A DNA stretch of 64,000 bases from Spirochaetales bacterium Spiro_05 (GTDB lineage Bacteria; Spirochaetota; Spirochaetia; Sphaerochaetales; Sphaerochaetaceae): NCBI GenBank assembly GCA_001603115.1, contig LVBG01000013.1:40207-104206 (forward strand), given 5' to 3'. The translations under genes and the position numbers were made by a program. The notes under the pieces were generated by a model. The model saw nothing but the letters and a program-made list of their open reading frames with translations, made no database searches and had not been told where the DNA came from. Positions 1-64,000 of the stretch are shown piece by piece. How positions within the stretch are numbered: the stretch's first letter is position 1; each line of letters begins with the position of its first letter.

Positions 1-56
1 TTTGCCGCACAGCCGCTGGTCTTCACCATCTGGGTAAGCCTTACTTCTTCCATCAT
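1..56 (-). CDS. selD: Selenide, water dikinase, N-terminal fragment (runs off the left edge)
   Basis: Reverse complement of 1-56 reads MMEEVRLTQMVKTSGCAAK, matching the SelD N-terminus (RLTxMvkxxGCaaK); catalytic position is TGT (Cys). Overlaps the upstream stop (TGATG). Confidence 0.8.
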   Translation of the reverse strand, partial: MMEEVRLTQMVKTSGCAA

Positions 57-298
57 CAATCCTCATTTCTGAAGAGAAGTGCATACGCACCTTCTTGTTG
101 TTCATACACTGCTTCGACCTGGGCCGTGTCGTACCCAGTCGCCCATTCTGAGGCCTCATAGACGGCACAGGTGCCGCATGAGGAAGAGAGGGAGCGGGGA
201 ACCGGCTGGAGGACACAGTTCAGGTCCTGCTGTCTGCACCAGGTCCTGAATTGCACCGCCCCATAGTGGTCGAAAAACGTGGCTACAAAGCTTTTCAT
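56..298 (-). CDS. DUF3343 family protein (selenium-cluster associated)
   Basis: 80-aa ORF from MKSFVATF; overlaps the TusA-like stop by ATGA; located between yedF-like and selD genes. Confidence 0.7.
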   Translation of the reverse strand: MKSFVATFFDHYGAVQFRTWCRQQDLNCVLQPVPRSLSSSCGTCAVYEASEWATGYDTAQVEAVYEQQEGAYALLFRNED

Positions 299-504
299 GC
301 CTTGCTCAACTCCAGGGCCCACCCGTATTCGGTTCCCTCAATGGTCACCTGATAGCCTGCAGCCTTTGCATAGCGAGTTACGTTCTCCTTTGCCGAGATG
401 TTGTCCACCTGGACCGTCACTGCATCCGGTTTCTTGTCAAGCACTTTCTTTGTCTCAATGACCGGCTGGGGGCAGGAAAGTCCCCGTGCGTCGATAGTCT
501 GCAT
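295..504 (-). CDS. TusA/SirA/YedF-like sulfurtransferase family protein
   Basis: MQTIDARGLSCPQPVIETKK: CPxP motif typical of the TusA family. Confidence 0.9.
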   Translation of the reverse strand: MQTIDARGLSCPQPVIETKKVLDKKPDAVTVQVDNISAKENVTRYAKAAGYQVTIEGTEYGWALELSKA

Positions 505-516
505 CGTCTGTTCCTC

Positions 517-1581
517 CTACTTGTTGTTCTTGCGAATGATGAGCAAGGCGATAAGGGTGAGCAGGGCAAAGCCCAGTACCACTGCCACCTTGCCGCCAAG
601 GGTTGCTCCGGCACCTGATGAAGCAAGGCCGAAATTGTGGGCAAATGCCGCTCCCGCAACCATGCCAAGCACGCTCATGGCACTGTCGGTATTCCCTTCA
701 GCGGCGAGGATGGTCTGCCTGAGCGGGCAGCCTCCGAGCAAGGACGATCCGTAACCTACCAGCCCCATGCCCAAAAAGTTCCAGAGCCAATCGGTATGGG
801 CAACCGGTTGTCCGGAAAAGCCGAGCTTGAAGGTCCCGGTGGCAATAGTAAGCATAAGGGCAACCACGATTACCGCTACCGAACCAAGCAAGAGCGTGGT
901 GTCACGGAAGAGGAAGAGGTCGCGGATGCCTCCTGCCATGCAAAAACGGGTGCGCTGTGCAAGCAATCCGACAACAGCACCGGCTGCCAAGCTGATGAGG
1001 ATGGGGGCGTGCATGCTGCCAGGCCCTGCGGTGCTGAATTTCAGCAGAGCAGGAAGGAACAGCAACACGACAAGCAAGGCAAGGGCGATGATTGACGGAA
1101 GCGAGCCTTCCACCTTGCCCTGCGTATAACTGCGTCCAAGGCTGAAGCCCTTGTTGAGCAGGAGAGAGCCGGCGATTACGCCTGCAGCGAATCCAAGGAG
1201 TGCCACTACGGCATTGAGGTCTCCCCCACCAATCCTGAGGAGCATCCTGAAAGGACAACCCAAAAACACCAGGGCACCTATCATGACAAAGAAGGAGATG
1301 ACAAAGCGCGTCAGAGGAGAGGAACCTCCACGGCTCTTGTGCTCCTTGCGAAACAGCGCCATGGCTGTAGCTCCCAGGAAAAGGCCGATGATCTCAGGCC
1401 TTGCGTACTGCACCACAGCTGCACTGTGCAGTCCCAAGGAACCAGCGATATCACGATAAAAGCAGGCGATGCAAAATCCCATGTTCAAGGGGTTGCCCAA
1501 CATAACCAAGATAGCGGCCAATACAGCAAAGAGGCTTCCTGCCCCCATAATGGTGTACTGTTCTTTTCCTAATCGTTTCAT
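517..1581 (-). CDS. yedE: YedE-like putative selenium transporter, multipass membrane protein
   Basis: Two YeeE/YedE-type repeats (GCPFRMLLR, GGCPLRQTI) with many TM segments; start chosen at MKRLGKEQ. Confidence 0.85.
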   Translation of the reverse strand: MKRLGKEQYTIMGAGSLFAVLAAILVMLGNPLNMGFCIACFYRDIAGSLGLHSAAVVQYARPEIIGLFLGATAMALFRKEHKSRGGSSPLTRFVISFFVMIGALVFLGCPFRMLLRIGGGDLNAVVALLGFAAGVIAGSLLLNKGFSLGRSYTQGKVEGSLPSIIALALLVVLLFLPALLKFSTAGPGSMHAPILISLAAGAVVGLLAQRTRFCMAGGIRDLFLFRDTTLLLGSVAVIVVALMLTIATGTFKLGFSGQPVAHTDWLWNFLGMGLVGYGSSLLGGCPLRQTILAAEGNTDSAMSVLGMVAGAAFAHNFGLASSGAGATLGGKVAVVLGFALLTLIALLIIRKNNK

Positions 1582-1648
1582 ATTTCTCTCCATTGCAAAA
1601 CTATCTCATAGTAAACCATTATTCATCGTTTAACGCAATGGAGAATTT

Positions 1649-2464
1649 TCAGTTTTTGCTTTGTTCGTCTCGTTCAACCAACGTGGGGATGAAACGTTCG
1701 ATGAAAGCAGCTTTCTTGGTGCGATAGCGTAGGTAGAAATAGCCTGCGAGGCAGAAGGCAACCGCGCCGATGAAGTTGACGAACAAATCCTTCATGGTGT
1801 CGATAAGGCCGATGTCCAGGTACCCACCCACTCCGAGCTCCTGGCCATTGACCACCACCTCGCTGATATCCTTGATGACCACAATCTTTTGTTTGCCTGT
1901 GGGATCGAGGGCAACCGAACGGAGCGTATGGATTACCGTGTCCTTCTGCATGTCCATGCCAAAGAAGATGTCCATGGCAAACTCAAAGAACTCCCAGATG
2001 ACCCCGATGGTCATGGAGAAGCAAAAGGCCACGATGGCGACAAAGAGGGGGGAAAGACGGAAACTGAAGCGTTCACTCTGGTTGAGGATGTCCACCAGCG
2101 AGAAGCCGATGGCAGCTGCAAGAAACCCGTTGAGGGTGTGCAGGGCGGTATCCCAGAAGGGGTAGGTGACATAGTAGGAACGCATCTCCCCCAGTATTGC
2201 AGCGGCAAAGATGAAAAAGAGTATGATGTTCTCCAAGGTATCGGGTATGTCGATGCGGGTGTTTGTCTCGATGAGGGAGGGGATGGAGAAGAGCGCAAGG
2301 GTAAGGATGCAGAGAAAGACGTTCTCATAGCTACGGTTGAATATCTGGACGATCATGATCAAGAGGACAACCAGACGAAGCAAGTAGTGTACAATCCGGG
2401 CACTGTCGCGCTCACGCACCATCTGGATGAAACTCTTTTTGTTTGGTTTTCTCAGCTTTTTCAT
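1649..2464 (-). CDS. Integral membrane protein (YjdF/DUF2238-like)
   Basis: Multipass ORF with WDTALHTLNGFLAAAIGFSLVDILN and IGVIWEFFEFAMD motifs. Confidence 0.55.
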   Translation of the reverse strand: MKKLRKPNKKSFIQMVRERDSARIVHYLLRLVVLLIMIVQIFNRSYENVFLCILTLALFSIPSLIETNTRIDIPDTLENIILFFIFAAAILGEMRSYYVTYPFWDTALHTLNGFLAAAIGFSLVDILNQSERFSFRLSPLFVAIVAFCFSMTIGVIWEFFEFAMDIFFGMDMQKDTVIHTLRSVALDPTGKQKIVVIKDISEVVVNGQELGVGGYLDIGLIDTMKDLFVNFIGAVAFCLAGYFYLRYRTKKAAFIERFIPTLVERDEQSKN

Positions 2465-2558
2465 GACCAATAGTGTGGACGGTGGAAAGGGAAAAATCAA
2501 GGGAGACCGCTTATGAGAATGTCTAGGACAAAATTTTTATTTTTTCAAGAAAAATCGC

Positions 2559-2587
2559 TTGCATATCCATGAATACTCGCTTATAGT
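2559..2587 (+). promoter_or_regulatory. Sigma70-type promoter of orphan ncRNA (TTGCAT-N17-TATAGT)
   Basis: TTGCAT at 2559-2564, 17-bp spacer, TATAGT at 2582-2587. Confidence 0.65.
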
Positions 2588-2593
2588 AAGACC

Positions 2594-2833
2594 CAGAAAG
2601 AGAAACTACTGCTGAAAGCAAATACATTTCTTCTTTTGACGATGTTTGAAATCACTGTATGTGTTTGGACTGCAAATCCGGATACCATATACAGACAAGG
2701 TAGCACTCCTTTGGCATCCAGGACTCTAAATCCTGCCAAGGAAGGAGTAACTGGTATCCAACTTGGACTGAAAATCCAATACGTGCCACTGCCACAAAGG
2801 GGGGAGAGACTGAAAATCTCTCCCTTTTCCTTT
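2594..2833 (+). ncRNA. Candidate structured ncRNA with four hairpins sharing the apical motif ACUNNAAAU
   Basis: Promoter upstream, U-tract terminator at the end, hairpins at 2657-2692, 2705-2748, 2754-2782 and 2802-2824 with loops CTGCAAA, CTCTAAA, CTGAAAA, CTGAAAA; no convincing protein on either strand. Confidence 0.65.
2802..2833 (+). terminator. Rho-independent terminator GGGAGAGA-CTGAAAA-TCTCTCCC-TTTTCCTTT
   Basis: 8-bp perfect stem, 7-nt loop, T-rich tail. Confidence 0.8.
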
Positions 2834-2835
2834 GC

Positions 2836-3630
2836 CTAGGCCAGTCCTCCCAGAATATCCACGCACGTCTGATGAAGCGCTTTGTTCGAGACAATGCCAA
2901 TGCGGTCGGAAATGAAGGGCGTGACCGCTTCTCCCTTGAAGGATGTCACCCTTCCTCCTGCTTCCTCAACCAACAGCATGCCAGCTGCCACATCCCAGGG
3001 CTTCACCCCAAAAGGAATATAAGCATCCTGCTGTCCGTCTGCCACCTGACAAAAACCCATAACCGAGCATCCGTAAGAACGCACCTGCCCTACGACATCC
3101 AACATGGCTTGGGCGTGGTGGCGGAAATTTTTGCGATAAGAGAGCGCCCCAAAATCGATATCCACCCGCGCTTGTTCCATCCTGCCTATGTTGGACACCT
3201 GCATGCGCTTTCCGTTGCGATAGGAGCCAGAGCCGCGTTCTGAGAGAAAGAGATCACCGGAGATTGGGAAGAGCACTCCCCCGGCTTGTGTCCTTCCCTC
3301 GGAAAGGAAGCCGATGCTGATACCAAACTCAGGGAAGAGACCTCGAAGAAAGTTCTGGGTCCCATCAATAGGATCAACCATCCAGCATCGCGAAGGTGGA
3401 GACCCTTTGAAGGTGTCCAGGCCCGACTCCTCTGCGATGAAGAGGTCGGAAGGGAAGACTTGGCCAAGATGTGTTATGATTTTTTGCTGGACAGCAATGT
3501 CCACCTCGGTCAGAAAATCGGTGGGGCTTGCCTTGGTGGAAACCGTTAGGTTTGCCCTGTCTGCAAACCGATCGGTCACATAGGCGGCCAGTTCTTTCAA
3601 TACTGCTTCGATGACAGAAATCTCATCCAT
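2836..3630 (-). CDS. Inositol monophosphatase family protein
   Basis: IAEESG, WMVDPIDGTQNFLRG and PWDVAAGMLLVEEAGG motifs. Confidence 0.9.
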   Translation of the reverse strand: MDEISVIEAVLKELAAYVTDRFADRANLTVSTKASPTDFLTEVDIAVQQKIITHLGQVFPSDLFIAEESGLDTFKGSPPSRCWMVDPIDGTQNFLRGLFPEFGISIGFLSEGRTQAGGVLFPISGDLFLSERGSGSYRNGKRMQVSNIGRMEQARVDIDFGALSYRKNFRHHAQAMLDVVGQVRSYGCSVMGFCQVADGQQDAYIPFGVKPWDVAAGMLLVEEAGGRVTSFKGEAVTPFISDRIGIVSNKALHQTCVDILGGLA

Positions 3631-3647
3631 CGGATACGCTCCCCTTT

Positions 3648-4754
3648 TCAGACTCTCAAGCCCTTCTGGTCAAAGATATGGACCGTATCCAAATTGATGT
3701 GCATACGGATCATCTGCCCGTTCTCAAATGCAAGGGTTGGTTGCGTTACGACATAGAATTGCTCTTCATCGACCATGACACTGACCACCTGCTCAGCTCC
3801 GGTTGGCAAGACTGCCTTCACCACACCCTTGATGCAGGTCTGGTTCTGTTTCATCTCAGTCTCATCGTCCATAGCGTGGAGTGTCACGGTTTCACTTCTG
3901 AATCCTACTTTACAGATACGCTCACTGTTTGTATCCAGCTTGCGGAAGAGTGCAACGGAGGTGCGAAGATCTTCTTTCCATTTCGGCATCGCAGTTTTCG
4001 TCAGGCTGACCATATTCATGGGAGGGCTGCCGACAAAGGTGGCAACAAACTCGGTGGCAGGTTTGAGATAGATGGTCATGGGGTCGGCATACTGCTCGAG
4101 CTTTCCTTCGTTCATGACTGCCACGTGGGTTGCCAGGCTCATGGCTTCCAACTGGTCGTGGGTAACAAAGACAATGGTGCTTCCCAACCGCTCGTGCAGG
4201 GATTTGAGCTCCGAGCGCATCTCAAGGCGCAGGGCAGCATCGAGGTTTGAGAGAGGTTCGTCCAGTAACAGTATGTCAGGTTGTACTGCCAACATTCTTG
4301 CCAGGGCAACACGTTGTTGCTGCCCGCCACTGAGTTCGGCAGGATACCTCCTGCGGTAGGCTCCCATGCGAAGAAGGTCGAGCGACTCGGTGATGATCCT
4401 CCCTCGCTCTTCCTTGTTCACCTTCTTCATCTTCAGGCCGAACTCCACATTCTCCTGCACCGTCATATGAGGCCACAGTGCATAGCTTTGGAACACCAAG
4501 CCCAGCTTGCGATGTTCAGGCCGGACAAAAATGTTCTGCTTGGGGGCGTCAAAGATCTCCCCACCGATGGTGATAACCCCATCATTGGCCCGTTCCAAGC
4601 CGCTGATCATCCTCAGGGTAGTGGTCTTGCCACACCCTGAAGGACCAAGAAGGCAGACAAAGCTCCCCGGTTCGAAATTCAGAGACAGATCATCCACGGC
4701 AACCACATCACTGCCGTACTTCTTTACAATGTGCTCAAGCTTGATATCGATCAT
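3648..4754 (-). CDS. ABC transporter ATP-binding protein (iron/polyamine type)
   Basis: Walker A GPSGCGKTT, LSGGQQQRVALAR, LLLDEPLSNLD, C-terminal TOBE-like region. Confidence 0.92.
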   Translation of the reverse strand: MIDIKLEHIVKKYGSDVVAVDDLSLNFEPGSFVCLLGPSGCGKTTTLRMISGLERANDGVITIGGEIFDAPKQNIFVRPEHRKLGLVFQSYALWPHMTVQENVEFGLKMKKVNKEERGRIITESLDLLRMGAYRRRYPAELSGGQQQRVALARMLAVQPDILLLDEPLSNLDAALRLEMRSELKSLHERLGSTIVFVTHDQLEAMSLATHVAVMNEGKLEQYADPMTIYLKPATEFVATFVGSPPMNMVSLTKTAMPKWKEDLRTSVALFRKLDTNSERICKVGFRSETVTLHAMDDETEMKQNQTCIKGVVKAVLPTGAEQVVSVMVDEEQFYVVTQPTLAFENGQMIRMHINLDTVHIFDQKGLRV

Positions 4755-4783
4755 GATGGTTCCTCTTCAGTAGGGTTTGGTAT

Positions 4784-6613
4784 TCAGCCGCCAATGCCTT
4801 GGGCGAGGTTGGTCTTGGTCAGACGCTGGGAGAGTGCGGTGAGCAGGAAGGTGATGAAGGCTATGATGAGAATCACGCCATTGGACATCTGCATCAGGGC
4901 ATTGTCGGTGTAGCGGATGGACAGGGTGGTCAATACTTCCAGGCCGGGAACAGCGAGCATGATGACCAAGCTAAGCTCCTTCATGCCCTGGATGAAAGCC
5001 AGAAGCATCCCGCTGAACAGCGAGCGTTTCTGGATGGGAATGACAATCCTGAACATCCTCGTGAGCCAACCAGCTCCCAGAATCATGGCAGCCTCCTCAG
5101 GCTCGGCTCCCATCTGCGCCATCGAGCTGATGCTCGAGCGGGTGGTGAGCGGCAGATACATGACGCTCATCGCCAGGATCATCAGCAGCAGGGTTCCATA
5201 GAGGGCGGGAATGGGTCCCCTTCCTGTGGCAAAAAGCACCAGATAGGCAGCCCCAAAACCGATGCCTGGTACCAAATACGGCAAGAAGGAGAGATGGCGG
5301 AGATACTTGCTCAGCCGGTACTGCTGCAACCGTACTACTGCATACCCTACCAAGGTTCCCAAAGTCCCGCAGATAAGCGCGCCGATACCGGCCACCTTGA
5401 TGCTGGTCCAGGTCACCGACAGGAGCTGTGGATCGCGTAGGAGCCCCGGTACCGCTTCGCGGACCCTCGTCTCCTCTGCAAACCAGAACTGCAAGGTGAA
5501 GTTGTCTTTTACAAACCACCCCGGGGTGACCATGAAGGTAGAGAGGGCGAGAACGCCCAATGGCAGGACTATGACCACAAAGAGGAAGAGGCCTACCAAA
5601 AGGTTCATCGGAACCTGCAAAGGGCCCAAGGTAAAGGGGCGTGACATCTGGCCCTTCCCTCCCATCGTCACATACCGTTTGTACTCCCGAAGCACGTATA
5701 CATCAAGAGCAACAAGAAGTGCTCCGATGATGAGCATGGCCAAAGCAATGACGGCCATGACACCAGGCTCTCCCGACTGGTAGGTAAAGTAGAGTGAGGT
5801 GGAGAGCGTGTTGAAGCGTACCGGACGACCCAGGGTATAGGGAGTACCGAAGGTACCGACTGTCCGTGCGAAGGTCAGCAGGATGGTGGACATGATGGCC
5901 GGCTTCATGACCGGCAAGAGAATATGGATGGCTGTCTGGAGTTTGTTGGCCCCAAGAATCTGGGCCGACTCCTCCATCTGGCTGTCAATTCGTTGGAATG
6001 CATTGCCGAACATGAGGAATGCAAGGGGGAAATAGTGCATGGTCAGACAGATGATGATGGGCAGCGGCCCATAGGCGAGAAAATCAGGGATAGTGAAACC
6101 CATTACTTCAAGAATGCCAGGAGCACCTGCTTGTTTTCGGTTCTTGAAAAGCGTAATCCACGCTGCAGCATAGCTCCATGAGGGGAGCATGAAGGGGACG
6201 ACGGCCAAGGTGGCAAAGATCTTCTTGGCACGGATGTCCGTCCTGGTGATGATCCAAGCCAGCACATAGCCCACGATGGTGGTGCAAAAAGTGATGCAGG
6301 TGGCTATGAGCAGGGTGTTTGCCAGCGGGTCAAGAAAGAGGACGCTGGAAACTCTGGAGGTAAGTGCGCGCTTGAAATAGCTGAAGGTCAGCGACCCGGT
6401 CTCTTTCTGCAAATAGCCTGCGTCGATGGAGTGAACCTGCACCGATTCAATAACAAGCATGAATACCGGAATCGCTATCAGGTAGGTAAGGACAAATGCC
6501 AACACGATGCCAAGGACCATGGTGGGGTTGAAAGCACCCCGTCCTCGCAGTGGCAAGAGTCTAGGTGTTTTGCCGCCATCCTTGGCAGCAAAGAGTTCTT
6601 TGATGTGCCTCAT
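4784..6613 (-). CDS. Fused ABC transporter permease (FbpB/AfuB-like)
   Basis: Two permease halves with EAA-type loops; start set at MRHIKELFAAKDGG, downstream of an intercistronic hairpin. Confidence 0.85.
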   Translation of the reverse strand: MRHIKELFAAKDGGKTPRLLPLRGRGAFNPTMVLGIVLAFVLTYLIAIPVFMLVIESVQVHSIDAGYLQKETGSLTFSYFKRALTSRVSSVLFLDPLANTLLIATCITFCTTIVGYVLAWIITRTDIRAKKIFATLAVVPFMLPSWSYAAAWITLFKNRKQAGAPGILEVMGFTIPDFLAYGPLPIIICLTMHYFPLAFLMFGNAFQRIDSQMEESAQILGANKLQTAIHILLPVMKPAIMSTILLTFARTVGTFGTPYTLGRPVRFNTLSTSLYFTYQSGEPGVMAVIALAMLIIGALLVALDVYVLREYKRYVTMGGKGQMSRPFTLGPLQVPMNLLVGLFLFVVIVLPLGVLALSTFMVTPGWFVKDNFTLQFWFAEETRVREAVPGLLRDPQLLSVTWTSIKVAGIGALICGTLGTLVGYAVVRLQQYRLSKYLRHLSFLPYLVPGIGFGAAYLVLFATGRGPIPALYGTLLLMILAMSVMYLPLTTRSSISSMAQMGAEPEEAAMILGAGWLTRMFRIVIPIQKRSLFSGMLLAFIQGMKELSLVIMLAVPGLEVLTTLSIRYTDNALMQMSNGVILIIAFITFLLTALSQRLTKTNLAQGIGG

Positions 6614-6707
6614 CGCCGATGTCTCCCTCTGTCTATCCAAGCCCAAGCCAGGGTGCATGCACACGGTGTGCATACGCCCTGCCCGGAGAAATACCGAACT
6701 ATCTTTG

Positions 6708-7883
6708 CTACTTTTTCTGTGACATCAGCCACATGTCGATGAGATCACGGCGAACCTCTGCAGACTGCATCGGATCGAACATAAGCAGGACATCGAGCCA
6801 TTCGCCCCACGAAGAGGTGAAGGGATTCGACTTGCTTGCAGCGATGGTCTGGTTCGGGGAGAAGCCACCAACCACGTTGGTCCAAGGGAAGCTGCCTTCT
6901 GAGGTCAAAAGGAAGCGAGCCCAAAGACGAGCGGCGTTCGGATGCGGGGCATCAACGGGAATGACCATATAGGTAGGCATGGCAAAACCGACTGCCGGTT
7001 TTACGTTGGGGTCGAAACCAAGATGCAGGTTCTGCTCTTTGGCGTCCCGGTGACGGGTGAGGGTGTGAATGCCGATCGGGGGATTGGTCTGCCCGGGAGA
7101 ACCGATGGCTTTTGCAACTTCGGTGTCATGCTCGACGGCGATCGGGTTGTTTGCAAAGAGCCGTGCAACCCATTCCCAGCCTGCATTCTCGTACTTGGTC
7201 ACGAGTTTCTTGCCATACAGATCCTGATAGGCCTGTGCAAACTCATCACCATGATCGATGACAGCAGCAAAGAAGTGCCACATGTAGGGTTGGATCTGTG
7301 GGTCACAGGTTACGAACTTGCCTCTCCACTTCTCCTCAGTCAGTTCCCAAAGGTTCTTGATCGGGGATTCTGAGTAGATTGCTGAGTTGTATCCGATGAC
7401 GCAGGGCTGCCAGTAGACAACCTGGGGATACTCCTCTGCATCAGCAATGTCCTTTGCCAAGTCGGGTGGTGTCCAGGAGACGACCATTCCCTTGGGAATG
7501 AACTCGGAGAGAATGATGGCTCCGTCATCCATACCCAGGATGTCAACCTGAACGTTCTTGGCCTGTACTTCTCTTCTGAGTCGCTCGATGTTCTCAGAGT
7601 CATCAAAGCGGGGGCTTGCCACCGTCTTGATACCGTACTTTGCCTCAAAAGCCTGGGCAGCTTGGGGGGCACGTCCTGACTGCCACCGTGCTACCAGCGA
7701 TCCTTCGGCTTGTGCTGCGGCTACGAGCTTGTCGTAGTCGTACCCGTCTACAGTCCAAAAGGCCTCTCCTTCGAACTGTGGTTCTTTCGCTTGTTCCTTT
7801 GTTCCTGCTGCGGTCACAGGAGAGAGAAGGACCAAGGCGATGATGAGCATGGCAAGACTGGAATATACAACCTTACTTTTCAT
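6708..7883 (-). CDS. ABC transporter substrate-binding protein (iron-type family)
   Basis: Signal peptide ending ...VTAAGTKEQ; periplasmic-binding protein pattern; adjacent to permease and ATPase genes. Confidence 0.85.
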   Translation of the reverse strand: MKSKVVYSSLAMLIIALVLLSPVTAAGTKEQAKEPQFEGEAFWTVDGYDYDKLVAAAQAEGSLVARWQSGRAPQAAQAFEAKYGIKTVASPRFDDSENIERLRREVQAKNVQVDILGMDDGAIILSEFIPKGMVVSWTPPDLAKDIADAEEYPQVVYWQPCVIGYNSAIYSESPIKNLWELTEEKWRGKFVTCDPQIQPYMWHFFAAVIDHGDEFAQAYQDLYGKKLVTKYENAGWEWVARLFANNPIAVEHDTEVAKAIGSPGQTNPPIGIHTLTRHRDAKEQNLHLGFDPNVKPAVGFAMPTYMVIPVDAPHPNAARLWARFLLTSEGSFPWTNVVGGFSPNQTIAASKSNPFTSSWGEWLDVLLMFDPMQSAEVRRDLIDMWLMSQKK

Positions 7884-7934
7884 ACTGCCTCCCTTTGTTT
7901 TGTGCAGTATCTCACCTATTTGTTATGGCGTCAA

Positions 7935-7947
7935 ATACATTTTGTAT
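7935..7947. promoter_or_regulatory. Possible GntR operator ATACA-TTT-TGTAT in the divergent SBP/gntR intergenic region
   Basis: Inverted repeat between divergent SBP and gntR genes. Confidence 0.35.
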
Positions 7948-8026
7948 GTTCGGTATTGAACTATCCTCTTTCTCCTCGTATACTACGCCTGATAGCATGG
8001 ATACTTCGGGGAGAGGAAGCCGCCTG

Positions 8027-8800
8027 ATGAATAGGGAACTCGGACAAAATGTACTGGAGAAACGCAAGGATATCCCACTGTACAAGCAGCTGAAAGCTGC
8101 GTTGATGGTATGGATCCAAGAGAGTGAGAACGGGACGTCCTTGCCTACCGAAGAGGAGCTCTGCCGCCAGTTCGGGGTAAGCAGGCAGACGGTTCGCCAG
8201 GCTGTCCTTGAGCTGGTGGATGATGGTCTTGTAACCCGTCGCCCAGGGCAGGGCTCATTTGTCAGGAAGAAGAAGATCAGCCGTGATACCCGCTGGGCTT
8301 TGGAGGATTTCAACCGTGAGATGCGGTTCCATGGTCTTGCACCAGAGACTATCGTGCTCTCCCTTACCTTGGAGAAGAGTCTGGATTTTGTCTCCCGCCA
8401 GCTGAACATCGCCAAACAGGAAGAGGTGGTTGTCATCAGGAGGCAGAGGTTTGTTGATGGGTGGCCGGTGGTTATTCAGCAATCATACCTACCCTCCCGG
8501 TTGTTCCCCGACTTTGCTTCCAAGCAGAAGGATCTGGAAACCCGTTCGCTGCATGCGATCATCGAACAGGACTACCACTATCTGCTTCAAAGTGCCGAAC
8601 GCACAGTAGAGGCAATCCCAGCCCCCACACGGGAGGCAGAGCTTCTGAAGATTGCCCCGGGAAGCCCTGTCCTTTACAGCACCAGTGTATGGAAGATTGA
8701 GGACGAGGTGTGTGTTGAGTTTGTGCTGGAGTGGTACCGCGGGGACCGCAGCCAGTTCAACATCCAGCTGGGAAGAAAGCGGGAATCTGAAGCTCGGTAG
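8027..8800 (+). CDS. GntR-family regulator, HutC/UTRA type
   Basis: PLYKQLK...LPTEEELCRQFGVSRQTVRQAVLELVDDGLVTRRPGQGSFV wHTH followed by UTRA-like domain. Confidence 0.9.
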   Translation: MNRELGQNVLEKRKDIPLYKQLKAALMVWIQESENGTSLPTEEELCRQFGVSRQTVRQAVLELVDDGLVTRRPGQGSFVRKKKISRDTRWALEDFNREMRFHGLAPETIVLSLTLEKSLDFVSRQLNIAKQEEVVVIRRQRFVDGWPVVIQQSYLPSRLFPDFASKQKDLETRSLHAIIEQDYHYLLQSAERTVEAIPAPTREAELLKIAPGSPVLYSTSVWKIEDEVCVEFVLEWYRGDRSQFNIQLGRKRESEAR

Positions 8801-8809
8801 CCCCCACTG

Positions 8810-9991
8810 TTACCCAAACAAATCCCCAGCAAGCTCGAATGGAGTGACTCGGTAGCCAGAGAAGGTGCAAGAATCGTGCCCTGCATACATCAGACCGCCT
8901 TGCTCTGTTTCATGCAGGTGTGAAGGATATGCTTTTCTGAATTTCTCCAGTGATGCGAACTGGTCCTTGTGGAACTGCTCACTGCTCTTGATCTCATAGG
9001 GGATCAGCATTCGTTGTTTCTGGTACAAGAGATCGACTTCGAGCCCACTGCTGTTCCGAAAGAAATACAGATTGGGGGGTCGATGCATATTCACCCTTTG
9101 TTTCAAAGCTTCCATCACTATCAAATTTTCAAACAGACTCCCTCGTAAAGGATCACGCATCATCTGATCCTTGGACTCAATACCCAGCAGCATTGAGGCC
9201 ACCCCAGTATCATGGAAATAGACTTTGGGTGTCTTCACGATACTGCTGGTGCGGCTGGGAAACCAGGGAGGCAAGAGATGAATAATATGAGACGATGTCA
9301 AAAGTGATGTCCAACGCTCAACTGTTTGACGAGAAACACCAAGATCATTTGCAAGCGAGGTATAATTCAGGAGACTCCCCACCCTACCAGAGAGCAACAC
9401 AAGGAACTTCTGAAAAACCAATTCATCCTGAATTGCAGTAACCATCTTGATATCACGTTGTACATAGGTTGCCACATATCCAGCGTAGTAATCGAATACA
9501 CGGCTTGTCTGTGTCTGATACACTCTGGGCATGAAACCACGTAAAAGTTGACTATCACGATCAAGAATTGGCTCACCTGCTTCCCGAAGTTCAGCAAGCG
9601 ATAGGGGAAGCACGGTAAAAATGGCAGTTCTTCCTGCAAGGCTTTGTGCTACGATTCCGCCACTTTGCATCTCCTGACTGCCAGTCAGAATGAACTGCCC
9701 ACTCTCTTGGGCGTGTTCATCCACAAGTACCTGGATTTTGCTCAATACCTCGGGAACGTGTTGTACTTCATCAATAATGAGATGAGTACCATACTGATGG
9801 AAAAACCCATTGAGATCTTCAGATGCAAATAATCGGGTTTGGGGATCCTCAAGATTTACATACGTATACGAAGGAAACAAATGCTTTGCCATGGTGGTTT
9901 TACCCGATTGTCTTGGCCCTACCAACGTAATGACAGGATACTCCTGCACCAATTCCACGATATGAGGTTCCAAGGCCCTATGTATGTACAT
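8810..9991 (-). CDS. AAA ATPase with C-terminal DUF4143
   Basis: GPRQSGKTTMAKHLFP Walker A, YVNLEDPQTR, IIDEVQHVPEVL, LTGSQ, C-terminal ...NSSGLEVDLLYQ...IEIKSS-like region (YEIKSSEQF). Confidence 0.9.
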   Translation of the reverse strand: MYIHRALEPHIVELVQEYPVITLVGPRQSGKTTMAKHLFPSYTYVNLEDPQTRLFASEDLNGFFHQYGTHLIIDEVQHVPEVLSKIQVLVDEHAQESGQFILTGSQEMQSGGIVAQSLAGRTAIFTVLPLSLAELREAGEPILDRDSQLLRGFMPRVYQTQTSRVFDYYAGYVATYVQRDIKMVTAIQDELVFQKFLVLLSGRVGSLLNYTSLANDLGVSRQTVERWTSLLTSSHIIHLLPPWFPSRTSSIVKTPKVYFHDTGVASMLLGIESKDQMMRDPLRGSLFENLIVMEALKQRVNMHRPPNLYFFRNSSGLEVDLLYQKQRMLIPYEIKSSEQFHKDQFASLEKFRKAYPSHLHETEQGGLMYAGHDSCTFSGYRVTPFELAGDLFG

Positions 9992-10029
9992 GACGTTACT
10001 TCCTTGTACATGAAAGTATACACCAGATA

Positions 10030-10063
10030 CCGGAGATTGCAATACGCGTCATACAATCTCCGG
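10030..10063. repeat. Inverted repeat CCGGAGATTG-N14-CAATCTCCGG
   Basis: Perfect 10-bp arms; same arms recur at 11581-11606. Confidence 0.9.
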
Positions 10064-10239
10064 CATTTCCTTTTTATAAAGCACAGCCTCCTTCCATTCA
10101 CACTCATGGTCCATAGTGAAAACCATATGCTCCTATAGACACTTTGTGCAGATTTTTGGTTGCATACTTACCGATAATGCATGATAATTAGTAATATAAA
10201 GGCATTTTTAAACACTTTATTGTTCAAAAGGCGGTTTTT

Positions 10240-11580
10240 ATGCTTCTAGATTTTTCAGTTACCAACTACAAGGTATTCAAAGAAACAGCGCAATTAAACC
10301 TAAGTGCTTCAAACTACGACAAAGCGACACATGAGCAAAGCAATGTGTACGTTGATCAGGACAAAAGTCTGAGAATCCTCAGGTCAGCGGTTGTCTACGG
10401 AGCCAATGCATCGGGGAAAACCAAACTGTTTGAATCCTTGGCATTTCTCAAACGTTTTGTTCTCGAGTCTTCCAAGGAGAGCCAGCAAGGAACAACTATC
10501 GATATCCAACCATTTCTGCTCTCCGAAACTACTAAAGAGGCACCAACAGAATTGGAAATTGTATTTCTCCATGCAGGAAGTGTGTATAGGTATGGTTTTG
10601 AGGTTACCAGAACAGCAGTTCTTGCTGAATGGCTCTTCATGAAACCAAAGTCTCACGAAATCCAGATTTTCTATCGTGATACGGTAGAGAACACATTGGA
10701 AACCCACGCAAAGCTTTTCAGAAAAGGAAGCTTGCTTCAAGAGGAAAACTTGGTGCGGAGTAATGCCCTTATGCTTTCAGTTGCAGCCCAATTCAACGAT
10801 GAACTGTGCAGCAAGGTAGTGACCTGGTTCGCAGAACAGCTTACCGTGGTCTCCAGTATTGCTGAGGACAGGTACAAGGGATACACCATGATGAAAAATG
10901 ATCAGGAGCATTTTCATCAGAAGCTTATGCATCTTATGAATGTCGCTGATTTTTCCATCCAGGATATTCGTTCAAAGGTTCTCGAGCCGGAGTCGCTCTC
11001 TGAGGATATGCCTGCTGAGATAAAGGAGCGTATCCTCCATATGCTTGTACATGAACATGCAAAAATCTACGATACGTGCGAAACCATTCATCATGTGTAC
11101 GACCAGCATAATCACATCGCAGGTTCAACCAACTTCTCCTTGGATAAAGATGAGTCCCATGGAACCCAGCGATTCTTCTATCTTGCAGGCCCGATCCTTG
11201 ATACGCTTGAGTATGGAAAAACCCTTTTCATTGATGAATTCGATGCCCGACTACATCCCATTCTAGTCCTTCAATTATTCTCGCTATTTAATAACCCTGC
11301 CATCAACACGAAGGGAGCCCAGCTGGTCATTACCACACAAAATTCCATTCTCTTGCAGTCAGGCGTATTACGCAAAGATCAGATTTGGTTTGTGGAGAAA
11401 GACAGATTTGAAGCTGCTCACCTCTACAGCCTTGCTGATTTCAAATCTACGCTGGCACGAAAGCGTGACAACTATGAGGATAACTACCTGCGTGGCAAAT
11501 ATGGGGCAATTCCCTCGGTGAACTTGGCACAATCCTTTGGGGAAGAAGCAGGCAAGCACACTTCTTCAGAGAGTTCCTAA
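10240..11580 (+). CDS. AAA15-family ATPase (COG1106-like)
   Basis: MLLDFSVTNYKVFKE, VVYGANASGKTKLFESLAFL Walker A, TLFIDEFDARLHPILV Walker B, VITTQNS. Confidence 0.85.
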   Translation: MLLDFSVTNYKVFKETAQLNLSASNYDKATHEQSNVYVDQDKSLRILRSAVVYGANASGKTKLFESLAFLKRFVLESSKESQQGTTIDIQPFLLSETTKEAPTELEIVFLHAGSVYRYGFEVTRTAVLAEWLFMKPKSHEIQIFYRDTVENTLETHAKLFRKGSLLQEENLVRSNALMLSVAAQFNDELCSKVVTWFAEQLTVVSSIAEDRYKGYTMMKNDQEHFHQKLMHLMNVADFSIQDIRSKVLEPESLSEDMPAEIKERILHMLVHEHAKIYDTCETIHHVYDQHNHIAGSTNFSLDKDESHGTQRFFYLAGPILDTLEYGKTLFIDEFDARLHPILVLQLFSLFNNPAINTKGAQLVITTQNSILLQSGVLRKDQIWFVEKDRFEAAHLYSLADFKSTLARKRDNYEDNYLRGKYGAIPSVNLAQSFGEEAGKHTSSESS

Positions 11581-11606
11581 CCGGAGATTGCACTACCAAT
11601 CTCCGG
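11581..11606. repeat. Inverted repeat CCGGAGATTG-N6-CAATCTCCGG, directly after the AAA15 stop codon
   Basis: Perfect 10-bp arms identical to those at 10030-10063; may also act as a terminator. Confidence 0.9.
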
Positions 11607-11617
11607 AATACTATTCT

Positions 11618-13627
11618 TTACACAAACCTTGGGAAGCAGAACTCACCCCGGTAATTGGAAGCATTGTAGAGCGGGTACTTGATCGGAAGGTAGGTCTGCT
11701 CACGCTTGGGTTGCTCACAGTCCTGGGTGTAGACCCACAGCTCGTGCCGGTCCCAGACAACCACCTCATCACGCTCATCACCACAGACATCCAAAACCTC
11801 ACAGCAGAGGGTGGGATGACCGTCCTCAGGGAACGGGACCACAATGTCCCCCTCGCCGTCCATCAGCCCGCCTTCGCGCGGATCGGTACTGAGCAGGACC
11901 AGATCCCGTCCTGTTCCCTCCCAGTTCACCGGAGCAATGACCGCCCCGTTTGAGCGAAGCTCGCGAAGCCACAGCTGCTCACCCTTGCAATCGTGCATAT
12001 AGACAATTCCCTGGCTACCCCAGTAGGTGGTGGTACAGATCTGAAGCCCCCTTTGGTCGGGAAGGTAGTTGCCCACACTGATACGCTGGCCATGCCCGTT
12101 GATCGTGCGCCTCAGGATGGTGCCGTCGCTGCGCAGCAGCATGAACCCCTCCCAGCCCGAGACGATGGCCAGCAGCTCATCCTCATCCGGATCGATCGGG
12201 CCGATGACAATCTCATCGGTATGGTCGATGGAGATGGGAAGTTCCCAGACCAGATTTCCCTCGCTGTCGATCATATTGTAACAGCTGAAGATCTCATCCT
12301 TGCCATCCTTGTTGAAGTCCCAGGCATAGGGAAAGTGGCCGGTATTGTTGTGGGTGAACTGCCACAGGAGGTTGAACTGGTTGTCATAGATCCACAGTCG
12401 TGCATACCGGTCCTTGATCAGCAGATCGCTCGGCCTCTCCTTGCCGCTGACATTCACGATCCTGATCGCATCCACATTCAACCGCTCGAAGGCATGATGG
12501 CCGAACTCCACCCCGCACAGATCATCTGCTTTCTCCAGGTTCAGCGGAGTATCCATCTGCTGCTTGATTTTCCCGGTCTCCCCATCAAGGATGAAGATCT
12601 TGAAATCCCAGCTGGCGATGACCTCGTCAAACCCATCCCCGTCGATGTCGTAAATCTGGAAGGGAAGATCGGTAGTGAGCTGCTCAACCTCCTCGTCATC
12701 GCGAGGCTCTCCCAGCTGCCAGAGCACCTTCCCCGTCTCAAGGCTGACGGCAGTCAGGCAGCTGATCACCGGATAGCGGTCCTTGTACACCCGTCTCTGG
12801 TTCTGGGCCATGACGAAGAACAGCTCTTCCGTTCCCCCGAGGTGGCCGAAGCGGATCTGCCTTCCCGCTCCAAAGTCCTTGAGGTCGATGGTGCGCGCAA
12901 GGCGCATCTTCGGCACTGCTTCCTGTTTCTTTGCAATGCGCTGTTGCTGCTGCTGTTTCAGATCGGCCAACCGCTGTACCTCATAGCTGGTGGCACGCAC
13001 CACGAGCGAAGCATATTGGGTGGGCATGCAGCCGCAGAGGGCGATGCACCCATTTCCATAGCGCTTGTCCAACAAGGAGAGCACCTCTTTTCCTTTGTAC
13101 TCCACCCGTATCGCAGTTCCTTGCACGGAGACAGTCACCTGCTGCACCTCATCGGTCGACCACGGGAGGGCAACCTGCTTGAGGGTGATGCGCTCCAACT
13201 GTTCGATTCGCTGCACCTCCAGCCCCTCTCTGGTGAAGAAGAGCCCATAGTGGTGCAGGCTGGACTGGTAGCGGAACAGGATGCCGCTGAACAGGTCCTT
13301 GGAAAGCGGACGAAAAGAGGCTTCCAAGCAATAATCCTGCCAATCAACATCCCCACTGACCAAGGTGGGCAGCGTCCCCTTCTCAACCGGCTCCTGGATG
13401 CGGGAGAGTTCCATCCGATGGCTGCCGTCCAGAAGCGGGTTGGTCACCAGCCAGGTAGGACCCTTGTAGGCGTAGTTTACGACGGGGTCGTACCAGATGC
13501 CAGTGTACCCGGGATTAGGATAACAGTGGTACTCTCCCATGGCAGAGTGCTCCCGGTCGTACGGGAATGGGCCGAGGGGAAAGGAGGAAAAATCCTCTTG
13601 AAACAAGATATGTTCGTACACAAGCAA
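11618..13627 (-). CDS. FG-GAP/VCBS-propeller protein with N-terminal LamG-like region, no obvious signal peptide
   Basis: Ca-binding propeller motifs DIDGDGFDEVI, DFNKDGKDEIF, DEVVVWD; N-terminal concanavalin-like pattern. Confidence 0.6.
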   Translation of the reverse strand: MLVYEHILFQEDFSSFPLGPFPYDREHSAMGEYHCYPNPGYTGIWYDPVVNYAYKGPTWLVTNPLLDGSHRMELSRIQEPVEKGTLPTLVSGDVDWQDYCLEASFRPLSKDLFSGILFRYQSSLHHYGLFFTREGLEVQRIEQLERITLKQVALPWSTDEVQQVTVSVQGTAIRVEYKGKEVLSLLDKRYGNGCIALCGCMPTQYASLVVRATSYEVQRLADLKQQQQQRIAKKQEAVPKMRLARTIDLKDFGAGRQIRFGHLGGTEELFFVMAQNQRRVYKDRYPVISCLTAVSLETGKVLWQLGEPRDDEEVEQLTTDLPFQIYDIDGDGFDEVIASWDFKIFILDGETGKIKQQMDTPLNLEKADDLCGVEFGHHAFERLNVDAIRIVNVSGKERPSDLLIKDRYARLWIYDNQFNLLWQFTHNNTGHFPYAWDFNKDGKDEIFSCYNMIDSEGNLVWELPISIDHTDEIVIGPIDPDEDELLAIVSGWEGFMLLRSDGTILRRTINGHGQRISVGNYLPDQRGLQICTTTYWGSQGIVYMHDCKGEQLWLRELRSNGAVIAPVNWEGTGRDLVLLSTDPREGGLMDGEGDIVVPFPEDGHPTLCCEVLDVCGDERDEVVVWDRHELWVYTQDCEQPKREQTYLPIKYPLYNASNYRGEFCFPRFV

Positions 13628-13642
13628 CTCCTTGGGGCGGTA

Positions 13643-14932
13643 CTACCAGGTGAGCAGGGAATCGACATCGACAGGAAGCGAGCTGGCGATCGACTTGTTC
13701 GCCGCAATTCCGGTCAGGATGGAACGCAGCCCATCGGTATGGTCAGCTTTCCGCTTCAGCGGATCGAAGGGAGGATCGGAGAGGAAGATGTCATCGAGCA
13801 TGGCCGGGTCTCCCCCGCCATGTCCTCCGCTCTTCGTCTCTATCTCCACCTCGTAAGGGGTGTCGAGCAACGGGCAGACGCGGATCTTGTGATACACCGT
13901 CGCCCCTTCATCGCACATCTTTCCCCCGGCATTGATGTAGGGTTTCTCCAGAGCTGAGTACTCGATGCGGCCCTTGCTGCCGTTGATCGCCACATTGAAG
14001 CCTTCCCACGGAAGGTAGGTATTGAGACTGTAGCTCATCATCGCCCCGCTCTTGTACTTGACCAGGACAGACATCGTATCCTCGATGCTGATATCATCGC
14101 TGAAGACCGAGCGGTCGCGGATGTAGCCGCTCTCCTCTTCTGCATCAAGATAGAGCCCTTTGAGGGTGGGATTGCTCTCCAGGTCGATGGCAAAGGGATC
14201 GCCCTTGGCTTTCTCGCTGCCATGGCAGCGGTAGTAGAAATCGGATACCCCGCGCTTCTCTGCAGCAGCCTGCCCGTAGAAGTTCAGCGCCCCGAAGGCG
14301 AATACCGTTTTGGGCTGGGTATCGAGCCAGAAATTGACCAGGTCGAAGTGGTGGGTCGACTTATGGACCAGAAGGCCACCGCTGTTGAGCTTGTTGCGGT
14401 GCCAGCGACGATAGTAGTCAGCACCATGCTGGGTGTTGAGCAACCACTCGAAGTGCACCGAGAAGACCGACCCGATGACCCCATCGGCAATGAGGGCGCG
14501 GATCTTGGTGTGATGCGGGGCATAGCGGTAGTTGAACGCCACCCTGATGCTCCTGCCTGTGCGCTTCTGTGCATCAAGGATGGCCTGGGCCTTCTCGCTG
14601 TCGATGGTGATGGGCTTCTCGCAGATGACATCACAGCCCATCTCCATCGCCTTGATGATGTACTGGTCATGGGTTCGGTCGACGGTGGTGACAATGACGA
14701 CCTCAGGCTTGGTTTCCTCGATCATCTGGGCAAATTCGCTGCTGTGGTAGGTGGGAACAGGCGGATGAGCGCACTGCGTGGCAAGGATGGTGTTGGCATA
14801 CTCCATCCGCTTGCGGCTCATGTCGCAGAAGGCCACCAGGCTGCTGCTCTCTTGATATCGTGTGGCGATCGCCTCGTAGAACATCCGGGCCCGACCACCG
14901 GTCCCGACCTGGGCATACCGCTTCTTTTCCAT
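13643..14932 (-). CDS. Gfo/Idh/MocA family oxidoreductase
   Basis: N-terminal Rossmann GTGGRARMF, CEKPITIDSEKAQ motif, C-terminal dehydrogenase domain. Confidence 0.92.
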   Translation of the reverse strand: MEKKRYAQVGTGGRARMFYEAIATRYQESSSLVAFCDMSRKRMEYANTILATQCAHPPVPTYHSSEFAQMIEETKPEVVIVTTVDRTHDQYIIKAMEMGCDVICEKPITIDSEKAQAILDAQKRTGRSIRVAFNYRYAPHHTKIRALIADGVIGSVFSVHFEWLLNTQHGADYYRRWHRNKLNSGGLLVHKSTHHFDLVNFWLDTQPKTVFAFGALNFYGQAAAEKRGVSDFYYRCHGSEKAKGDPFAIDLESNPTLKGLYLDAEEESGYIRDRSVFSDDISIEDTMSVLVKYKSGAMMSYSLNTYLPWEGFNVAINGSKGRIEYSALEKPYINAGGKMCDEGATVYHKIRVCPLLDTPYEVEIETKSGGHGGGDPAMLDDIFLSDPPFDPLKRKADHTDGLRSILTGIAANKSIASSLPVDVDSLLTW

Positions 14933-15033
14933 GGTTCATACTCCCATTCATTCGCTGTTTGCACAGAAGTATACGCCCAAACCAAGCAGTTGTCGTTGGC
15001 AGAAATCCAAAGGAGTTTATCCTTTTTCGTAGG

Positions 15034-15870
15034 TTAATAGTCGGTACGAGTAGTATGCCGAACCTTGGCGATATACTCCGAAGGGGAGATGCCCCCATGC
15101 ATCTTGAAGAACCGGGAGAAGTACTGCAGGTTCTCAAAGCCGAGGCGCCAGCCTACCTCGCTGAGGGAGAGCTCGGTGTTCTGGATCAGGGAGAGGGAGT
15201 GCTCGAACTTCACCAAGTTGATGTACTTGATCGCAGACAAGCCGGTCTGCTTCTTGATCACCCGGTAGAGGTAGTCCTGGTTGTAGCCGCACTCCTGGGC
15301 CATCTGCTGGAGGCTGAAGGAAGACCCCAGGTGGGTGTTGATGTAGGAGTCGACCATCTCCAAGACCTCGCTCTTGGTCCCCAGAGAACTTCCGCGCAGC
15401 TGGTGGATGGGGTTCGACTCATACAAGGGGAGGGAGTGCTCAAGGCAGAGACGGTTCATGGAAAGCAGGCACTCGGCCAAGAGCGCGGATGACATCGCCT
15501 TGTAGTGCAGGGCTTTGCGCTGGCCTTCCAGTACAATCCTGCTCAAGAGGCTGTAGATCAGGTTCTCCCGGTCGCTGAACTTGGTCTCGATGTCCAGGAG
15601 GACCTCCTGCAGGTAGGGATCGCCGGCGGTGAACTTCACCTCCAGCATCTTCACCCCCTCCTTGCTCGTGGCCTTGAAGGCATGATAGCGACCTCTGCGG
15701 CAGAAGACGATGTCCCCGCTCTGCAGCTCGTAGGGAACCCCATCGAAGTAGTTGCAGGCATTTCCGGCGATCACGAGCTGGACCTGGTAGTCATCCTGGT
15801 GGTAGTGCTCCTCCTTGCCTGTCCCCAGCTTGTAGAAGAACCGTCCTGATGAGGTGATGCGTACGTCCAT
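15034..15870 (-). CDS. AraC-family transcriptional regulator with cupin sensor
   Basis: C-terminal double HTH: SLQQMAQECGYNQDYLYRVIKKQTGLSAIKYINLVKFEHSL...EVGWRLGFENLQYFSRFFKMHGGISPSEY. Confidence 0.95.
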   Translation of the reverse strand: MDVRITSSGRFFYKLGTGKEEHYHQDDYQVQLVIAGNACNYFDGVPYELQSGDIVFCRRGRYHAFKATSKEGVKMLEVKFTAGDPYLQEVLLDIETKFSDRENLIYSLLSRIVLEGQRKALHYKAMSSALLAECLLSMNRLCLEHSLPLYESNPIHQLRGSSLGTKSEVLEMVDSYINTHLGSSFSLQQMAQECGYNQDYLYRVIKKQTGLSAIKYINLVKFEHSLSLIQNTELSLSEVGWRLGFENLQYFSRFFKMHGGISPSEYIAKVRHTTRTDY

Positions 15871-16062
15871 GGCCTGCTGTGCTCCCTTGTACAGGATGAG
15901 TGATTCCTATATCCTGCCTCCTATCATCCTATAAAAGAAGGGGAGAAGAGAACAAGTCCGTATCTACGAAAAAGTATAACTATTTTTCCCTTTCTGCTAA
16001 CGACGGGAGAAATATGCCCTCCTATACTACCAACAACCAACATCCACATGAGGAGGATTATC

Positions 16063-17541
16063 ATGCTGAACACCAAGCGCCTGTTGCTTGCTTTTGCCAC
16101 CCTGTTGTTCTGCCTTGCAGCAGTGACTGCCGCCGGACAGAAAGACAGTAGTGCTGCAGCGACACCGACATTGAAACTTGCCACCGCCGACAATACCTAC
16201 GGCCTGAGCACCGACCCCGAACTGCAGGGAGCCATCACAGCCCTGATCGAAGCGAAGACCCAGACCAAGATCGAGGCGATCATCCCCCCGCTCGCTTCCT
16301 ACACCGACAAGCTCGCCACCCTGGTCAACAGCGGTGATGTGCCCGACCTGTTTGTCGTCGCCCAGGCCATGACCAGGATTCCGACCATGGTCGCCCGTGA
16401 GCAGATTCTTGACCTGACCGACTACATCAAGAACAGCCCTTCTCTTTCCAAGCTCGACCCCAGCCTCTTCAAGGACCTGCAGATCGACGGAAAGACCTAC
16501 TTCGTTCCCTACAACTACCCCAAGAGCAAGGCACTCTTCTTGCGCAAGGACCTGATGGAGCAGTATGGGGTGAACCTCAGCTCCACTCCCACCGCAGAGG
16601 AGTTCCGGACCGAGATGGCAAAGTTTGTCGGCAAGGGCATCATCCCCTTCAACTTCCCCAAGTGGGTCGACAACTTCCAGTTCTTCTACAACTCCTTCGG
16701 CGCCTGGGGTGGTGTCTACCAGAAGGATGGAGTCTTCATCGACGGGTTCCAGACCGAGGAGATGAAGCAAGCTCTCACCTATTTGCGCCAGCTCTACACC
16801 GATGGTATCCTCAACCAGGAGTTCATCACCACCGAGAACAGCGGCATGCGTGAGAAGACCTATACCGGCCAGGCTGCTTCTTCCATTGACTATGTCACCA
16901 ACTACATCAACTATGTGCAGAACACCACTGCCGCCAACAAGTACACCGACATGCACCTCATCTACAAGATCGTGGGACCCAACGGGTACGGCGGAAGCCT
17001 GAATGAGGCAACCCAGACTGCATTCGTTGTCTCCTCCAAGACGAAGAACCCCGAGGCTGCTGTTCGCGTGCTGGAGACCATCGTAACCGATCCTGAAGTA
17101 TACCCTGCATTCTTCGGCATCGGCTTGGAAGGCAAGCACTACACCCTGGATGCCGATCGCAAGATCGTACCCACCGCCAAGGCTTCCAACAGCGGATACA
17201 AGTACACGCTCAACTACCTCAGCGACTCGTTTTTAGACATCGATATCAACAATCTGAGCTTTGCACTCTCCTCTGCACTGCAGCAGGGCCTGCCCAAGCA
17301 GATTGAGCACATCAAGGCGATGCAGGGCAATCTTGGCCCCAACCATGCCGCCGATGTTCCGGTGGGTGTCTCGGTCACCTACGACCGCGTAGCCCCCTCG
17401 ATCAAGAGCACCCGCGAATCGATCGCAACGAAGATCATCGTCGGCACCGTCTCTGTTGACCAGGGAATGGCCGAGTACCAGAACTTCTGGAGATCGATCA
17501 ACGGACCGAGGATCCTCGAGGAACTGAACGCTGCACGCTAA
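16063..17541 (+). CDS. ABC transporter extracellular substrate-binding protein (LplA-like)
   Basis: Signal peptide MLNTKRLLLAFATLLFCLAAVTAAGQ; linked LplB/LplC-like permeases. Confidence 0.88.
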   Translation: MLNTKRLLLAFATLLFCLAAVTAAGQKDSSAAATPTLKLATADNTYGLSTDPELQGAITALIEAKTQTKIEAIIPPLASYTDKLATLVNSGDVPDLFVVAQAMTRIPTMVAREQILDLTDYIKNSPSLSKLDPSLFKDLQIDGKTYFVPYNYPKSKALFLRKDLMEQYGVNLSSTPTAEEFRTEMAKFVGKGIIPFNFPKWVDNFQFFYNSFGAWGGVYQKDGVFIDGFQTEEMKQALTYLRQLYTDGILNQEFITTENSGMREKTYTGQAASSIDYVTNYINYVQNTTAANKYTDMHLIYKIVGPNGYGGSLNEATQTAFVVSSKTKNPEAAVRVLETIVTDPEVYPAFFGIGLEGKHYTLDADRKIVPTAKASNSGYKYTLNYLSDSFLDIDINNLSFALSSALQQGLPKQIEHIKAMQGNLGPNHAADVPVGVSVTYDRVAPSIKSTRESIATKIIVGTVSVDQGMAEYQNFWRSINGPRILEELNAAR

Positions 17542-17563
17542 GGTGCATTCGAACCTAGTTGTC

Positions 17564-17593
17564 ATCGGTTTCCGGGCTATCCCGGAAACCGAT
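17564..17593 (+). promoter_or_regulatory. Intercistronic stem-loop 3' of SBP gene (13-bp stem, CTAT loop)
   Basis: ATCGGTTTCCGGG-ctat-CCCGGAAACCGAT. Confidence 0.8.
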
Positions 17594-17619
17594 TCTTTGA
17601 AGAGATGCTGAGAGGTTGC

Positions 17620-19722
17620 ATGAAAGAGGACGCCCAGAAACAAGCCCATGACCTGGTTGAGAAGCTGAAGCTCAAAGAGCTGATGGCCCAGCTTCGTCAC
17701 GATGCGCCGGCGATCGAGCGTCTGGGCATCCCTTCCTACAACTGGTGGAACGAGGGTCTGCATGGTGCTGCGCGCAGCGGAACGGCGACCGTCTTTCCCC
17801 AGGCAATCGGTCTTGCCTCCCTCTTCGACCCCGAGTTCCTCTTCACCATCGCCGAAACGATTTCCATCGAACAGCGGGCAAAGTACAATTTGTACAGCAA
17901 GGAAGGGGACCGGGATATCTACAAGGGTCTCACGGTCTGGTCCCCGAATGTGAACATCTTCCGCGATCCCCGCTGGGGTCGCGGACAGGAGACGTTCGGA
18001 GAGGACCCGCTGCTTACCTCGGTTCTGGCGGTTGCCTTCATCAAGGGCTTGCAGGGAGAGGGCAAGGTCCTCAGGACCGCCTCCTGCGTCAAGCACCTTG
18101 CCGCCCACAGCGGCCCGGAACCCATCAGGCACAGCTTCAATGCCCAAGTAAGTGCAAAGGACCTTGAGGAGACCTATCTTCCTGCGTTCAAGGCAGCGGT
18201 TACAGAGGCGGATGTGGATGCGGTGATGGGAGCGTACAGCGCTCTCAACGGAGAGCCCTGCTGCGGCAGCTTCACACTCATCGAGAAGGTGCTCAGACAG
18301 AAGTGGGGCTTTACAGGGATGTATATCTCCGACTGCTGGGCCATCCGGGACTTCCATCTCAACCATAAGGTGACCAGAACTGAGGAGGAGTCGGCAGCGC
18401 TTGCCTTGAAAGCCGGCTGCGACCTCAACTGCGGCTGCGAGTACCAGGCATTGGAGAAAGCCTACCAGAAGAAGCTCATCACCCGCGAGGATCTGAAGAG
18501 AGCGGCCCGCAGGGTCTTTGCCACCCGCTTCAGGCTGGGACTGCTGGACAAGCAAACCGAATACGACACGCTTGGGCTGGAGAGTCTGGATAGTGAGCAG
18601 CATGCCGAATATGCCTATGAGGCCGCCCGCCGCTCTCTGGTACTGCTCAAGAACGACCACCTGCTGCCGCTCGATAGTCGCAAGCTCTCCAAGATTGCGA
18701 TCATCGGGCCGAATGCCGACTCCACCCGTGCCCTCTGGGGGAACTACCATGGGACTTCCAGCCGCTATACGACCATCCTCAAAGGCTTGCGCGACCATCT
18801 CCAAGATAACGTGCAAGTTCTCTACGGGGAGGGAAGCTCACTGACCAAGGAGCGTGTGGAGCGCCTTGCAAAGGAAGACGACCGCCTCGCTGAGGCCGTC
18901 TTTCTGGCAAAGGCCAGCGATGTGGTGCTGCTCTGCCTTGGCCTTGATGAGTCGGTGGAGGGAGAGATGCACGACGATGGCAACGGCGGCTGGGCCGGGG
19001 ACAAGAAGGATCTCCGGCTTCCCCTGTGCCAGCAAAAGCTGCTCAAGGCGGTTGCCTCAACCGGCAAGCCTGTCATCGTGCTGCTGCTCAGCGGTGGCGC
19101 CCTCGATCCCCAGATAGAAGCCTATCCCAATGTGAAGGCACTCATCCAGGGTTGGTATCCAGGACAAGCGGGAGGAAGGGCGGTTGCAGATCTGCTCTTC
19201 GGCCGCTACAGCCCTTCGGCTGTTCTTCCCATCACGTTCTACAAGGCAAGCGCCGATTTGCCACCCTTCACCGACTACTCCATGAAGGGAAGGACGTACC
19301 GCTATGTACAGCAGGACCAGGTGCTCTTCCCCTTCGGCTTCGGCCTCTCCTATGCTTCGTTCAGCTATGCACTGGAGGAGGCAAAGACGCAAGAAGATGG
19401 CTCGGTTCTTGTCCAAGGGCGGGTACGCAACACCAGCTCGGTCGACAGCCGCCATGTGATCCAGCTCTACCTAGCGGGCGAATGCCCCGATCTTCCTCCC
19501 CACCCGGTATTGGCAGGATTTGCGAGTCTTTTCCTTCCTGCCGGGCAGGAACTCACCCATACCTTTCTCCTCAAGGAAGCACAGTTCACCGCTGTCAACC
19601 AAGAGGGTCAGCGATATGCCGTCAAGGGGAGGTTTCACCTCTCCTTCGGGGGCAGCCAAGGCGATGAGCTGAGCCAAAGGCTCGGCGCTGCGCCGGTCTC
19701 ACACACTACTTTCATTCGTTAG
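17620..19722 (+). CDS. Glycoside hydrolase family 3 (beta-glucosidase/xylosidase-like)
   Basis: GH3 motifs VKHLAAHSG, GFTGMYISDCWAI; C-terminal domain and fibronectin-III-like tail. Confidence 0.92.
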   Translation: MKEDAQKQAHDLVEKLKLKELMAQLRHDAPAIERLGIPSYNWWNEGLHGAARSGTATVFPQAIGLASLFDPEFLFTIAETISIEQRAKYNLYSKEGDRDIYKGLTVWSPNVNIFRDPRWGRGQETFGEDPLLTSVLAVAFIKGLQGEGKVLRTASCVKHLAAHSGPEPIRHSFNAQVSAKDLEETYLPAFKAAVTEADVDAVMGAYSALNGEPCCGSFTLIEKVLRQKWGFTGMYISDCWAIRDFHLNHKVTRTEEESAALALKAGCDLNCGCEYQALEKAYQKKLITREDLKRAARRVFATRFRLGLLDKQTEYDTLGLESLDSEQHAEYAYEAARRSLVLLKNDHLLPLDSRKLSKIAIIGPNADSTRALWGNYHGTSSRYTTILKGLRDHLQDNVQVLYGEGSSLTKERVERLAKEDDRLAEAVFLAKASDVVLLCLGLDESVEGEMHDDGNGGWAGDKKDLRLPLCQQKLLKAVASTGKPVIVLLLSGGALDPQIEAYPNVKALIQGWYPGQAGGRAVADLLFGRYSPSAVLPITFYKASADLPPFTDYSMKGRTYRYVQQDQVLFPFGFGLSYASFSYALEEAKTQEDGSVLVQGRVRNTSSVDSRHVIQLYLAGECPDLPPHPVLAGFASLFLPAGQELTHTFLLKEAQFTAVNQEGQRYAVKGRFHLSFGGSQGDELSQRLGAAPVSHTTFIR

Positions 19723-19732
19723 GAGTCATGCG

Positions 19733-20656
19733 ATGGCAGACAAACGTACGGTAATCAGGACGAAACCACCGCTTTGGACACGGATCAAGACGCAGAAGTT
19801 CCTGCTTCTGATGCTCGTCCCCGGCCTTATCTGGTACCTTTTGTTCAAGTATCTTCCCCTGCTGGGGCTCTCGCTCGGGTTCACCGACTACGGCTTCCGT
19901 TCCAAGGTGTCGTTCGTAGGCTTGGAGAACTTCTCCCGCCTGCTCAGCTCGACCATCTTCTGGAATGCGTTTCGCAATACGCTGGTGATCAGCATGGCGA
20001 ACATCGTCTTCTACTTCCCGGCCCCTCTCATCGTGGCCTTGCTGATCAATGAGCTGAAGAGCCTGAAGGCAAAGCGTTTCATCCAGTTCCTCATCTACAT
20101 CCCCTACTTCTTCAGCTGGGTTGTGGTGGGAAGCATTTTTGTGAATCTGCTGTCTCCTTCCTCGGGCCTGGTGAACAATATCATCACCAAGCTTGGGGGT
20201 GAGAGTATCTACTTCATGGCCAGTGCAAAGTTTTTCCGCCCGGTGTTGGTCAGCTCCTACATCTGGAGGCAGATGGGCTATGGGGCGGTCATCTACGTAG
20301 CCAGTCTTACGACCGTCCAGCCTGAGCTCTACGAGGCTGCCACCATCGATGGTGCGGGCCACTGGGGCCAACTGTGGCATGTGACGTTGCCTGGCATCCG
20401 CAGCACCATCGTGACGATGCTGCTGCTCAATCTCAGCCATGTGCTGCTGATCTTCGAGCAGGTGTTGGTCATGTACAATGCGGCGGTTTACGATGTGGCG
20501 GATGTGCTGCAGACCTATGTGTTCCGCGAAGGGGTGCTTGCAGGCGATCTGGGATACTCCATTGCCGTGGGTATGTTCACCTCGATCGTCAGCCTGACGT
20601 TGGTGCTCTCCACCAACAAGATCAGCGCCCGGTTCCTCGATGAACCGATTCTCTAG
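19733..20656 (+). CDS. ABC transporter permease (LplB-like)
   Basis: EAATIDGAGHWGQLWHVTLPG EAA loop, 6 TM. Confidence 0.92.
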   Translation: MADKRTVIRTKPPLWTRIKTQKFLLLMLVPGLIWYLLFKYLPLLGLSLGFTDYGFRSKVSFVGLENFSRLLSSTIFWNAFRNTLVISMANIVFYFPAPLIVALLINELKSLKAKRFIQFLIYIPYFFSWVVVGSIFVNLLSPSSGLVNNIITKLGGESIYFMASAKFFRPVLVSSYIWRQMGYGAVIYVASLTTVQPELYEAATIDGAGHWGQLWHVTLPGIRSTIVTMLLLNLSHVLLIFEQVLVMYNAAVYDVADVLQTYVFREGVLAGDLGYSIAVGMFTSIVSLTLVLSTNKISARFLDEPIL

Positions 20657-20665
20657 GAGGAAATC

Positions 20666-21526
20666 ATGACCACTACCATTCGCGAAAGCAGATCACGCAA
20701 GCTGTTTCATATCATCAATGCACTCCTGCTCGGTTTCATCTGCCTGATCTTCATCATCCCCATCTGGAACGTGCTCATCACCTCGGTGGCGAAGGATGTC
20801 GATGTGATGGGAACCGACTACCTGCTCATGCCTCGCTCGTTCACCCTGCAAAACTACTGGAGGGTGCTCAACAGCGGCTATATGGGTGCGTTCAAGAACT
20901 CACTCTTCGTCGCCTTCCTGGGAACGGCGTTCTCCATGCTCATCACCGTTCCCATGGGCTTTGCCCTGGCACAGAAGCATCTGGTGGGCAGGTCCGTCAT
21001 CATGAAGGCAATCGTCTTCACCATGGTCTTCGATGCCGGCATCATGCCCTTCTACATCGTGGTGCGCTCCCTGGGCCTGATCAACAGCATGGGGGCGATC
21101 ATCTTCCCGGTTGCCATTTCCACGTTCAACCTGATCATCATCAAGAACTATATGGCAAGCATCCCCGTCTCCCTCATCGAGAGTGCTACCCTTGATGGAT
21201 GCAACGATATGATGATCCTGCTCAGGATTGTGCTCCCACTCTCGGTTTCCATCATTGCCGCTGTCACGCTCTTCTATTTCGTCAGTTACTGGAACCGCTA
21301 CTTCGAGGTGATCATGTTCATCAACGACAGCCGCAAGTACACCTTGCAGGTGGTGTTGCGCTCGTTGATGTTCGAGTCCGATGAGTCGCTCGGGGGCGGA
21401 CAATATGTGTACAACAACCTCAAGATGGCGGTCATGGTGCTGGGCATGCTCCCGGTTCTGGTCATCTATCCATTCGTCCAAAGACATTTTGTCTCCGGGT
21501 TGATGCTTGGGGGTGTCAAAGGTTGA
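20666..21526 (+). CDS. Carbohydrate ABC transporter permease (LplC/YtcP-like)
   Basis: ESATLDGCNDMMILLRIVLPLS EAA loop, 6 TM; C-terminal VQRHFVSGLMLGGVKG. Confidence 0.93.
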   Translation: MTTTIRESRSRKLFHIINALLLGFICLIFIIPIWNVLITSVAKDVDVMGTDYLLMPRSFTLQNYWRVLNSGYMGAFKNSLFVAFLGTAFSMLITVPMGFALAQKHLVGRSVIMKAIVFTMVFDAGIMPFYIVVRSLGLINSMGAIIFPVAISTFNLIIIKNYMASIPVSLIESATLDGCNDMMILLRIVLPLSVSIIAAVTLFYFVSYWNRYFEVIMFINDSRKYTLQVVLRSLMFESDESLGGGQYVYNNLKMAVMVLGMLPVLVIYPFVQRHFVSGLMLGGVKG

Positions 21527-21649
21527 GAGGGGGTGAAATCCTGCTTGCTTGTTCTACTCATTCACTTCCTGTGCATGCCGGTCTCTTCGGAAGGCCGGCT
21601 GCACGTTTCTCCAAGCATCATCGCATACATGTTCATTTCCAAAGTTCCA

Positions 21650-21986
21650 AAGTCCGGACTTTGGGCTGAACTTTGGGCTGAACTTTGGGCTGAACTTTGG
21701 GCTGAACTTTGGGCTGAACTTTGGGCTGAACTTTGGGCTGAACTTAAGAATCCCTTCTCTGTCTCATCTGCATAGAACAATAGGTGATGAACCTTTGGAA
21801 TGTACGATACTCTCAATGATATCAGATACCCCAACCATCACCCAAAGCGAACTATCCGACCAACTTGGTATTGCACTGCCAAAAATCAAGCGAACCATGG
21901 CAGCGATGGCAAAGAGACAGGTACTTGTACGCAAGGGCGGCAAGCGACATGGGTTCTGGGAAGTCAAGGACAGGAAGGAGCAGTAG
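21650..21986 (+). pseudogene. C-terminal remnant of an AlbA_2/RecG-like putative regulator: (NFGL)n linker plus wHTH
   Basis: ...DFGLNFGLNFGLN...ILSMISDTPTITQSELSDQLGIALPKIKRTMAAMAKRQVLVRKGGKRHGFWEV; no recognisable N-terminal domain upstream. Confidence 0.55.
21658..21741 (+). repeat. Perfect 12-bp tandem repeat ACTTTGGGCTGA x7
   Basis: Seven identical units counted directly; encodes NFGL-type tetrapeptides. Confidence 0.97.
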
Positions 21987-21990
21987 TTGG

Positions 21991-23211
21991 TTACTCCTCC
22001 CCTTCAAACAACTCCTCGAAGGTCGGGGTGCTCTCCACCGCATCCTCCTCATACTGCTCCTGTTCAAGTTCCCTGACCGTACTGGTCTCCTCTGACTGGT
22101 AGAGATAGAGCTGGTCCAGGTACTCGATTGCCGTACGGATCTTCGAACGCAGCAGATAGCCGCTTCGGTCAACCTGCTGCAACAGTTTCTCGGTATCTAC
22201 AGAGGGAACCCAGTCATACGCCTGAGCGTGGAACTGTACCATCTTCAAGAGGATGCTGCGGATCTCCTCATGGGTGAGGGGCTTGAGCTGGGGTGCCTTG
22301 ACTATTGCATCAAGCACCGCCTTCATCGGCATCTGGTCCTCGGGATAAAGCTCCTCAAGGTTCTGGTACTCATGCTTCGCCTCGATGACATCCTCAGTAT
22401 AGGAAGCACTGAACGCAAACAGGCTGAATGTCGACTCCATCATCTTCGGAGGGAAGAGGAAGCGGGCAAGATTCTGGTATGCCTTGGCACGGGCCTTTTT
22501 GCTCAACCTGCCAACCAGTTCGGACTCATCAAAGAGAATGACCCAACCCTGGTAACCAAGCTGCACAAACAGATGGCTGAGAAAGGCAAGATAGTCCTGG
22601 GTATGGCGGGACTTGACGAAGTTCTGGTTGAAGGTTGCCTTCTCTGCAAAAATCCTGCGGTACATCTTCCTGATCTGGACATTGGAGACGAAGTCGCCTT
22701 CCAAGTCAGTCTGCAGCTGGAACTGCTCCTCCTGGTCATCGGTATGGAGGTAGGAACGAAGCAGATAGTAGAGCCGGTCGGTCTCCAACTGCGTGGCAGC
22801 ATACAACAGCAGGTCGGTGGCAAGGGGGGCATGGGGCGTAAGCTTATCCAGCTCCTGGGTAAACCCCGGTTGCAGGTGGCCGGGAAGGAAGGTGTTGCTG
22901 ATCAACTTGGGATAGACAAGATAGAGCTTGTCCAGCGGAGTCTCCTTGCTCAGGGACACCACCGAAACCACCATATTGCGGGCATGGGCAAGGGTATACA
23001 CGGTGTTCAGCAGGTGGGTCTTGCCCTCCCCGTACTTGCCGCTGATGATCATGCCGTCACTTTGCCCTTCACGGGAAACAGCATCGAGACGGGAGATCAG
23101 GTCAGAAAGGAGCTCCTTGCGGGCTTCGGAAAAATGGTGGCCGATCGCTTTGGAGGGCACCCCGGAGCGCAACGCCTCGATCATATGCCGCTGTTCATAC
23201 TCCCAACTCAT
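21991..23211 (-). CDS. P-loop ATPase, BrxD/DUF2791-like (BREX-type ATP-binding protein)
   Basis: GHHFSEARKELLSDL, SGKYGEGKTHLLNTVYTLA Walker A, GWVILFDESELVGRLSKKARAKAYQNLARFL Walker B region. Confidence 0.7.
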   Translation of the reverse strand: MSWEYEQRHMIEALRSGVPSKAIGHHFSEARKELLSDLISRLDAVSREGQSDGMIISGKYGEGKTHLLNTVYTLAHARNMVVSVVSLSKETPLDKLYLVYPKLISNTFLPGHLQPGFTQELDKLTPHAPLATDLLLYAATQLETDRLYYLLRSYLHTDDQEEQFQLQTDLEGDFVSNVQIRKMYRRIFAEKATFNQNFVKSRHTQDYLAFLSHLFVQLGYQGWVILFDESELVGRLSKKARAKAYQNLARFLFPPKMMESTFSLFAFSASYTEDVIEAKHEYQNLEELYPEDQMPMKAVLDAIVKAPQLKPLTHEEIRSILLKMVQFHAQAYDWVPSVDTEKLLQQVDRSGYLLRSKIRTAIEYLDQLYLYQSEETSTVRELEQEQYEEDAVESTPTFEELFEGEE

Positions 23212-24457
23212 ACTGCCCCTCCTCATCCTGTGCGCCACCAAGCAAACCTAAGGTGGCTTGGTTCACCAAACGTGGGAGGGAGGCCCCTCCCAGCTTTGCC
23301 TGCAAGATCAGGCTCTTTGCTGTCTGCTCATCAAGCACGGTGGTCTCCACATTGATATGCTGAACGATCTGGGCAAGCTTGGTGCTCATCTGGATCAGCA
23401 TCTCTGGGGTGTACACCTGCTGGGCCACTGCATCGAGATCGATGATGTCGGAGAACTTGTTGATCCGCTGTGACACCACCTCGTTCTGGATACGCATCCA
23501 CAACGCCTGATACGACTTCAGCCCTGCATTCTCATTGTCCAACAGCTCCCGACCAAAGGCATACACAACCATGAAGTGACCGAAGGTATCGATGTCATCG
23601 ATGAGCTGACGGATGCTCTCATAAGTATCCTCGCGCTTCATCTTGGTGTAATGGAAGGGGTTCATCCCCGAACCATCGACCAGGACATCAAGATCGTCAA
23701 CCAACACCACCAAGCCGGAGAAGCCTGCAAGGTGGACCAATTCCGAAAGCGAGCGGAGCATGGTGCGTGCACTGTACTTGGTGATCTTGCTCGGGGCCAT
23801 GCCAAGGGGTCTGAGGCTGGTCATGCGGATCTTCTTGTCCCCATGCATCCAGGCAAGCACCAGATCCTTGTTCGCCTCTTCCAGCACAGGATGGCCAAGC
23901 AAGGAACCGCAGAGCAGACTGCAGGCAAGGCTGAAATTGTTGTCCATCCGACGGTTGTCCAGAAACATCTGCTTGAGCTGGTTTCGCATCTCCCGCCGGG
24001 TCAGCCCATCGGCCAAGCCTTGGATGGCGAGATGGTCGAGAAAGGTGGTCCCTTCCTCGATGTCCTTGCTGGAGAAGCCCATCGCCTCAACGATGCGCTC
24101 ACTGCAGCAGGAGAGCAGGTGCATGATATCCACCTGGCTGAAGATTTGCAGATAGAACTCGCGGAAATCATGGAGCCAGAGGTTCCGTGCCGAAAGGCTG
24201 ACGGTAATGTAGCGAGCATCCTTGGCCACCGACTGGAAGAGGTGCAGGCAGTGGGTCTTGCCACTGCCCTTTCCGCCGGTAAGGAACTTGATCTTGCTTC
24301 CGCCGGCGAGGATGAACTCATCAAGGTAGCGCTCTTTCCAGAAATCGGTCAGGAATTGGATCCCCACCGAGAGCTCGGAGAGCAACTGCTCGCTCTCGGG
24401 CACCTTGCCTTGCGAAAGCTGTGCTATCGTTGCATTGATTCTCGTCTCTGTCTCCAT
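23195..24457 (-). CDS. Second P-loop ATPase, distantly BrxD-like
   Basis: FLTGGKGSGKTHCLHLFQ Walker A, GLVVLVDDLDVLV Walker B; 17-bp overlap with next gene. Confidence 0.6.
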   Translation of the reverse strand: METETRINATIAQLSQGKVPESEQLLSELSVGIQFLTDFWKERYLDEFILAGGSKIKFLTGGKGSGKTHCLHLFQSVAKDARYITVSLSARNLWLHDFREFYLQIFSQVDIMHLLSCCSERIVEAMGFSSKDIEEGTTFLDHLAIQGLADGLTRREMRNQLKQMFLDNRRMDNNFSLACSLLCGSLLGHPVLEEANKDLVLAWMHGDKKIRMTSLRPLGMAPSKITKYSARTMLRSLSELVHLAGFSGLVVLVDDLDVLVDGSGMNPFHYTKMKREDTYESIRQLIDDIDTFGHFMVVYAFGRELLDNENAGLKSYQALWMRIQNEVVSQRINKFSDIIDLDAVAQQVYTPEMLIQMSTKLAQIVQHINVETTVLDEQTAKSLILQAKLGGASLPRLVNQATLGLLGGAQDEEGQYELGV

Positions 24458-24468
24458 GCCTCACCTCA

Positions 24469-25233
24469 TCAATAGAATCGGATGGTAGCCAAGAAGTGCT
24501 CGCGTCCGGACCGGTCAAGGATTCGCAGGCACTTGTTGCTGTTCCTGCTCGGCCCGAACTGATAGGAGCGCCCTCCCTTGATCTCAACTGCATCGGTATC
24601 GAAAAGCCGGGCTATGTCGAAGGCAAAGCTCTGCTGGTCGTACTCCTTGCGCGAGCGGCTCATCGGTACAAGGAACTTGTACAGGGTGGTCAGATAGATG
24701 TCATTGCTGGTTCCCTTGCCCTGCTTCATGCCGGCAAGGTCGTAGGCCACTGCCAGCTCATTGGCAAACTGGGTTGCATTGAACGATGCTTTGTAGAGCT
24801 TCTCCTGACCAGTCTTGATCAGGTCGACCAAGGCTTCGGGGCGAAGGCAGGAGACCTTTTTGCGGTCCAGATATACTTCAAGGTTCTCCACATCAATACG
24901 TACGGTGAAGGGGAACATTTCAAAGACAGGGAAGGTTCCGATGACATCCACGCCCTTGAGGGCACACTGCTCGAGCAACTGCTGGGCAAAGAGCCCGCTT
25001 TCGAGGTACTCGTGTGCATCAAAGCTTGCAAGCAGGGTATGTGCCTGATCGACCACAGCTTCGGTCTCCGCGCTCACCTGGTCAAGGGTAGCGGTATCAG
25101 AGAGGGCACGCAGCACATCACCACTTTCCATCTCCCGGGCTATGCTCTTCTGTAGTTTGTTCAGGGTTTTGAGCTTGTCCTTCAGGCTCTTCTCCAAGGC
25201 ACTATAATCTTTGTACAGCGTTTCGTAATCCAT
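24469..25233 (-). CDS. Uncharacterised protein, N-terminal coiled coil, defence-island partner
   Basis: MDYETLYKDYSALEKSLKDKLKTLNKLQKS...; no recognised motif; 11 bp from the ATPase gene. Confidence 0.7.
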   Translation of the reverse strand: MDYETLYKDYSALEKSLKDKLKTLNKLQKSIAREMESGDVLRALSDTATLDQVSAETEAVVDQAHTLLASFDAHEYLESGLFAQQLLEQCALKGVDVIGTFPVFEMFPFTVRIDVENLEVYLDRKKVSCLRPEALVDLIKTGQEKLYKASFNATQFANELAVAYDLAGMKQGKGTSNDIYLTTLYKFLVPMSRSRKEYDQQSFAFDIARLFDTDAVEIKGGRSYQFGPSRNSNKCLRILDRSGREHFLATIRFY

Positions 25234-25366
25234 GACTGCTCCTTTTCTGCATATCAGGAAAATCATACGGTATGAAAGAAGCCTGTGCAATCCCGACAAT
25301 GAGAATAATGCTGGATTGTCAGCACCAACGAGGTGTGCTAGGGTGACAGGAGGAGCGTACCTACCG

Positions 25367-26902
25367 ATGGGTTTTTCCCTCTACTCATGGCAGCAGACAT
25401 GCATCAAGGAATGGCTTTCCATCGGAAGCCGGGGTGTGGTGCAGGTTGTCACCGGGGCGGGAAAGACCATCCTTGCCCTCTATGCTGCCAAAGCCTTGCA
25501 AGAGAAGCTGGGAAAGCCGGTGGAACTGGTGATTATTGTTCCCAAGACCTTTCTGGTCACCCAGTGGAAAGCCAGCATCCTCTCCCATCAGCAGGACCTG
25601 GGGATCAGGCGGGAAGATATCGGCTGGGTGCAGGGAAACCATCACCAGGTGCACAACAAGCGGGTCATGATCTATGTGGTGAACTCCGCCCGGTATACTC
25701 TCTCCTCCACCTTGCACTCCTTGCTTACGAAAGGCAAGACGGTATTGGTCATTGCCGATGAGTGTCACCACTATGCAAGTGCGGAGAACCGCAAGATCTT
25801 CTCCTTCCTCGATTCCCTCGATGCAAAGGCCACGAAACGCTTTCACTCCTTCGGCCTCTCCGCCACTCCCCAAGTCCACGGGTTTGCCACCCATCTGGTA
25901 CCTGCCCTCGGCCCGCTCTTCTACACCTACGGGTTTACCGAAGCGATTCGGGATGGGGTGATCAACCAGGTGGTCATCCACAACGTGGAGCTTGCAATGA
26001 CCGAAGAGCAGGTTGAACTGTATGGCGAGCTCTGCGCAAAGGTCACCACCACCCTCCACCGCCTGACCAATCTGGTGCCCTATCTGAAAAAGCTCAAAGG
26101 TGCAGAGTTCTTCCTGGAAATCCAGAATCTCTGCACCAGCAAGCATGAATCGATTGCCGAAACAGCAAGACTGCTCATAGCCCTCTTTCACCAGCGTCGT
26201 GCCCTGGTAAACCTTGCTCCCCAACGTATCACCTGCACCTTTGATCTGATCAAGCTTCTCGATTCGCGGAGCAAGATCATCATCTTTGGTGAGAGGATCA
26301 GCCAGAGCGAGGAGCTCTACGAGCTGCTCAAGCGTCGCTATCCCAAGGAGGTGGCTCACTACCACAGTGAGCTTGGGGAGATTGAACGTACCGTGGCCCT
26401 GAAGCGCTATCGCAGTGGGGAAGCCCGAATCCTTGTCTCCTGCAAGGCCCTTGATGAGGGGCTGGACATCCCCAGTGCCGATGTGGGGATCATCCTCTCC
26501 TCCACCAGCGAGCAACGCCAGCGCATCCAACGCCTGGGAAGGATCCTCAGGCGCCAGGAGGGCAAGCTCAAGGCCAGCCTGTTCTATCTCTGCTTGGGCA
26601 ACACCGTTGAGGACGCCAATCTGCTGGATGAGGGTCTTGAGCTGGTGGAGGAGTGGTATCTTTCGTATACCAACCACTTCATCCACCCCGTCTACGACGA
26701 GCTTGCCGATGATCTTGTGCATGCCCTGCACAAGAAAGGGGCAATCATCCCCGGCTTGGATGCCTTGCTTGACAGAGGAAGGGTACACAGCGACTGGTGT
26801 GAGGATCCCACTATCCTCAAGGATCTGGCACAGGGAAGGGACGAGCGCTACTACACCCTGATGCGTTCGCTTTCGCTGCTTCGCATGCGAAACGGAGTAT
26901 GA
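25367..26902 (+). CDS. SF2 DEAD/DEAH-type helicase (XPB/UvrB-like arrangement)
   Basis: VQVVTGAGKTILALYAA (I), VIADECHHYAS (II), FGLSATP (III), VSCKALDEGLDIPSADVGI, QRLGRILRRQEGK (VI). Confidence 0.88.
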   Translation: MGFSLYSWQQTCIKEWLSIGSRGVVQVVTGAGKTILALYAAKALQEKLGKPVELVIIVPKTFLVTQWKASILSHQQDLGIRREDIGWVQGNHHQVHNKRVMIYVVNSARYTLSSTLHSLLTKGKTVLVIADECHHYASAENRKIFSFLDSLDAKATKRFHSFGLSATPQVHGFATHLVPALGPLFYTYGFTEAIRDGVINQVVIHNVELAMTEEQVELYGELCAKVTTTLHRLTNLVPYLKKLKGAEFFLEIQNLCTSKHESIAETARLLIALFHQRRALVNLAPQRITCTFDLIKLLDSRSKIIIFGERISQSEELYELLKRRYPKEVAHYHSELGEIERTVALKRYRSGEARILVSCKALDEGLDIPSADVGIILSSTSEQRQRIQRLGRILRRQEGKLKASLFYLCLGNTVEDANLLDEGLELVEEWYLSYTNHFIHPVYDELADDLVHALHKKGAIIPGLDALLDRGRVHSDWCEDPTILKDLAQGRDERYYTLMRSLSLLRMRNGV

Positions 26903-26913
26903 AGTCAAAAGTT

Positions 26914-26931
26914 TTTTCTCTGGGGAGAAAA
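26914..26931. repeat. Palindrome TTTTCTC-TGGG-GAGAAAA; flanking GTTTTTTCTC repeats at 26911 and 26951
   Basis: Perfect 7-bp arms; 40-bp-spaced direct repeat of GTTTTTTCTCT. Confidence 0.85.
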
Positions 26932-26980
26932 TAGTTTCAATTTTAAGATAGTTTTTTCTCTCTAGTGAAACAATTCAGTT

Positions 26981-27005
26981 GTATACCACGCTTTCCATGG
27001 TATAC
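26981..27005. promoter_or_regulatory. Operator-like inverted repeat GTATACCA-N9-TGGTATAC
   Basis: Perfect 8-bp arms ending 7 bp before the ATG at 27013. Confidence 0.7.
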
Positions 27006-27012
27006 TGGATGT

Positions 27013-28233
27013 ATGGGACCACAAGAAACAAAGTTATTGCAACGTAAGGAATACCTCTCACAATTGATAGTATGGCGTGAAAAACACTTGATCAAGGTAC
27101 TTACCGGAGTCAGGAGATGTGGGAAATCGACGATGTTGCAGCTCTACAGAGAGTATCTGAAAAAGCAGGGTGTACAAGAGAGGCAGATCATCTCGATCAA
27201 TCTTGAGGATCTTGCCAATGAACATCTTCTGGACTACCGAGCACTGCATCAGCATGTCAAAGGTCTGCTGCAAGACGATTGCTTTACCTATGTCTTCATC
27301 GATGAGGTCCAGCAATGCAAAGGCTTTGAAAAGGCCGTGGACAGTCTCTTCATCAATGAACAGGTCGACTTGTACATCACAGGATCAAATGCATATCTGC
27401 TTTCAAGCGAACTGGCAACCCTGCTTTCAGGAAGATATGTTGAGATTCAGATGCTACCGCTCTCCTTCGCCGAGTATCTTGATTTCACCAGCACAGAACA
27501 AGTATCCCGTATGACAGCTTTCACCCGATACCTGAACCATGGTTCCTTCCCTTCTGTACCGATGCTAGGCCAGGATGACTCGGTCGTCAGGACGTACGTC
27601 GAGGGAATCTATGCCTCCATCCTGATCAAGGATGTTGCACAACGCAAAGCCATCACAGATGTAGCACTGCTCGAGAGAATCGTCAGGTTTTTAGGAAGTA
27701 GCATAGGAAGTCCCATTTCTGCAAAAAAAATCTGTGACACCCTCACTTCCAGCGGCAGGAAAGTATCCATCAATACGGTAGATGCATATCTCGAGGCTTT
27801 GCAGGAGAGTTATTGTTTCTACAAGGTCGATCGCTATGATATCAAGGGACGGAATTTTCTGAAAACCTTGGGAAAATACTATATTGTCGATCTGGGACTG
27901 CGTAATCATCTTCTATGCAATCGTGAGTCAGATATCGGCCACCAGCTTGAAAACATCGTCTACCTTGAACTCAGAAGACGCGGATACAAGGTCTCCATCG
28001 GAAAGCTTGCTGACAAGGAAGTCAATTTTGTTGCCCAGAATGCAGAGGGAATCACCTACCTGCAGGTATCAGCCTCATTGCTTGATCAAACTACCCTGAA
28101 ACGAGAGTTGGCACCTCTTCAAGCAATAGGGGACAACTACCCAAAGCTACTGCTGAGTTTGGATGAGATTGGAGCAGGAAGCAATCATGAGGGAATTCAG
28201 CAAAAGAATCTGTTGGATTGGCTTGTTCAGTAA
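27013..28233 (+). CDS. AAA ATPase with C-terminal DUF4143
   Basis: LTGVRRCGKSTMLQLYREYL Walker A, FIDEVQQCKGFEKAVDSLF, ITGSNAYLLSSELATLLSGR, wHTH, C-terminal KEVNFVAQ. Confidence 0.92.
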   Translation: MGPQETKLLQRKEYLSQLIVWREKHLIKVLTGVRRCGKSTMLQLYREYLKKQGVQERQIISINLEDLANEHLLDYRALHQHVKGLLQDDCFTYVFIDEVQQCKGFEKAVDSLFINEQVDLYITGSNAYLLSSELATLLSGRYVEIQMLPLSFAEYLDFTSTEQVSRMTAFTRYLNHGSFPSVPMLGQDDSVVRTYVEGIYASILIKDVAQRKAITDVALLERIVRFLGSSIGSPISAKKICDTLTSSGRKVSINTVDAYLEALQESYCFYKVDRYDIKGRNFLKTLGKYYIVDLGLRNHLLCNRESDIGHQLENIVYLELRRRGYKVSIGKLADKEVNFVAQNAEGITYLQVSASLLDQTTLKRELAPLQAIGDNYPKLLLSLDEIGAGSNHEGIQQKNLLDWLVQ

Positions 28234-28248
28234 CAAACACAAGAGCAA

Positions 28249-28971
28249 TCAGCCCTGCTCCGGCTCTTCCTTCTGCTGGTTTCTCAGACCATCCATCTCA
28301 ATCCTATTGGTATAGTTCAGATGCTTCTTAAGACGTGAGACACTCAGGTCTACATCACCATCCTGGATGGCTTCAAGAATTTGGCGGTGCTCATCAGCGA
28401 GACGAATGATGGTCTCGGTGTTCCAGTACTTCCTGCGGTAGTCGACCTGGTGGAAGAGTTGGGCGATTATCTGACTGAATGAATTCAACAGTTGGTTTCC
28501 GCTACAGCGGAGCATTGCGGCATGGAACTCAAGGTCAGCCTCATCGGCAACCTGGGGAAGAGAGCTGTTGTTGCGCATTTTCTCTACAATCATCTCCAGC
28601 TCGTAGATTTGGTTCGGTGTGATCCGTTTCACCACCAAGGGGATGCTGGCAAGCTCGATGACAATACGGGCTTCGATGGATTCATACAGATTGAAATTGG
28701 AAACCTGATAATTGAATTTGATCGCATCGGAAATGACATCACTATCAAAGTGGTTGATGAACGTCCCACGTCGCGGAGTTTTGGTGATGACACCCTGTTG
28801 CACCAATACATTCAGCACATTCCTCACCTGGTATCTGCTCACCTGGAAGCGCTCAGCCAATTGTTCTTCGGTTTCCACGCGACTGCCCGGGCCATTGGTA
28901 CTCTTCAGGATATAGGTTCGTATCTGTTCTTCCAATTGCATTTTCTTCTGCTTGTTATCCATCATCTCCAC
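28249..28971 (-). CDS. GntR-family regulator, FadR/FCD type
   Basis: ETEEQLAERFQVSRYQVRNVLNVLVQQGVITKTPRRGTFI wHTH; FCD-type all-alpha domain. Confidence 0.9.
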   Translation of the reverse strand: MEMMDNKQKKMQLEEQIRTYILKSTNGPGSRVETEEQLAERFQVSRYQVRNVLNVLVQQGVITKTPRRGTFINHFDSDVISDAIKFNYQVSNFNLYESIEARIVIELASIPLVVKRITPNQIYELEMIVEKMRNNSSLPQVADEADLEFHAAMLRCSGNQLLNSFSQIIAQLFHQVDYRRKYWNTETIIRLADEHRQILEAIQDGDVDLSVSRLKKHLNYTNRIEMDGLRNQQKEEPEQG

Positions 28972-28976
28972 CCTAC

Positions 28977-30443
28977 TTATGAATACATGCGTACCAGTGT
29001 ATCACTACGCTTGGCATACTGCACAAAGGCATGTGCATAGACTTCCACCCACTCCTTGCATGGAACCACGGAGGATGACTGTACGGTATCCAGCATAGCC
29101 AATGATGTGGGGTCATTCAATGACAACTGCCCAATTCTTGCACAACCGTACGCAGAATCAATGCCGGGAGCCAAAAGAAGCGTAGTGTTCAGTACTGAAC
29201 TCAATATCTCCATGAGCAAACGGTCTTTGGCCCCTCCTCCCACCACCATGATGTGTGGGGGAATCTCATCTTCCTTCATCAATGCAAGCAAGGCATCCTT
29301 GAGCGAGAAGCAAACGCCCTCCAGCACAGATCGAGCCATATGCGAACGCTTGTGTAGAAACGAGAGCCCTGAGTAGGTACCACGCAACGAGGCATTCCAG
29401 TAGGGAGTCCGCTCCCCATTGAGATAAGGATGGAAGAGAAGGCCTTCACAACCCGCAGGAGCCCTAGCTGCAAGCTCATCAAACTGCGCAAAGCCAGTTT
29501 CATCCAGGGAAAAACCTTGTTGCTCAGTCGCCCACCCTATGGCCGACCCTGCCGCATTGGTCCCCGCCTGTGAGTACCAGAGAGCATCAAGAGGAAAGGG
29601 GTAGGTCAGAAGGGAACGAATCTGCATCGGCTTTTCAGAGAGCTTATGTATGCCTCCCGCAGTTCCAATACGAATCACTACATCTCCAGCTTTCCGGGCC
29701 CCAGATCCATAGGTTTCCGTAGCACTATCCAGTGATCCGTTCACCACGGCAACCCCGTTTGGCAGTCCTAGGAGTGTTGCCATCTCAGGCAGGAGTGTTC
29801 CAACCACAGCACAAGAATCCATGATTCGGGGAAGTTGATTGGGGGTCATATCAAGATAGGAAAGCAATCGGGATGACCAGGCATGCCCTTTGCAGTCATA
29901 CAGCATGGATGACACTGCAGTCGCCGGGTCGGTTACCCACAATCCGGTCAGCCAGTGAAGCAGATAGTCCTTGGAAAAGCACACTCGCCTAACCTGTGCA
30001 TAGAGCTCAGGCTCTCGCTCCTTAACCCAAAGGAAGTGAGGAAGTGTCCATGAGGGGGAAGGCCTGTTTGCCGAGATTGCATAGATTTCTTCCTCGGCTT
30101 GCAGCAACTCCTTCACCTGGTCAGTAGAGCGCTGATCACTCCAAAGCAAGGCTCTCCGAAGAGGTCTGTCCTCTGCATCCAGCAGAACTCCGATATGAGC
30201 AGCACTGGTGAGACAGATGCTCCCCAGTGATGCCAATGATTTTGCATGCAAACCAGCAAGTTCGGCCATTGCCTTGGTGAACGCAGTCAACCAATCCTGG
30301 GGATCCTGCTCCATCCACCGTTCGTGTGGGGAGTGGGTCGGATACCGCTGGGTGGCAACCCCGATGGTCAGGCCTTGCTCATCAAGAAGACAGATCTTGA
30401 TCGAGCTGGTGCCAAGATCAATGCCCAATGCTGGTTTGCTCAT
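28977..30443 (-). CDS. FGGY-family carbohydrate kinase
   Basis: GIDLGTSSIKICLLDEQG, HPYLNGERTPYWNASLRG, VVGGGAKDRLLMEILS. Confidence 0.92.
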   Translation of the reverse strand: MSKPALGIDLGTSSIKICLLDEQGLTIGVATQRYPTHSPHERWMEQDPQDWLTAFTKAMAELAGLHAKSLASLGSICLTSAAHIGVLLDAEDRPLRRALLWSDQRSTDQVKELLQAEEEIYAISANRPSPSWTLPHFLWVKEREPELYAQVRRVCFSKDYLLHWLTGLWVTDPATAVSSMLYDCKGHAWSSRLLSYLDMTPNQLPRIMDSCAVVGTLLPEMATLLGLPNGVAVVNGSLDSATETYGSGARKAGDVVIRIGTAGGIHKLSEKPMQIRSLLTYPFPLDALWYSQAGTNAAGSAIGWATEQQGFSLDETGFAQFDELAARAPAGCEGLLFHPYLNGERTPYWNASLRGTYSGLSFLHKRSHMARSVLEGVCFSLKDALLALMKEDEIPPHIMVVGGGAKDRLLMEILSSVLNTTLLLAPGIDSAYGCARIGQLSLNDPTSLAMLDTVQSSSVVPCKEWVEVYAHAFVQYAKRSDTLVRMYS

Positions 30444-31207
30444 ACGCGCTTTGCTACCTCAATCCCTGTAAACTTCTTCTCATGATTCTTCAATGCCGTG
30501 GACAAGACTCCCATGTCATGGGAGACAAGGAAGAAGTCGATACCCTCATTCCACCAACTCTTCAGCTCATCCGGGGAACTGACTGCCAGACCAATGGGCA
30601 CATTCGCTTCCTTGCCTGCTGAAAGAACCCTATGGATAAGATCATGCAACTCATGGCTCCTGTTCGATTCCTTCAGGATATAGGATAAGTCACCCGAACC
30701 GATCAAACAACCGGTAATTCCAGGAACTGAGAGAATGCTCGTTGCGTTCATCGCAGCTTCTGGAGTCTCAATCATGACGATGAGCGAAACAAGTGCATTG
30801 AATTTTGAGAAGTACTCACTCCCGTAGAAGAAGGATCCAAGACTCCCTTTTGAACGTGTCCCGATTGGGGGGTAATAGGTGGAAAGCACTGCCTGCCTCG
30901 CCTCCTCGGCCGACTGGACCATTGGTACGACAATTCCCATCGCCCCGGCATCAAGATAACTGTTGATCGTACCGGGGGTGTTGTCGGAAACACGTGCAAA
31001 CGGAACCGGCCCATCACTGGAAGCAAGTGTGCGGATGGCTCCGGTTGCCGCAGTCTTATCAAAATGACTATGAAGCAAATCGACCATGATGAAATCGAAT
31101 GCTGTACCACTTACCATCTCAGCAACCCGTTCACTTCCCAAACAGATATCAAAGCCTACTACCGGCCTATCGGATGCCAGGGACAATCCTTTCATGTTTT
31201 GACTCAT
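30440..31207 (-). CDS. HpcH/HpaI family aldolase
   Basis: FDFIMVDLLHSHFD, LDAGAMGIVVPMVQSAEEARQAV, IVMIETPEAAMNA, GCLIGSGDLSY. Confidence 0.9.
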   Translation of the reverse strand: MSQNMKGLSLASDRPVVGFDICLGSERVAEMVSGTAFDFIMVDLLHSHFDKTAATGAIRTLASSDGPVPFARVSDNTPGTINSYLDAGAMGIVVPMVQSAEEARQAVLSTYYPPIGTRSKGSLGSFFYGSEYFSKFNALVSLIVMIETPEAAMNATSILSVPGITGCLIGSGDLSYILKESNRSHELHDLIHRVLSAGKEANVPIGLAVSSPDELKSWWNEGIDFFLVSHDMGVLSTALKNHEKKFTGIEVAKRV

Positions 31208-31229
31208 CTATATATCTCCTAAAACTTAA

Positions 31230-32522
31230 TCAACGAAACAGTGCATTTGGAATGGCAAGAACAGTCTGCGGAACCATAATGATGATGGCCAAGGCGACCA
31301 GCAACAGGATGATCATGGGCCAGAGTTCCCGTAGTATTTTCTCAAAACTCAGCTTCTCAATTCCGCAGACAGCAAGCAGCACCTGGCCAACGGGTGGTGT
31401 CGTATTGCCTATCATGGCATTGATGACAATAATCACCCCGAAATGGATGGGATCGAAACCAGATGCTGCAATGAGGGGCATCACCATCGGGACGAAGAGC
31501 ATGATGTTCACCGTGGGATCGGAGAGCATGCCCAAAATCAGGAACAGGATGTTGACGCTGAGCATGATCAGCCAACGGTTGTTCCCGGAAAAGGCCATCA
31601 TTCCCTGATAGATGATGTCTTGGAGGTTCTCAGCCGTCATGACGAAACTGAAGACTTTTGCAGCAGGCAGAAGTAGCAGGATTGAACCACAGGTTGCAAA
31701 CACCTGCTTCAAGCATTCGACGAAATCTTTCAATTTCATGGTTCTATAGAGAAAGAACCCGAGGATGAACGAGTAAAGAACGGCAAGTACCGAGGCTTCC
31801 GTTGTGGTAACCACACCAAGATAGATGCCACCAAGAAGAATCAGCGGGGTAAGCAAGGGGAAGAAGCCCTTGAGGAAGGCGAAGAACAGATCCCTGAGGA
31901 ACACCCTGACACTGGTCATGGAATTCTTGGGATAGTGTCGCTTGAGGCTGATGACATACACGTACACCATGAGTACAAGACCTATGATCAGGCCGGGCAA
32001 GACACCACCGAAGAAGAGCTTGCCTACCGACACATTGGTGACCATGGCATACACCACCATCGGGATGCTCGGCGGAATGATCGGTCCAATAGTTGATGAA
32101 GCTATGGTTACCGATGCGCTGAATTCCTTGTCGAAGCCTTCGTCAACCATTGCTTGGTAACTCAAGCGGCCAATTCCACCCACATCAGCGACGGCCGAGC
32201 CTGACATACCGGCAAAGATGATACTGGTAACGACGTTCACATGCCCCAGCCCTCCTGGGATGTAGCCCACCAGGGAATTGCAGAAGCGGAAAATCTTGTC
32301 AGCAACCGAGGTCTTGTTCATTACTTCGGCTGTCAGAATGAACATCGGGATGGCAATCAGGACAAAGTTGTCCAAGCCGGAAAACATCTGCATTGCCATG
32401 AACCCAAGGTCCATTCCCCTCATGCTGATGTACAACAGTGAGGAGGAGATCATTGCAACACTGATGGGCATGCCAAACATAAAAAGCAGAGAGAATGAGA
32501 GGAGGAATACAGCCAGCAACAT
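31230..32522 (-). CDS. dctM: TRAP transporter large permease
   Basis: DctM-type multipass protein (FAGMSGSAVADVGGIG, TIGPIIPPSIPMV). Confidence 0.95.
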   Translation of the reverse strand: MLLAVFLLSFSLLFMFGMPISVAMISSSLLYISMRGMDLGFMAMQMFSGLDNFVLIAIPMFILTAEVMNKTSVADKIFRFCNSLVGYIPGGLGHVNVVTSIIFAGMSGSAVADVGGIGRLSYQAMVDEGFDKEFSASVTIASSTIGPIIPPSIPMVVYAMVTNVSVGKLFFGGVLPGLIIGLVLMVYVYVISLKRHYPKNSMTSVRVFLRDLFFAFLKGFFPLLTPLILLGGIYLGVVTTTEASVLAVLYSFILGFFLYRTMKLKDFVECLKQVFATCGSILLLLPAAKVFSFVMTAENLQDIIYQGMMAFSGNNRWLIMLSVNILFLILGMLSDPTVNIMLFVPMVMPLIAASGFDPIHFGVIIVINAMIGNTTPPVGQVLLAVCGIEKLSFEKILRELWPMIILLLVALAIIIMVPQTVLAIPNALFR

Positions 32523-33049
32523 TATGCACCCCCGTTTGCTTGGGCAGCTTCTTGTTTGAGCAGGGCCAAGCGTGTGAATTCCTCAATGACATTCACCAAG
32601 ATGTGAATGCACATGAGCAGAAAGACGATTGGCATGATGACATAGACGTACTTCAAGGGGATACGCATCATGTTTGAGAGTTTCAGACGACCAAGCATTC
32701 GCAGTGATGGAGCGATGTACTGGAAAAAGACGACGACCATGATAAGGTCCATCACTACCTTGACCCAGAGTTGACTCCTTTTTGACAACAGGGATACAAA
32801 GGCCGTAACCCGGACATGCCCATCATTTCCCATTACATATGCGGCAGAGAGGAAACTCATCCAGATAAAGAGATAATTGTTCAGTTCATCCGAGTAATAA
32901 ATGGGTTTGGAGAGTATGTAACGGAAAAAGATGTTCAGGAGCATCATGACAAGCATCACAGCCAAGCAGGTGGAGCCTATCAGCATCTCCCCTTTCTGCA
33001 GGACACTCCGTACACGAACACACCCTTTCTGCAAGGCTGAATACTTCAT
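32522..33049 (-). CDS. dctQ: TRAP transporter small permease
   Basis: Four-TM DctQ-type protein overlapping dctM. Confidence 0.9.
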   Translation of the reverse strand: MKYSALQKGCVRVRSVLQKGEMLIGSTCLAVMLVMMLLNIFFRYILSKPIYYSDELNNYLFIWMSFLSAAYVMGNDGHVRVTAFVSLLSKRSQLWVKVVMDLIMVVVFFQYIAPSLRMLGRLKLSNMMRIPLKYVYVIMPIVFLLMCIHILVNVIEEFTRLALLKQEAAQANGGA

Positions 33050-33078
33050 GGTTCAAGTTCCTTTTTTTAAAAGAATGG

Positions 33079-33114
33079 GCAGGCAGCCGCCAATTATCAG
33101 GTCAAGCTGCCTGC
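33079..33114 (-). promoter_or_regulatory. Intercistronic stem-loop 3' of dctP (GCAGGCAGC-N18-GCTGCCTGC)
   Basis: Perfect 9-bp arms. Confidence 0.75.
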
Positions 33115-33124
33115 GACAGATTTG

Positions 33125-34126
33125 TCAGTCTGAAATTCTCTGGATCTGATTGTACAGTTCAACCCACGAAGGATTGCGTTCGAGAACCAAGCCAACACGA
33201 TCCCTGAAGGGCTTGGTATCAATCTTGTCAACAACCGTCATACCGGCTTTCTTCACTTCATCAATGAGAGCGTTCTCATTGTCGCGTACGATCTGGTCGA
33301 TGCGATCGGCTTCGAACCGGAACACTTCCTCGACAATCTTCTGATCTTCGGAAGAGAGCGAATTCCAGGTCTGTTCACTCATGATGGTACCGGCCACAGC
33401 AAGCATGTGCTGGGTAAGCATCAGGTACTTCTGCACTTCGTAGAACTTCATCGTTACAATCTGTGTCAACGGATTTTCCTGTGCATCCACAACACCTGCC
33501 TGCAATCCCATATACACATCTCCGATAGGCAAGGATGTCCCGATTGCGTTGAAGACGGTGGCGATCTCGCTATAAGGCGGGAAGTTGACGACGCGAAGCT
33601 TCAGTTTCTGGAAATCCTCAAGCTTGGTAAGCGGCCTGTTTCCCGTCATGTTCCTGAATCCGAAATTGTACAGGTCAAGCTGCTTCACCCCGACGGCCTT
33701 ACTGATATCATCTTTCAGGTTCTCGTACAGATCGCTGTTCTTGAAGTTGGTCCAGTGGCCATAGCTTCTGAATACATAGGGTCCCAGAAGCACCCCAGAC
33801 TTAGGAAGGTACTCCGAAGCGCTGTCCAGCGGAGCCATGTCCAACTGCCCCATGATTACCGCTTGCACTGCATCGTTGTAGTTTGCATAGGTCCCATTGG
33901 GATAGATGTTCAGCTCGAGACGCCCATTGCTCTTCTCTTTCAGCATGGCATTTGCCTCAAGCAGGGCAACATGTACAGGGTGGTTTGTTGCAAAGACATG
34001 AGCAATGGAAAGCTTGCGCGTGGGCTTTGCTGCAGCTTCAGCACTTCCTGCGGCAAAGATGATACCAGAAGTGAAGACGAGCACGAGCATAATTACTACT
34101 GCTCCTTTGAATCCTTTCTTCTTCAT
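33125..34126 (-). CDS. dctP: TRAP transporter substrate-binding protein
   Basis: Signal peptide plus DctP motifs (GLQAGVVDAQENPLTQI). Confidence 0.95.
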   Translation of the reverse strand: MKKKGFKGAVVIMLVLVFTSGIIFAAGSAEAAAKPTRKLSIAHVFATNHPVHVALLEANAMLKEKSNGRLELNIYPNGTYANYNDAVQAVIMGQLDMAPLDSASEYLPKSGVLLGPYVFRSYGHWTNFKNSDLYENLKDDISKAVGVKQLDLYNFGFRNMTGNRPLTKLEDFQKLKLRVVNFPPYSEIATVFNAIGTSLPIGDVYMGLQAGVVDAQENPLTQIVTMKFYEVQKYLMLTQHMLAVAGTIMSEQTWNSLSSEDQKIVEEVFRFEADRIDQIVRDNENALIDEVKKAGMTVVDKIDTKPFRDRVGLVLERNPSWVELYNQIQRISD

Positions 34127-34177
34127 GTGACACTCCTTTTGTGTAGTTCTGAACTAATTGTTCACCATTCATTCGGA

Positions 34178-34189
34178 ATTGTAAACAAT
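34178..34189. promoter_or_regulatory. Candidate FCD-GntR operator ATTGTAAACAAT upstream of dctP
   Basis: 12-bp near-perfect palindrome in the dctP promoter region; regulator gene in same cluster (28249-28971). Confidence 0.45.
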
Positions 34190-34426
34190 ATATTTTCAGT
34201 TGTCAAACTTTTTATTTCATTATTTATAGTGATTTATTTTGTGCATATATTAATATTATCTGTACCATGGGAAAGATTTAAGTAATATTTTGATAGTACT
34301 TCTTTCTATTTGTCGACAATTAAAATCCCAAGGCGCACCGTACTATACGCTTCTCTCGCAAGGACTTCACACCTGTCTTGGAATGTAAAAACCCAATACG
34401 TGCGAAACAATAGACTGCTCCATAGA

Positions 34427-34451
34427 ACGAGGCCTGGAAACCAGGCCTCGT
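34427..34451. repeat. Perfect inverted repeat ACGAGGCCTGG-AAA-CCAGGCCTCGT
   Basis: 11-bp arms, 3-nt loop. Confidence 0.9.
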
Positions 34452-34481
34452 CTCATACCGCAGTTAGGTTGGAATCTACAA

Positions 34482-34740
34482 TTAGGTGTCCAGCAACTGG
34501 TCAATGAGAGCCTTTCGCTTCTCCTTTGCTGCTTGTTGCTGTGCCATGATGCCACCAAACCACGCAACAGACTCTTCCAAATGCTGATGAGCCATATCCA
34601 GCATTGTTTGCATGGCGCGAGCACTCGTACCTCCATCAACATCCCGCTTTACCACAAATGCAAGCGGATCGAGACTCTCTTTGATCGGGGCAAAGTTCAT
34701 CAGAGCTTTGCGAGAGTACTGTGAGAACCCCATGTTGGCA
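34482..34740 (-). pseudogene. C-terminal remnant of an argininosuccinate lyase/fumarase-superfamily-like protein
   Basis: MGFSQYSRKALMNFAPIKESLDPLAFVVKRDVDGGTSARAMQTMLDMAHQHLEES...; N-terminal domain absent. Confidence 0.45.
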
Positions 34741-34754
34741 AAATACTCGAGCTC

Positions 34755-34956
34755 TATCACCACCTTGGTGGAGAATTTCAGCAAAGTAACCCATAGCATC
34801 CCACTCTTCCCTGATGAATCAGCACCGGAGAGAATGGAAATCCTGGATGCCATCATCGCCAAGGATGCAAAAAAGGCCGAGGAAAAAGCCCGTGCCCATG
34901 CCCAGCTCTGCTTTGTGAGAATCATGAGTTCGGCAACACAGAGAAACGGCTACTAA
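34755..34956 (+). pseudogene. C-terminal remnant of a GntR/FCD-type regulator
   Basis: ITTLVENFSKVTHSIPLFPDESAPERMEILDAIIAKDAKKAEEKARAHAQ resembles FCD C-terminal helices; wHTH absent. Confidence 0.5.
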
Positions 34957-35046
34957 GCACCCTCTTTCTCATCACCAACATCCCGGCCATCACGATGACG
35001 CTCCCGGCCATCATGATGTAAAGGAAGTACACAATCACTCACATGC

Positions 35047-35075
35047 AACCGCTGCAGGATGATCCTGCAGCGGTT
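35047..35075. repeat. 29-bp palindrome AACCGCTGCAGGAT-G-ATCCTGCAGCGGTT
   Basis: 14-bp perfect arms around a single base. Confidence 0.92.
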
Positions 35076-35235
35076 CTTCATTAAGGCAAGGATGAAACCC
35101 TGAGACTCATGCATTGCGATGCAACTATCATACATACCCAACAGTCCAATTCAGATTAATACATTCAACTATCTCCGATATTATACTATTGATAAAATAA
35201 TTTTATATAAGTATAATTTATTCAGAGGTGACGCA

Positions 35236-36345
35236 ATGAACACTGAAATTCTATCGGCTAACATCAAACGATACAGAAGCCAGAAAAAACTCACCCAGCA
35301 AGAACTATCAGAGCGCTCAGGAGTCTCTCTTCCAACCATCAAGAATTTGGAAAGGAGTATTGGCGTTCCACGAACCAATACGCTGCTTGCACTCACTCGT
35401 GTGTTGGACTGCACATTGCAAGAGCTTGTAAAGCCTATTGGAGAACTCTCATCTGTGCGGTTTCGTGCGGAAAACAAATTGAATCGCAGAGAACAGATTT
35501 TGGCTGAAGTCTTCACTTGGCTCAAGAATTATGCATTTTTAGAGACTCTATTGGCAGATAAGAAAGCATGGCCACTCAGTGAACTCGGCTTGACCAAGAA
35601 CTCGCTTACGCCGATCCAGTATGCACAAGAAGCAAGAAAATCCCTTGGTTTGCATAATAACGAGCCTATTCACGATATCTGTGGTCTTCTGGAAACGTGT
35701 GGGATCAAGATTCTTGGGCTTTCTTATGCATCGGATGCATTCAATGGGCTATCCGTAGGTCCGAGCGATTCGGGTCCAGCAATTGTAATCAACACTTGGC
35801 CACGGATAAGCATAGAAAGACAAATTTTCAGCACTGCACACGAGCTGGGTCATTTGTTGATGCATCAAGGTGATTATAATCGCGACACTCATACAGAAGA
35901 ACCCTCCTGCGAAAAAGAGGCTGATGAATTTGCCAGCTACTTCCTCCTCCCTGAACAAGGATTCATAAGAGAGTGGGATGAAACTGCAGGCCTGTCATTT
36001 GTCGATAGGGTCATGAAAGTCAAGCGTATCTACCATGTCAGCTACAAGACTGTCCTATACCGGCTCGACCAGAAAGGGGTTGCTGATGATTCAATTTGGA
36101 TTCATTTCCAACAGCGCTATGAAGCACTATACAATAGGAACCTCTCTTTCAAAGAAGAGCTGGTTGAGGAGCGAACCGAACCCTTTGGTTTGAAGTCTTT
36201 CGACTTCCAAGCTGATAGGTTGAGCCGTCTTGTGCGTCAGGCTGTAGAGGAAGAGAAGATATCATTGTCACGGGCAGCAGAAATCCTGCATATCTCAACA
36301 CAGCACATGATGGAACGCGTTGTCGAGTGGGAGGAATTTTCCTAA
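35236..36345 (+). CDS. XRE-HTH plus ImmA/IrrE metallopeptidase domain protein
   Basis: N-terminal HTH (LTQQELSERSGVSLPTIKNLE) and HELGH metalloprotease motif (STAHELGHLLMH). Confidence 0.92.
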   Translation: MNTEILSANIKRYRSQKKLTQQELSERSGVSLPTIKNLERSIGVPRTNTLLALTRVLDCTLQELVKPIGELSSVRFRAENKLNRREQILAEVFTWLKNYAFLETLLADKKAWPLSELGLTKNSLTPIQYAQEARKSLGLHNNEPIHDICGLLETCGIKILGLSYASDAFNGLSVGPSDSGPAIVINTWPRISIERQIFSTAHELGHLLMHQGDYNRDTHTEEPSCEKEADEFASYFLLPEQGFIREWDETAGLSFVDRVMKVKRIYHVSYKTVLYRLDQKGVADDSIWIHFQQRYEALYNRNLSFKEELVEERTEPFGLKSFDFQADRLSRLVRQAVEEEKISLSRAAEILHISTQHMMERVVEWEEFS

Positions 36346-36358
36346 TGGTCACCATTCA

Positions 36359-36430
36359 ATGATCATCGATTCCTGCTTCTTGATTGACTACACAACAGGG
36401 ACCATTCACCAAGGAATTGTTTCATGTAAT
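36359..36430 (+). pseudogene. Possible truncated PIN-like toxin start
   Basis: MIIDSCFLIDY resembles the beta1/Asp motif of PIN domains; located 13 bp after the XRE-ImmA stop; remainder not PIN-like. Confidence 0.3.
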
Positions 36431-36472
36431 GAGCCGGAGCATTATTCATCAAGCTCCGCAAATAAAGATGAG

Positions 36473-36511
36473 TATCGGCTGGGTGCCTGCAACCAGCACC
36501 CCAAGCCGATA
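36473..36511 (+). terminator. Stem-loop after the XRE-ImmA locus
   Basis: TATCGGCT-GGGTGC-N9-GCACCC-ca-AGCCGATA. Confidence 0.5.
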
Positions 36512-36545
36512 TCTTGTTCGTTGATGCTCTTCTGAAATCAGGCAA

Positions 36546-38006
36546 TCACTCCCACTCGGCACGTACATCCGTATCAAGCGGATAGACCGGACGGGGAAGA
36601 TATTTGTAGGGCAAGGAAGCGAGCACCTCGTTGGTGGAGCCGTCGGTCAGGGCCATCACCGAGTAGCGGCTGATCGCCCGGATCTCCGGCTCAAGATAGC
36701 CCAACTTCACCACGATCAGGAGCCGTTCTTCGGGAATCACCGACAGGGCTCTCATCATCTCAGGGTCATACGCTCCCACATGCTTGCTGGTGACCACCAC
36801 ATCAATGCCACCGGTATGGATGAGGGCAAGGTCAACCTTGTTCCCATCCCAGTCACGCTTCAGCGCCTTGACGGTCATGGTCCCCACCACCGGTGTGCTC
36901 TTCTGCGTATCGAAGGCTGCACCAAGCGAGCCGGTGAATGAAGCATCAATCCCTTCTGCAAATGCACGCTCAACCAAGGCAGGGTCGTAGAAACACTGGT
37001 AGAGCGCAGGAGGAGTAAGCGAGGAAGCATTGGGGTCTGCGAGCATGAGCTTGAGAAAGTTGGTGACATCGCCGCTGGAACCTGCGGTGGGGTTGTCACC
37101 ACTGTCGCTGATCACCACCGGAGCGCTGTCCTCGGTACGCTCGAGGCACACCCTCAGCGCCTCCTTCGGCTCATGGGTCTCATTGTAGAAACAGAACTTC
37201 TGCCGCTTGTTCCAAAAGCGCTTGGCAAGGTCCAAGGCAAGGCCCTTGGCAAGGTCTCTTCTCCCATCCGCCACCACAAGGGCAACGATGCTGTTCGGAG
37301 CGGTATCGGCCCAAGGGAAGCCCAAAAGGTAGGAAGCGGCCATGATGTGCTCACCCTTTTCCAACTCCCTCAGATCGCTCATGAGGCCGAGCATCGGCTC
37401 GACGCTGGTCTCGCTCTGCTCCCCCGCCACGATCATGGGGATGCGTACCATCTCCATCACGGGTTTCGCACCCCTTTCCAGGGTCTGGATGATCATGCTT
37501 GCTGCATGCTTTCCGGTGGCAAAGGTATCGGTATGGGGAGCGCACTTGTATCCTACAAATCCATCAGCAGAAGCAAGCATGGCATCGGTGATGGTTGCAT
37601 GCATATCCAGGGAGGTGATCAGGGGAACACTCGGCTGGATTTTCCTGATGGCAGAGAGCAGATCGCCCTCAGCTTCGCCCAACCCATGCACACGCATCGA
37701 GCCGTGGAGGGAGAGACAGATCGCATCAATCTCCCCTGCACTCTGAAGGGTGGTGAGCAGCTCCTCTTTCAGCGTCTCATAGACCTCACGCTCCCACTCC
37801 CCGTTGGGAACTGCACGGGCGATGAGGGTCGGGATGACCTCATAGCCAGCCTCAAGCAGGGTGGATACCACCCCGCCGATACTGTCGTCCTGGATGGGGC
37901 TGAGCATCTCGGCTCCCCGTCTGATGCGGATATCCTGCCAACCGGCAAGAATGGGATTGAACGTATTGGACTCGTGGTGCATACCACCGACTACGACGCG
38001 TTTCAT
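36546..38006 (-). CDS. M81 family metallopeptidase (MlrC-like)
   Basis: GGMHHESNTFNP, CLSLHGSMRVHGLGEAEGDLLSAIR, DSGDNPTAGSSGDVT. Confidence 0.92.
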   Translation of the reverse strand: MKRVVVGGMHHESNTFNPILAGWQDIRIRRGAEMLSPIQDDSIGGVVSTLLEAGYEVIPTLIARAVPNGEWEREVYETLKEELLTTLQSAGEIDAICLSLHGSMRVHGLGEAEGDLLSAIRKIQPSVPLITSLDMHATITDAMLASADGFVGYKCAPHTDTFATGKHAASMIIQTLERGAKPVMEMVRIPMIVAGEQSETSVEPMLGLMSDLRELEKGEHIMAASYLLGFPWADTAPNSIVALVVADGRRDLAKGLALDLAKRFWNKRQKFCFYNETHEPKEALRVCLERTEDSAPVVISDSGDNPTAGSSGDVTNFLKLMLADPNASSLTPPALYQCFYDPALVERAFAEGIDASFTGSLGAAFDTQKSTPVVGTMTVKALKRDWDGNKVDLALIHTGGIDVVVTSKHVGAYDPEMMRALSVIPEERLLIVVKLGYLEPEIRAISRYSVMALTDGSTNEVLASLPYKYLPRPVYPLDTDVRAEWE

Positions 38007-38020
38007 CTGGTTGGATCTCC

Positions 38021-39169
38021 TTATTCGATTGCGCTCTGCAAAAGCGAGCTCCACCGCCAGGCACCCGAAGAGGTGTCACCCACCTGGGGAATGCGGTAAA
38101 AGAGGGAGAGCACGTTGACCGCCGCCCCCTCGGAAGCATCATTATGCGCATTGGCATAGACCACCTTGTCACGCACATCGTCGGACAGAAGCGTCTGCAC
38201 CTCGGCAAAGTAGTCGGTGAGAAAACCCCCAAGGTAGATGGTCTGGGGATCGAGCACCGAGGCGATGCTGCGGATGTTGGCAGCCAACTCGGAAAGCAAG
38301 GCATGACGCATCGCCCCATCCGTTTCCAAGTCATCCATGGCGGTGGCAAGCTGCCTCCCTTGCACCGAAGGGTTCATCATCGCACTGACAAACTCCCCTG
38401 CCCGGCTTTCCGAGCCGCGATAGAGCGTACCTCCGAAGACCAGACCAAGCCCGATGCCGAAGGGAGAGACGCCCTCCGGCACATGGGTGCGGGGATAGCG
38501 GCGTGCAAGCAGGTACAAGAAGTTGTCCCGCCGCTCCTCCGCTCCCTCAAAGAGGTAACGCTGGACACAGCAGTTGGCATCGTTCTCCATGATGATGGGG
38601 AAGGAAAACGTCTTTTGGAAGAAAGAAGAGAAGTCCTGGCCCTTCAGGGCATGGGTCCAGCAATCCCTGACAGCCTGTGCGTTGCTCTCCACGATACCGG
38701 GGAGGGCGATGCCCACCCCCAGGATGGGAAAGCCGTCACAGAAGGAAAAGACCCTGTCCACCACATCCTTGACCAAGTGCTCAAAGCGTTCACGGGGTTC
38801 AAATCCCTCAAGTGTGGGATACTCCACCTTCTGGGAGTAGAGGACGGACCCCTTGGCGTCGAGAACCGAGGCCCAGCCGCAATCGGCAAGCAGCTCCAGC
38901 CCGATGACACGAAAGATGTCAGAGTTGAGCTCAAGCATGACAGCCCTGCGGCCGAGGGTGGTGGTCTTGCCTGTCTCAGGCTCCTGGAGGCTCTCGCGTA
39001 CCAAGCCTGCCTCTAGGAGACGGTTGATGTTGTAGGTGACCGTAGAGGGCTGCAAGCCCAGTTCACGGGCGATGGCGACACGCGTCGTCGATCCCTTGCG
39101 CAGGAGGCGCAGGACCAAGAGTGCGTTTGCCAGCTTCTGGTACTGGCTGTTGCCCACCACCTTTCTCAT
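38021..39169 (-). CDS. ROK-family transcriptional regulator
   Basis: N-terminal wHTH plus ROK domain (GIALPGIVES, ENDANCCVQ, GIGLGLVFGG). Confidence 0.88.
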   Translation of the reverse strand: MRKVVGNSQYQKLANALLVLRLLRKGSTTRVAIARELGLQPSTVTYNINRLLEAGLVRESLQEPETGKTTTLGRRAVMLELNSDIFRVIGLELLADCGWASVLDAKGSVLYSQKVEYPTLEGFEPRERFEHLVKDVVDRVFSFCDGFPILGVGIALPGIVESNAQAVRDCWTHALKGQDFSSFFQKTFSFPIIMENDANCCVQRYLFEGAEERRDNFLYLLARRYPRTHVPEGVSPFGIGLGLVFGGTLYRGSESRAGEFVSAMMNPSVQGRQLATAMDDLETDGAMRHALLSELAANIRSIASVLDPQTIYLGGFLTDYFAEVQTLLSDDVRDKVVYANAHNDASEGAAVNVLSLFYRIPQVGDTSSGAWRWSSLLQSAIE

Positions 39170-39942
39170 CAGGACCTCACCTTGCCCAACATATGCGAGA
39201 CCCGGTTGGGGTCGGTGTGCTGAATCATGAACTCAGGCTGGCGCAACAGGCCTCCCATGTAGATATGGTCGGGTCGGTACTCCATCCGGCTCTGGTACTC
39301 ACGATGGAGGTACATGTGATACTCCTTGGCCTGGAGGGTCTGGTGGATGCGCTCGATATTGCGCTCGTTGATACCGGCTCCCGGCATGATCACAATCTTG
39401 TCTCCATAGCGTTTGATGAGGTCGGCAAGCAGGTCCAGTCCTTCGGGGACGGACGCTTCCAGACCGCTGGTCAGGATGCGGTCGACCCCGAGCTCGATGA
39501 GATCCTCTATTGCCTTGTACGGATCGCGTGTCATATCGAAGGCGCGATGGAAGGTAACCGGCAAGGGACGGGCAACCTCAAGGAAGGCACGGCTTCGTTC
39601 CTTGTCGATCTCTCCTTCTGGGGTGAGGATGCCGAAAACCAGGGCATTGGCCCCTGCCTCGCGAAAGAGGCGGGCATCGGAGAGCATGGTCTCAAACTCG
39701 AGCTCGGAGTAGCAGAAGTCGCCTCCTCGCGGCCTGATCATGACATTGATGGGGATGGAAGTCTTCTCTTTTGCCACCAGGAATGAACCCAGGGTGGGAG
39801 TGAGCCCCCCTTCGAAGAGGTCGGAACAAAACTCAACCCTACTCGCTCCACCTTCTTCGGCAGCGATGATGGATTGGACGGAATCGAGGCATATTTCGAT
39901 GGTCACATCGTTTACAAGCACAGCGTATACTCCTTCTGACAT
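39169..39942 (-). CDS. cutC: CutC-family protein
   Basis: EICLDSVQSIIAAEEGGASRVEFCSDLFEGGLTPTLG; TFHRAFDM; MPGAGI. Confidence 0.93.
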   Translation of the reverse strand: MSEGVYAVLVNDVTIEICLDSVQSIIAAEEGGASRVEFCSDLFEGGLTPTLGSFLVAKEKTSIPINVMIRPRGGDFCYSELEFETMLSDARLFREAGANALVFGILTPEGEIDKERSRAFLEVARPLPVTFHRAFDMTRDPYKAIEDLIELGVDRILTSGLEASVPEGLDLLADLIKRYGDKIVIMPGAGINERNIERIHQTLQAKEYHMYLHREYQSRMEYRPDHIYMGGLLRQPEFMIQHTDPNRVSHMLGKVRS

Positions 39943-39986
39943 GGTAGCATTATATCAAGGCTCAAGGTGAGAAAAAATTTCTTGCA

Positions 39987-40829
39987 TTACTCCTTCAAAG
40001 CCCCTTCTCCGAATCCCTTGATCACCGACTCATGGGCAACCAAGTAAAGTATGAACATCGGAATCGTTCCCACCACCAGGGCGGCGAACTGCAATCCGTA
40101 GTCCTCGTTGAGGCGACCGGCAAAGGAGTTGATCGAAACCGGAAGGCTTCGCATGTTCTCCCCGCTGGTCAGGGTAAAGACCATCAGAAACTCGTTCCAG
40201 TTCCCCAGAAAGTTCAGGATGGCCATGGTGGCAAGAACCGGGGTGGAAACGATGAGAATGATCTTCCAGAAGATCTGAATGTAGGAAGCTCCGTCAATGA
40301 CGGCAGCCTCAATGAGGGCATCGGGGACACCCCGGATGTAGCTGGTGGAGAGCAGGACCGCCATCGGCAGGCCGAAGGCGATGTACGGCAGGATGACTCC
40401 CAGGCGGGTGTTGTAGAGGCCCACACTGGTTTCCATGATGAACAAGGGGGTTATGACCGAGTTCACCGTGATCAGGAGGCCGAGGGTGAAGAGACTGAAG
40501 TAGACACTGCTGCTTTTAAAGCCGAACTTGGTCAGGGCGAACCCCGCAGCCAAGGCAAGCAGGACGGTGCTGACGGTACTCAGGCCTGAGTAGAAAATGC
40601 TGTTGAGAAACGAGACAACCAGGTTCCCGTACTTGAATGCCTTCTGATAGTTCTCCCAGGTGGGAGCAGTGGGAAGGCGCAGCGGGTGCAGCATGATCTC
40701 ACCCATCGGCTTGAACGAGGAGTAGAGCATCCAGACCACCGGAAGGATGGTGACCAGGGTGAACAGGATGAGCAAGATATAGGAGACGATGGTCCAGCTG
40801 CGGGATATGGTTTGGGTTCTTCCTGACAT
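39987..40829 (-). CDS. Carbohydrate ABC permease (MalG-like)
   Basis: EAAVIDGASYIQIFWKIILIVS EAA loop. Confidence 0.93.
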   Translation of the reverse strand: MSGRTQTISRSWTIVSYILLILFTLVTILPVVWMLYSSFKPMGEIMLHPLRLPTAPTWENYQKAFKYGNLVVSFLNSIFYSGLSTVSTVLLALAAGFALTKFGFKSSSVYFSLFTLGLLITVNSVITPLFIMETSVGLYNTRLGVILPYIAFGLPMAVLLSTSYIRGVPDALIEAAVIDGASYIQIFWKIILIVSTPVLATMAILNFLGNWNEFLMVFTLTSGENMRSLPVSINSFAGRLNEDYGLQFAALVVGTIPMFILYLVAHESVIKGFGEGALKE

Positions 40830-40838
40830 CGCTTCCTC

Positions 40839-41723
40839 CTACTCAAACTTCTTCTGGGCTTTGGCGTAGATTCCCCGTACCAGGGAGATCAGGCCGACGC
40901 TCAGGATGACGATGATGATCGATACCGCACTGCCCTTTCCGTAGTTGTGGAAGGTGAAGGTGTGCTGGTAGAGATAGAGGGCCATGACGTAGGTGTAGTT
41001 GACCGGCCCTCCTGCGGTCATGGCATAGACCAGGTCGAAGCTCTTCAGGCTTCCGCTGATGGCCAGCACCGAACAGGTGAAGATGACCGGGCTGAGGGCC
41101 GGAAGCACAATCTTGGTGATGATTGTCGTCTCCTTCGCCCCATCGATGACCGCTGCCTCGAAGACCGAGCTGGGGATTCTCTGCAGGTTGGCCAGAAAGA
41201 TGACCATGTACAGGCTGGTGTGTTGCCACAGCAGCACCACCAGCACCGGCAGCATGGCAAACTTCTCGCTTTCGAAAATCCTGACGACGTAGTCAGGATT
41301 GGAGGTGATCATGCGGACAAAGGTGGTGTAGATGCCCACCGGGCTGAAGACGCGGTTCCACAAAAGGGCGATGACCACCGAGCTGATGGTGATGGGAAGG
41401 AAGATCATGAACTCGAAGAACTTGGTACCCTTCACCCACTTGCGGTGCAAGAGGTACGCGAGCAGGATGCCCAGGGGAATCTGCCCCAGGACGCTGATGA
41501 GCATGATCTGGATGTTGTTCCAGAGGGAGCGATGAAACACGGGGTCGCTGAGGATGTCCATATAGTTCCCAAGTCCGATGAAGCCGGTCATGCGGAAGCG
41601 TCTCCACTCCGTAAAGGATAATCCCAGGCTCATGAAGATCGGGAAGATGATAATCGCCAGATAGATGAGCAACGCGGGCAGCAGCAGTACGTAGTAGCTC
41701 GAGCGTTTGTTCAGTCTTGGCAT
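40839..41723 (-). CDS. Sugar ABC permease (MalF-like)
   Basis: EAAVIDGAKETTIITKIVLPAL EAA loop. Confidence 0.93.
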   Translation of the reverse strand: MPRLNKRSSYYVLLLPALLIYLAIIIFPIFMSLGLSFTEWRRFRMTGFIGLGNYMDILSDPVFHRSLWNNIQIMLISVLGQIPLGILLAYLLHRKWVKGTKFFEFMIFLPITISSVVIALLWNRVFSPVGIYTTFVRMITSNPDYVVRIFESEKFAMLPVLVVLLWQHTSLYMVIFLANLQRIPSSVFEAAVIDGAKETTIITKIVLPALSPVIFTCSVLAISGSLKSFDLVYAMTAGGPVNYTYVMALYLYQHTFTFHNYGKGSAVSIIIVILSVGLISLVRGIYAKAQKKFE

Positions 41724-41749
41724 GCTGGACTCCTCCTAGGTCAGAATGA

Positions 41750-41784
41750 TCGTGCCGGTAGGCCGAATTTGCTTACCGGCACGA
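41750..41784 (-). promoter_or_regulatory. Intercistronic stem-loop 3' of sugar SBP gene (TCGTGCCGGTA-N13-TACCGGCACGA)
   Basis: Perfect 11-bp arms. Confidence 0.8.
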
Positions 41785-41802
41785 GACAGGAAACAAAAGT
41801 AG

Positions 41803-43104
41803 TTAGTCGCGGTTTGAATCGTTCTTGGCGACCCAGGCTTCGTACTTGGCTGCGATATCCTTGGGATTGCCGTTGCCCATCATCATGGCCTGCAGGTCGG
41901 TGTTGAGCAGATTCACACCCTCTCCGTCCATAATGGAGTCGAAGACGTAGCCCATGGGATAGGTGGCGCTGAACTCGACGAACTTGCCCTGCATGACATC
42001 GACGGCAAACTTGTTGAGGTCGAGGTTGTAGGAGGGCACTTCACCAAACTGTGCACGGATGGAAGCACCTTCCTCCCCTGCATAGAACTTCACGAAGGCA
42101 AGGGCTGCGTCAAGCTTGGCCTGGTCCTTCTCCACTGCCTTGGCGATGCCGAAGCCTTCGGAGGCAACTGCACTGCTGGTGTTGTGGTACTTCTCGCCGG
42201 GAAGTGCGGGGAAGACACGCATGTCGATGGCTTTGCGCTGTGCTTCTGGAAGCTGGCTGTCCATGGCACTGGTTCTCCATGCTGCGTCGATGAGGTAAAC
42301 GGACTTCTGCTGGTAGAACTCCTGGTCAGCCTCGGTGTTGGACATCTGGTTCACACCGGGGGAGAAAAGTCCTTCCTTGCTCATGGCCTGGATGACTTCC
42401 AAGGCTTTGACGAAGGGCGCATCGGTGAAGGAAGCTTCACCCTTGGCAGCCTTGAGGATCCATTCACGTCCTCCAAAGCGCTCGATGAAGGTGCCCAGCA
42501 GCCAAGAGTTGACTACCCAGGGGTCCTTGTTGCCCATGCTCATGGGATAGTAGCCTGCTGCACGGATGGTCGGGATCTGGGCAACGAGCTGCTCGAAGGT
42601 CTCGGGGTAGCTCAGGCCAAGCTTGTCCAGGATGGCGGTGTTGGCGTAGATGCTGTGGCAGACGGCGAAGGAGGGGGGAACCATGTAGAGAGCGCCGGCC
42701 GAGCCCTGGGGAAGCCAGGTTGCAGAGGCGAACTGGCCTTTGAAGGCATCATCAAGATAGGGAGTGAGGTCCAAGGTCAGTCCGGTCTCGGTCACATAGG
42801 CGGTTCTTGCGCCACCGTAACAGGTGAAGAGATCGGGGATCTTCTTGGATGCTGCCATGGACTGGAACTTCTGGTGGAAGGCTTCCCCACTTGCATACTC
42901 GATGTCGAGCTGGATGTTGGGGTACTTCTCGGCGAATGCAGCCATGACGGCGTTGTGTCCGGCGTACTGGTCGTTTGCGGGATCGATCTGCATGTAGGCG
43001 GTAAGCACTACCTTGCCGTCTTTTGCAGCTTCTTTGGTTCCTGCTGCAGTGACAAAGGACATGCTGAGTACAAGCACAAGGGCGAACAATGCAACTTTCT
43101 TCAT
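41803..43104 (-). CDS. Sugar ABC substrate-binding protein
   Basis: Signal peptide MKKVALFALVLVLSMSFVTAAG; extracellular solute-binding family 1 pattern. Confidence 0.92.
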   Translation of the reverse strand: MKKVALFALVLVLSMSFVTAAGTKEAAKDGKVVLTAYMQIDPANDQYAGHNAVMAAFAEKYPNIQLDIEYASGEAFHQKFQSMAASKKIPDLFTCYGGARTAYVTETGLTLDLTPYLDDAFKGQFASATWLPQGSAGALYMVPPSFAVCHSIYANTAILDKLGLSYPETFEQLVAQIPTIRAAGYYPMSMGNKDPWVVNSWLLGTFIERFGGREWILKAAKGEASFTDAPFVKALEVIQAMSKEGLFSPGVNQMSNTEADQEFYQQKSVYLIDAAWRTSAMDSQLPEAQRKAIDMRVFPALPGEKYHNTSSAVASEGFGIAKAVEKDQAKLDAALAFVKFYAGEEGASIRAQFGEVPSYNLDLNKFAVDVMQGKFVEFSATYPMGYVFDSIMDGEGVNLLNTDLQAMMMGNGNPKDIAAKYEAWVAKNDSNRD

Positions 43105-43231
43105 GTACAACTCCTTTTTTTCATTCAATGAATTAATTATCTACCCGAAATCCCCTTTTTGTCAAGATTTTTTGGAAAGTTCTGGAAAAGGTGCGAAATT
43201 GAAGACGAAGAAGGAAGCTGAGTGTAGAGAG

Positions 43232-43305
43232 AAACTCGGTATTTTGTCATCGTAATGACGTTTTATCCGGATAATTTGTCATTACGTTGGCATTTTACCG
43301 AGTTT
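43232..43305. repeat. 74-bp imperfect palindrome centred at 43268.5
   Basis: In-register arms AAACTCGGTA/TACCGAGTTT, CGTAATGAC/GTCATTACG and core TATCCGGATA. Confidence 0.92.
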
Positions 43306-43904
43306 TTGGTTCTTTGCCGCATACATATCCTCTGGAATACCTGCACAGGAATATGCACGACAACATGTTCAAAGCCTTGGCATATAAGGTAGGCAATGAA
43401 GTTTCGCCCTCTGAATTGGCTTCCTTGCTCGGGGTTGCCAGAGGAACGATAGAAAGCTACCTCAGCTTGCTTGAACAAGCTCAGATAGTATTCTGCCTCC
43501 AGGCATTCAGCACAAACCAACGAAATGAGATCAAGAAAGGACGAAAGTACTACTTCTGGGATACGGGTATCCGCAATGCAGTGATTCGTGGCTTCGACCC
43601 GATTGCAACCCGCACTGATGTGGGTGCTTTGTGGGAGAATTACCTCATTGCGGAAAGAAGAAAGCTCTTGATGTATCGTGGATCTGGTGAGCAGTTCTTC
43701 TGGAGAACGACAGATCAGATGGAAGTTGATTATGTTGAAAAAACATTCTCCAAGCTCTCTGCATACGAATGCAAATGGAACGATATAAAGCAAAGCAGGG
43801 TCACCAAAGCTTTCAGCAACCGTTATCCGGAGGCAGAACCAGCAACCATAACTCCTGCAAACTACGCACAGTTTCTGGGTGAGGAGAGCCTCTTTACCAC
43901 GTAG
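43287..43904 (+). pseudogene. 5'-truncated DUF4143 ATPase (C-terminal half only)
   Basis: VGNEVSPSELASLLGVARGTIESYLSLLEQAQIVF...KKGRKYYFWDTGIRNAVI...GALWENYLIAERRK...EVDYVEK; Walker domain missing. Confidence 0.8.
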
Positions 43905-43989
43905 AGACACTCTTCCCGCTTACTCTTGGAGGGAGTATCTGAGAACACTCTCGACCCGTACAGCATTGCCATACGGGCCGAGTAGTTGC

Positions 43990-45105
43990 TTACGCAGGCA
44001 GGAAAGCAGAGTTTTGCTCATCGAAGGTGAGCGAGACAGAAGCTTCCTCACCATAGATTTCCATACCAGTAGAGAACGGAACTGATGCATGGATCGTAGC
44101 ATTGTTCTTGAGCAACAGCTCGTACTCGATATGGCTTCCGACAAAGATTGAGGAAACAACCGTCGCTGGGAAGATTCCCTCACCCTCTTGCGCTGCACCA
44201 ACCTGGATGCTCTCAGGCCTGACAATCAGAGCAGCACTCTTTCCGACATGGTAGAGTACTTCGGTGGCACTGTAGACATCGGGCTTCAATGCTTTTGCGG
44301 TGAAGCTGGTACCGCCAGGGATCTTGGCTGTGATGGACTCCTGGGAAAGAGAAGCAATCTCAAGCTTCACGATATTGGCATGCCCGATGAAGTCAGCCAC
44401 GAAAAGGGACTGTGGATTGCTGTAGATCTCAAAGGGAGTGCCGATCTGTTCCACCTTTCCCTTGTTCATCACCACAATACGGTCAGCCATGGTCAGAGCC
44501 TCGCTCTGGTCATGGGTGACATACAGGCAGGTGATACCCAGCTTTTTCTGGATCTTGCGGATCTCAGTACGCATATGCAGACGCAGCTTCGCATCGAGGT
44601 TGGAGAGCGGCTCATCCATGAGCAGCAGATTGGGTTCCATCACAATGACACGGGCAAGGGCAACACGCTGTTGCTCACCACCGGAGAGCTGGCTTGGATA
44701 GCGGTTCTCGGTATTCTGCAGCCCTACCAGCTTCAGTGCTTCAATTACCTTTGGACGAATTTCTGCATCTTTCTCACCACGCGATTTCAAACCGTAGGCC
44801 ACATTGTTGAAGACGCTCATATGAGGAAACAACGCATAGTTCTGGAAGACAAACCCAATCTCCCGCTTGTTCACCGGAGTATTGGTCATGTCTTTGCCCT
44901 GGATGGTAATCGACCCACCGGTGGGCAGTTCAAAGCCTGCAACCATACGCAAGGTGGTGGTCTTCCCACAACCTGAGGGGCCGAGGAAAGTTACCAGTTC
45001 ACCCTGCTCCACCGTGAGGTTCACGGTATCGACAGCACGGACAACTTCCCGTCCTTTCTGGAAAATCTTGGTTACTTCACGAAGCTCAAGCGCCGACTTT
45101 TTCAT
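43990..45105 (-). CDS. ABC transporter ATP-binding protein (iron/polyamine type)
   Basis: GPSGCGKTTTLR, LSGGEQQRVALARV, LLMDEPLSNLD. Confidence 0.93.
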   Translation of the reverse strand: MKKSALELREVTKIFQKGREVVRAVDTVNLTVEQGELVTFLGPSGCGKTTTLRMVAGFELPTGGSITIQGKDMTNTPVNKREIGFVFQNYALFPHMSVFNNVAYGLKSRGEKDAEIRPKVIEALKLVGLQNTENRYPSQLSGGEQQRVALARVIVMEPNLLLMDEPLSNLDAKLRLHMRTEIRKIQKKLGITCLYVTHDQSEALTMADRIVVMNKGKVEQIGTPFEIYSNPQSLFVADFIGHANIVKLEIASLSQESITAKIPGGTSFTAKALKPDVYSATEVLYHVGKSAALIVRPESIQVGAAQEGEGIFPATVVSSIFVGSHIEYELLLKNNATIHASVPFSTGMEIYGEEASVSLTFDEQNSAFLPA

Positions 45106-46798
45106 AGGAAATCTCCTGGGGTTTATGGAATTTGGAAGTGGTCACCTTAAGCAAATACAGCATGAGTGCATCTGCAAGGAAGACGATGACGATCAGGACC
45201 ATGGAGAATGCTGAAGCTTGAGAGAACTGCAGTTCTGTCATACTCTCCAGGATTCTGGTGGTCAGAAGCGTCCATCGGACCGACACAAGGAAGATGGTTG
45301 CACTGATGGCGGTCATGCAGTGGATGAACAAGTAACGCATCCCTGCAAGGACTGCCGGAATGATGAGAGGAATCGTTACATGGGTGAACGTCCTTACCGA
45401 ACTGGCACCCAGACTCATCGAAGCCTCCTCAAGGGCCGGATCGATCTGTTCAAGCGAGGCAATCACGGAGCGGATTCCCGTAGCATAGTAACGGAACACA
45501 TAGGCTGCTACCAGGATGGAAAGCGTACCGGTAAGCAGGATGGGCTTTTGGTTAAATGCGATGATGTAGGCAATACCGACAACCGTACCGGGAAGCGCAT
45601 AGTTGAGCATGCTGGTGAATTCGAAGAAGCGCTTGCCGAAGAACTGCTTGCGCTGGGCTACATAGCCGATGACAACCGCCAGCACCGACCCGATTACCGT
45701 GGAAAGGAAGGCGATCAGGAGGGTATCGGAAATAGCCTTCTGCCCATGCTTGAAGACATAGGCGTAGTGTTCGAGGGTAAAGGTATTGTTGACACTCCAC
45801 ACCTTGACGAACGAACCCCACAGGATGATCGCATAGAGATAGAGAATAAAGACCACGATGAAGAGGCAGACTGCACAAATGAAGACACTCAAGGCAGTAG
45901 GGAGTTTGGCAAACTCAGTCCGCGCCCCATTCTTTCCGGTCACAGAAACGAAGCTCTTCTTACCCAGCAGCATGCGCTGGAGGAAGAAGACCAACAAGGC
46001 CGGTACGAGCAGCAGGAACGAGAGGGTTGCTCCCCCCCTGAGGTCGAACATGCCGGTAATCATAAGATACGCCTCAGTCGGAAGGACGGGGAAGGTATGA
46101 CCGCCGAGGATAAGCGGGGTGGCAAAGTCCGCAAGGCTTGCCCCGAAGAGCAAGAGAATGGAGTTCCCGATGCCCGGCAGCGAAAGGGGTATGGTGATGG
46201 TAGTGAACATCCTCCAGCGGGAAGCACCCAAGGAGAGGGCTGCATCGTCGAGGGTTGCACTCATCGTGTTCAGGATTGCACTGATGACCATGAAGGCCAC
46301 CGGGAAATACGTGAGCGTCTCAGAGATCCAGGTTCCGAGAAACCCATAGATGGAGAAATCCCCGATGCCCAAGGCCTTGAGCAGCATGCCGTTCGGCCCC
46401 AGAGCCAGCGTCAGGGAGATGCTGCTGGTGAACGGTGGGGAGATGAGCGGCAGGATGGTTACGGCACCCAACAGCACCTTCAGCGGTCTGGGGAGTGCTG
46501 TTCGGGTAACAGCAAGGGCAAAGATATACCCCAAGAATGTTCCGGCGATACTCACTGACGTAGCAAGTATCAGGCTTCCGTAGAGAGCCTTGATATTGTA
46601 GCTCGTTCCCAGCACCTTCCGCATATTGGCAAGGGAGAATGTCCCATCCACATAGAAGGTGGTGATCAGAAGACGGATCACGGGAAGAAAGATGAAGATG
46701 GCAAACGATAACCACACCGCAACCAACGCTGAGAAGAGCGCCGGGTCGGTTTTCATCAATGACTTTCGTGTTGGTCGGAAAGCATTTGTTTCATGCAT
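45086..46798 (-). CDS. Fused ABC permease (FbpB-like)
   Basis: Two permease halves with EAA-type loops. Confidence 0.9.
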   Translation of the reverse strand: MHETNAFRPTRKSLMKTDPALFSALVAVWLSFAIFIFLPVIRLLITTFYVDGTFSLANMRKVLGTSYNIKALYGSLILATSVSIAGTFLGYIFALAVTRTALPRPLKVLLGAVTILPLISPPFTSSISLTLALGPNGMLLKALGIGDFSIYGFLGTWISETLTYFPVAFMVISAILNTMSATLDDAALSLGASRWRMFTTITIPLSLPGIGNSILLLFGASLADFATPLILGGHTFPVLPTEAYLMITGMFDLRGGATLSFLLLVPALLVFFLQRMLLGKKSFVSVTGKNGARTEFAKLPTALSVFICAVCLFIVVFILYLYAIILWGSFVKVWSVNNTFTLEHYAYVFKHGQKAISDTLLIAFLSTVIGSVLAVVIGYVAQRKQFFGKRFFEFTSMLNYALPGTVVGIAYIIAFNQKPILLTGTLSILVAAYVFRYYATGIRSVIASLEQIDPALEEASMSLGASSVRTFTHVTIPLIIPAVLAGMRYLFIHCMTAISATIFLVSVRWTLLTTRILESMTELQFSQASAFSMVLIVIVFLADALMLYLLKVTTSKFHKPQEISYEKVGA

Positions 46799-46837
46799 GA
46801 CAAGTTCCTTTGGAAATCAATGTGAACCAGGTTTGGA

Positions 46838-46876
46838 AAGGGATCGCCAGAAGCTGCAAGCCGATGACGATCCCTT
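46838..46876 (-). promoter_or_regulatory. Intercistronic stem-loop 3' of SBP gene (AAGGGATCG-N21-CGATCCCTT)
   Basis: Perfect 9-bp arms. Confidence 0.7.
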
Positions 46877-46898
46877 CATGATACTACCAGACCCTCAA

Positions 46899-47927
46899 TT
46901 ACTGCTGAATGACCTCAGCAATCCAACGCTCAACAAAACGGGTGCGGTTCTCGCCCTTCCATGTTGAATCAGCCTCGAGCAATTTCACCTGGGACATATC
47001 CAGTGACGGGTTGGTCACGGTTACGTCGGGACGGGTAGGGATGTAATTGATCAGGTTTGCAACCATGACCTCGCCCAACCTCTTGGAAGAAGCCCAGTCC
47101 ATCAAAGCTTGGGCTGCAGCTTTGTTCTTTGCACCCTTGATGATGCCACTGGCTTCTACACCGTAGGTTACGCCTTCTTTCGGATAGGAGATGACCAGGT
47201 CATAGCCCTGCTGCTGGATATCAAGCGCATCGACGATGTAGAACACACCCGAAGCAGCCTGACCGGTGGCAATCGGCATGGCTCCACCGGCTCCGCCCTT
47301 GGTGTAAAGCTGAACGTTCTGGTGCAGTTTCTTCTGGTACGCATACGCCTCATCCTCACCATAGACCTTCACCAGCGAGTAGATGCGCTCGGTAGCGGTT
47401 CCACTGGTGCGGGCATCAGCCATCTGCAGGCTGTTACGGTAGGCGGGATCAAGCAGGTCGGTCCAGCTGGCTGGGGGATTCAGGCCCTTGTCCTTGAGAT
47501 ACTTAGCATTGCTCAGGAACGTAAGGGGGATGATACCGATACCCGTCCAATAACCGTCTTTGGAACGGAACTGCGCAGGAACCTTTTCAGCCTCAGAGGG
47601 GCTGTATACATCGAAGACACCCTCAAGCACACCTGCTTCATAGGTATCGGCAGGACCGCCCCACAGGGCATCGACCTGGGGATTTGCCTTCTCTGCAATA
47701 AGTCTTGCCAGAGCCTCACCAGAGGAGAGACGGACAAAGTTTACCTTGATCCCGGTATCCTTGGTGAACTCCTCAAATATCTTGGTTGCATACTTCTCAG
47801 GCATAATGGAATAGACATTCAACGTTCCACCAGCCTTGGGTTTCTCTTGGACGCCTTGGGCAAACAAGACAGTCGAACAGAGAGCGATCAGAATTAGCAG
47901 AACCAACACTTTTTGCACATTTTTCAT
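46899..47927 (-). CDS. ABC substrate-binding protein (iron-type family)
   Basis: Signal peptide MKNVQKVLVLLILIALCSTVLFAQG; AfuA/FbpA-like pattern. Confidence 0.88.
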   Translation of the reverse strand: MKNVQKVLVLLILIALCSTVLFAQGVQEKPKAGGTLNVYSIMPEKYATKIFEEFTKDTGIKVNFVRLSSGEALARLIAEKANPQVDALWGGPADTYEAGVLEGVFDVYSPSEAEKVPAQFRSKDGYWTGIGIIPLTFLSNAKYLKDKGLNPPASWTDLLDPAYRNSLQMADARTSGTATERIYSLVKVYGEDEAYAYQKKLHQNVQLYTKGGAGGAMPIATGQAASGVFYIVDALDIQQQGYDLVISYPKEGVTYGVEASGIIKGAKNKAAAQALMDWASSKRLGEVMVANLINYIPTRPDVTVTNPSLDMSQVKLLEADSTWKGENRTRFVERWIAEVIQQ

Positions 47928-48040
47928 AATGTTCCTCCCTTTACAGAACAATGCATTCAGGCGGGCACACGTTTGTCCGGCCTCAGTATCCAGTCTCAGC
48001 TCTGTTGTTGTTATTTGCAAGTTACAAAACCGTTACAATG

Positions 48041-48739
48041 CTAGGCGCCAGTTATCTTCGTGTCGGTAAGCAGGTACCCATACCCCCAACGGTTGAGCAG
48101 GAAGCGGGGATTGGCTGGATCCTTTTCCAGCTTCTTGCGAAGCCGGCTGATATTCACCTTCACCATCTCCGTACCTTGTATCCACTCCTCTGCTTTCCAG
48201 ACCTGCTTGAGCAGGTCTTCGCTGGAGACGGGGGTGTGGGCATGCTTGCCCAACAGTTCGACTATCTTGTATTCGGTAGGAGTGAGGTTGATGACATCAC
48301 CCTCTATGGAGACACTGCTCTTGCGCAGGTCGATGGTCAGCGCCCCGATGGCCAATCGGTGACCACTGGTATCGCTGGACTTTGTCCTGCGGATGATTTT
48401 CTTCACTCTCAGCAGAAGTTCCTTCAGATTGAAGGGTTTTGATACATAGTCTTCGGCACCTACTTCCAAACCCTCAACAATCTGGTCATCGCGGTCGTGC
48501 GAGCTGAGAACCAACACAGGGATATCGAGGGCAACCAAGCGCGGACAGACCTCAAGCCCACTAAGCTGGGGAAGGCCGATGTCAAGAATGACCAGGTCAG
48601 GATTCCATTGTTCACTGAGGGAAATCGCCTCATCGCCACGACCGGTGGTACGGGTCTCATACCCTGCGTCCTCAAGTACAAAGGAGAGGACATCCTGAAT
48701 ATCACGTTCATCATCAACAACCAGAATCTTTCCTTTCAC
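48041..48739 (-). CDS. OmpR-family response regulator
   Basis: VDDERDIQ, VILDIGLPQLSGLE receiver; C-terminal winged helix. Confidence 0.94.
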   Translation of the reverse strand: MKGKILVVDDERDIQDVLSFVLEDAGYETRTTGRGDEAISLSEQWNPDLVILDIGLPQLSGLEVCPRLVALDIPVLVLSSHDRDDQIVEGLEVGAEDYVSKPFNLKELLLRVKKIIRRTKSSDTSGHRLAIGALTIDLRKSSVSIEGDVINLTPTEYKIVELLGKHAHTPVSSEDLLKQVWKAEEWIQGTEMVKVNISRLRKKLEKDPANPRFLLNRWGYGYLLTDTKITGA

Positions 48740-49800
48740 TGCAAGGCCTCCGCGGGTAAGGTGAATGATACCATGGTCCCCATCTGCTTTGAGCTGGTTA
48801 TGTAGACATGGCCATGATGCCGCTCGATGATGGTCCGCACGATGGAGAGCCCCAGGCCAAAGCCATCCTTATAGGCTTGGAAGTCACCGTCTTCCTGATA
48901 GAACTCCCGGAACAGCGTTTCGCGTTCTTCTCCCAACAACCCTCTTCCGTTGTCCGTCACGGTCACCACAACCTGCTCATCGTCCTGGGTGACGGAAATG
49001 AGAATACTGCCCTCCTCGTCCGTATGCTTGCTTGCATTGTGGATCAGGTTGATCAGGACCTGACGGATCCAAGCTTCGTCTGCCTTGGGACGGGAAACCA
49101 GTGAGGGAAAAGAATATTTGATCTGCTGATTCCTGCTGCGTATCATCATCTCCATTGCATCAGCCACCTGATGGATGAGCAGGCGAAGATCAATCGCCTT
49201 GCTTGTATCGGGTTTCCAGTCCCGTTCCAGCTTGAGCAGCGTCAGCATGTTCTCGCTGAAGGTGATCAGGCGCTGGGTGTTGATGTAGATGGACTCCAGA
49301 AACTTCTTTTGCCGTGCATTCAACGGCCCCGGTATCTGCTCCATCAAGACATTTTCGGTAGTCTGCATGATGGTCAGAGGGGTACGTATCTCATGGGCAA
49401 GGGTGGCAAGCATCCTGTCGTATGCTTCGCGGGTAAGGGAGGTAGGCCGCGAAGGAAGCAGGTGCAGTTTTTGGGCCAGGAAGTGCCAGTATTTGACCAA
49501 GAGGACAACCAACGAGGCAAACCAGAGCACCAAAAGCGGCATGAGCATGCCCATGCTGGTTGTCCTGAACCTGAAAAGCACGAGGAGAAGGGGTCCCAGT
49601 AACCCAACTGCCAGATCGGTGGGGAGATGCTTGCCTGCCAGTACGTAGCGCAGGCAGAGATAGACCAAGAAGACAGAAAGGACGATTATTTGTTCATTGA
49701 TGAGATAGGACAGACCGACAAGAACCAGATGCTCAGTGAACAGCAATACCAGGTGAAGAGTGCGGAGGCTTATCGGATGGTTCTGCTTGGAAGTGCCCAC
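48736..49800 (-). CDS. Sensor histidine kinase
   Basis: LAHEIRTPLTIMQ H-box, LINLIHNASKHT N-box, DNGRGL, GFGLGLSIV. Confidence 0.94.
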   Translation of the reverse strand: MGTSKQNHPISLRTLHLVLLFTEHLVLVGLSYLINEQIIVLSVFLVYLCLRYVLAGKHLPTDLAVGLLGPLLLVLFRFRTTSMGMLMPLLVLWFASLVVLLVKYWHFLAQKLHLLPSRPTSLTREAYDRMLATLAHEIRTPLTIMQTTENVLMEQIPGPLNARQKKFLESIYINTQRLITFSENMLTLLKLERDWKPDTSKAIDLRLLIHQVADAMEMMIRSRNQQIKYSFPSLVSRPKADEAWIRQVLINLIHNASKHTDEEGSILISVTQDDEQVVVTVTDNGRGLLGEERETLFREFYQEDGDFQAYKDGFGLGLSIVRTIIERHHGHVYITSSKQMGTMVSFTLPAEALQ

Positions 49801-49803
49801 TGC

Positions 49804-50928
49804 CTACTCCTGTATCCTGAAGAGGTGGAATGCTTGGGCATGGAAGGTCAATTTGACCTCAGCACCTGGCACAAATTGGGTGACAGCTCCTTGGATGTTC
49901 GGCTGGAGCACCCTGATGCTGGTATCGCGGAAGGCGAGGGTATAGGAAAAGGCATGGCCGGTAAACAGACACTGTTCAACCATGCAGACACACTGGTTCT
50001 TCCCCAGTACCCCATCAGGCTCCTCGATGGTGATGGTGATGGGATTGATCGAGAGCAACGCCATCTCATCCTTGGTGGGATGATGGTCACAATGGTCCAA
50101 GGAAACATCAAACTCCAAATCCTGAAGCGCTATCTGCACGTTGGCACTCCCTACAGAGATGACGCATACATCGTAGAAGTTTGCGTTCCCGATGAAATCG
50201 GCAACAAAAGGTGTCGAGGGAAAGTCATAAATCTCACGGGGTTTTCCTTGCTGGACGATTTTCCCCTTGTTCATTACCAATAGACGGTCAGGGATGCTCA
50301 AGGCCTCACTTTGGTCGTGGGTAACATAGAGCACGGTAATCTTGAGCAGTGTCTGCATCCGCTTGATCTCTGCGCGCGTCTGGATGCGCAGCCTGGCATC
50401 AAGGTTGGAGAGAGGCTCATCAAAGAGGAGAATCTTGGGTTTGAGCACCAGTGCACGGGCAAGGGCAACCCGTTGCTGTTGTCCATCCGAAAGGGCATCA
50501 GGAAAGCGATTTTCGGTACCCACAAGATTCAGCATCTGGCAAATCATGGCCACATCGTGGGCGATGATGTCATCACTGAGCTTTCGTGCCCTGAGACCGT
50601 AGGCGATGTTCTCGAAGACATTCAGGTGGGGAAACAAGGCATAGTTCTGAAACACCATGGGGATGTTCCGCTGTTCAGGTCCAAGGGCTGTGATGGACTT
50701 GCCTTCCAAGAGGATGTCTCCTCCGGTAGGTTTCAGAAAGCCAGCAATCATGCGAAGGGTGGTACTTTTTCCACATCCAGAAGGGCCGATGAGCGTGACG
50801 AACTCCCCTTCGGCAATGGAGAAAGAGACTGAATCCACAGCCTTGATTGCATGTGTTTTGGTGAGCTGGTATGTTTTGCTGACGCTCCTGAGTTCCAAAA
50901 AAGGGGTACCAGCAGCTGGTTCTGACAT
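49804..50928 (-). CDS. ABC transporter ATP-binding protein (iron/polyamine type), signature motif LSDGQ
   Basis: GPSGCGKSTTLR, LSDGQQQRVALARAL, LLFDEPLSNLDARL. Confidence 0.92.
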   Translation of the reverse strand: MSEPAAGTPFLELRSVSKTYQLTKTHAIKAVDSVSFSIAEGEFVTLIGPSGCGKSTTLRMIAGFLKPTGGDILLEGKSITALGPEQRNIPMVFQNYALFPHLNVFENIAYGLRARKLSDDIIAHDVAMICQMLNLVGTENRFPDALSDGQQQRVALARALVLKPKILLFDEPLSNLDARLRIQTRAEIKRMQTLLKITVLYVTHDQSEALSIPDRLLVMNKGKIVQQGKPREIYDFPSTPFVADFIGNANFYDVCVISVGSANVQIALQDLEFDVSLDHCDHHPTKDEMALLSINPITITIEEPDGVLGKNQCVCMVEQCLFTGHAFSYTLAFRDTSIRVLQPNIQGAVTQFVPGAEVKLTFHAQAFHLFRIQE

Positions 50929-51254
50929 CCGAATGTGCACTCCTTAGGTCTGGATGATACAGCATTCATACTCAGAAAGGGAGAGCCATATGCAAGAGAG
51001 CGGGAAATTCTTCCCGCTTCTTGGGAAGGGACTCTGGATCTTTGCCGCCGGCCTAAGGATGCAGGACAAGGGATTGCTCTCCTTGGTATCTCCCTGCTCC
51101 GCCTCTGCAAAGGCAGTCTCAGAATCGCTTCTTCCCATTCCAGGGATCTCGTGGACTTTGTCCAGCTCCCTTGGTTTGTTGGCCTCATTACACCACGGCG
51201 GTATGAGGAAAGTGTGAGGAGATTGCGAATAAACTGAAAAGTTCACCAAGCACA

Positions 51255-51293
51255 TCCGAGTATTTGTAAAGTTAGAGTCCGAGTATTTGTAAA
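51255..51293. repeat. Direct repeat TCCGAGTATTTGTAAA x2, 23-bp period
   Basis: Perfect 16-bp copies at 51255-51270 and 51278-51293. Confidence 0.95.
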
Positions 51294-51311
51294 ATCAGAT
51301 ACTTCTGGATG

Positions 51312-51968
51312 CTACTTTTCAAACTTCTCGCTGATGACATGGCTCGCAGTACGGCGGATATGGCGGATGATGGCCTGCTCAGCTGCATCAGCATCACGCG
51401 CTTGCATCTGTTTGAGAATCTCGTAGTGCTCTTTCATGCCTTGCAGACGTTCATCGGCTGTTTTAAGCGCTGACTTTCGGAAGGAATACTCCACCGATAC
51501 AACCTGATTGATGAGAGCAATAAGATAGTGGTTGCGCGAAGCGTGTCGCAAACCCTTGTGGAACTCCGTATTGCAGGACGCCATCGTCTCGATGTCCCCG
51601 GCTTCTGCGGCGGCAGTACTTTTCTGCAACAACTGTTCCAACGCTTCCAGTTGCTCATCGGTGATGATCTTCGTGGCAAGATAGACCGCCACACCCTCCA
51701 AGGAGGCACGGATATACTCGATGTTCTGCAGGTTGTCGCGGGCAAGACTGCTGATGATCGTTCCCGACCGGGGAACAACCACCAGAAGGCCCTCGGCCTG
51801 CAAAATCTTGAACGCTTCCTTTACCGGGGTTGCACTGACCCCAAGAACCTTGCACAGGGAGTTGACGGAAATCTTCTGACCAGCACGAAACTCACCGCTA
51901 AGAATCCCCTTGCGAATCTCATCGGCAACCTGGGCTGACATCGGCACGGACATTTCAATCTTCTTCAT
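51312..51968 (-). CDS. GntR-family regulator, FadR/FCD type
   Basis: VNSLCKVLGVSATPVKEAFKILQAEGLLVVVPRSG wHTH; FCD domain. Confidence 0.92.
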   Translation of the reverse strand: MKKIEMSVPMSAQVADEIRKGILSGEFRAGQKISVNSLCKVLGVSATPVKEAFKILQAEGLLVVVPRSGTIISSLARDNLQNIEYIRASLEGVAVYLATKIITDEQLEALEQLLQKSTAAAEAGDIETMASCNTEFHKGLRHASRNHYLIALINQVVSVEYSFRKSALKTADERLQGMKEHYEILKQMQARDADAAEQAIIRHIRRTASHVISEKFEK

Positions 51969-52122
51969 TCCAACTCCCCATTTTCCTAGACAAAACGCCT
52001 TTGGTGCATGGTGCCTATCTTCATAGACACCAAACACATACAGACTGCTGTACCAAAGTACGGCATTTCAGTGCCACGGGCAAGACCCAAAACCCCCGGA
52101 AGGGTAATGGTTTTCCCGTTTC

Positions 52123-53082
52123 CTAGCGAAAATTCACCGGCCAAGAAGGCTTCTTGCCACTGAGCACCTCGTCGATGCCAATAGCAGCATGCAGGCTCAT
52201 CCGTTCGATCGAATCCTTTGTCTGACCTGCACTGTGCGGTCCGACAATGACATTCTCAAGGGTCAGGAGAGGATTTGCAAGGTCAATCGGTTCCTGTTCA
52301 AAACAATTAAGGCCTGCTCCGGCAAGCTTGCCCGCCTCCAGCGCATCATAAAGGTCCTGTTCCTCGATGATGCCACCACGGGCACAGTTGATGATGAAAC
52401 TGGTTTCTTTCATCAGCGAAAGCAGGCGCTTGTCCACCCAATGACGCGTCTCACTGGTCAAGGGAACGTGCAGGCTGACAACGTCTGCCTGACTGAACAC
52501 CTCTTCCACCGTATCCATCATCTTGATGAACGCATGCTGCGACCCCGGCTTGGCATAGGCATCGTAGGCAATGACTTCCATGCCGAATGCATGGGCATAC
52601 TCGGCAACCCGACTGCCGATATTCCCGATACCCACCAAACCCAGCACCCGCTGGTTGATCTCCATCGCCTTGGTGGTGTCACGCACCTTGGTCCAGTTTC
52701 CCTTGCGCGTCTCGCTGTCGAGGCGTGCAAGATCGGTGGCAAGGGCCAGTATCAGGGTCATGGTATACTCAGCAACCGAAATCATGTTGGAGAGCGGGCC
52801 ATTGGTGACCTGGATACCCAGCTCGGTGGCCTTCTTCACATCCAGCTTGTCCACACCCACCCCGTAGTTTCCGATAACCTTCAGGTTCTTGGCAGCCTCC
52901 AGTACGAAGGCAGGACAGCCGACACTACTGCGGGTCATCATGGCACTCGCATCAGCGATGTTCTTCGCCCAGTCCTCGAAGTTCTTGGAGGGAGCATACA
53001 CCACTTCGTAGCCCTTCTCCTTGAGGTAGTTGATGCCCGAGTCTGACACTTCCTGTCCAATGAATACTTTCAAACGTTCCAT
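52123..53082 (-). CDS. D-isomer-specific 2-hydroxyacid dehydrogenase (SerA-like)
   Basis: LGLVGIGNIGSRVAEYA Rossmann, FIINCARGGIIEEQDLYDAL, VGPHSAGQT. Confidence 0.93.
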   Translation of the reverse strand: MERLKVFIGQEVSDSGINYLKEKGYEVVYAPSKNFEDWAKNIADASAMMTRSSVGCPAFVLEAAKNLKVIGNYGVGVDKLDVKKATELGIQVTNGPLSNMISVAEYTMTLILALATDLARLDSETRKGNWTKVRDTTKAMEINQRVLGLVGIGNIGSRVAEYAHAFGMEVIAYDAYAKPGSQHAFIKMMDTVEEVFSQADVVSLHVPLTSETRHWVDKRLLSLMKETSFIINCARGGIIEEQDLYDALEAGKLAGAGLNCFEQEPIDLANPLLTLENVIVGPHSAGQTKDSIERMSLHAAIGIDEVLSGKKPSWPVNFR

Positions 53083-53092
53083 AGTTGTTTCC

Positions 53093-54373
53093 TTACATCT
53101 CTTTGATCAGGGAGAGATCCCCAGTCTGTGCACTGCGCAGGATCTTCTCCATGTACACATCAACATCCTTGCTCTCCATCGGGACAGGCATGTTCTTCAA
53201 CTTCATCGAAAGCTGAGGATCCTTTGCTGCAGACAAAGCACGCTGGATGTGAGCCTCCCCAAAGCCTTTCAACTCAGAAAGGGTGGTAGGGGCGTTTATG
53301 CTCTTGCCGTAGGCGATCATCGCCTTGGCAACAGCCTCTCCAAGCGCCCTACCCTCAAGCTTCTCTATCTGCTCTTCAGTGTAGCCATAGGTCCTGAACA
53401 CCTTGCCCACCACCTTCAGCTGGGCCTCGATGGCCTTGGAGAAGAAGACCGCATAGTACGGGTTCATGATACCACAGGCAGTCCCATGACCGGTGACATC
53501 TACAAGAGAGAAGCTGGTCAGGTGGGCACCGCTGGTGCCCCCGATCATGATGGCATAGCCGCCAAGGTCGGTGGCAAGACCGATGGCCTCGCGTGCCTTG
53601 CTGTTCGTCGGGTCGGAGACAAGCACCTTGGCATACTCAGCACACAGGCTGATCGCACACTCGGCAAGCTCCTGAGCCTTTGCATAGGTCTCCCCCTTCG
53701 CACCGCAGAACACCTCAAAGGTATGGGCGATGGCATCGAGAGCACCATCAATGGTCACCGAGAGGGGCATTGAGGCAGTCACCGAGTAATCGAACAAGCT
53801 TGAAGTGGGAACAACAGCCATATCGACGATGAGCTTCTTCTGCCCGATCACCGGATCGGTGATGTTGCTGTACTTGGTCAGATGGGCACCGCTTGAAGCG
53901 GAGGTCTGCACCGCTACCAAGGGAATCATGGAGAGGCCGGTCTGCTTGAGCGCCTCGCTTACGGCACCGGTGCCGAAGTAGTGATCCACCTCAGGGGTTA
54001 CCTGCTCACCCAACACAGCAAGGGCAATGGCACACTTGCAGGCGTCGATGGTGGAACCACCACCGACTGCAACCACGCAATCGGGCTTGGTGTGCAGGAT
54101 GTACGTCTCAAGACGGTAGACATCCTCCCTGGGAGCATTGGGTTTGGCGTCGGGGCCAATCACTGAACCGGCAAGCGTACAGCCAGCTTTCCCAAGGGAA
54201 GCGACTACCGCTTCGGTCACCGGCTTGAGATAGGTGGTGTTGCCCACCACCAAGACACGTTTGCCATACTGTGCAGCCAAGGCCCCAACCTGGTCCAGGA
54301 CACCCAGGCCATGTACATACGAACTTCCCTTCCAATCCTGTAGCAGTGCATAGGCACGCTGAATCTGATCCAT
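53093..54373 (-). CDS. Iron-containing alcohol dehydrogenase family protein
   Basis: VAVGGGSTIDACKCAI, DAIAHTFEVFCG, VTGHGTACGIMNP. Confidence 0.92.
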   Translation of the reverse strand: MDQIQRAYALLQDWKGSSYVHGLGVLDQVGALAAQYGKRVLVVGNTTYLKPVTEAVVASLGKAGCTLAGSVIGPDAKPNAPREDVYRLETYILHTKPDCVVAVGGGSTIDACKCAIALAVLGEQVTPEVDHYFGTGAVSEALKQTGLSMIPLVAVQTSASSGAHLTKYSNITDPVIGQKKLIVDMAVVPTSSLFDYSVTASMPLSVTIDGALDAIAHTFEVFCGAKGETYAKAQELAECAISLCAEYAKVLVSDPTNSKAREAIGLATDLGGYAIMIGGTSGAHLTSFSLVDVTGHGTACGIMNPYYAVFFSKAIEAQLKVVGKVFRTYGYTEEQIEKLEGRALGEAVAKAMIAYGKSINAPTTLSELKGFGEAHIQRALSAAKDPQLSMKLKNMPVPMESKDVDVYMEKILRSAQTGDLSLIKEM

Positions 54374-54388
54374 GCTTATTCTCCTCTC

Positions 54389-55306
54389 TCAGAGCCGCAC
54401 CCGCAGGGAGGGCTCAATCTGCTCCATAAGGAAATCAAGGTCCTTATGAGCCATATCATCCATCATCGGCCAATTGAGCGGCCTGCAGCGGGTATTGGTG
54501 AATACCCCTCTTCGCTTGAGAATCTCCTTATAGGAGGGAATCTTGTTGTTGCCGAAGAACAGCAGAAGCGGAAGCACCTTGGTAAAGAGGTCAAAGGCTT
54601 CTTGCTGCTTGTCTTCCGCCGCCAAGTTCCAGATGTCGACCATGACATCTGCAAGCTGCGAGGGAGGCATCGTCCCAACCGAACCGCGGCGGATTTCCTC
54701 AAAGAGAAAGCGGCAGCCTTGGCCTCCGAAGACCCCAAGCAACTTCTCAGGACAGCTCTTCTGATACGCTGTCATCTGGGCCATCACCTTCAGGAAATCA
54801 GCACCCTCTTCCTTCACATAGCACTGGTTCTTGCTCTGCTCGATGATCCTGATCATCACCTCAGCTGTCATGGACTTCCCACCGAAGGCAGGACCGAGGT
54901 TCTGGATGAACAAGGGGACGTCGATGACCTCATCTATGCGCTTGAAGTAGGAAACCACCTCACCCATGGAAAGGGCGGTGGGGTTCGCCGTGTTGATGGC
55001 ATCCGCCCCGTGGGCGCAGGCAAACTCGGCAAGGGAGAGTGCACTCTGGATCCGTTCGGAAGAGACTCCGACCACCACCGGTACGCGCTTGTCCACCAAC
55101 TCCAGGCTCAGGCGAACCAACTCGTTGCGCTCAATTTCTGTAAGGGTTCCTGCCTCGCTGGCATATACCGGCACCACAATCCCGTGAACGTTGCAGTCCA
55201 GCAAGAACTGCACACAGCGCAGTGTTTGCTCATAATCGAGTGCATCGTTCTCCTTGAACGCAACCTGGGGGATAGCAAATACACCCCGAAACAATTTCGT
55301 ATCCAT
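54389..55306 (-). CDS. DapA/NanA family aldolase-like protein
   Basis: YASEAGTLTEIERNELVRL, VVVGVS, YVKEEGADFL. Confidence 0.9.
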   Translation of the reverse strand: MDTKLFRGVFAIPQVAFKENDALDYEQTLRCVQFLLDCNVHGIVVPVYASEAGTLTEIERNELVRLSLELVDKRVPVVVGVSSERIQSALSLAEFACAHGADAINTANPTALSMGEVVSYFKRIDEVIDVPLFIQNLGPAFGGKSMTAEVMIRIIEQSKNQCYVKEEGADFLKVMAQMTAYQKSCPEKLLGVFGGQGCRFLFEEIRRGSVGTMPPSQLADVMVDIWNLAAEDKQQEAFDLFTKVLPLLLFFGNNKIPSYKEILKRRGVFTNTRCRPLNWPMMDDMAHKDLDFLMEQIEPSLRVRL

Positions 55307-55336
55307 GCAAGCCTCACCATAGTTCTCATACGATAG

Positions 55337-55358
55337 GGCCGGCAGTTCTGCCGGCCCC
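55337..55358. promoter_or_regulatory. Intercistronic GC-rich stem-loop between two DapA-like genes
   Basis: GGGCCGGCA-GTTC-TGCCGGCCC. Confidence 0.75.
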
Positions 55359-55367
55359 CTTCTCTGC

Positions 55368-56270
55368 TCAGTCGTAGGGATTAGCCGTAAGCTGCGCCTT
55401 CATACCTGCAAGCAATTCGGGCTTGGAGGTGGAGAAGTTTGGCAGGTACGGATCACCTGCGTTTCTGCCGGCCAGGTTTGCCATATCCTTGGTTCCCACC
55501 GGGAAACTTGCCTTGTCCATACCGAGCCTGATCGGATTGAGCAGGAACTGGTCTTGGAGTGCACCAGCAAGGTCGCCCTTCATTGCCTTCTCATAGATGT
55601 TGGTCACCAATTTGGGAACAAAGTTTGCAGTGGTACAGACAGCACCGACCGCCCCATGCAGCAGTGCCCCATATACCAGGGTATCCTTGCCGCCAAGCAC
55701 CTTGAAGTTGACATCACGGTTGCGTCTGATGAACTCAGCGGTCTGGGTCATATCACCGCTGGAGTCCTTCATACCGACAATGTTCTCCACTTCATGGCAG
55801 AGCTTGTAGATCAGGTCCTGGCTCAACCCGTAGTGGGTGCGCCCGGGGTTGTTGTAGAGCAGTACCGGAAGGTCGGAAACGGACTTGGCTACCGATACCA
55901 GGTGGGTAGTGAGCTCCGTCTCATTGGGACTGATGAACATCGGAGGCAACAGACTGATAGCCTGAGCGCCAGCTTCAAGACCCATCTGAGCTAGGCGGAT
56001 GCACTTCTTGGTGCTGATGGCACCGATGCCCAGATAGACAGGAACACGACCCTTTGCCTGGTCGAGAATGATCTTCAGACCACGTTCGTACTCATCGTCC
56101 TCAACCATATAGAACTCACCATTGCTCCCAAAGGCCAGGATGCCATGCACGCCGCCTTCAATGACGAAGTCGACCTGTGCGCGGAGTTTTGCCTCGTCGA
56201 TCAGCTCGTTCTTGTCGATCGGGGTCAAAATGGGTGGGACAATGCCCTTGATAAAAGAAAGATCATTCAT
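55368..56270 (-). CDS. DapA family aldolase-like protein
   Basis: GGVHGILAFGSNGEFY, LLYNNPGRTHYGLS, VGMKDSSGDM. Confidence 0.93.
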   Translation of the reverse strand: MNDLSFIKGIVPPILTPIDKNELIDEAKLRAQVDFVIEGGVHGILAFGSNGEFYMVEDDEYERGLKIILDQAKGRVPVYLGIGAISTKKCIRLAQMGLEAGAQAISLLPPMFISPNETELTTHLVSVAKSVSDLPVLLYNNPGRTHYGLSQDLIYKLCHEVENIVGMKDSSGDMTQTAEFIRRNRDVNFKVLGGKDTLVYGALLHGAVGAVCTTANFVPKLVTNIYEKAMKGDLAGALQDQFLLNPIRLGMDKASFPVGTKDMANLAGRNAGDPYLPNFSTSKPELLAGMKAQLTANPYD

Positions 56271-56341
56271 GCATACACCTCCGTTGAATGAAACACGTAT
56301 CATGCAATGCCTTGTGGCAACGTTTGCACTTGCTCAATGTT

Positions 56342-57169
56342 CTACAGGAGCACGGTGTCCCCTGTACCAACTCTATGAAACCGGCATTGGGAGGAAGAAC
56401 CTCCCAGCTCAGTTATCCTGCTTCCACTGCAGTGGCAAAGGTACAATTCCTTTACCCCCAACCGTTCCAACTCAATGATGCTCACCTCAAGGCGCATCTG
56501 CTCAGCCTTGGAAAGATGGGTACCACCACATACTCTGGTCACCGGTTTCCCATATCGCTCACCTACGGTCCTGACCATGGAGAGGATGCCCGGGTGGGAA
56601 CAGCCAACCAGCAAGCTCACCTCATCCTCATGTTCCACCACTAGGGCAATCTCATCAGAAAAATCATCGGCCTGTACTGAGCCCACCCCGCCTTTGACGA
56701 ATCGGGCAGGTGGAGTTTCAAACGGGTAACGAGTCGGAAAATCCGAAGCCAAAGAAAGAGACGGCGAAAGGGAGACCTTTTGGCCCACCACATTTGCTTT
56801 CACCCGCTTCTGATGCAAAAGCTTTTCATCGAATGAACTGCCAAGGAAGGAGTAGACCCCATCCTCAAACGAGTAACGCTCGACAAAGAACTCCTTACCT
56901 AGATACACAGCCTGCACCTGATGCTCATCCAAGAGAGAAGGGAAACCGTTGGCATGGTCGAAATGCCCATGGCTGAGCACCACCGCATCGAGAGAGGAGA
57001 GATCCTTTCTCAGAAGGCGTGCATTGGCCAGAAACGTGCCATCGGGACCACAGTCGAACAACACCGAATGTTTTTCGTCCTCGATGAGGGCGGAAAAACC
57101 GAAGGTACTCTTCAGTGAAGCGTTGTAGGACTGGGTGTTTTCCACCAACAGGGTGCAGGTTGCCATCAT
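56342..57169 (-). CDS. MBL-fold metallo-hydrolase
   Basis: LSHGHFDHANG, GCSHPGI motifs. Confidence 0.92.
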   Translation of the reverse strand: MMATCTLLVENTQSYNASLKSTFGFSALIEDEKHSVLFDCGPDGTFLANARLLRKDLSSLDAVVLSHGHFDHANGFPSLLDEHQVQAVYLGKEFFVERYSFEDGVYSFLGSSFDEKLLHQKRVKANVVGQKVSLSPSLSLASDFPTRYPFETPPARFVKGGVGSVQADDFSDEIALVVEHEDEVSLLVGCSHPGILSMVRTVGERYGKPVTRVCGGTHLSKAEQMRLEVSIIELERLGVKELYLCHCSGSRITELGGSSSQCRFHRVGTGDTVLL

Positions 57170-57175
57170 CACTTC

Positions 57176-58336
57176 CTATACATAGTTGCAGAGTCTGGGA
57201 ATACCGATTTCGTTGTTCCCAAAGAGCTCTGCCTTGGTTTTCTTGCCATTCACCACGTCACACATCAGGTCAAACAAGATTTGTCCCTGCTCTGCGATTG
57301 TCTGAAGACCGGTCACCCCACCGCTTGCCTCGTAGTCGATGTTCACGCCCATCTTGGCAAAGGTAGTCGGGTTACCGGTAATTTTGATCACCGGAGCAAT
57401 CGGATTGCCGATAGGAGTCCCGCGCCCTGAGGAGAAAATGACCACCTGGGCCCCTCCTGCAACCATGCCGCATACCGACGCGGCATCGGCTCCGGGGGTG
57501 TCCATGATGACCAGGCCTTTCTTGTCGACCGGATGACCATAGGCATACACCTCCTGGATAGGGGTGCTTCCACCTTTGTGGATGCAACCTAGGGACTTCT
57601 CGGCCAAGGTGGTGATACCACCCTCCTTGTTACCAGGGGCTGGGTTTGCCCCGCGGACATTGGTGTTGGCGTTGATGAGGTGCTGCTCATAGGCAGATAC
57701 GATGTTCAGCACCTTGCGAGCAACCTCTTCATCCTTTGCCCGGGAAGCAAGGATGTGCTCGGCTCCCATGAACTCAGTGGTTTCGCTGAGGATGGAAGTG
57801 CCTCCCTCGGCAACCACACGGTCACTTACCTTGCCGATGATGGGGTTTGCCGAGATGCCTGAGGTGGCATCACTGCCGCCGCACTCGGTCCCCATGATCA
57901 GGTGGGAGAAGTCATACTCTTCAGAACGCAGCATGCTTGCCTCTTCTGCAAGAGCTTGGGCGCATTTCATGCCTTCCTGGATGGTTCCCGGTGTTCCCCC
58001 AGTATCCTGGATGTTCATCATGAACAGGGGCTTGTTGGTGCGTTCTTTGATGAGCGCAGCAATTTTGGCAATGCCACACACCTCACAACCATTGCCTATC
58101 AACACGGTTCCATACACATTTGGATTGGCTGCAAATCCAACCAGGACATCGACGGTGTACTGTACATCGTCAAGAGCCTGGGAACAGCCTAGCTGGTTAT
58201 GGAAGGAGACAGCTCCCTCTACGCACGAGGCAATCTTTTCTGCAGTGACGGTGGCGCAGTAACAGGTCGGCATGACCAGGACGTGATTTCTCACCCCCAC
58301 CTTTCCATCCGGCCTCTTGTAGCCCAAAAACTTCAT
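57176..58336 (-). CDS. UxaA-family lyase/dehydratase large subunit
   Basis: FLGYKRPDGKVGVRNHVLVMPTC, HNQLGCSQ, IGNGCEVCG, GTECGGSDATSGISANP, IMDTPGADAASVCGMVAGGAQVV. Confidence 0.92.
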   Translation of the reverse strand: MKFLGYKRPDGKVGVRNHVLVMPTCYCATVTAEKIASCVEGAVSFHNQLGCSQALDDVQYTVDVLVGFAANPNVYGTVLIGNGCEVCGIAKIAALIKERTNKPLFMMNIQDTGGTPGTIQEGMKCAQALAEEASMLRSEEYDFSHLIMGTECGGSDATSGISANPIIGKVSDRVVAEGGTSILSETTEFMGAEHILASRAKDEEVARKVLNIVSAYEQHLINANTNVRGANPAPGNKEGGITTLAEKSLGCIHKGGSTPIQEVYAYGHPVDKKGLVIMDTPGADAASVCGMVAGGAQVVIFSSGRGTPIGNPIAPVIKITGNPTTFAKMGVNIDYEASGGVTGLQTIAEQGQILFDLMCDVVNGKKTKAELFGNNEIGIPRLCNYV

Positions 58337-58345
58337 CTGCTCCCC

Positions 58346-58612
58346 CTAGTCTAGATTGTGCTCATGCACATGGCATCCGATGGCAATGTCAGCTTGCGCT
58401 GTCCCTATGGGTTGTCCGTACTTGATAACCTGCGCTCCTCTTGCGACTGCTTTTCTTGCAATCTTGTGGAAGGGAGGAATAACCTCGGAAGCAACAACAG
58501 AACCCTGCACGCCCTCACTGCTCACATACGCCACCACCTCAGAGGCAGCAACTGCCTCCAGGACAACCACCACCGAATCATTGTCATCAATCAGCAAGCC
58601 TCGTCTTTCCAC
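58346..58612 (-). CDS. UxaA-family SAF-domain small subunit
   Basis: 88 aa; IPPFHKIARKAVARGAQVIKYGQPIGTAQADIAIGCHVHEHNL. Confidence 0.92.
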   Translation of the reverse strand: MERRGLLIDDNDSVVVVLEAVAASEVVAYVSSEGVQGSVVASEVIPPFHKIARKAVARGAQVIKYGQPIGTAQADIAIGCHVHEHNLD

Positions 58613-58615
58613 ACC

Positions 58616-59680
58616 TCACTCCTTGAAAAAGGGGCTTTCAATACCCAACTGTGCTGCTAGCTCATGGAACTCCTTGGCGATGACCGGAGGAATCTCAATG
58701 CCTTCTTCCAAACACTTCTGTGCTTGCTTTGCCTCAATCTCACCGGGAAGCATAACCTCCTCGGTTCCTTCAGCGGGCGGGCACTGCTTGAACTCACCGT
58801 AGAAGGCATCGATGCCGTTCACAAACTGTGCAAAGGGGATGAAGCGGGTGATGTCGATCACTCCCATGCAGAAGCCGACGTTCTGGTAGGCAGTATTGCT
58901 GTCCTCGAGGCCAGAGGAGTGGAACGAGCCCAACTGGCGGCTGTTCTTGCCCTGGGCAAGCACTCCGCACAGCATATCGATGATGATGCTCAATCCCGAA
59001 CCCTTGTAGAGGCCGAAGGGAACCAAGGCACCGTCAAAGACATCCTTGGGATTGTTGGAAGCCTTGCCTTCCTTGTCGACAATCCAGCCGTCAGGAAGCG
59101 GTTTGCTGACCTTCTCGTAGTAGAGCACCTTGCCACGGCTGACCACACTGGTAGCCATATCCAGCATGACATGCGGATACTGCTTGGTGGGAAGGCCTAT
59201 GGTGATGGGATTGGTTCCCAGCATCGGCTTCACCCCACCAAAGGGCACCACGCATGCGTCGGTATTGCAGATGGAGAAACCGATCATCCCCTTCTCGGAG
59301 GCCCTGAACACGTGGTAGCTGCCCGTTCCGAAGTGGGAGCTGTTGTGAATGGTGGCAAAGCAGATGCCACTCTGTTTCGCTTTTTCGACACACAGATCCA
59401 TCACCTTGTTTCCCACTACCATTCCAGGAGCATTGTTCCCATCGATGGCAAGGGTCGCCGGACCCTCACTCTCGATGGTGAGCTCAGTCTTGGTGTTGAG
59501 CTGTCCCCGAAGGAGCCGCTCATAGTACATTCTTGCCCGTGCAAGACCATGGGAGGAGACTCCCCTGCTCTCTGCATGAACGATGGCTCCTGCCATGGTT
59601 GCGGCATCGGCATCCGAGAGGCCGCTTTTTGCATAGAACTGGGTGAAGAATGTCAGCAGTTCATCAACAGAACATTTCAT
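58616..59680 (-). CDS. Ldh-family (malate/L-lactate dehydrogenase type) oxidoreductase
   Basis: AESRGVSSHGLAR, NSSHFGTGSYHV, GTNPITIGLP, GLYKGSGLSIIIDMLCGVL. Confidence 0.94.
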   Translation of the reverse strand: MKCSVDELLTFFTQFYAKSGLSDADAATMAGAIVHAESRGVSSHGLARARMYYERLLRGQLNTKTELTIESEGPATLAIDGNNAPGMVVGNKVMDLCVEKAKQSGICFATIHNSSHFGTGSYHVFRASEKGMIGFSICNTDACVVPFGGVKPMLGTNPITIGLPTKQYPHVMLDMATSVVSRGKVLYYEKVSKPLPDGWIVDKEGKASNNPKDVFDGALVPFGLYKGSGLSIIIDMLCGVLAQGKNSRQLGSFHSSGLEDSNTAYQNVGFCMGVIDITRFIPFAQFVNGIDAFYGEFKQCPPAEGTEEVMLPGEIEAKQAQKCLEEGIEIPPVIAKEFHELAAQLGIESPFFKE

Positions 59681-59690
59681 GAAATTACTC

Positions 59691-61184
59691 CTAAGCCTGT
59701 GCTTTCTTGTTCATCGTAGTCCTTCGGACATCGTGGATGATCGAACCGAAGAAGGAGATCATGGCGATACCGAGGAACACCATGCTGATGGGTCTGGTCA
59801 AGAACGGGATGAAGTCACCACCGCTGAGCTGCATGCCGCGCCTGAGGTTGGTCTCCAACGTCGGGCTGAGAATGAAGCCGAGGATAAGCGGGGGAAGGGG
59901 GAACTTCATCTTGGTGAGCCAGTAGCCAAGCAGGCCGAAGGCGATCATGGCATAGGCGTCGAACAGGCGGTTGTTGCTCGCAATCGCGCCGACAACACAG
60001 AGGCAGAGCACCACCGAGAGCAGAATGTTCTTGGGAATCTTGAGCAATCTGACAAACATCCTGATTCCGCCGAACTCGACGAGGAGCATCATGACGCTGG
60101 CGACAAAGAGTGCACCAAAGATTGAGTAGACCAGCGGGCCGTTGTTCTTAAAGAGCATGGGCCCTGGGATGACACCTTGCATCATCAAGCCGCCGAGCAA
60201 CATTGCGGTGACGGTATCTCCGGGGATACCAAGGGTAAGCAAGGGGATGAGGGCGCCACCAATGCTTGCATTATTGGAGGTCTCCGAGGCCACAATGCCA
60301 TCTATGATACCGGTACCGAACTTCTCGGGAGTTTTTGAAGCTTTCTTCGCAGAAGCATAGGCGATGAGATTCGAAGTACCGCCGCCGATGCCAGGTAAGA
60401 GTCCGATACCCAGACCGATGAGTGCGGAACGCAGCGCATTGGGAATCTGGCCGACAAACTCTTTCACCGAAAGGCCAAAGCCTTTCATCTGGAAGTCAAT
60501 CGGCTTCTCCTCAATCGCAGCTGCATCGCGTGCAGCAATAAGAATCTCGGGGATGGCATAAAAGCCGATGAGTACCGAGAGCAGCTGGAAGCCCAGCGTC
60601 AGGTTGAAGTGGCCGTAGGAGAAGCGCTGGAATGAGTCCAGAGGAGCTGCTCCGACCATTGCGATGGCAATACCGACACAGCCGCTGAGCAGACCCTTGA
60701 GCATACTTCCCTCCGAAAGAGAGGCAATGAGTGTCAGGGAGAAGACGGTGACGGCAAAGTATTCATAGGGAGAGAACTTCAGGGCAAACTTGGCGATGGG
60801 GGGAGAGAGGAACATCAGCAGAACAACACTGAAAACAGTTCCCAAAAAGCTGAACAGGATACCGGTGCCCAATGCCTTGCCAGCCAAGCCACGCTCGGCC
60901 ATGGGAGCGCCATCAAAGAGTGTTGCCACCGAGGAAGGGGTTCCGGGAATCTTGATCAGGATTGCCGAGATCAAGCCGCCTGAGATACCTCCGATATAGA
61001 GGCCCAGAAGCAGGGCGACACCTTGGACGGTGGGCATACCGAAGGAGATGGGGAGACAGAGGGCAACCGCCATGGTTGCGCTCAGGCCGGGGATGGAACC
61101 AAAGATGATTCCCAAAACCACGCCGCCAAGAATGGTAAGCAGGACGACGGGGGAGAGTACGGAGAGTAAGCCGGTAAGCAGCAT
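59691..61184 (-). CDS. tctA: Tripartite tricarboxylate transporter permease, TctA family
   Basis: FGSIPGLSATMAVALCLPISFGM, GGISGGLISAILIKIPGTPSSVAT, LTLGIPGDTVTAMLLGGLM. Confidence 0.95.
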   Translation of the reverse strand: MLLTGLLSVLSPVVLLTILGGVVLGIIFGSIPGLSATMAVALCLPISFGMPTVQGVALLLGLYIGGISGGLISAILIKIPGTPSSVATLFDGAPMAERGLAGKALGTGILFSFLGTVFSVVLLMFLSPPIAKFALKFSPYEYFAVTVFSLTLIASLSEGSMLKGLLSGCVGIAIAMVGAAPLDSFQRFSYGHFNLTLGFQLLSVLIGFYAIPEILIAARDAAAIEEKPIDFQMKGFGLSVKEFVGQIPNALRSALIGLGIGLLPGIGGGTSNLIAYASAKKASKTPEKFGTGIIDGIVASETSNNASIGGALIPLLTLGIPGDTVTAMLLGGLMMQGVIPGPMLFKNNGPLVYSIFGALFVASVMMLLVEFGGIRMFVRLLKIPKNILLSVVLCLCVVGAIASNNRLFDAYAMIAFGLLGYWLTKMKFPLPPLILGFILSPTLETNLRRGMQLSGGDFIPFLTRPISMVFLGIAMISFFGSIIHDVRRTTMNKKAQA

Positions 61185-61197
61185 AGTGTGTTTCCTC

Positions 61198-61701
61198 CTA
61201 GCCCAGGATGCCCGCAGGGAGCATCAGTGAGAAGACATGTACGAAGACAAGATAAATGAGGACCGGGGAGACGACCGAGATGCTGCCGAAGACCAGGCAT
61301 TTCTTCTTGGTCAGTGTTCCTTCAATGACCGCCATCTGGGCGAATAGGTAGGCGATGCTGGAGAGAATGAACCCGACAGGACTGAGCAGCAGCATGTACA
61401 GGAACATGAGGACAACGGTGAGGATGACCTTCACCGAGAAGGTTGCCTTCTGCCTGGGTTCGCTCACATACGTGCCGGCTTTTCTTTTCATCAGATAAGG
61501 GATCAGATTCGAAAGCAGCAATCCGAGGCTGAGCAGCATGATGAAGATCCCGATGAGCTTGGGCATGAAGGCAGGGCCGACATCACCATTCATCGGAGGG
61601 CGCATCCTGCCTTCAAAGCCAATGCCTGAGAAGTAAAGATAGACTCCGAACGCCAGGAAAATTGCGCCCGAAATCAGTGAGTTTCGCGTCTCTTTGTTCA
61701 T
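61198..61701 (-). CDS. tctB: Tripartite tricarboxylate transporter small TctB-like subunit
   Basis: 4-TM small protein between tctA and tctC; start at MNKETRNSLISGAIFL. Confidence 0.85.
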   Translation of the reverse strand: MNKETRNSLISGAIFLAFGVYLYFSGIGFEGRMRPPMNGDVGPAFMPKLIGIFIMLLSLGLLLSNLIPYLMKRKAGTYVSEPRQKATFSVKVILTVVLMFLYMLLLSPVGFILSSIAYLFAQMAVIEGTLTKKKCLVFGSISVVSPVLIYLVFVHVFSLMLPAGILG

Positions 61702-61814
61702 AAAAACTCCCTCGTTGATACACATTCCTTGGATGCACGACACCACAACGGTGCCTTGGAAACCACGCTTCATTCCCAAAGAGATCCCTTGGAACCATGA
61801 GATGGACAAGAAGA

Positions 61815-61849
61815 GTCCCATGGCCCTCCCGTTTGGAAAGCCATGGGAC
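61815..61849 (-). promoter_or_regulatory. Intercistronic stem-loop 3' of tctC (GTCCCATGGC-N15-GCCATGGGAC)
   Basis: Perfect 10-bp arms. Confidence 0.8.
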
Positions 61850-61858
61850 AGGGTCACC

Positions 61859-62824
61859 TTACAGAAGGTGCTTGATAGCCTGATGTTCCTCAACCTGCTC
61901 TTGCATGAGCTTGAGGGCGTCGGCGGTTTTGGCGAAGTACGGGTTCTGCTTGTAGGTCTTCATGATGCTTTCCTGGTAGGCAGCTTCACCATTGATGGTT
62001 TCCAGTGCGTCAGCAAACTTGTTGACGATGGCCTGGTCGGTTCCCTTGGGGAAGGCAAAGAAGTAGTAAATTGGGTTTGCAATGTCGTAGCCCTGCTCTA
62101 TAGCAGTGGGTACGTTGGGAAAAATCGGGTTTCTCTCTTCCTCGAGCAGAGCAAGAGCTCTCCATTCGCCGGATTCGAGGTAGGGAATGGACGGCCCGAG
62201 AGGGTTGGGAATGGCGGTGACGTGACCACCAAGAAGAGCTGCAATGCGCTCAGAAGATCCGCCGAAGTCGACGAGGTTCATCTTGGCTCCAACCTTGTTG
62301 AGCATAGTGCCCTGCACATAGGTGGTTGCACCCATGTTGGCAGCAAAGGTCAGCTGTGGGCTGGCAGTCTTGGAAGCTTCGATCAGGTCCTTAAGAGTCT
62401 TGTAGGGTGAGTTGGCACTGACTGCAATCACGTTACCGGGGTTCTTTGCAGCAACAGCAGCAAACTCAAAGGCTTCAATACCGAAGTTAGTTGTTCCACT
62501 GAGCTCGTTTACCAACAGTGCAGTGTGGTAGAAGAGAACCGTGTAGCCATCGGGTGCAGCGTTCTTTACCTGGGTTGCACCGGTTGCCCCACCGTTGCCA
62601 GCCATGTTGACGATGACGACATTCTGCCCAAGGATCTCGCCGAGGCGGGTTGCATAGGCACGTGCGTTGAAGTCGGTATCACCACCGGGGTTGAAGGGTA
62701 CGATGACCTGGATGGTCTTCTTCGGCCAAGCGTCTTTCGCAGCTCCTGTCTCGCTTGCACCGCTTGCAAAGACGGCTGCACAGAGACTTACCAGAAGTAC
62801 TGATACAAGAATAATTTTTTTCAC
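61859..62824 (-). CDS. tctC: Tripartite tricarboxylate transporter substrate-binding protein
   Basis: Signal peptide; WPKKTIQVIVPFNPGGDTDFNARAYA, NMAGNGGATGATQV. Confidence 0.95.
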   Translation of the reverse strand: MKKIILVSVLLVSLCAAVFASGASETGAAKDAWPKKTIQVIVPFNPGGDTDFNARAYATRLGEILGQNVVIVNMAGNGGATGATQVKNAAPDGYTVLFYHTALLVNELSGTTNFGIEAFEFAAVAAKNPGNVIAVSANSPYKTLKDLIEASKTASPQLTFAANMGATTYVQGTMLNKVGAKMNLVDFGGSSERIAALLGGHVTAIPNPLGPSIPYLESGEWRALALLEEERNPIFPNVPTAIEQGYDIANPIYYFFAFPKGTDQAIVNKFADALETINGEAAYQESIMKTYKQNPYFAKTADALKLMQEQVEEHQAIKHLL

Positions 62825-62845
62825 AATAGAACCTCCACGTTTTTT

Positions 62846-62865
62846 GTATCTGAAATCTCAGATAC
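62846..62865. promoter_or_regulatory. Operator GTATCTGA-AATC-TCAGATAC just downstream of the tctC promoter
   Basis: Perfect 8-bp arms. Confidence 0.65.
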
Positions 62866-62872
62866 TAAAATG

Positions 62873-62901
62873 AGTGTAAGGCCCGTATTCTCAGATGTCA
62901 A
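62873..62901 (-). promoter_or_regulatory. Sigma70 promoter of the tctCBA-uxaA-like operon (TTGACA-N17-TACACT)
   Basis: -35 at 62901-62896 and -10 at 62878-62873 on the minus strand, 17-bp spacer. Confidence 0.7.
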
Positions 62902-63019
62902 GAAAAAGTTCTGAAAATTGTGCTCCCGCTTTGTAAAACCTTACCCTATTTCTTTTCAGGATAAATATCTGCAAATAGTATACAATCTTGTACCCACAGA
63001 TATGGCTCCTTACTCGTGT

Positions 63020-63934
63020 CTAGAGTACCAAGCACCAGATAGGAATGGAGAGCATGGAAAGTATGGTACTGACGATCACCAGCTTTGAAGTGAATACGGT
63101 GTCAGAACCATACTTGGCTGCAAGAATCACAGTGGAGGAACCTGCGGGCATCGCCCCCAGAATGACAGACACTCCGATGATCAAGGGCTCGATCCCCAGC
63201 AAGCGGCCAGCAAAAAGCGAAGCAAGAGGGATGACCACCAACCGGAGGAAGGAAAAGGTCAGCAGATTGCGATCAATCTTGAGGTGCTTTCGTTCGGTCT
63301 CTGCCAACAGGGCTCCGATGAGCATCATGGAAAGGGCTGTAGTACAACCGCCAATGGAGGAGAGTGTCTTCTCGACGAACAAGGGCAGTGTGAGCTGGAA
63401 AGACATCAGGAATAGACCCAAGTAGACGGCAATCATGCTTGGATGCAGGATCACCTTCAAAGCTGCTTCTTTCTTGCTTGCCCCGGCCGGGCTGAAGATG
63501 GAAAGCCCTACCGTCCACATGAGCACACGCAAAGGGATGAGGTAGATGGAGGCATACATGAGCCCGGCCGAACCGAACAGCTCCCCTACAATGGGAAGAC
63601 CCATGAAGCCTGCGTTGGAGACCAAGAGACCATACCGAAGCACATTTTGCTGAGCCTTCTCTTCCTTTCGGAAGAAAAGACGGGAGAGGAGGAAGCAAAA
63701 GAAATGAACACCCACCGATACCAGAAAGGTAAACACCAAGCTCTGGATGAGCTGCTTGTCGATGGAGAACTGGAAAGAGAGCACTATCGAACAAGGAAGG
63801 GTGACAAACAGGACCAAATCGGTCAGTACACGCTTGGTGGCATCTTCAAAGAGACCAATTTTGCGTAGCAGCACTCCCACCGCAAGCAATGCGAACAGTT
63901 GCCCTTGCAGATTCCAAACACTCGCTACATCCAT
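63020..63934 (-). CDS. AEC family transporter (auxin-efflux-carrier type permease)
   Basis: 10-TM protein; GLLVSNAGFMGLPIVGELFG motif. Confidence 0.88.
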   Translation of the reverse strand: MDVASVWNLQGQLFALLAVGVLLRKIGLFEDATKRVLTDLVLFVTLPCSIVLSFQFSIDKQLIQSLVFTFLVSVGVHFFCFLLSRLFFRKEEKAQQNVLRYGLLVSNAGFMGLPIVGELFGSAGLMYASIYLIPLRVLMWTVGLSIFSPAGASKKEAALKVILHPSMIAVYLGLFLMSFQLTLPLFVEKTLSSIGGCTTALSMMLIGALLAETERKHLKIDRNLLTFSFLRLVVIPLASLFAGRLLGIEPLIIGVSVILGAMPAGSSTVILAAKYGSDTVFTSKLVIVSTILSMLSIPIWCLVL

Positions 63935-64000
63935 ATCTCTACCACCCCAACCTTATCCGACTACCCTACCAAAGCAATGAATGCGATGCAAGAGCCATTT

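Follow-up and report, generated by a model that had tools for sequence, protein, structure and literature searches.

The window (the whole stretch of DNA analyzed, 64 kb in length) contains a compact predicted transcription unit between two minus-strand genes. The divergent neighbor, at positions 1649 to 2500, codes for a membrane protein without a family match, and behind it lies a cluster (56 to 1593) coding for an Se/S carrier, a YedF-like TusA protein, and a YedE putative selenium transporter; the convergent neighbor (2836 to 3630) is a member of the inositol monophosphatase family. On the plus strand between them, a promoter at 2559 to 2587 is read in the sequence as TTGCAT (2559 to 2564), a 17-nt spacer, and TATAGT (2582 to 2587), and the predicted RNA of about 240 nt extends from 2595, a start inferred from the promoter, to 2833. 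A conserved block runs to the terminator in the related genomes G002 and G008. The terminator (2797 to 2833) is a strong hairpin followed by the tail UUUUCCUUU and is itself conserved in both genomes, in keeping with the U-tailed terminator of an earlier note on this DNA; the T-run rule of a terminator scan of the window missed it. The same note called the promoter excellent, which is too strong: the boxes and spacing are present, but the -35 box matches the consensus at just three of six positions, and a consensus promoter scan of the window reported none for this unit. The weak promoter is nonetheless accepted because relatives carry an equivalent at the matching place, with the spacing and -10 box kept in a TTGNNN-N17-TATNNT arrangement: TTGCAT/TATAGT in G002, TTGAAC/TATAGT in G005 and G018, and TTGCGC or TTGCGT/TATCAT in G004 and G007. 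A separate array in G144 is preceded by TTGACC-N17-TATAGT.

The unit is real, and neither a coding sequence nor a known RNA family accounts for it. A 66-codon ATG frame (2642 to 2842) crosses the RNA, which qualifies the earlier statement that no credible open reading frame lies inside, but no conserved protein is encoded; a small protein is rejected because in G008 the ATG is missing and a stop interrupts the frame midway, and because the repeated motif described below falls in two different reading frames. A cis-acting leader or riboswitch is rejected because the downstream gene is convergent in the window, as noted earlier, and likewise in G008 and G144; action of the RNA in trans is plausible. 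A search of the window against Rfam 15 gives nothing at gathering score (the best match, at E = 0.6, is at chance level), and ARAGORN identifies no tRNA and no tmRNA gene in the window, in agreement with the previous by-eye judgment that the RNA does not match tmRNA, RNase P, or the single long rod of 6S RNA. BLAST searches of phages and plasmids return nothing. The multiple A(N)GGA loops of CsrB and RsmZ are absent, with GGA occurring in stems only and the four conserved loops instead reading CUNNAAA.

The fold of 2595 to 2833 has an energy of -68.2 kcal/mol, compared with -53.7 +/- 4.2 kcal/mol after dinucleotide shuffling (z = -3.5), and none of 200 shuffles reaches it. Three hairpins precede the terminator, as the earlier note described, and what it missed is the defining feature of the RNA, four copies of an anticodon arm of the i6A37 class. 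All four hairpins share one loop type, a 7-nt anticodon-like C-U-N-N-A-A-A, on a stem of five perfect pairs with A-U and G-C as the closing pairs. In tRNA numbering, the loops are C32, U33, variable 34 and 35, A36, A37, and A38, as in the anticodon arms of the tRNAs for UNN codons (Phe, Cys, Tyr, Trp, Ser, and Leu). The anticodons of these anticodon-stem-loop (ASL) mimics are, in order, GCA, CUA, GAA, and GAA. Arm 1 (2655 to 2694) has the loop CUGCAAA (2670 to 2676; GCA, Cys type) with a closing-pair probability of 0.92; arm 2 (2704 to 2745) has CUCUAAA (2724 to 2730; CUA, amber type) with a probability of 0.43, and competes with an alternative fold when the window sequence is folded alone; arm 3 (2752 to 2788) has CUGAAAA (2768 to 2774; GAA, Phe type) with a probability of 0.86; and the fourth loop, CUGAAAA (2810 to 2816; GAA), is that of the terminator. 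Folded to a consensus, the three closest RNAs have four arms with one ASL at each tip, and a helix pairing 2699 to 2702 with 2790 to 2793 closes a three-way junction of arms 2 and 3. Of the tRNA cloverleaf, only the anticodon arms are present. Hairpins with Y-U-N-N-A-A-A loops on five perfect pairs number five on both strands of the 64-kb window, four of them in this RNA, within 141 nt and on the sense strand; shuffled windows average 1.9 such hairpins in total, and none has three inside 200 nt.

The RNA has relatives across nine Sphaerochaetaceae genomes, seven of which belong to one genus (Sphaerochaeta) and two of which (G066 and G144) have independent arrays. BLASTN searches of related genomes, which are free of motif bias, find two homologues, in G002 (76% identity) and G008 (83%, partial). 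Among the 12 loops of the window, G002, and G008, C32, U33, and A36 to A38 are invariant and positions 34 and 35 vary (GC, CU, GA, AG, and GU); the two homologues also keep A31-U39 and nearly all G30-C40 pairs, and their terminator loops are CUAGAAA or CUGUAAA. Motif searches add arrays of eight ASLs in G066 and of four in G144, as well as forms with two in G005, G018, and G007; the loops of the G144 array carry GCA, GAA, GUA, and CCA (Cys, Phe, Tyr, and Trp types), and its terminator has seven T and the Trp-type loop CUCCAAA. A covariance model (R1) adds G004, with no further clear array across 141 genomes of the family and, under strict filters, no match beyond the family among 395 genomes sampled from the phylum. 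Weak R1 matches in G071, G036, G074, G140, and G117 are single hairpins or have poor pairs and are left uncounted. In the 5' part of the RNA in G018 and G005 (loci L183 and L184), the CCAAC loop of a hairpin is able to pair with a GTTGG immediately past the first ASL, a possible pseudoknot.

The stems covary as expected of RNA: in the R1 alignment 97.1% of stem cells are paired, and there are 46 two-sided changes, compared with 15.2 in shuffles, counts that are not independent of each other since neighboring rows share hairpins; slid controls of the test collapse. Across 32 hairpins from the nine genomes, C32 is present in 31 and U39 in 31. G144 relaxes A31-U39 and, once, C32, and displays equivalent loops on quite different stems (CATGG/CCGTG and GTCGG/TCGGC) at another locus. 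Decoding identity is not what the loops conserve, because positions 34 and 35 vary widely and include CUA, AGA, and AUA, anticodons that to our knowledge are not expected in ordinary tRNAs of these genomes. A36 to A38 belonged to the search patterns, and their invariance over the 32 hairpins is thus partly built in; unbiased support comes from the BLASTN homologues, the G144 and G066 loops outside the matched motif, the contrast with positions 34 and 35, and the specificity of the arrays.

As to specificity, among 397 fetched loci, many picked for motif repeats, three ASLs with different stems are present solely in Sphaerochaetaceae loci. A three-motif scan of 85,000 genomes yields 84 loci, including two from Sphaerochaetaceae (L062 from G008 and L081 from G066), and the others are rejected as tandem repeats, either without stems or with near-identical units. 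A compact-spacing pattern matches 38 genomes across the phylum, and none of the loci fetched from it is a new array in which three stems differ. A scan of IMG/VR has two matches, one of which was examined and is an operator-like repeat; among the matches listed by a looser IMG/VR scan, no array has three stems that differ. The examined match (L105, 10590 to 10720) lies on a viral contig, where its directional repeats, GTGATTNNAAATCAC-like and flanked by regulator-like genes, are probably repressor operators. Separately, a Bdellovibrionia metagenome-assembled genome (L047, approximately 4720 to 5060, minus strand) has irregular tandem repeats with several GACTGACTCGAAATCAGTC hairpins, in which the loop is also CTCGAAA; these look repeat-derived and are not clearly an RNA gene.

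The earlier description of a self-contained structured noncoding RNA, possibly lineage specific, is supported by its conservation, its covariation, its broken reading frame, its restriction to one family, and its absence from Rfam. Two findings that the note named as refuting, a significant match to an Rfam family and a lack of covariation in homologues, were looked for and did not arise. We consider it almost certain that this is a genuine structured RNA under selection for ASL mimicry.

The surrounding genes are conserved on one side only. Sphaerochaeta carriers with a readable context have the membrane-protein gene next to the RNA and, in the case of the window, G018, and G005, a YedE-type gene after it; the G008 contig begins inside the RNA, and the divergent side is unreadable there. 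On the other side, the window and G008 share the phosphatase gene, G002 has an HD-domain gene instead, and the phosphatase is not conserved beside the RNA in G002, G005, or G018. The conserved synteny is therefore with the divergent gene and not with the phosphatase. In 12 other genomes of the genus with the membrane-protein gene and some readable upstream DNA, there is no recognizable RNA. The adjoining selenium cluster named in the earlier note is real, but it is not a defining link because the G066 and G144 relatives lie elsewhere: the G144 array has a DUF3793 gene upstream and a convergent DUF1848 gene, and the eight-ASL array of G066 is at a contig end, about 300 nt from a tRNA-Phe gene with a matching ASL core. 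A direct role in selenium metabolism through 2-selenouridine at U34 is rejected, as position 34 is U in just 1 of the 32 loops. The DNA upstream of the RNA in G002 (L009, 5835 to 8164) contains a transposase-like insert with a 115-nt direct repeat at its two ends; the repeat copies are 89% alike over their full length and unusually long for a target duplication. The insert duplicates the upstream region, and in the downstream copy the promoter and RNA are intact.

The loops point to a tRNA-modifying enzyme. A36-A37-A38 is the positive determinant conserved among isopentenyltransferase substrates, in which the anticodon loop is read directly (PMC7200024). All four hairpins of the RNA have the 7-nt loop, A36-A37-A38, and paired anticodon stem of a MiaA substrate, and these are conserved in the homologues. 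Among the tRNAs recovered from G002 and G144, the NNAAA loop is present only in UNN readers. MiaA (tRNA A37 dimethylallyltransferase) is encoded in all 11 genomes checked and MiaB is above cut-off in 9 of the 11, the other two (G000 and G008) being incomplete assemblies. The best reading, for which we see the balance as even, is of an RNA that serves MiaA (or MiaA/MiaB) as substrate, sponge, or both. The stand-alone RNA would present several anticodon arms of the i6A37 class (Y32 U33 N34 N35 A36 A37 A38), with MiaA as the most likely partner and, through it, MiaB, which methylthiolates i6A37. It would bind MiaA at several sites, would probably be prenylated itself, and, when abundant, would compete with tRNAs for MiaA as CsrB does for CsrA, such that competition may tune i6A37/ms2i6A37 on the tRNAs reading UNN codons. 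A sponge would have to be abundant. The amount of MiaA matters in Escherichia coli, where MiaA is itself regulated by CsrA/CsrB and i6A37 influences the translation of rpoS and hfq (PMC12249760, PMC5485728).

We regard recognition of the RNA by MiaA as reasonably probable; that titration of MiaA is its main function is conceivable and somewhat doubtful. Counting against MiaA, the RNA is absent from most MiaA-bearing relatives, and in G005 (L199) miaA is frameshifted near its 3' third relative to G018, yet the RNA is kept; the frameshift is possibly a sequencing error or a real loss. Neither miaA nor miaB adjoins the arrays in the regions read. A further point against is that A31-U39, G30-C40, and C32 are conserved more strictly than MiaA is known to need. 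C32 and U39 are as constant as the MiaA determinant, as would suit a decoy for, or target of, some other binder of anticodon arms, be it a tRNA-cleaving toxin, to which the RNA would serve as antidote, or a different modification enzyme (e.g., TruA at U39, or TtcA or TrmJ at C32). This is unlikely: we know of no requirement for A36 to A38 in TruA, TtcA, TrmJ, or tRNA-cleaving toxins, the freedom of positions 34 and 35 disfavors a nuclease that reads one anticodon, and no toxin gene is recognized beside the arrays in the regions read.

An ordinary base-pairing small RNA or an unrelated RNA, in which the hairpins were duplicated from one ancestor and the anticodon look is inherited and nonfunctional, would account for the GACUNNAAAUC common to all loops, as local duplication would give, and small RNAs that bear terminators are common. 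However, positions 32, 33, and 36 to 38 stay while 34 and 35, the stems, and the linkers diverge, and the G144 loops are alike on quite different stems at another locus, making this decidedly unlikely. A DNA-level or cis-acting element (repeats of the iteron or attachment-site kind, or a sequence regulating the divergent membrane-protein gene) would fit both the divergent position of the RNA beside one conserved gene in Sphaerochaeta and the proximity of the G066 array to tRNA-Phe, but it is highly improbable, as every motif is on one strand between promoter and terminator, stem sequences change with pairing kept, most Sphaerochaeta genomes bearing the gene are without the RNA, and G144 and G066 have other neighbors. 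Isolated anticodon arms can bind 30S subunits and U33 and a purine at 37 are kept, but ASLs serving as decoding decoys in the ribosomal A site at UNN or stop codons are scarcely credible, given that the anticodons are patternless and several match no natural tRNA, that one loop sits in the terminator stem, and that there is no selection on positions 34 and 35.

Returning to MiaA, we tentatively propose, at somewhat less than even confidence, that these are a new class of noncoding RNAs, polyvalent in anticodon arms, which would sequester a tRNA-modifying enzyme or be modified by it; the whole i6A37/ms2i6A37 class would then be controlled by enzyme availability, or the enzyme's activity sensed through the RNA's own modification. 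tRNA modification is usually viewed as housekeeping, its level following enzyme expression and metabolism; if the proposal is true, an RNA would directly control a tRNA-modifying enzyme or, as a natural substrate that is not a tRNA, report the activity of that enzyme. The comparative signal (free 34 and 35, fixed 36 to 38) and the covariance model provide means of finding more. No tandem anticodon-arm RNA is described in Rfam or in the open literature, with subscription papers and preprints mostly outside this search. The parts have precedents and the whole does not; what is new is the RNA architecture, and the mechanism is a proposal.

Among known systems, CsrB and CsrC (and RsmY/Z) are stand-alone RNAs with many copies of one protein-binding hairpin and a terminator end (for CsrB, PMC12249760); the RNA here is likewise stand-alone, with repeated candidate protein sites and a terminator, and would share their sponge mechanism. 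They differ in having GGA loops for CsrA, whereas here the loops are anticodon-like CUNNAAA, the proposed partner is a tRNA-modifying enzyme, and there is no Rfam match. The tRNAs of the i6A37 class (Phe, Tyr, Cys, Trp, Ser, and Leu-UUR) share the 5-pair anticodon stem and Y-U-N-N-A-A-A loop, with inner bases often as in the genome's own tRNA-Phe (GGA CTGAAAA TCC), but the RNA has no acceptor stem, D arm, or T arm and several of its anticodons are unnatural. The E. coli thrS operator is an anticodon-arm mimic in a synthetase mRNA. Yeast HisRS mRNA likewise contains an anticodon-arm mimic (PMC6542539). In both, as proposed here, an RNA other than a tRNA binds a tRNA enzyme by copying an anticodon arm, but those mimics act in cis, in the enzyme's own mRNA and with one tRNA identity, whereas here a separate RNA with two to eight arms imitates a whole modification class.
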